Part shown: one piece after another, positions 1-23,234 of the stretch
Numbering within the stretch: position 1 is the first letter of the stretch
Layout of the letters: each line of letters opens with the position of its first letter
From: a virus
Length of the DNA stretch: 23,234 nucleotides
Virus record (IMG/VR): IMGVR_UViG_3300038786_000174
Location: 1 to 23,234 of that record
Direction: 5' to 3' (one strand)
Notes under the pieces: model-generated
The model's database searches: none
What the model was told of the DNA's origin: nothing
Seen by the model: only the letters and a program-made list of their open reading frames with translations
Translations under genes and position numbers: made by a program

Positions 1-230
1 GGTCTAATGACATCTACTGAAGTATCTGTTGATGCATTAATATAAAGGTATGGTAGTTCAAACTGTTGTACTATTGCCTTTGCTGTTGATGTTTTACCAG
101 TGCCCGGTGATCCTGCAAGTAATATGTTTTGCGATAGACCATCTTTAAATCTTGACATTACTCTTTCTGGTAATATTAAATCTTGTAGGTTTTTAGGTCT
201 GTATTTTTCTGTAAATAAAGCGTGAATCAT
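1..230 (-). CDS. 44: Sliding-clamp loader large subunit, gp44-like (5' part only)
   Basis: This is the first 76 codons of an AAA+ ATPase; the rest lies beyond the left edge. The ATG is at 228-230. The N-terminus MIHALFTEKYRPKNLQDLIL has the EKYRP motif typical of clamp-loader ATPases. It is followed by a Walker A at residues 40-47 (GSPGTGKT) and by YLYINASTDTSVDVIR, which matches the T4 gp44 segment after its P-loop (MMFVNGSDCKIDFVR in T4). In T4, four gp44 subunits and one gp62 load the gp45 clamp on DNA for replication and late transcription. A matching clamp gene lies at 19584-20339. No Shine-Dalgarno sequence is seen. RFC-type identity is firm; assignment to gp44 rests on phage context. 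Confidence 0.88.
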   Translation of the reverse strand, partial: MIHALFTEKYRPKNLQDLILPERVMSRFKDGLSQNILLAGSPGTGKTSTAKAIVQQFELPYLYINASTDTSVDVIR

Positions 231-292
231 CTAGTATATGTTTAGGTTTATTATACAAATGTATTGTTAAATGTTTCAGATAAATAAACTAT

Positions 293-790
293 ATGGCATA
301 CAATAAAAAATATCCTATAATTAAGAGAACCGGTGGACCGTACCCTAGAAATAGATATGGAGTTCGTTACGACTCTATCTCTAAACAACAACGTAGATTA
401 TTGCTAGAACATCCTATTATAAAGGAACGGGCACAAGATGATCAATTCCTACAAATTATTTTTGAATTGTGTAGACATCGACATGTTGACCGTTTTGACA
501 AATTATATTATGACTGGTCTACTGATGAATTCGTTAAGAAAGCTGAGTTAAAAGAAAGTTATGATACAATTAACTGGGAATGTGCTTTAAGCGATAGACC
601 TATTAGATCTAATATCAATGATTTTAGTGTTGAGAACTTTGTTCATCCGGAATATCATGATACTTTAGGTGGGAATATAGATTTTAGAATTATGGAATCG
701 TCAGTTCTATTTCAAAAACACGTAAAAAAACTCTTAATGGATCAACAAAAAGAGTTTTTAAAAAATGCTAAAAAGAGTTCTAGATCTTAA
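293..790 (+). CDS. Hypothetical protein, the only plus-strand gene
   Basis: A 165-residue protein that I do not recognise. It is basic at the N-terminus (MAYNKKYPIIKRTGGPYPRN) and at the C-terminus (Lys/Ser-rich), soluble, without membrane segments or signal peptide, and rich in Tyr, His, Asp and Arg in the middle. It diverges from the gp44-like gene; only 62 bases lie between the two start codons. Its stop overlaps that of the minus-strand gene at 787-1824 in a shared TTAA, so the two are convergent with no terminator between them. The leader is A-rich with no Shine-Dalgarno sequence. The natural amino-acid mix and tight packing on both sides suggest a real gene. Function unknown. Confidence 0.72.
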   Translation: MAYNKKYPIIKRTGGPYPRNRYGVRYDSISKQQRRLLLEHPIIKERAQDDQFLQIIFELCRHRHVDRFDKLYYDWSTDEFVKKAELKESYDTINWECALSDRPIRSNINDFSVENFVHPEYHDTLGGNIDFRIMESSVLFQKHVKKLLMDQQKEFLKNAKKSSRS

Positions 791-1824
791 AGTAATCTAG
801 AAAATCTTTCTCTAACTGATGTTGATTCGGTAATTATGCAATCTGCTTCAAGTTTAGATATTTCCATTTCAAATAATACACCTAAAGTTGTACCTCTTAG
901 TTGCCAAGATTCTTTAGAAGATACTTTGTCTAATATTCCTTTTAATTTTTTCATCATAGGACTTTCATCGATGTTGGCTTTTTCCATCCTATCTTTTTCT
1001 TTCCCTATTAATTTATTTATTCTTTCTAACTGACCTTCCTTTGAATTTTTCTCTGGTTTCTCAGTTGACTCATCATCTTCTTTAGAATCTTCTGGTGTTT
1101 TTTCTTTTTCTTCTTTATCAATTGCCGACTTTAGATCAGCAACTGCTTCTTCGCTTGGTTTGGCATTTCTAAAATCTGCTTCATCTTGTACTATTGAAGT
1201 TTTTAATTTAGCCAACTGTGCCTTTGCTTCAGCCTTTTGTTCTGGTGTACCATCTCCCATCTTTATACCTAATACTGACATCCTACCTTCTTTCTTAGAA
1301 ATAGATAATGCTTTTTGAACAGTTGATGATTTTTCTCCGAATTTATCATCTATGCTTTTCTGCAGAGAATCTCGTTGTTCTTTAGATGCTTCTATTTTTG
1401 CTTTTATTTTATCCTTCATGTCTCCTTCTGCTGCATCTAATTTAACTTCAATTCCTGCAATTTTAATAGACATTTTATTAACAGTGTCTTGTGCTTTCTT
1501 AGCTTTTGGAGCAACTATTTTATAATCATATGCTTTCTTAGCGGCAAGACCAAGACCTGCTATTGCTGCGGTTCCTGCTACTGCAGCTGTTCCAATTGCC
1601 TTGTCTAAAAGATCTTCATTAATTTGTAAATGTTCTTTTAGTTCTATTGACAGTGCATCAAGTGAATTCATGATAGCATCGACATCACTAATTATTCCAT
1701 CTCTATTATCTGGCTGTGCTGTTGCTGTATCAGTTGCTATTGTATCAGTCGCTACTTCAGCAACATCTTCGTTTATTAGTTTTTCGCTAATACTCTTTAA
1801 CCAATTTTCAAATTTATCTTTCAT
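787..1824 (-). CDS. Unknown late protein with Ala/Gly hydrophobic segment and Lys/Glu coiled coil
   Basis: 345 residues, not recognised. The N-terminal helix contains KLINE (residues 15-19), a motif also found at residues 3-7 of the major capsid protein and resembling T4 prohead-protease sites (hydrophobic-x-Glu). An Ala/Gly-rich hydrophobic stretch lies at residues 76-95. Residues 100-300 are highly charged, Lys/Glu-rich and probably coiled coil, with an acidic low-complexity segment around 235-265. The gene follows the capsid-protein terminator and has its own GATATATA box 35 bases before the ATG, so it is probably expressed late. A head-associated or internal protein is an inference from position, promoter and the KLINE motif. 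Confidence 0.75.
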   Translation of the reverse strand: MKDKFENWLKSISEKLINEDVAEVATDTIATDTATAQPDNRDGIISDVDAIMNSLDALSIELKEHLQINEDLLDKAIGTAAVAGTAAIAGLGLAAKKAYDYKIVAPKAKKAQDTVNKMSIKIAGIEVKLDAAEGDMKDKIKAKIEASKEQRDSLQKSIDDKFGEKSSTVQKALSISKKEGRMSVLGIKMGDGTPEQKAEAKAQLAKLKTSIVQDEADFRNAKPSEEAVADLKSAIDKEEKEKTPEDSKEDDESTEKPEKNSKEGQLERINKLIGKEKDRMEKANIDESPMMKKLKGILDKVSSKESWQLRGTTLGVLFEMEISKLEADCIITESTSVRERFSRLL

Positions 1825-1859
1825 GGTATATATGTTTTTTAAGTTCTATTCTACATGAC

Positions 1860-1867
1860 TATATATC
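1860..1867 (-). promoter_or_regulatory. Candidate late promoter box GATATATA
   Basis: The minus strand reads CGATATATAG in the short gap between the capsid-gene terminator and the gene starting at 1824, 35 bases before its ATG. The same octamer stands before the other late-type genes of the window. T4 late promoters consist of a single TATAAATA box, and a gp55-type sigma factor is encoded at 9019-9393. Confidence 0.55.
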
Positions 1868-1871
1868 GCAC

Positions 1872-1903
1872 AAAAAAAGGGTAACAAATTAATGTTACCC
1901 TTT
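1872..1903 (-). terminator. Rho-independent terminator after the major capsid gene
   Basis: On the minus strand the stem GGGTAACA / TGTTACCC (plus positions 1893-1900 and 1879-1886) closes a six-base loop. It is extended by A-T pairs and followed directly by seven T residues (1878 down to 1872). It lies 36 to 68 bases past the capsid gene stop and ends just before the GATATATA box of the next gene, so it separates two transcription units. Confidence 0.88.
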
Positions 1904-1939
1904 CTTAGAAATTTATATTGGCTTAAACCAATCTACTTA

Positions 1940-3382
1940 TTATGATAAGTTGATTAAGTTTGTCCAAGTTCCACCTATGTTAAATGTAACATATTGTGTT
2001 TCTGCATGGTGTCCAGCTTCTACTAATGCGAATCTAGATTTTACAGCGATCTTTGGTGCCATAGTTCCTTCAGCGATAGTCTGTACTGATTCAGCCATTA
2101 AATAAGGCATGAATACTAGTCCAGGTCCGTTTCCGTCTCCTTTTCTTCCTACTGCTACTTGGTAAGAATCCCAAGATTGAGTTGGATCAGTATAGATGTT
2201 GATTCCAGCTACTGCTCCTAATGGATAGATTGCTCCAGCCGATTGAGAAATAGTATTAGACATTGGGTTTGCTACGAAACCTGCAATTGATTGTAATACT
2301 GTAGCAACTTGTGCTCCAACAACTGCAAAGTTACCAGCTCCTCTTCTACCTCTATTAGCAATTAAGTTAGCTGCTGCTAATACTTGCGTTAATATTTGTC
2401 TGTGAGTTGATGCAACAGTTTCTCCACCACCTAATGCGGTTTGTGCAGGTAATGTAATATCAAAATCTCCAGCATTTCCAAATGCTCCAGCAACGTTAGT
2501 ACCTCCTAAAGTTCTGATTGCACGTAAAATGTGTTGGTTAATAGATTGAGTTAATTCGTTAGTTAATACTGACTCAACTTGAGCTACAGCATCTACTCCG
2601 AATTGCTTTAAATCTTGAACCTGCTCTCTAGTAACTGCAGCAGCTACTTGGTAAGTCTCAGCGGCAATTGATTTAGAGAATAAAGATAATCCCATTACTT
2701 TATCACCAGTTGATTCTCCTTCTGCTCTTGAAAAAGGTGCTCCTGTTTCATCAGCTGCAGTAAATCCTTTAATGTGATCTTCTAATCCTTTTACTAATTC
2801 AATAGTTGCTCCTGCTCCAGCTGCGAACTCTTCTAAATCTAACTTTACGTTAGCTTTTTCAATAGTTCCTACTTTAAAGATTGATTTACCATCAATTCTT
2901 GAAGATCCTACGAATGTATAACCACCGTAATTTCCAGGATTTGCAACGATATCAGCTTTTGTTAAAAGTGTTTCATCACCTTTAATATAAGTTGGTGCCG
3001 CAGCATTGTTGATACTACCAGACTCATACGTAAAGTCTAAGTAAGATAATAATCCCATTGGTCCAGCCATTGGTACAACAGGTACTAAATCTAATCCTAC
3101 TGTTTGTGCAGCAACTTGCATTGCTAAAGGTAATAAAGAAGGTGACTTGTCACCAGATCCATTTACTCCACCGTTTGGTAAAGTTGCATTACCCATACCA
3201 GCTAAATTCATTGGTCCTGGATTATCTCCTAAAGACATAATTGTTGCGTCTTCATAAAGTTTGTGGTTGTGACAGTAAGTCGACATCCAAGCTAATTTGT
3301 TAGCTTCGTTGATTCCTGTAGCAGATTCGATGATCGGTGACCATGTTGCTCTGATTTCAGATTCGTTTATTAATTTTGCCAT
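1940..3382 (-). CDS. 23: Major capsid protein, gp23-like
   Basis: 480 residues; T4 gp23 has 521. It forms the hexameric shell of the head. It is recognised as a T4-type capsid protein from the N-terminal region (INESEIRATWSPIIE), the glycine- and alanine-rich body, segments such as GLSLFSKSIAAETYQVAAAV and LTQSINQHILRAIRTLGG, and its place after portal, core and protease genes, which is the T4 order 20-67/68-21-22-23. The N-terminus holds candidate prohead-protease sites (INE at residues 5-7, IIE at 17-19). A GATATATA box lies 100 bases upstream and a strong terminator follows, so it can be transcribed as a single-gene unit. The leader is long and A-rich without a Shine-Dalgarno sequence. Confidence 0.9.
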   Translation of the reverse strand: MAKLINESEIRATWSPIIESATGINEANKLAWMSTYCHNHKLYEDATIMSLGDNPGPMNLAGMGNATLPNGGVNGSGDKSPSLLPLAMQVAAQTVGLDLVPVVPMAGPMGLLSYLDFTYESGSINNAAAPTYIKGDETLLTKADIVANPGNYGGYTFVGSSRIDGKSIFKVGTIEKANVKLDLEEFAAGAGATIELVKGLEDHIKGFTAADETGAPFSRAEGESTGDKVMGLSLFSKSIAAETYQVAAAVTREQVQDLKQFGVDAVAQVESVLTNELTQSINQHILRAIRTLGGTNVAGAFGNAGDFDITLPAQTALGGGETVASTHRQILTQVLAAANLIANRGRRGAGNFAVVGAQVATVLQSIAGFVANPMSNTISQSAGAIYPLGAVAGINIYTDPTQSWDSYQVAVGRKGDGNGPGLVFMPYLMAESVQTIAEGTMAPKIAVKSRFALVEAGHHAETQYVTFNIGGTWTNLINLS

Positions 3383-3482
3383 TTTATTTTATATTTTTTT
3401 TAATGGTTTTACTTATTTATTATTTCGATTGTTTTTTAGTCTTTTGCTTCTTAACTAATAATCGATTGTATTTTTATATTAC

Positions 3483-3490
3483 TATATATC
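3483..3490 (-). promoter_or_regulatory. Candidate late promoter box GATATATA for the capsid gene
   Basis: The minus strand reads ATGATATATAGTAATA 101 bases before the capsid ATG. This leaves an unusually long AT-rich leader. The box is non-coding, just beyond the stop of the protease-scaffold gene at 3536. Confidence 0.52.
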
Positions 3491-3535
3491 ATGATTTATT
3501 TTGCAATAAATGGTTTTTTCATTTATTACGAAATA

Positions 3536-5563
3536 TTACTTCTTAAATCTTTTAGCTATTTCCGCTGCTATTGCAGTTGTATCATATCCAATAGAAGGTT
3601 TAACTTCCTTAGATTCTTTGATTAACTCTACCTTTTCCATAACAACTGCAGTATCTCTTAAATCTCTAGTTTGCCAGAAGTTTGCTACTTGATAAGAAGT
3701 TTCTAACGTATGGTATCTAGATTGTGCTAAGATTTGATTTTTTTTAGCTTCTGATAATTTAGAATAAGTTTCTTTATATTCACTTGGCATTAATGCAGTA
3801 ACTTTAGGCTCGTCTTGTGCTGTAGATACTAATAATGAATTTTTCCATAATCCTAATATTTGTCCTTCTGTTAAGAATCCTCTTCCTTCAATTGCTGATA
3901 ATACTTTAGATTTATCTTCTGTAACTAATTCATTAAATTCTGATCTAGATGACTCAGATACAAATCTAAAGAAATGTGGATCTTTTGTTTTCTTTTCTTC
4001 AGCTTTATTAATTAATAGTTGTAATTTCTCAGTAATTGAGTTCTTATAAGCATCTAAAGAATCAGTTTCTTCGTTTGTAGCGTCAGTTGGTTCTCCTAAT
4101 TTCTTAAGTTCGTCTTCGATATCTTCAGCTCTATCTTCTTTAATTTCTGTTCCTTCAGCATCTCCTTCACCTTCTAGGTCTAAATCACCTTCAACGTTTT
4201 TAACTTTTCCGTCAATAACATTTCCATCTGCATCAACTATTGGTGTTGTAACATCTTCAGTTCCTGTTTCTAAATCTTCTGCGGGAGTTCCAGCACCGTC
4301 AGCGCCTTCTTTAATTTCTGCTCCTTCAGCATCTCCTTCACCTTCTAGGTCTAAATCACCTTCAACGTTTTTAACTTTTCCGTCAATAACATTTCCATCT
4401 GCATCAACTATATCAGCTGTAACATCTTCAGTTCCTGTTTCTAAATCTTCTGCTGGAATTCCTGCACCGTCTTCTAAAACAAGGTTTGTGTTAACAGTTT
4501 CTGCAACATATTCAGTATATTCAGTAACTTTTTCTAGGTTTTCTTTTAAGTATTCAATATACTCTAATAAATTGTCATGCGATGTTGCACCTTCGTTATA
4601 AGATTCTGCTAAATAATTAGTGTATTCTTTAATCTTGTCAATTCCTTCAGCAAGATGCTCTGAATATTGTATTGATTGATCTGTCTTTTCTGCAATACTT
4701 TCTGAGTATTGTATTGATTGATCTATCTTTTCAGCTAATTCTTCTGAGTATTGTATTGATTGATCTGTTTTTTCTGCGATATGCTCTGAATATTTGATTG
4801 ATTGATCTAATCTTTCTGCTAAATAAGTAGCATACTCCTTTAATTCCTTTCCATCTTTAGATTCTATGCTTTCTGCTAAAGATTCTTTAATAGTCTTAAT
4901 TTCTTCAGAAAGATATTTAGAATATTTATTAAAGTCTTCAACAGTGATAAATTTAGATTCTGCCATTGTTTCTGATTCTTTGTTTTCTTTTGTTAATTTA
5001 GTTTGTGTTTTTCCTTGAATTTCATATATTAATAAGTCAGAGTTGCTTTCAAATCCATAAGATTCATTAACTCTTGTTAATTCAGCGTTTTCAAATCCAG
5101 GATCTGCTACTAAATCATATGTAAATAATTGTTTAATTTTAACTTTACCATTCTCTTCAACTGCGCCGGCGGCTCTAGAAGATATTTGTAAAGGAACACC
5201 AGCATCTACCAAGGCCTTAGCTTGTCTTCCTGCTTCAGTATCTAATAATCTTATTCTACCTCTAATTAATTTGTTAGCTTCATCATATGTTATTTCTTCT
5301 ATGATATGTGATACGTTTTTTAAAGATACATCGAAATTTGATGGGTGATCTAATTCACCTAATAATTTTGATGCTTTAATCTTGTCTTGCAAAGATTCTA
5401 TTTGAGGTAAATATTCTTCAGCTGTATAGATTCTATTGTTTTTATTCTTTTTATCTAATTCTCCGAAAATACCTTCTAGAATGTAAACACCATTGTCACT
5501 CTTTAAGTCTAAACTAGAAGATGATCTCTCTAGGATTAATAAGTCTTTGTTGATATTGCTCAT
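3536..5563 (-). CDS. 21: Prohead core protease (gp21-like) fused to a scaffold-like domain (gp22-like)
   Basis: 675 residues, about three times T4 gp21 (212). Residues 25-170 match the T4 prohead protease: GVYILEGIF, GELDHP with the likely catalytic His73, and VPLQISSRAAG with the likely catalytic Ser at 128 or 129, then LVADPGF. This serine protease matures the T4 head. From about residue 200 the protein is quite different: heptad-rich 14-residue repeats (249-304), two near-identical acidic 53-residue blocks (367-419 and 424-476), and an alpha-helical C-terminus of about 175 residues. This resembles a gp22-type scaffold, and no separate gp22 gene lies between this gene and gp23. An in-frame ATG at 4964-4966 (Met200, MAESKFITVEDFNKYSK) stands at the domain border and could start a separate 476-residue scaffold. 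The protease call is firm; the scaffold role is inferred from position and composition. Confidence 0.87.
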   Translation of the reverse strand: MSNINKDLLILERSSSSLDLKSDNGVYILEGIFGELDKKNKNNRIYTAEEYLPQIESLQDKIKASKLLGELDHPSNFDVSLKNVSHIIEEITYDEANKLIRGRIRLLDTEAGRQAKALVDAGVPLQISSRAAGAVEENGKVKIKQLFTYDLVADPGFENAELTRVNESYGFESNSDLLIYEIQGKTQTKLTKENKESETMAESKFITVEDFNKYSKYLSEEIKTIKESLAESIESKDGKELKEYATYLAERLDQSIKYSEHIAEKTDQSIQYSEELAEKIDQSIQYSESIAEKTDQSIQYSEHLAEGIDKIKEYTNYLAESYNEGATSHDNLLEYIEYLKENLEKVTEYTEYVAETVNTNLVLEDGAGIPAEDLETGTEDVTADIVDADGNVIDGKVKNVEGDLDLEGEGDAEGAEIKEGADGAGTPAEDLETGTEDVTTPIVDADGNVIDGKVKNVEGDLDLEGEGDAEGTEIKEDRAEDIEDELKKLGEPTDATNEETDSLDAYKNSITEKLQLLINKAEEKKTKDPHFFRFVSESSRSEFNELVTEDKSKVLSAIEGRGFLTEGQILGLWKNSLLVSTAQDEPKVTALMPSEYKETYSKLSEAKKNQILAQSRYHTLETSYQVANFWQTRDLRDTAVVMEKVELIKESKEVKPSIGYDTTAIAAEIAKRFKK
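4136..4465 (-). repeat. 171-bp-spaced near-perfect tandem duplication in the scaffold domain
   Basis: Two copies of a block of about 159 bases lie at 4307-4465 and 4136-4294. They encode residues 367-419 and 424-476. The copies share AEDLETGTEDVT and DADGNVIDGKVKNVEGDLDL, followed by the same acidic tail, and differ at only a few bases. The encoded blocks are very acidic. Confidence 0.9.
4652..4819 (-). repeat. Four tandem 42-bp (14-residue) coiled-coil repeats
   Basis: Residues 249-304 consist of four 14-residue units of the form AEKTDQSIQYSEHL, varying at a few positions (AERLDQSIKYSEHI, AEKTDQSIQYSEEL, AEKIDQSIQYSESI, AEKTDQSIQYSEHL). Fourteen residues equal two heptads, so a regular coiled coil is expected. 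Decayed units continue to about residue 354. Confidence 0.88.
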
Positions 5564-5587
5564 GTTATTATTTTATTATATTTGGAT

Positions 5588-5595
5588 TATATATC
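5588..5595 (-). promoter_or_regulatory. Candidate late promoter box GATATATA for the protease-scaffold gene
   Basis: The minus strand reads AGGATATATAATCCAA, 24 bases before the ATG at 5563 and in the 66-base gap after the stop at 5630. It belongs to the GATATATA series of this window. Confidence 0.55.
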
Positions 5596-5629
5596 CTATT
5601 TAAATGGGTACGTTTTTAAAAGTTTTATT

Positions 5630-6277
5630 TTATTTTTCTAAAGCTGTTAATTCGTCTTCAATTGAATCATCATCATTGTTAACTGTTGGTTCTCCTTCTT
5701 CCTCAGATTCTTCTGCTTCAACTTCTTCTGCGTTTACTTCTTCTAAGTATTTGTGGTAGTATTGTACTAATGTTGATATATCTACACTAGTAAATGCACC
5801 TTGGCCATACACTTCGTAGAAGTATTCAACGTACTCATCTTCAGTTTTAGAACTAACAAGAGCTCCAACTATTTCTGTAGCTTTAATTTCTTTACCATCA
5901 TCTGTAGTATAATCATCTACAATAACATCTGATTCAGGTGTTACATTAACAGCTCCTTCTTGTATAATAGACTCATTTGAATTAGGCCAAACCATTATAG
6001 TTTCTGCATCATAGAATGTTATTTCCCATCCTTTATCAGCAGTTAGCTTTCTAAAAGACTTTAATACTCCGTTATCAAACTTGGAACTAGATGAACTCTG
6101 ATCTATTTGTTTATCATTATCTGCTTTACTTAACCAAATTCCTGATTTTTCACCGTTAAAATCTTCGCTTGTTTTTACAAAGTCTCTTCCTTTACTTTTA
6201 AACCAAGACATCATTGCATCTCTATCTAAAGTCTTTGCTTCATTAACAAACTGTTCAAATAATTTTAAATACTTCAT
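5630..6277 (-). CDS. Probable prohead core protein at the gp67/gp68 position
   Basis: 215 residues. The N-terminus MKYLKLFEQFVNEAKTL is an amphipathic helix ending in FVNE, like the short cleavable leaders of T4-type head proteins. Residues 10-110 are a mixed domain with WEITFYDAETIMVWP. The last 35 residues are very acidic, with runs of Glu and Asp, ending SIEDELTALEK. The gene lies between portal and protease genes, where T4 has genes 67 and 68 for small acidic prohead core proteins. Function is inferred from position, the acidic tail and the leader; no sequence match to gp67 or gp68 can be claimed. No separate late box was seen in the 41-base gap to the portal gene. Confidence 0.7.
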   Translation of the reverse strand: MKYLKLFEQFVNEAKTLDRDAMMSWFKSKGRDFVKTSEDFNGEKSGIWLSKADNDKQIDQSSSSSKFDNGVLKSFRKLTADKGWEITFYDAETIMVWPNSNESIIQEGAVNVTPESDVIVDDYTTDDGKEIKATEIVGALVSSKTEDEYVEYFYEVYGQGAFTSVDISTLVQYYHKYLEEVNAEEVEAEESEEEGEPTVNNDDDSIEDELTALEK

Positions 6278-6318
6278 TATTTCTTTAATTTTTATTTCTT
6301 ATGAGACTATAGTTCTCT

Positions 6319-7914
6319 TTATATTTCTATATCTAACGGATCAACTTCAGGTTCTTCTGCGTCTTTAGAAGCTTTACGAGCCTTATAAGCTTCATTTGCC
6401 GCTTTATCATCTGGTGATAATTTTAAGTAACGATCTACTAAGAAGTCTTGATCAAAATAAGATGTTTCTTCCATCGTTACTGGATCGGTTTCAACTAATG
6501 AACTTTTAAGATCTGAAACGAAGTTAATTCTACGTTCCATAATTTCCATGTGTTTAAGTTCAGCAAACATATTCTCTTCAATAAATTGTAAAGATATTTG
6601 TGTCTTAAATGCTGAATCATCTGCAAACTCTGGATATTTTAAACACATTTGTATGTGTAATGGCTTAACTAATATCTCTTGAAAAACAGATCTTAATCTT
6701 TTTATAAATTTAGAGAATTTAATTTCATCTCTAATCATACCATCAGCTGCTAGGTTAAAGTCTCCACCACCGTCTTCATACATAAATCTATTAAATGGTA
6801 TCTTAGAAACTGCTTTAAGTTTATCTGTAAAATATTTAAGTGCTTCAGTATCGTTTAATTCTGGACCTTCTCCACCTAATGTTTCGATTTCAGGTTGTTC
6901 TCCATCCTTTGAAGGTAACCAGTATTCTTTATTAAATTGTAACATTGGCTTTCCATCAGTCATTAATGAACCTGATTCAAAATCAAAGTCTACAACCTCT
7001 TTATAGTTATGCATTAATTGTGCTAACGATTGTTTAGCCCTAGTCTTAGATTTACCACCGACTGGTATAATGAATTTCATTCTATAAGATGAGTTTGTAA
7101 CTGCCCAAATAACTCTGGTATGTTCCATGATTCTCATCAGGTTAAATGATCTTACGAGGCGTTCTAAGTAACTTACTCTCGATGCTGTTGTAATAGATGA
7201 ATATGCAATATAAATGATCTGGGAGTCGTATAAGATCCTCTCCTTGATTGGATCGTCTTTAAATTGGGTCCAAACTTTCTTTTTGTCATCTTTGTTATAT
7301 CCTGGAACTATTGTAATAGGATCTATCTCTTTAAAACCTATAATTTCTGTTTGATCAGGACTATATATAATCTCAAATGCTAAATAACCATCTACTAAGA
7401 ATTTTCTAAAATAGTACCATGCTGATTGGTCTTGTGTAAAACCAAAGTATTGATAAATATTTCTAAATGATTTGTTAAGATATTTAGTTACATCTTCCGA
7501 AACATCCATTCCTATTATTTCAGGATTTACGAAAAAGTTTTTGTTATCATAAACGACAGACTCATCACATAAAATATCTAAGATGTCTTCTATTTCATCG
7601 TATGTTGAAAACGCTCTAAGTTCTTCACGCTTTCCTTCATATGCTTGATCGAAGAATGGAATATTCTTACGCATGTTAGTATCTGACATTGAAAGTGCAG
7701 CGAAAGCGCCATACATATCATCAGATTCTAATCCCATCTGGTTCATTTGACCAAATCCTATTTTGTCTTCTACTGGTCCAATTGCTTGTGACTGTCTAAG
7801 TACTAAATCATCATAAAACATACCAAAAGAAGATAACTTCTTTAGTGAGTCTTTTAATGTGAATGCCTTCTTATTGTAACTTAAAGGGCCGTTTCTCTCT
7901 ACGAATCCTGCCAT
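6319..7914 (-). CDS. 20: Portal vertex protein, gp20-like
   Basis: 531 residues; T4 gp20 has 524. Twelve copies form the ring through which DNA enters the head and to which the neck attaches. T4-type features are the N-terminal YDEIEDILDILCDESVVYD, GFKEIDPITIVPGY, a long helical segment SYLERLVRSFNLMRIMEHTR, and the conserved stretch FMYEDGGGDFNLAADGMIRD followed by IKFSKFIKRLRSVFQEIL. The next genes (core, protease, capsid) follow the T4 order. A variant late box lies 26 bases before the ATG, and the leader ends in AAACAAATATG with no Shine-Dalgarno sequence. Confidence 0.93.
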   Translation of the reverse strand: MAGFVERNGPLSYNKKAFTLKDSLKKLSSFGMFYDDLVLRQSQAIGPVEDKIGFGQMNQMGLESDDMYGAFAALSMSDTNMRKNIPFFDQAYEGKREELRAFSTYDEIEDILDILCDESVVYDNKNFFVNPEIIGMDVSEDVTKYLNKSFRNIYQYFGFTQDQSAWYYFRKFLVDGYLAFEIIYSPDQTEIIGFKEIDPITIVPGYNKDDKKKVWTQFKDDPIKERILYDSQIIYIAYSSITTASRVSYLERLVRSFNLMRIMEHTRVIWAVTNSSYRMKFIIPVGGKSKTRAKQSLAQLMHNYKEVVDFDFESGSLMTDGKPMLQFNKEYWLPSKDGEQPEIETLGGEGPELNDTEALKYFTDKLKAVSKIPFNRFMYEDGGGDFNLAADGMIRDEIKFSKFIKRLRSVFQEILVKPLHIQMCLKYPEFADDSAFKTQISLQFIEENMFAELKHMEIMERRINFVSDLKSSLVETDPVTMEETSYFDQDFLVDRYLKLSPDDKAANEAYKARKASKDAEEPEVDPLDIEI

Positions 7915-7939
7915 ATTTGTTTACTTTATTATATTTGTT

Positions 7940-7948
7940 TATATATTC
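7940..7948 (-). promoter_or_regulatory. Variant late promoter box GAATATATA for the portal gene
   Basis: The minus strand reads ATAGAATATATAAACAAA in the 39-base gap before the portal gene. It differs from the GATATATA boxes by one inserted A but has the same position relative to the start codon. Confidence 0.42.
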
Positions 7949-7953
7949 TATTT

Positions 7954-8541
7954 TTATTGATTAGAAAACAATCTTCTAATCTGACCAATTGTTGCTCCGT
8001 TTAACTCAATAAAATCACACAATGTGATTTCAGGCCATTTTTTATAACTAACGACGGTTTGTCTTGTTTTCCTACTTGGTATATATCGTCTTATTGCAAA
8101 ATCCATTCCGAACCTTTTAAGGTAAGCTTTCATACCATCGTATGTTATTCTTAATGGAATTTGTCTTTTTGCATTTTCTTCTCTTTTACCAGATGTTGCA
8201 TTATTAATTTGACCTTCCATTCTGTCATATAAAACATCTAATAGATCTTCTTTTACTTGAATAGGTAATAGATTTAAATTAATTCCTAAATCAGTATCTC
8301 CTTTTTGTTCTATTGCTAAAACTACAGGGCTCTCATCAAACCATGGTAAATCTTTTGTGATAGGTTCATAATCAAAAACATAAATTTTACCTGGCTCAAA
8401 CCTAGAGCGAGTTTGTTGTACCTCTGTTAACGTTCTAGAATTTTTACTTTCTTTAAACCAATTTTCAGAGAAAGTTCTAGCATTCTTTTTGCTACCATGG
8501 TATTTACTCAGTTCCCTTATTCTTTTTTTAACGTAACCCAT
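7954..8541 (-). CDS. Conserved T4-type structural-region protein, function unknown
   Basis: 195 residues. The central motif KIYVFDYEPITKDLPWFDES, followed by PVVLAIE and a LGINLNLLP segment, resembles a protein family I recall from T4-like cyanophages (Tyr-Asp-Pro-Lys, Leu-Pro-Tyr-Tyr-Asp pattern). The C-terminal half has IPLRITYDGMK and PSRKTRQTVVSYKKWPEI, and the protein is basic overall. It overlaps the end of the gp4-like gene by 14 bases and precedes the portal gene, so a head, neck or DNA-packaging role is likely by context. It does not resemble T4 gp53, which is next to gene 4 in T4. Exact function not assigned. Confidence 0.8.
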   Translation of the reverse strand: MGYVKKRIRELSKYHGSKKNARTFSENWFKESKNSRTLTEVQQTRSRFEPGKIYVFDYEPITKDLPWFDESPVVLAIEQKGDTDLGINLNLLPIQVKEDLLDVLYDRMEGQINNATSGKREENAKRQIPLRITYDGMKAYLKRFGMDFAIRRYIPSRKTRQTVVSYKKWPEITLCDFIELNGATIGQIRRLFSNQ

Positions 8542-9019
8542 TTTTTAATATAGTATCTTCAGTTAGTACAATAAACTTATAACCCCTTCCTTCGCAAAAT
8601 TCAACTGCTGCTGCGTACTTATCCATATTTACAATATACTGTTCTGCAAGAAATTTATATGATTCAATTGATTTCTTGGAGTGTTTCTTTGGAGGAATTG
8701 GTTTTGTTATTTGTGACTTTGGTTTAATTTCAACAATGTATTCTAATTTATTACCATCTGGTTGTAGTTGTTTAAAATAAAAATCGGGATAATATTTATG
8801 TGCTTTATTGTCTTTGCGAGACCAATACTTAATTTCTAAAGGTTCGCTTGACCAATTGATAACTTTATCATTCATATCACACCATACACAGAATTTACGT
8901 TCCCATGAACTCCTATATATTATTGGAGTAGGACCTATGTATTTTTTTGGATAGACTGGGACATAATATCCTTGATTAAATCCTGAATTCTTAGTGGGTT
9001 TAAGGTTTTTGATTGACAT
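8528..9019 (-). CDS. 4: Head completion protein, gp4-like (PD-(D/E)XK nuclease fold)
   Basis: 163 residues; T4 gp4 has 150. The order of motifs matches gp4: IIYRSSWERKFCVWCD (T4 ITYRSNWEKFFFEWLD), VINWSSEPLEIKYW, YYPDFYFK, YIVEIKPKSQ, PPKKHSKKS, and a C-terminal RGYKFIVLTEDTI (T4 RGIKFRILTED). Glu40, Asp79, Glu97 and Lys99 fit a TnsA-like nuclease active site. T4 gp4 is needed to finish filled heads before tail joining. The start codon overlaps the gp55-like stop as TAATG, and the end overlaps the next gene by 14 bases, so translation is probably coupled. A GATATATA match lies at 9027-9034 inside the end of the upstream gene, too near the ATG to give a normal leader. Confidence 0.9.
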   Translation of the reverse strand: MSIKNLKPTKNSGFNQGYYVPVYPKKYIGPTPIIYRSSWERKFCVWCDMNDKVINWSSEPLEIKYWSRKDNKAHKYYPDFYFKQLQPDGNKLEYIVEIKPKSQITKPIPPKKHSKKSIESYKFLAEQYIVNMDKYAAAVEFCEGRGYKFIVLTEDTILKNGLR

Positions 9020-9393
9020 TACAAAGTATATATCCCAGAATGCTCTCCATCCCCACCTGCGTTTCCTGTAATTGAAATTGTTCCTTTATACTTCTGCGGG
9101 TGTATTTTGTTCCATCCTTTTGCATATCCACGTTTTGCTATCTCTGTAAAATACGCAAATGCATTTGGATATTTAGGGTTAAAGTTTCTCCAATATTTAA
9201 GAAGATCTAACATTGCAAATTGAAGGCAATCATTTCTATCATCGATACTAACATACCTCATTTTATTAATAGTTTTCTCTGCTAATAATATTAACATCTT
9301 TTCTGCTGTTCGTGTTAATTTATCATCGTCCTTTGAGAGCACCATTTCGTTATAAAGGTCTTTGTTGTTTAAGTAATTCTTTTTTCTGGCCAA
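9019..9393 (-). CDS. 55: Late-transcription sigma factor, gp55-like (short form, TTG start)
   Basis: 124 residues, against 185 in T4 gp55. The N-terminus RKKNYLNNKDLYNEM aligns with T4 PKYNYVNNKELLQAI. Residues 50-100 (DDRNDCLQFAMLDLLKYW, then FNPKYPNAFAYFTEIAKRGY) match the sigma region 2-like core of gp55 ([21 protein letters not shown] in T4), which binds the late promoter box. The T4 C-terminal clamp-binding tail is largely absent; only the short hydrophobic end SGIYTL could replace it. The start is TTG (9391-9393): an in-frame stop lies a few codons upstream, and the next Met (residue 17) would lose the conserved NNK motif. The gene overlaps gp4 at TAATG. A 9-bp inverted repeat precedes it at 9414-9434. 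Confidence 0.85.
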   Translation of the reverse strand: MARKKNYLNNKDLYNEMVLSKDDDKLTRTAEKMLILLAEKTINKMRYVSIDDRNDCLQFAMLDLLKYWRNFNPKYPNAFAYFTEIAKRGYAKGWNKIHPQKYKGTISITGNAGGDGEHSGIYTL

Positions 9394-9413
9394 ATTGTTT
9401 GTTTTTATGTTTA

Positions 9414-9434
9414 TTTAAACATTATATGTTTAAA
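9414..9434. repeat. 9-bp perfect inverted repeat upstream of the late sigma gene
   Basis: TTTAAACAT (9414-9422), spacer TAT, ATGTTTAAA (9426-9434). It is centred about 30 bases before the TTG start, between the upstream terminator and the gene, in the place expected for a promoter or operator. AT-rich palindromes can arise by chance, so a role in control is a hypothesis. Confidence 0.6.
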
Positions 9435-9453
9435 CCTATTTTTGTTTAAAAAC

Positions 9454-9480
9454 AAAAAAAAGGAACCGAAGCTCCTTTTT
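9454..9480 (-). terminator. Strong terminator with UUCG tetraloop
   Basis: On the minus strand the sequence is AAAAAGGAGC-TTCG-GTTCCTTTTTTTT. The stem AAAGGAGC/GTTCCTTT includes one G-U pair and closes a C(UUCG)G loop, followed by a U-tract of eight. It lies 20 to 46 bases past the stop of the gene at 9500-10252 and isolates that unit from the gp55-gp4 operon. Confidence 0.92.
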
Positions 9481-9499
9481 AAAATAATTAAATAATTGA

Positions 9500-10252
9500 T
9501 TATGCTTTTAATTCTGAAATTTTAGTTTCCCAATTTGTTATTTCTTCATTTATTAAAGTATCAGCAGCCTTTATTTCAGTGATTGATTTGTCAGCTTCTG
9601 CTAATAAACCCCTCTGATCTTTTAAGAATGATACCATATCTTGATATGATTCTATTTTTGCTTCGTTTTGTGCAATTTCTTTAGCTTGTCCAGATACTAA
9701 TTCATTTAAAAAACTAGAAGCTGATAAACCAGTTTGCTCTGTTACGAAATCTACTGCTGCATTTGCGTTAGTAGCTTCGAAGAACTTAGCTATTTTGTTA
9801 GAAGTGTTAAATCTAGAAACATAAACTTTTTCTTCGATTTTAAATAAGTTAACAATATTGTTTTTACCTTCAAAAGTTGCTGCAAAGTCTAAAGATACGA
9901 AATTATCTATCATTGCTGGTAGAGATTCGAATAAATTTGCAGTTGCTCTGTTTTCATATCTTACTAATCCTGCAGATAATACGTGCTTTGTGAAGTTTTC
10001 AATAACTACATCTCCTAGTGAGAATGTGTTTTCTGTTAAACTATAAGTAAATTTAGAAGCTCCATGGAACCACTTTATTGTATTTGTAGAAAACTCAAAA
10101 GATTCAAATGCTGCAATTGCTTCAGCTAAATGAGATTCAATAGATTCTGTTTCTGTTATAATATTGTTATTCATTTCAAAAACTCTACCATTGACGTAGA
10201 ATTTAAATGAATTTTCAGTTTTTACAAATGGGGCTAAAATATTAGTATTCAT
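9500..10252 (-). CDS. Unknown late protein, probable virion component
   Basis: 250 residues, not recognised. Residues 1-190 look like a globular, Phe/Asn-rich alpha/beta domain (FKFYVNGRVFEMNNN, TNTIKWFHGASKFTYSL, SLDFAATFEGKNNIVNLF). Residues 190-250 are probably an alpha-helical coiled coil (AKEIAQNEAKIESYQDMVSF and NEEITNWETKISELKA). There is no signal peptide or membrane segment. It has its own GATATATA box 22 bases before the ATG and a strong terminator after it, so it can be expressed alone and late, possibly at high level like the capsid gene, which shares this arrangement. Structural role is inferred from context only. Confidence 0.75.
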   Translation of the reverse strand: MNTNILAPFVKTENSFKFYVNGRVFEMNNNIITETESIESHLAEAIAAFESFEFSTNTIKWFHGASKFTYSLTENTFSLGDVVIENFTKHVLSAGLVRYENRATANLFESLPAMIDNFVSLDFAATFEGKNNIVNLFKIEEKVYVSRFNTSNKIAKFFEATNANAAVDFVTEQTGLSASSFLNELVSGQAKEIAQNEAKIESYQDMVSFLKDQRGLLAEADKSITEIKAADTLINEEITNWETKISELKA

Positions 10253-10274
10253 ATTTGTTTGATTTTATTTTTAT

Positions 10275-10282
10275 TATATATC
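10275..10282 (-). promoter_or_regulatory. Candidate late promoter box GATATATA
   Basis: The minus strand reads AAAGATATATAATAAAAA, 22 bases before the ATG at 10252, in the 55-base gap behind the gene at 10308-11576. Confidence 0.55.
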
Positions 10283-10307
10283 TTTGTTATTTAATAGTTA
10301 TTTCTAA

Positions 10308-11576
10308 TTAACTACAGAACGTCCCATTAGTGTTTTCTGAGTTAAATTCAATGTTATTCGCATTATGGTCTAAAAGACCTATCATTTTAATGTAAGTACC
10401 GTCTAATGCAGAAATTCCTTTAGAAACATTATCGATGTTAAATACATAATTAGGTTCATACAATTGAATATCTCCTGATGGGTTTGTTAGCATTGATTTT
10501 GTATTAAAACCAACAAGACCGTTTACTGTTCCTTCAACTTCTATTCTGCCAACCATATCTGAATAGTTAAATGCATGTTGATTTCCTAATAGTCTATCAT
10601 CAAATGTAAATTCTTCTCCATTTATTAAAGTAACCGTAACCATGTGTAAAAGTCCTGAAGGATCTATATTTGTTCCTTCACTTCTAGTAATTGGCAATGA
10701 TACCAAACATCCGATATGTTCTGGAGCGCTTTGAGTACCTCCTGATGATGTTTTTGTACTACCTAATGTTGGTTGTTGTATTGTTGCTGTTGGTCCTTTT
10801 GGGTTTACAACTACTGTTTCTTTTTGTGGATTATCTGATCCATTTGCTAATACAGACTTCATGTTTATTTCATACATTCTATTTCCTATATGCATCTCAC
10901 TATCCCATTCAAACGATGGAATAGATGTATTTATTTCTATTGGAAATGTAATTTTATACTTGTCTTTATCGTCGAATGTAAAATCAATAGGTTTTTCTGT
11001 GTCATAATCATCTGGCATAGCGTAATAAGAATTTAATCTATATGTTGCTTCGTTTAAATGACCTACTTCTACATTAAAATAATTTGATTTATATAACCGC
11101 TTAATAAGCATTTCAGTTATCTTTAATGAATCCAACATAGAACTAACTAATATCTCAACGTCAACACGTAACACTATAGGAACCATCTCAAACTCCGCCT
11201 GGTAGCCTTCCATAGCACCTTCGCTGTTTATTTTAGTATATGTTCCCATATTACGTTTATTAACTAAGTTACCAGAGTCTATTGACATTCCTGTTAAATT
11301 AACTACTCCTCTTGGGATTACATCGTAATTTGAGTCAGCAAATGCTTTGTCGGGGTGGCAATCTTCACCTGATGGTGTTGTAAATAAGAAATTGTCCCTT
11401 AAAAACTGATCATCTCCTGTTATTGAGTAATAAAATGGTATATCTATAACCTCTCTATTGTCTGCAGATATTTGTCTATAGAAATAAACTTTGTTATTTA
11501 GATCAGCTAATAAACCGATTAAAACGTGCCTTATTATTGCATCGTCTTGGTTAAACTTCTGATTATATGACGCCAT
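10308..11576 (-). CDS. Virion structural-type protein, function unassigned
   Basis: 422 residues. Residues 10-30 (DDAIIRHVLIGLLADLNNKV) and residues 130-225 (EMVPIVLRVDVEILVSSMLD, then LKITEMLIKRLYKSNYFNVE) recall a structural protein of T4-like cyanophages in which an N-terminal segment and a conserved beta-helix-beta domain measure other virion parts. A low-complexity Thr/Ser/Gly/Pro linker at about 255-288 joins a second beta-rich domain (residues 288-422) with GLLHMVTVTLINGEEFTFDD. It has a GATATATA box 23 bases before its ATG, directly after the end of gp46, marking the switch from replication to late genes. A tail or neck role is possible; I cannot name the T4 counterpart. Confidence 0.72.
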   Translation of the reverse strand: MASYNQKFNQDDAIIRHVLIGLLADLNNKVYFYRQISADNREVIDIPFYYSITGDDQFLRDNFLFTTPSGEDCHPDKAFADSNYDVIPRGVVNLTGMSIDSGNLVNKRNMGTYTKINSEGAMEGYQAEFEMVPIVLRVDVEILVSSMLDSLKITEMLIKRLYKSNYFNVEVGHLNEATYRLNSYYAMPDDYDTEKPIDFTFDDKDKYKITFPIEINTSIPSFEWDSEMHIGNRMYEINMKSVLANGSDNPQKETVVVNPKGPTATIQQPTLGSTKTSSGGTQSAPEHIGCLVSLPITRSEGTNIDPSGLLHMVTVTLINGEEFTFDDRLLGNQHAFNYSDMVGRIEVEGTVNGLVGFNTKSMLTNPSGDIQLYEPNYVFNIDNVSKGISALDGTYIKMIGLLDHNANNIEFNSENTNGTFCS

Positions 11577-11598
11577 GTTGGTTTTTAGTTGTTTTTGT

Positions 11599-11606
11599 TA
11601 TATATC
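11599..11606 (-). promoter_or_regulatory. Candidate late promoter box GATATATA
   Basis: The minus strand reads GTAGATATATAACAAAAAC in the 34-base gap between the gp46 stop and the ATG at 11576. Its location at the border of the replication operon and the first structural gene fits a late promoter. Confidence 0.57.
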
Positions 11607-11610
11607 TACG

Positions 11611-13284
11611 TTAATCCGTTGATGTTATTTCAAATTTAGAAAATCCATTTTCCTTATAGATATTAATTTCTTTATCAAAAAGCTCTCTTGGTAATTGTGA
11701 GTGATTTATAACAAATGCATTAATTTTGCTTTCTTTCATTACTTGACTTAATATCTTTAAAATATTATGAACTCCGTCTGGATCTACAGAACTTAATAGT
11801 TCATCTAAAAATAACAAGTTTAATTGTGGAAATCTTAATTTAAGTATTTTAATGATTGCTATAATAATAATAAAATCTGCCTTTTTACGTTCTCCTGTTG
11901 AAAGTGTTAATGGATTGATTTCTTCACCTAAGTGATTAATAATACAATTAAACTTTTCATCAAATCTAATATGAAAGGAAAGATGCATTGTTTGAGCCAT
12001 TGCTGCAATGTTAGTATTTAAACCTGGCAGAATAGTTTTAACTGCAAGATTCTTAACACCATCTTCTCCTAGAATTTCTTCTAGATTTTCTAAGAAATAG
12101 TATTCACTATTAACTATTGTTTTAGCTTTTGTTTTTTCGGTTTCCTTTACTGTAAAACCATCTATTAAAGATCTCATATGAGAAAAACTATCACCATTAT
12201 TTAGAGAATCTTTGATCTTCATTAGTTCTCCTTTTAGGTTTTTAATATTGGTATTAATAGTAGAAACTTTATCTCTAACTGCTCTATCTTTATTATGAAG
12301 CGACTGTATATCTTCTTCTATTTGTATTACCTTTGCAGACTCTATATTAATTTGTGAAGGTAATTGTTCTACCTTTGTTTCTATTTCAGATTTACGATCA
12401 GTGTGAAATGACGTTGTTAGTTCTCCTTCGCACATTGGACATGCATTACTTTCATATAAACTTAACTTTTTTCTAAGAGTTTTTAATTCATAATCAAGAT
12501 GTGATTTGTCTTCTCGTGCAGATTTTAAATCTACTGCAACATTTACTAAACTTTCAGATATTGCAAGTTGCGCTGCTTCTATTTTCTTTCTATTGTCGGT
12601 ATATTTAACTAAATGATCTTTTAGTTCTTGTATTCTATCTTTATCTTTTTTATTGGAGTCAGCCATTAGCTCGTTTAGCTTCATGTTAACTGACGTGATG
12701 TTATCATTTAACTGTGTAAGTTCTCTTTCATATACTCCAATATCTACTTTTAATCCCTTTCTCTCTTCTTTTATAGTGTTCTGCATTTCATTAAGAATAG
12801 AAAAACCAAACATTCTATCGATTATCTGTTTTTTATCATTGTTGCTCATTGTCAAAAATGACTTAAAATCATTAACAGATAGTATTATTATGTTTTTAAA
12901 GACATGATATGGAATTCCAAAGATTTCCTCTTCTAGATATTCTTGTACAGATCTCTTACCTGCTTTATCGAATTCAATGCCATTTAGTTTTACTTCAAAT
13001 TTACCAGGTGCTAATCCTCTTTCTATCGAAACCTCTGTGGTTTTACACTGCAAATTAATCTTTACCCATAATTCTTTATTGATACGATTTGGTAAGTCTG
13101 CCATTTTAACACCTTCTACTTTACCATACAACGCGAAAATAATAGCATTAGCTATTGTGGTTTTTCCGTGTCCGTTTTTCCCAAGTGTTAAAAATAATTC
13201 TGACACATCTTCTTCAAACTCTAATCGTTGGATTGAGTTACCGTAACTTGCAAAGTTTTTAAATTCTATTGAATGTATTCTCAT
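11611..13284 (-). CDS. 46: Recombination nuclease subunit gp46 (SbcC/Rad50-like ATPase)
   Basis: 557 residues; T4 gp46 has 560. Rad50/SbcC architecture is complete: Walker A at residues 35-43 (GKNGHGKTT), a first coiled coil (about 165-275), a zinc hook CPMC at 282-285, a second coiled coil (about 290-400), the ABC signature LSTGE at 461-465, and Walker B LLFLDE at 490-495 followed by the D-loop (SSVD). With gp47 it resects DNA ends for recombination-dependent replication in T4 and takes part in host DNA breakdown. Its ATG shares one base with the stop of gp47 (TAATG). It is the last gene of the replication operon; the next gene has its own late box. Confidence 0.96.
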   Translation of the reverse strand: MRIHSIEFKNFASYGNSIQRLEFEEDVSELFLTLGKNGHGKTTIANAIIFALYGKVEGVKMADLPNRINKELWVKINLQCKTTEVSIERGLAPGKFEVKLNGIEFDKAGKRSVQEYLEEEIFGIPYHVFKNIIILSVNDFKSFLTMSNNDKKQIIDRMFGFSILNEMQNTIKEERKGLKVDIGVYERELTQLNDNITSVNMKLNELMADSNKKDKDRIQELKDHLVKYTDNRKKIEAAQLAISESLVNVAVDLKSAREDKSHLDYELKTLRKKLSLYESNACPMCEGELTTSFHTDRKSEIETKVEQLPSQINIESAKVIQIEEDIQSLHNKDRAVRDKVSTINTNIKNLKGELMKIKDSLNNGDSFSHMRSLIDGFTVKETEKTKAKTIVNSEYYFLENLEEILGEDGVKNLAVKTILPGLNTNIAAMAQTMHLSFHIRFDEKFNCIINHLGEEINPLTLSTGERKKADFIIIIAIIKILKLRFPQLNLLFLDELLSSVDPDGVHNILKILSQVMKESKINAFVINHSQLPRELFDKEINIYKENGFSKFEITSTD

Positions 13285-14396
13285 TATTCATTTTCGTAAT
13301 TATAAGTGCAGATATTATGTAATTTCTTTATTCTATCTTTAATCTGCGCTTTAGTTTCATCATCTTTTGGCATTCCATCAATATACATATTACATAGGTG
13401 TAGGATATCATAGTTTTTATAAAGGTCCTCTATTTCTTCCATGTCATACATATCTTTGTCTATAAAGGTATCTTGATCATATATGTTAGGTTCTATCTTT
13501 CTACCTATGTTTTGAATTTGATTTATAAATTTTGATAGGGAGTTAGAGGCTGCAATGTGTGACGGTATAAATAAATCCACAAAGTTATTTTCGATTTCTT
13601 TCTTGAATTCACCTAAGGGAATGTTATATAGATTCGTTAAATATGATTTAACAAACTTAGGTGATCTGTCATTTTCAAAGAAAGTTTCAGACATATCGCT
13701 TAAGTTAATTAAATCAAATCCCTTTACGTTATTTGTATCTGATCTTGTTAATTGATATGGAACTCCAACCATTCTTAATTTTCCTTTGGTTTGTCTATAA
13801 TGAATATGACCTGACCAAACTCCATCAAAATGGTCATACGAGTTAGCTTCAACACCGTGTAAATTAGTAACCTTTGAATTTAGTTTAATACCTCTAACTT
13901 CTGAATGGCAAAATACCATGTTTGCTTGTGGGAATTTAGCTAGTGTTTCTACTTCATGTTCAGTATCTCTCCTCCATGGCATTAACAATACTTCTTTGTC
14001 TGCCCATTTAAACATCTTAGGCTCTTTATGTATTTGTATATTCGGAATCCATTTAAGAGAATCAATTGAAGTAACATCATTACTTTTCTTTGCCCATATA
14101 TCATGATTTCCACAAATAATATGAGTTGGTATAACTTCACCGATTCTTTCAAATAAATCAACTGCATAATTTAATACTTTTAAATTAATGCTTTGTCTAT
14201 TATCAAATACATCACCTACTTGTATTAGAACATCTCCAGGTCTTACTTTATCATTAAGTGTTGGTAAAAATACATTTTCATAGAAATCTTTTTGAATATC
14301 TAACCATTCCATAGAATTAGAACGAATTCCTAGGTGCATATCACCTAAAACCCAGATCCTCTTTACTGGCTTATTTAAGATTTTATTTTCAATCAT
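13284..14396 (-). CDS. 47: Recombination nuclease subunit gp47 (SbcD/Mre11-like)
   Basis: 370 residues; T4 gp47 has 339. All phosphoesterase motifs are visible: GDMHLG (Asp19, His21), GDVFDNR (Asp62), CGNHDIW (Asn97, His98), CHSEV (His164) and SGHIHYR (His197, His199). These hold two metal ions in Mre11-type nucleases. The C-terminal 130 residues are the more variable partner-binding part. It starts one base after the stop of the upstream gene and overlaps gp46 at TAATG, so the two nuclease subunits are translationally coupled. Confidence 0.96.
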   Translation of the reverse strand: MIENKILNKPVKRIWVLGDMHLGIRSNSMEWLDIQKDFYENVFLPTLNDKVRPGDVLIQVGDVFDNRQSINLKVLNYAVDLFERIGEVIPTHIICGNHDIWAKKSNDVTSIDSLKWIPNIQIHKEPKMFKWADKEVLLMPWRRDTEHEVETLAKFPQANMVFCHSEVRGIKLNSKVTNLHGVEANSYDHFDGVWSGHIHYRQTKGKLRMVGVPYQLTRSDTNNVKGFDLINLSDMSETFFENDRSPKFVKSYLTNLYNIPLGEFKKEIENNFVDLFIPSHIAASNSLSKFINQIQNIGRKIEPNIYDQDTFIDKDMYDMEEIEDLYKNYDILHLCNMYIDGMPKDDETKAQIKDRIKKLHNICTYNYENE

Positions 14397-14397
14397 A

Positions 14398-14859
14398 TTA
14401 AAACAATCTATTAATATTTTTCTTTTGTAGTATATTTGTTCGTGTGTCTAGTTCTTCTATCAGTTCTTCTTTGAATTTATTACCAAGTGACTGATAAAAT
14501 CTTGTAGGATTTACATTAAAGTAATCGCATAATTCTGAGAATATATCAACAAGTGAGTGTGTCGCTTTAGTTTCTTCAGATATAAATTCATAAACCTCAT
14601 TAATATCTATTTTGTTTAGTTTAACTGTCTGGTTAAATTCATCAATCGCATTAAACTTTTTAAATGCTGAGTTACTTATTAATGAATGAATCTCATCAGC
14701 AATTAAAGTTGCTTCTAGTTTATCCTCCTCTGATCTATTATCTACTGCCCTAGGTGCTAATGCAAAAGACATTGATGTGTCAAATTCATATTCAGTTTCC
14801 TCGAACGTGTTGTCAAATATCTTGTCTCTCTTTGTTCTTCCTTGTTCTTTATTTTTCAT
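14398..14859 (-). CDS. Candidate late-transcription co-activator, gp33-like
   Basis: 153 residues. Residues 1-50 are polar and probably disordered. The middle and C-terminal part is helical, and residues 100-143 (LVDIFSELCDYFNVNPTRFY, then SLGNKFKEELIEEL) resemble the RNA-polymerase-binding helices of T4 gp33 (AFLEENSIPETQFAKFIPSG followed by IIEKIQSEA). The protein ends in NINRLF, similar to the short hydrophobic C-termini by which gp33, gp55 and gp43 bind the sliding clamp. T4 gp33 is shorter (112 residues). The ATG shares a base with the gp41 stop (TAATG) and gp47 starts one base after its stop. The similarity was judged by eye and is weak; another small replication accessory protein is possible. 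Confidence 0.5.
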   Translation of the reverse strand: MKNKEQGRTKRDKIFDNTFEETEYEFDTSMSFALAPRAVDNRSEEDKLEATLIADEIHSLISNSAFKKFNAIDEFNQTVKLNKIDINEVYEFISEETKATHSLVDIFSELCDYFNVNPTRFYQSLGNKFKEELIEELDTRTNILQKKNINRLF

Positions 14860-16172
14860 TATAAACTGTGTATATTTGAGTTACTAATTTCATTGGTTTC
14901 CGTAAGTCTCATGTAGTTATAATTAATTTCTAATTTACATTTAGTTCCTTTACCTTCGCCATCCCTAATCTTTAATATTTTTAACCAATATTCATAGCTA
15001 GATCTCATTAAGTCATCTTGTATAATACCTAACATCATATCAGCTGTGTGTGATAGACCTGCAGATTCTGCAACGTCTCCCATTCCAATATCACTAGAAT
15101 TATAGTTATTTCTATTAATCTGAGTTGCTGTTACGATTAACCAACCGTTACGAGTTCCCATTGCTCTTAAATCTTCAGCAATTTGCTTAATCTTTAAGTA
15201 TGTGTTTTCTGAGTTTGGATTTCTAAAGTTTGCAAGAATATTAATATAGTCAATTACAATAGCGCCTAATTTAATTCTTCTTTCTTCTTCGATTTCCTTT
15301 AAATAAGCTTCAATGTCTGGTACTGTTGCTTGTGATGTTGGAAACTGTTTAATAAATAATTGACCAGGTGGTGTTAAACCATCTCCTACATTTTCAATCT
15401 TTCTTTTTATTAAATCACGATTCTTTGCTTTGACATCGTATTCGTTCATCGTAATACTTAATAGATTAGCTCCTATTCTTTTTAAAACCTTAGGAGCTGA
15501 CATTTCCGCTGAGATAAATGTTGTATTAACTCCCATCTTTACAAAATTAGCTGCGTCATTTGCTAAGAATATAGATTTACCAATGTTTTGTTCTCCTACG
15601 TAAACTACTAAAGAACCATCTTTGTCATAACCTCCATTTAAAACTCTATCTAAGAAGTTATAACCAGAACTTACCTTAACACGATCTTCGCTATAGTGAT
15701 CATCTGGATTAAAGAAATCTAATCCAATATCTGAATTAAATGTAATTGCGTTTCTTTCGTTTATTAAAGTTTTTACTTTAGATACAATACTGTCAACGTT
15801 TTCTGGAGATACGTCAGTTGTTTTAACATACTCGATCGTATCCATTAAAGTTCCTTCAAAGTTTCTCCACTTAATCCAGGACTCCATTGTTTGAGTTAAC
15901 CACTCTTCATCATATTGTAATAAATCTACTCTATATAATAGTTCAACTATATTCTCATCAATTTTGCCCTTAACCTTAGGTGATTTTGTAAGAACAACCA
16001 TTTGATCTACTGATGGTGTTTCATGAAATTTTTCATGAAACTTAGATGCTAATGTGTGTAACATTCCGATGTCATCTGATGTATAAAATGACTTCTCAAT
16101 AGTCTCAAAGTATTTAGGCTTTGCTAATGATAATTTAAAAAAAATCTTTTCAAAGTCTGCTCCGAATTTCAT
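14859..16172 (-). CDS. 41: Replicative DNA helicase gp41 (DnaB/RecA-fold)
   Basis: 437 residues; T4 gp41 has 475. The N-terminal 150 residues are a helical domain of the DnaB type. The RecA-like motor has Walker A GEQNIGKS at 193-200, the SAEMS motif at 221-225, Walker B AIVIDYINIL from 304, a VTATQINR sensor at 347-354, and a C-terminal KILKIRDGEGKG with the arginine-finger region. It unwinds DNA ahead of the leading-strand polymerase and works with a primase, which is not seen in this window. It starts 49 bases after the SLOG gene; a weaker GTATATA element lies in that gap. It couples to the next gene by TAATG. Confidence 0.95.
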   Translation of the reverse strand: MKFGADFEKIFFKLSLAKPKYFETIEKSFYTSDDIGMLHTLASKFHEKFHETPSVDQMVVLTKSPKVKGKIDENIVELLYRVDLLQYDEEWLTQTMESWIKWRNFEGTLMDTIEYVKTTDVSPENVDSIVSKVKTLINERNAITFNSDIGLDFFNPDDHYSEDRVKVSSGYNFLDRVLNGGYDKDGSLVVYVGEQNIGKSIFLANDAANFVKMGVNTTFISAEMSAPKVLKRIGANLLSITMNEYDVKAKNRDLIKRKIENVGDGLTPPGQLFIKQFPTSQATVPDIEAYLKEIEEERRIKLGAIVIDYINILANFRNPNSENTYLKIKQIAEDLRAMGTRNGWLIVTATQINRNNYNSSDIGMGDVAESAGLSHTADMMLGIIQDDLMRSSYEYWLKILKIRDGEGKGTKCKLEINYNYMRLTETNEISNSNIHSL

Positions 16173-16221
16173 ATTTATTTTGTTTTATATACATTATTAT
16201 ATTAATAAAATAATGTTAGTT

Positions 16222-16572
16222 TCACTTAAAGTAAATAATTCTAACCTTTAGATTAGCCTTTTCTGCTAAATCGATCATATTTTTAGTTCCTCGACTGTTG
16301 CCATCCCAGAATGCTATTAACGCATCTGCATATTTAGCCATTTCAGCGTTTCTTCGGTACCCTGCACTTTTACCAAACTTATCCCAATCTGCCGGAAATT
16401 GCTTTAATTTATATCCATTATCTTTTGAAAATCTTTCTCCTAGCATATCTGCGCCCTTTGCTGTTCCGCTTACTATTTCAATATCAAGTATTTTCTCTAG
16501 TATCTTGCTACATGATTTATATAGTCTATCGTAATCGCTAAAGTATCTTCCACCTGCTATTATTATTTTCAT
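16222..16572 (-). CDS. SLOG-superfamily protein, DUF2493/YspA-like
   Basis: 116 residues, a single Rossmann-like domain. MKIIIAGGRYFSDY (GGR motif at 7-9), VSGTAKGAD (34-42), a FPADW...GYRRNAEMAKYADALIAF segment (59-88) and GNSRGTKNMI (91-100) are the hallmarks of the DUF2493 branch of the SLOG superfamily. SLOG proteins bind nucleotides or nucleotide-derived ligands; for DUF2493 the ligand is not established to my knowledge. The gene lies 9 bases after a small unknown ORF and 49 bases before gp41, within the recombination-replication operon, so it is probably expressed with it. Binding of a nucleotide-based signal or a salvage role are both possible; the sequence does not decide. Confidence 0.9.
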   Translation of the reverse strand: MKIIIAGGRYFSDYDRLYKSCSKILEKILDIEIVSGTAKGADMLGERFSKDNGYKLKQFPADWDKFGKSAGYRRNAEMAKYADALIAFWDGNSRGTKNMIDLAEKANLKVRIIYFK

Positions 16573-16581
16573 ATTATAAAG

Positions 16582-16893
16582 TTATATGAATGGATTTATT
16601 TTTATTTCATAAGTTTCCTTACCTTCATCAAATTTAGTTTGTTCTATTAAACCTAATTGCATCGCTCTTTTTATACCTTCTGATGCATTGTCATGATTAC
16701 CTTTTGAATGATATCTCATTAAAGCATGTCTTGTAAAGGTTTCTTTTTGCCTATCTGGCCTTCTAACAGCTTCGTTGATAAATATGTATAAAATATCATA
16801 AGCATCAGGAAAAGCTTCTAACTGTTCCTGTATGCCTAGTATATACTTTATTGGTAATTTATCGTCTGTTATGCTATGAATATCTACTTTCAT
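16582..16893 (-). CDS. Small unknown protein coupled to uvsX
   Basis: 103 residues, not recognised. It begins MKVDIHSITDDKLPIKYILG, has helical segments (PDAYDILYIFINEAVRRP) and a C-terminal part with FTRHALMRYHSKGNHDNASE, IKRAMQLGLIEQTK and a final beta-strand pair (ETYEIKINPFI). This layout would suit a small winged-helix fold, but that is only an impression. The ATG shares a base with the UvsX stop (TAATG), so it is translated with the recombinase; a recombination or replication accessory role is inferred from that. It does not look like T4 UvsY (137 residues). Confidence 0.7.
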   Translation of the reverse strand: MKVDIHSITDDKLPIKYILGIQEQLEAFPDAYDILYIFINEAVRRPDRQKETFTRHALMRYHSKGNHDNASEGIKRAMQLGLIEQTKFDEGKETYEIKINPFI

Positions 16894-18008
16894 TAATCTT
16901 CATTATTTTCACTATCCTCTAACATTCCTTCTATATCCATAGTTGATGAATCAGAATTATAGTTAAATATTGGTCTAATATGTTCTTCTATTTTTTCTAA
17001 AACATCTCTTGTAAATACTTTTTCAGTAAAGAAATCTTTATTAGGTACTGTGTGGTCTAAATGATCACATATCCAGCCTCTTGCAGTTGCTTTAGGAGTT
17101 TTAACTTTTTTCTCAATAGTTCCTCTAGTAATTCCACAAATTTCCCATGTTGCGTACTTTTCTAATCCAACGTAAGGATTCATACCTTCACTAAAGTTTA
17201 AGTGAAATTTAATTGGGGTTGGTTTTGCAAATCTATTTTTAGTTGGTTTTGCTGTAACTATAATACCTACTTTATCATCTCCGTTTTTTAACTGTGCTTT
17301 ACCTAACATTAAAACAATTGATGCGGCATATTCTGGACCAGTTCCACCACCTGCTATTTGTTGAGGTATAAAAGACTGTGATTGATATGTATGATTTGTA
17401 AAAATAAATGGAATCTTAAGGTCTGCTAAAGGTGTCATTATAATTCTAAAGATTGACTTAAGAATTTTAGAACGAGTCATGTCTGATTTTTCAGAACCTG
17501 ATGCAGCATCATCGATTTCTTTCCTTGTTGCTAAGTTACCAGCAGAATCTAGAATAATCATAAGTTTAGGAAGTTTTCCTCCGTTATGTTTAATCTCTTG
17601 CATCTTTTGAGTAATAGTAGTAATAGAAGTTCTAAAATCTTGAACAGTATTCATTGGTTGATAATTTACTTTTGTAGTATCAATACCAAATTTAACCATT
17701 TGTTCTTTATCAACAGCTGCTTCAGAATCATAATAAATTACATTGTAACCCATGTTGATTGCTTCTCTAACTGAATTTAATGTAAGGAATGTTTTACCTG
17801 TACCTGATGGTCCTGCTACTGAACTAGATCTGTTATTTGGCCATCCACCAAAAAGTGAACCCGACACACAAGCATTTAAATGATAATTACCTGTGTGAAT
17901 CCATTCAGTAACTTCACTAAAGCTAGATTGATCCATAACGGATCCTAGTGGATTTAGATTAGCTAGTTCTTTATTTAAATCTGTAAATGTAAAATCTTTT
18001 TTAGCCAT
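16893..18008 (-). CDS. uvsX: UvsX recombinase (RecA-like)
   Basis: 371 residues; T4 UvsX has 391. It shows Walker A GPSGTGKT at 66-73, the YDSEAAVDKE segment at 93-102, Walker B LMIILDSAGN at 149-158, the DNA-binding loop region around PFIFTNHTYQSQSFIPQQIAGGGTGPEYAA, and an acidic C-terminal tail (IEGMLEDSENNED) as in T4 UvsX. It forms filaments on single-stranded DNA and drives strand invasion for recombination-dependent replication. It follows two tiny ORFs behind the polymerase gene and couples to the next small ORF at TAATG. The leader is ACAATAAATA with no Shine-Dalgarno sequence. Confidence 0.95.
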   Translation of the reverse strand: MAKKDFTFTDLNKELANLNPLGSVMDQSSFSEVTEWIHTGNYHLNACVSGSLFGGWPNNRSSSVAGPSGTGKTFLTLNSVREAINMGYNVIYYDSEAAVDKEQMVKFGIDTTKVNYQPMNTVQDFRTSITTITQKMQEIKHNGGKLPKLMIILDSAGNLATRKEIDDAASGSEKSDMTRSKILKSIFRIIMTPLADLKIPFIFTNHTYQSQSFIPQQIAGGGTGPEYAASIVLMLGKAQLKNGDDKVGIIVTAKPTKNRFAKPTPIKFHLNFSEGMNPYVGLEKYATWEICGITRGTIEKKVKTPKATARGWICDHLDHTVPNKDFFTEKVFTRDVLEKIEEHIRPIFNYNSDSSTMDIEGMLEDSENNED

Positions 18009-18011
18009 TAT

Positions 18012-18194
18012 TTATTGTTTATTTTTTATTCTCATTTTTTCAAGAACTTCTAAAAGATCTGTTGTTTCTTCTTGAATATCTGACATTTGATTCTTTAGAA
18101 TTGATAATCTAGAAAACACCTTTTGATAATCTAATACCTGTTCTCTTTGCTCTTCTGTTAAACCTTCCGTAATTTTCTTAGGATCTATTTCCAT
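18012..18194 (-). CDS. Small coiled-coil protein upstream of uvsX
   Basis: 60 residues, not recognised. After MEIDPKKITEGLTEEQREQV it is a single predicted helix with heptad-like spacing (VFSRLSILKNQMSDIQEETT, then DLLEVLEKMRIKN). It overlaps the end of the preceding ORF by 17 bases and stops three bases before the uvsX ATG, so it is packed into the operon and probably co-translated. A role as partner of the recombinase or polymerase is only suggested by position. Confidence 0.65.
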   Translation of the reverse strand: MEIDPKKITEGLTEEQREQVLDYQKVFSRLSILKNQMSDIQEETTDLLEVLEKMRIKNKQ

Positions 18195-18369
18195 ATCTTG
18201 CTATATCTTCTAGTATTGTTACTTGATTCTTATCTTTTTTAATAACATCCTTTGTGTTATTCAATGTTTCTTTACTATTAATAAATTCTCGAATAGATTC
18301 GCCAAGCTTCATATTGTTTGACTGATTATTAACAAGGTGCTTTACTGCTTCATAAAATTCATTGTTCAT
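18178..18369 (-). CDS. Small unknown protein after the polymerase gene
   Basis: 63 residues, not recognised: helical, Asn/Lys/Glu-rich (MNNEFYEAVKHLVNNQSNNM, later KDVIKKDKNQVTILEDIARY). It begins 4 bases after the polymerase stop and overlaps the next small ORF by 17 bases. Tight spacing on both sides supports a real gene; the sequence gives no function. Confidence 0.62.
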   Translation of the reverse strand: MNNEFYEAVKHLVNNQSNNMKLGESIREFINSKETLNNTKDVIKKDKNQVTILEDIARYGNRS

Positions 18370-18373
18370 ATGT

Positions 18374-19576
18374 TTAAAATAAAGAGGTTGAGTAAATTAA
18401 ATTTCTATTTAGTAGTTGCAAACCAGATGCCCTTAATACTCTGTTTAAAGGATCTATTACACTTTTTTCAAATTGTATCTCATAGTCTACTTCAGGTGCA
18501 ATTTCATAAGGATGTTCTCCTGGCATATATGCAAACATGTCTGATACTGTGTGCTTACAATTATATAATTTTAGCTTTTCTCCATTACCTAACATTTTAT
18601 ACTTATTCTTGTATTTTGGATTAGTATTCATTAAGAAATTATAAAATCCTGCTGCTCTTACGTTAGGCGGACATTTAAGTCCGATCTGAAATTCAGTAGT
18701 ATCATCTACAATATACTTCTCTATATTGTTTGTCCTTTTGTTAAATGCTATCTGATCTATATCGGCAAGTCTAAACTCCTTCTTACATTTTTTAAGATAT
18801 TCAACAAGTTTCTTTAAAAGAATTGATGTTGGTTTTTCAGAAAGAACTAGTTCAAGTGCTTCTGTTAAATGCTTACGTGCAAGTGCTGGTGTAGAACTTT
18901 GTATTGTATCAAATCCAATAGTTTTGATCTTTTTAAGAGAAGGGTATCTATCATTCTCGTCTAATTTATCTTCCCATGCTATATTTTGTAAGTATTTCTT
19001 TTTTGCTAACCATATACCAGAGTATGCTATTGTTTCCATATCAAAATACAAAAAGTTATCTGTATTTGTTGTTTCTGAATATTTCTGCATACATTTCGAT
19101 ATATAATCTTTGATTCTAAAGTTATACAGCTCCATGATAAATTTATCTATAGTAAGCTTATCTTCACCTAACCATTCGATAGATTCATACATTTCTTCAA
19201 ACTGAACGTAACATGAATCAGTGTCAATATATACAACAGATGGTCTGACTAATTTTTGTTTTACATTAATGTTAAAGTGAGCATGAGCCTTCTTATCTTT
19301 TGGCCAGAATTCTTGAAAATACTTATTTAATATCTTTTCAGAATATAGAATAGCAGATTGACCTTGTAATGTAATTGATTCTGCTATTTCTATATCGAAG
19401 AAGTGAAACCATTTATTTCCAAATGCACCGTAAATAGAGTTTAATGTTACCTTAACTGCTTGTTCATATGCAGTATACTTTGCAGATAATTGCTCGTAAT
19501 GATCTATTAATAATATAGTTTCATCATTAGTAAGCTCTTCTTCCGGTTTTTCTATTAATAGTTCTATATCAGTCAT
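18374..19576 (-). CDS. 43: DNA polymerase family B, C-terminal half only (split gp43)
   Basis: 400 residues that match only the C-terminal part of T4 gp43 (898 residues). Motif B is at 42-50 (KVTLNSIYG) followed by AFGNKWFHFFDIEIAESITL (T4 ALGNRWFRYYDLRNATAITT). Motif C is VYIDTDS at 115-121, the KKKY element is at 192-195, and IKTIGFDTIQSSTPALARK matches T4 LKIMGLETQKSSTPKAVQK. The exonuclease domain and palm motif A are missing. The start lies 7 bases after the clamp gene stop, so the N-terminal part cannot be adjacent and must be elsewhere in the genome if the enzyme is functional. The C-terminus ends YSTSLF, like the clamp-binding SLFDMFDF of T4 gp43. Frames in this region are intact; there is no sign of decay. 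Confidence 0.93.
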   Translation of the reverse strand: MTDIELLIEKPEEELTNDETILLIDHYEQLSAKYTAYEQAVKVTLNSIYGAFGNKWFHFFDIEIAESITLQGQSAILYSEKILNKYFQEFWPKDKKAHAHFNINVKQKLVRPSVVYIDTDSCYVQFEEMYESIEWLGEDKLTIDKFIMELYNFRIKDYISKCMQKYSETTNTDNFLYFDMETIAYSGIWLAKKKYLQNIAWEDKLDENDRYPSLKKIKTIGFDTIQSSTPALARKHLTEALELVLSEKPTSILLKKLVEYLKKCKKEFRLADIDQIAFNKRTNNIEKYIVDDTTEFQIGLKCPPNVRAAGFYNFLMNTNPKYKNKYKMLGNGEKLKLYNCKHTVSDMFAYMPGEHPYEIAPEVDYEIQFEKSVIDPLNRVLRASGLQLLNRNLIYSTSLF

Positions 19577-19583
19577 TTATTTA

Positions 19584-20339
19584 TTATTCAGCGGTTTGAC
19601 AAGTTGCAATAGTTAATAATGTCTCAGAGTCATTTGACCTTAATACAACACGATTATCTAATACATTCGCTGTATAGTCTTCTTTGTCTAATAAATTTAA
19701 GTATTTTTTAAATAGTGTAACTTTTTTGCCCTTTGTTCCTTCATAATCTGGAGTAACTAACATATTGTATGTTTTACCAGTTAACTTAACTCCCTTTCCA
19801 TTTGCTTCTATAGAGAAAGTTTCTTCTTTATCTAATCCGAAAAGTGATTTAACCTTTGTTAATGTGGCGATATCCATCTCAAATTTAAAGTTGGCTTCGC
19901 TTACATCAAAAATAGTTGTGATTTGAGAATCAGTAAGATCCTTATATCCTAATGAAGGTTCTGAACAAGATAATTTAATTTCTAACTCGTCATTAAAGAT
20001 ACGGAAACTAGATGCTACGAAGTCCTCGTCATTCTCAATGAATTCAATTTCACCTTGAATAGAATCATATTCAAATTGTTTGAATGCGTCTGTTAGCTTC
20101 TGTGCGTCAAAGAAAGCAATTTTAAGTTCTTTGTCTGTTGTAATTGCTCCTTCTTCAATTTGAAATAATTGACTAACTGGAAGTCTGTGATGTTTTACTG
20201 CATCTCTTTGTGGTAAATAAGCAGATGCTTGAACAATACCATCTTTGATTTTAAAGTAAACGAATGAATCAATTACCTTTAACCTGTTAATAAAGCTAAC
20301 AAAATTAGATTGATCTACTTTTTTAATTGTGATTTTCAT
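19584..20339 (-). CDS. 45: Sliding clamp (DNA polymerase processivity factor), gp45-like
   Basis: 251 residues; T4 gp45 has 228. MKITIKKVDQSNFVSFINRL, KDGIVQASAYLPQRDAVKHH and the repeated beta-alpha-beta pattern with KLTDAFKQFEYDSIQGEIEF and IATLTKVKSLFGLDKEETFS fit a two-domain T4-type clamp protomer. The ring tethers the polymerase and, in T4, is the mobile activator of late transcription through gp55 and gp33. It is the first gene after the structured intergenic stretch and is followed 7 bases later by the polymerase half. A TTGAAA-N18-TATAAT promoter precedes it. The family call is good; the fold was judged from motif spacing and context. Confidence 0.88.
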   Translation of the reverse strand: MKITIKKVDQSNFVSFINRLKVIDSFVYFKIKDGIVQASAYLPQRDAVKHHRLPVSQLFQIEEGAITTDKELKIAFFDAQKLTDAFKQFEYDSIQGEIEFIENDEDFVASSFRIFNDELEIKLSCSEPSLGYKDLTDSQITTIFDVSEANFKFEMDIATLTKVKSLFGLDKEETFSIEANGKGVKLTGKTYNMLVTPDYEGTKGKKVTLFKKYLNLLDKEDYTANVLDNRVVLRSNDSETLLTIATCQTAE

Positions 20340-20365
20340 ATTTTTCTGTGTTTAATACAATATTT

Positions 20366-20373
20366 TATTTATA
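20366..20373 (-). promoter_or_regulatory. Exact T4-type late box TATAAATA before the clamp gene
   Basis: The minus strand reads CCTATAAATAAAATATTG, 27 bases before the clamp ATG. It matches the T4 late consensus exactly but differs from the GATATATA boxes of the structural genes here. In such AT-rich DNA it may be chance. Confidence 0.3.
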
Positions 20374-20376
20374 GGT

Positions 20377-20406
20377 ATTATAACAATAAATTACACAAAG
20401 TTTCAA
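20377..20406 (-). promoter_or_regulatory. Sigma-70-like promoter for the clamp-polymerase-recombination operon
   Basis: On the minus strand TTGAAA (20401-20406) is followed after exactly 18 bases by TATAAT (20377-20382), 37 bases before the clamp ATG and immediately after the terminator hairpins. I did not find the Bacteroidota -7 motif TAnnTTTG here. It would serve the long run of genes from 20339 to 11611. Confidence 0.5.
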
Positions 20407-20433
20407 AAAAACTCACATAAATTAATAAGTGAG
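20405..20433 (-). terminator. Weak hairpin with seven-T tract
   Basis: The minus strand has CTCAC (20429-20433), a 12-base AT loop and GTGAG (20412-20416), followed by TTTTTTT (20411-20405). The five-bp stem is weak alone but acts behind a stronger hairpin, and its T-tract abuts the promoter of the clamp operon. Confidence 0.5.
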
Positions 20434-20443
20434 GTTTGATTTT

Positions 20444-20481
20444 AAAAAAGTGATGCCAGGAAGTAGCGAACCCCTGGCATC
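20444..20481 (-). terminator. Strong 9-bp hairpin terminator after nrdA
   Basis: The minus strand has GATGCCAGG, a 12-base loop GGTTCGCTACTT, CCTGGCATC, then AC and TTTTTT (20449-20444). The stem is perfect and GC-rich compared with the surroundings. It ends the nrdB-nrdA transcript before the clamp promoter. The loop is unusually rich in defined sequence for a terminator. Confidence 0.75.
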
Positions 20482-20484
20482 TTT

Positions 20485-20534
20485 CCGAAAACTAGTTTCG
20501 GTCCTAAGAGTGGTCTTCAAACCACCGTTTTTTT
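20485..20534. other. Two further hairpins between nrdA and the terminator (structured element)
   Basis: CCGAAA/TTTCGG (20485-20490 and 20496-20501, loop of five) and GTGGT/ACCAC (20510-20514 and 20521-20525, loop of six). Read on the plus strand, the second is followed by CG and seven Ts (20528-20534), so it could also terminate plus-strand transcription. With the hairpin at 20452-20481 they form a string of three stems in about 75 bases, more GC-rich than the rest. They may be a processed 3' end, a bidirectional terminator or a small RNA. Confidence 0.6.
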
Positions 20535-20542
20535 AATTACAT

Positions 20543-22168
20543 TTAACCTTCACAAGATGGACAATAATTTATGTCTCTAGCAAAAGATTGTGCTGAACTT
20601 TGACTAAATTGATAGTATAAAGTTTTTACACCTTCTTCGTGTGCATATAAATATAATGTATTAATATCCTTTGCAGAAACGCTAGGGTGTATCATTATAT
20701 TTAACGATTGCGATTGATCTATAAATTTTTGTCTTTGTGCTGCTTGTAATATTAGTTCCTTTGGAGATATCTCAACGAATGATTTAAAAACTTCTTTAGT
20801 TGGAAAATCTAAATGTTGAACGCTTCCGTCTCTTTGCAAGATCCCTTCCCATGTTTTTGGTGTATTTAAATCATACTTAATTAACTCTTTAATAAGAAAT
20901 GGATTTTTATATACTGTTTTTGATTTAGCTAAATCCTTAATAAAATAATTAGATTTAATCGGCTCAATTCCCATTGAAACTTGACCTAATATAAAAGAAC
21001 TAGATTTAGTAGGGGCAACTGCAAGTAATGTTGTATTTGCAAAACCCGGTCTAATTGATCTATATCCTTTTTCGTCATGTAACCATTTAGATGCTACTTC
21101 ACTTCTTTCTTTTAGTGTTGAAAATATTTCATGATTAAGTGCCTTTGATTGTAAAGAATCAAATTCAATTAATTTAGATTGAAATAATGAATGGTAGCCA
21201 AGAACACCTAAACCAAGTGCTCTGTGTTGTTCAGCAAATCTATGTGCTCTTGCCATTCCTGGAAGATTTGTAGATTTCTTAACAAATTCATCCATTACTG
21301 CGTTTAAGAAAAGCGTATATGTTTCTATCGCGTCAGTATCTTTAATTTCATCCCAGTGTAATAGATTAATAGATCCTAAACAACATACAAAAGAATTAAA
21401 AGAATCTGTTGGTAATTGTATTTCACTACATAGGTTTGAAGCTGTTATATCTAGTCCTAATTCTTTATAAGGAGAATTATTATTAGAATTATCTTTAAAC
21501 ATTATATATGGAAATCCAAATTCATTACGCTTTTGAATAATTTTAGCCCATATTTTACGTTTAGCAGCGTCTCCATCTTTCATTTCTGCAATCCAAGCAT
21601 CAGTTACTGTAACTCCAAATTGTAAATTTTGAATAGGATTACCTTCACTACCGATATCTAGAAATTCTAAAATATCATCATGTTCTACTGGTAACCATGC
21701 AGCACATGCGCCTCTTCTTGCTTCAGATTGTTTACATACATCAACTGTAGTATCATACATTCTTGCATAGTGTACTGGTCCATCTGCTGTTCCTCCTGTT
21801 GAGATTGAAGTTCCTCTTGATCTAATGTTTCCTAAAAATACAGAAGTTCCACCACCATATTTAGACATCATTCCAATTTCTCTACTACCATTTAAAATAC
21901 TATCTAAGGTATCGTCTACGTTAGATCCATAACAACTAACTGGTAATCCTTTATCCTTTCCAAAGTTTATCCAAACTGGCGTTGATAAACTATAAAAACC
22001 TCTAGTCATATAGTCTTCAAACTTCTTAGCAAAGCCGTCAATTTTTAAATATCTCTCTGCTGTATTTGCTACATCTTTAATTCTTTGTTCAGGCGTTTCA
22101 TCAATATATCCTCTTGAAAGAAACTGTCTACTATCTTCATTAAGCCAATAATTCTTCTCGTATTTCAT
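20543..22168 (-). CDS. nrdA: Ribonucleotide reductase large subunit, class I NrdA, compact form
   Basis: 541 residues, against about 750-760 in E. coli and T4. Essential residues are present: Cys79 (PVSCYG), the Asn245-Cys247-Glu249 triad (NLCSEI) with the thiyl-radical cysteine, the partner cysteine at 262/263 (FVCCLG), Tyr518-Tyr519 (TLYYQFS) of the radical path, and a C-terminal CPSC (536-539) for reduction by thioredoxin or glutaredoxin. The N-terminal ATP-cone is absent: the protein begins close to the catalytic domain. It reduces ribonucleoside diphosphates for phage DNA synthesis with NrdB, encoded just upstream. Lack of the cone suggests no dATP shut-off at the activity site. The leader is ACAAACAAACACATATG with no Shine-Dalgarno sequence. 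Confidence 0.95.
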   Translation of the reverse strand: MKYEKNYWLNEDSRQFLSRGYIDETPEQRIKDVANTAERYLKIDGFAKKFEDYMTRGFYSLSTPVWINFGKDKGLPVSCYGSNVDDTLDSILNGSREIGMMSKYGGGTSVFLGNIRSRGTSISTGGTADGPVHYARMYDTTVDVCKQSEARRGACAAWLPVEHDDILEFLDIGSEGNPIQNLQFGVTVTDAWIAEMKDGDAAKRKIWAKIIQKRNEFGFPYIMFKDNSNNNSPYKELGLDITASNLCSEIQLPTDSFNSFVCCLGSINLLHWDEIKDTDAIETYTLFLNAVMDEFVKKSTNLPGMARAHRFAEQHRALGLGVLGYHSLFQSKLIEFDSLQSKALNHEIFSTLKERSEVASKWLHDEKGYRSIRPGFANTTLLAVAPTKSSSFILGQVSMGIEPIKSNYFIKDLAKSKTVYKNPFLIKELIKYDLNTPKTWEGILQRDGSVQHLDFPTKEVFKSFVEISPKELILQAAQRQKFIDQSQSLNIMIHPSVSAKDINTLYLYAHEEGVKTLYYQFSQSSAQSFARDINYCPSCEG

Positions 22169-22183
22169 ATGTGTTTGTTTGTT

Positions 22184-23167
22184 TTAAAATAAATCGTCTT
22201 CAGTTATTGACTTAGATTTCTTGTTATAATCGGTTGATTTCTTGTAGAAAAAATCACCTTCTTTTGTTGAAAGTATTTCTACATCAAACCATAAAGTCTT
22301 TTCTATTTCAGTAAAATCAACTTCAAATACAGGCTTCATTCCAATTCTTCCTAGTGAATTGTTAAATCTGTTTTTAATAAAATGCTTAACTGTTTCTTTT
22401 GATAAGAATTCAAGTTCACCGTTTTCAAAAATCCAATCTAAGATCTTACATTCTGCTTTATATGCCTTTTGGCATGCTGAATCAATAAGTTGTTCAAATT
22501 CTTCATCGAACCATTCTGGATTCTCTGCTTTAATAATGTTAATTAGTTCTGAACCAAAGTTTCCATGAATTTCTTCTTCTTTACTTGTTGCCTCTACTAC
22601 ATTAGAAATTCCTTTGAATAAATTCCTTTCTTTATTAAAAGACATCATTATAAAGAATTGACTAAACAAACTAACATGCTCTATAAATAAAGAAAATAAT
22701 AGCACTGATTTAGTGTACATTTTATTATCTCTACTTCTAGTTCCGTCTAAATACTTACTTAAATATTCAATTCTATCTTTAATTGCTGGAATTTCTATAA
22801 CATTTTCAAATTCCTTTTCAAGTCCTAGTATTAATAATAATTGTGCATAAGCATCTTTATGCCTTACTTCTGACTCTGCAAATGTCATTCCTACGTCACC
22901 AATTTCTGTTATTGGCATTCTTTTATAAAGATCTGCCCAAAAAGTTTTAACATTAACTTCTATTTGTGCAATCGCAAGCATTGATCTTTCAATTACTGCA
23001 CGTTCTTCTTTAGAGATTTTAGTCTTAAAATCATCTATGTCTGTTGTAAAATTAAATTCTGTATGAATCCAATATGAATGTCTAATTGCGTCCTTATATG
23101 CCAATAATTGTGGGTATTGATAAGGTAAAATGTTTACTCTCTTTTCAAAAATATTATTTTTCTTCAT
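22184..23167 (-). CDS. nrdB: Ribonucleotide reductase small subunit, class I NrdB
   Basis: 327 residues, within the usual range of 320-375. Ferritin-like helices carry the metal site: Glu70 (AIAQIEVNV) in place of the usual first Asp, Glu100 and His103 (SEVRH), Glu163 (FIEHVS), Glu198 and His201 (EEEIH). Tyr107 lies four residues after His103, as the radical Tyr122 of E. coli does, so a tyrosyl-radical enzyme is expected. Assignment of Glu70 is by spacing and is the least sure. The C-terminus SITEDDLF is the short acidic-hydrophobic tail that docks on NrdA. The gene starts 3 bases after a preceding reading frame and is followed by nrdA after 15 bases. Confidence 0.95.
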   Translation of the reverse strand: MKKNNIFEKRVNILPYQYPQLLAYKDAIRHSYWIHTEFNFTTDIDDFKTKISKEERAVIERSMLAIAQIEVNVKTFWADLYKRMPITEIGDVGMTFAESEVRHKDAYAQLLLILGLEKEFENVIEIPAIKDRIEYLSKYLDGTRSRDNKMYTKSVLLFSLFIEHVSLFSQFFIMMSFNKERNLFKGISNVVEATSKEEEIHGNFGSELINIIKAENPEWFDEEFEQLIDSACQKAYKAECKILDWIFENGELEFLSKETVKHFIKNRFNNSLGRIGMKPVFEVDFTEIEKTLWFDVEILSTKEGDFFYKKSTDYNKKSKSITEDDLF

Positions 23168-23170
23168 GTT

Positions 23171-23234
23171 CTACGCTTCCTTTAATTTTTTTCTGAGTCT
23201 GTCCGCTTTTGAAAAATATTGATATGATGTTTCT
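23171..23234 (-). CDS. 3' end of an unidentified gene upstream of nrdB
   Basis: Only 20 codons are inside the window. The frame reads ETSYQYFSKADRLRKKLKEA and then stops with TAG, 3 bases before the nrdB ATG. The helical, basic end and the operon-like spacing suggest the true C-terminus of a gene, but two other frames are also open over most of this short stretch. Function cannot be told. Confidence 0.45.
   Translation of the reverse strand, partial: ETSYQYFSKADRLRKKLKEA

Follow-up and report, generated by a model that had tools for sequence, protein, structure and literature searches.

A T4-type prohead protease and a putative scaffold encoded in one gene with a conserved, start-like internal Met codon

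In the window, i.e., the whole stretch of 23,234 nucleotides analysed here, a single minus-strand gene encodes an S77 prohead protease of the T4 gp21 type, followed by a variable linker and an acidic coiled-coil helical protein, and a Met codon (Met200) lies at the border between the two parts. The fusion and the conserved, start-like character of this Met are established by comparison with homologous sequences. Judged from sequence, the gene probably (about 0.8) gives rise to two proteins, a full-length protease–scaffold and a nested 476-aa scaffold started at Met200. T4 requires its scaffold at several times the amount of the protease, which poses a testable question as to how one fused gene can satisfy that demand. 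Standard annotation places a single protein at this locus, so that what is probably the main scaffold would be overlooked.

The fused gene and its locus

The open reading frame at 5563..3536 of the minus strand comprises 675 codons with no internal stop in the window. The main features of the locus are as follows:

3536..5563, minus strand: fused prohead protease–scaffold gene, 675 aa, open and fused in every complete relative
5018..5545, minus strand: S77/gp21-type protease domain, residues 7–182 (Pfam, PHROG, Foldseek)
5588..5595, minus strand: GATATATA element upstream of the fusion gene, likely late-promoter core
6319..7914, minus strand: gp20-like portal (Pfam Portal_T4, E 4e-70)
5630..6277, minus strand: 215-aa protein of no known family in the gp67/gp68 position (placed by context only)
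1940..3382, minus strand: gp23-like major capsid protein (MCP), directly downstream of the fusion (Pfam Gp23, E 2e-43)

The order of portal, small gene, fusion gene and MCP is that of T4, a separate gene 22 is absent, and the C-terminal part of the fusion occupies the gp22 slot between the protease and the MCP. In relatives, the gap between fusion and MCP is mostly 62–264 nt and, thus, a gp22 gene would not fit there. Two head-module proteins of no known family, the 215-aa protein and another of 345 aa (787–1824), both on the minus strand, flank portal/protease and MCP. The 215-aa protein starts with MKYLKLFEQFVNEA, and its LFE motif is of the cleavage type, which would suit a gp67/68-like core protein.

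The original prediction placed a protease and a part in the scaffold slot in one 675-codon frame, which is borne out by the uninterrupted frame and by protease matches in two profile collections. Pfam Peptidase_S77 (PF03420) matches residues 15–139 (E 1e-12; 48.3 bits against a cut-off of 27), and PHROG 207, head maturation protease, matches residues 7–343 (E 2e-42). Comparison with gp21 proteins in hhalign gives a probability of 99.8 (E 1.5e-27), and the predicted model matches T4 gp21 (5jbl) in Foldseek (E 3e-8, probability 1.0). Across 55 sequences, His73, Ser128, Ser129 and Asp150 are invariant and Asp154 is nearly so. By these profile and model matches, the N-terminal ~180 residues are a protease of the S77/T4 gp21 type, with predicted activity.

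The remainder of the gene is divided as follows:

3536..4966, minus strand: nested scaffold reading frame, 476 aa, predicted start, sharing its 3' end with the full gene
4484..4942, minus strand: long helical/coiled-coil region, residues 208–360 (predicted model)
4646–4813, minus strand: 14-residue repeats in the coiled-coil region (four 42-nt repeats)
4064..4483, minus strand: acidic low-complexity hinge, residues 361–500 (model)
4135–4471, minus strand: 171-nt tandem duplication in the acidic hinge
3539..4057, minus strand: conserved C-terminal helical domain, residues 503–675 (model)

From its position and anatomy, we infer that this C-terminal part is a scaffold and the counterpart of gp22. 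Residues 503–640 share a mean pairwise identity of 56%, and the domain at 503–675 is likely the shell-binding end of the scaffold. Profile comparison found no similarity of the C-terminal part to gp22 (no match to phrog_237 or phrog_10922; hhalign probability 0.1), and Foldseek found no gp22 likeness in the C-terminal model, whose pTM of 0.35 makes for a weak fold search. A separate gp22-like gene elsewhere would have spoken against the original prediction, and none (phrog_237) was found in 14 whole large phage records. In these 14 records, the scaffold part is essentially confined to the fusion, at one copy per record, and matches outside it are short and repeat-bearing or weak, in three huge-phage records. 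In two huge phages, separate small ORFs of 210 and 87 aa located elsewhere match the scaffold repeat region: in LR756501, a 735 kb phage (620132–620287), and in LR745206 (460483–460659).

Conservation of the fusion, of Met200 and of its leader

A first fetch yielded 80 IMG/VR loci, whose complete members carry a single open frame of 593–747 aa, and later scans used protease-only patterns, more distant profile patterns and patterns of the C-terminal domain only. The last of these returned fused genes in 78 of 80 cases, the remaining two being cut by contig ends. All complete relatives checked are fused, which rules out a frame error of a single genome, and the fusion extends to distant huge phages (462–735 kb), Tenacibaculum phage PTm1 and Chryseobacterium phage MA9V-2. 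At 1207 aa, the fused product of MA9V-2 (L083, 7947–11570) is roughly double the normal size, and its C-terminal part is very long. Genome matches fall in Bacteroidota MAGs in 3/4 cases, and the hosts of this large T4-like phage family with the fusion are probably Bacteroidota. A fusion gene is also carried by CAJJCY010000001.1 (606,700 bases), which is binned as a SAR324 bacterium and is probably a misbinned huge phage. A literature search of limited scope found no published report of a fused or nested T4-type protease–scaffold gene.

At the border of the two parts and at the protease N-terminus, the following elements are found:

4964..4966, minus strand: Met200, inferred internal start codon (conservation, start-like context, unstructured RNA)
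4967..5020, minus strand: variable disordered linker, residues 182–199, whose last 24 nt (4967–4990) form the A-rich leader
5021..5029, minus strand: I-Y-E, residues 179–181, candidate release site after the protease (33/34 representatives)
5528..5536, minus strand: I-L-E, residues 10–12, candidate N-terminal self-cleavage site ([IL]xE here in 34/34 representatives)

Met200 with an A-rich leader had been noticed at the border from the window alone, and it lies there at 4966–4964, behind aaagaatcagaaacaATG. The Met was present in 62 of 62 and then in 99 of 99 different homologues, the latter counted by motif, with three rows that were only shifted in the alignment. In larger sets, it occurs in 107 of 108 motif-bearing nonredundant sequences, 4–11 residues ahead of a conserved downstream motif, and in 100 of 101 nonredundant homologues, whose tree has two deep clades and a single loss. 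By comparison, ten-residue windows holding any Met amount to 11%, and the conservation of Met200 across these homologues exceeds chance. Retrieval bias was considered, since the Met was part of one pattern in the first scan, yet the protease-only and C-terminus-only scans agreed. A lack of conservation of the internal start among relatives would have told against the nested start as originally proposed; in this set, the Met is lost in one homologue of 101, and the leader is kept as well.

The surroundings of this residue are not conserved in the same way. The linker has a mean pairwise identity of 20%, with residues gained and lost and a length varying by 12 residues, and it is predicted to be disordered (pLDDT below 50 for residues 185–205); a structural role for the Met200 side chain is, therefore, unlikely. 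The position of the Met floats, lying 15–27 residues past I-[YF]-E and the same 4–11 residues before the next motif. Read from these alignments, Met200 is selected as a codon.

The leader adds to this picture. The 24 nt upstream of Met200 are 69% A in 34 representatives, compared with 40% in the whole genes and 33–42% upstream of the other conserved Mets (592, 642 and 647). Corrected for the codon use of each gene, third-position A reaches its gene-wide maximum just before Met200, with a z of 12 (SD over offsets 2.8) among the 34 representatives of less than 80% identity, a value inflated by the relatedness of the homologues. Scored with a start-context matrix built from 212 gene starts, Met200 sites have a median of 1.55, between those of true starts (4.0) and internal ATGs (−4.5; 95th percentile 0.24), while the window's own Met200 scores 0.36, barely over that percentile. 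Position −3 is A in 31 of 34 representatives, and the RNA around Met200 falls within the least structured 3% of windows. These phages start their genes behind A-rich leaders that lack Shine-Dalgarno sequences, and ribosome profiling in F. johnsoniae showed that A at −3, −6 and −11 to −14 together with low structure favours initiation (PMC6847099). The Met200 leader thus looks like the genuine starts of these phages and matches the initiation preferences of F. johnsoniae. Huge phages of the deep clade all keep the Met, behind a leader that is less A-rich yet resembles those of their own genes. Such a strongly conserved putative internal start offers a system for studying Shine-Dalgarno-free initiation.

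A single lineage of the clade, L252 (4995–6881; also L253–L256), has lost both Met200 and its A-rich leader, identically in four contigs. Since they are missing together, Met and leader behave as one element. Nor does a Met align at the border in the fused genes of PTm1 and MA9V-2; thus, such genes can either dispense with the nested start or rely on a different one.

T4 gp21 cuts after L/I-X-E, has such a site at LIE-9, and is itself processed at the C-terminus and perhaps at the N-terminus (PMC9026906). The conserved I-[YF]-E located 15–27 residues before Met200 is, by its sequence, likely a self-cleavage site and is treated here as a candidate. The sequence GAGATAAAT recurs right after the I-[YF] codons of many lineages (L006, L008, L009, L012, L031, L110, L115, L117, L124 and L144), and no explanation was found beyond the shared residues E-I-N.

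Proposed expression and rival explanations

In the proposed mechanism, one late gene would give rise to two co-terminal head proteins. Initiation at codon 1 would yield the full-length protease–scaffold, which would be brought into the prohead core by its scaffold end, and initiation at Met200 on the same mRNA would yield the free 476-aa scaffold that makes up most of the core. Initiation of the Bacteroidota type, at an A-rich unstructured leader without Shine-Dalgarno sequence, would set the product ratio, presumably with the short form in excess. On completion of the shell, the protease would excise itself, probably by cutting behind I-L-E(12) and I-[YF]-E(181), and would then degrade the scaffold at the numerous [IL]-x-E sites that it contains.

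Alternatively, a late promoter within the protease part could drive a separate nested transcript for the short product, as in herpesvirus UL26.5 (PMC4498786). The distribution of GATATATA in 34 loci makes this motif the very likely late-promoter core of the phage clade, where it would replace the TATAAATA of T4: 99 copies in 185 upstream regions compared with 2 in coding sequence, a 610-fold enrichment, at a median of 32 nt before the ATG. In the window, it occurs on the minus strand at 11606, 10282, 9034, 8087, 5595, 3490 and 1867. It stands ahead of 34 of 34 fusion genes, yet the 67 kb of fusion-gene sequence contain no copy, which makes a nested late transcript unlikely and favours internal initiation on a common mRNA. 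Several lineages do have GATAAATA, one base off the late motif, 43–55 nt ahead of the Met, but this sequence shows no enrichment upstream of genes (0.9-fold) and is accounted for by E-I-N codons. Hence, a nested late promoter before Met200 was rejected as a candidate. Moreover, such a transcript would still require Met200 as a start, and we regard this explanation as very improbable.

Another explanation dispenses with the second start, in that only the fusion would be made and self-cleavage at I-[YF]-E(181) alone would separate the scaffold, Met200 being kept for some other reason. The presence of this motif at the border in 33 of 34 representatives agrees with it, as do the fused genes of PTm1, MA9V-2 and L252 without the Met, and L252 represents a natural test case for scaffold release by cleavage only. 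However, this explanation leaves unaccounted for an invariant Met within a disordered linker of 20% identity, the adjacent codon-level A bias, and the simultaneous absence of Met and leader from L252, and it would fix protease and scaffold at 1:1. It is, thus, unlikely. To a similar degree, we doubt that the C-terminal part serves in targeting or as an internal head domain while another core protein, e.g., the 215-aa or 345-aa neighbour, acts as the scaffold. The missing profile or fold similarity to gp22 would fit this reading, as would the two neighbours of unknown family (5630–6277 and 787–1824). Against it stand the T4-like gene order (portal, small gene, protease, C-terminal part, MCP), the long, helical, repetitive and acidic character of the C-terminal part, as is typical of scaffolds, and the lack of any other gp22-like gene in the 14 records. 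Translation of a nested scaffold from Met200 remains the preferred reading.

Comparison with known systems

In lambda C/Nu3, an in-frame nested start yields the scaffold from the protease gene, and the C protease belongs to class S49. The putative scaffold here has the same in-frame 3' placement, whereas the proteases are not homologous, the present one being of the S77 type and outside the S49 class. The two lambda proteins, C and Nu3, interact (PMC3224144). The likeness to lambda drawn in the original prediction holds as one of layout, and the parallel with herpesvirus UL26/UL26.5 is no less close. There, protease and scaffold likewise lie in one frame, with the scaffold sharing the 3' end, and the release site is located 21 residues before the UL26.5 start (PMC4498786), compared with 15–27 residues between the candidate I-[YF]-E and Met200. 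However, UL26.5 has its own promoter within UL26, whereas no internal promoter of this kind was found here, as judged by GATATATA, and the nesting would be translational.

T4 genes 21/22 have in common with the present gene the protease fold and motifs, the gene order, cleavage sites of the L/I-X-E style and the downstream MCP. They differ in being two genes with a stop between them instead of a single frame, and the scaffold part described here has no detectable similarity to gp22. T4 gene 21 also has an essential second start, Met45 (PMC9026906), which lies inside the protease and not at the protease/scaffold border. T4 uses ~576 gp22 per 100 gp21 (PMC5694885), a ratio that a 1:1 fusion alone would not match. 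PTm1 ORF-300 and MA9V-2 gene 209 also combine a protease with a long C-terminal part directly before the MCP; they lack the border Met and are annotated by protease/scaffold names only, with no nested start noted.

The layout works like lambda C/Nu3 and UL26/UL26.5 and belongs to neither, being a variant within the T4 protease family. T4 and herpesvirus proteases share elements (PMC5694885), and the arrangement connects the two-gene heads of T4 with the fused, nested protease–scaffold genes of herpesviruses. On balance, there is good reason to think that a widespread T4-related lineage, including huge phages of more than 400 kb, uses a translationally nested protease–scaffold gene, with an invariant start tuned to Bacteroidota ribosomes, as the phage counterpart of UL26/UL26.5 in a protease superfamily shared by phages and herpesviruses.
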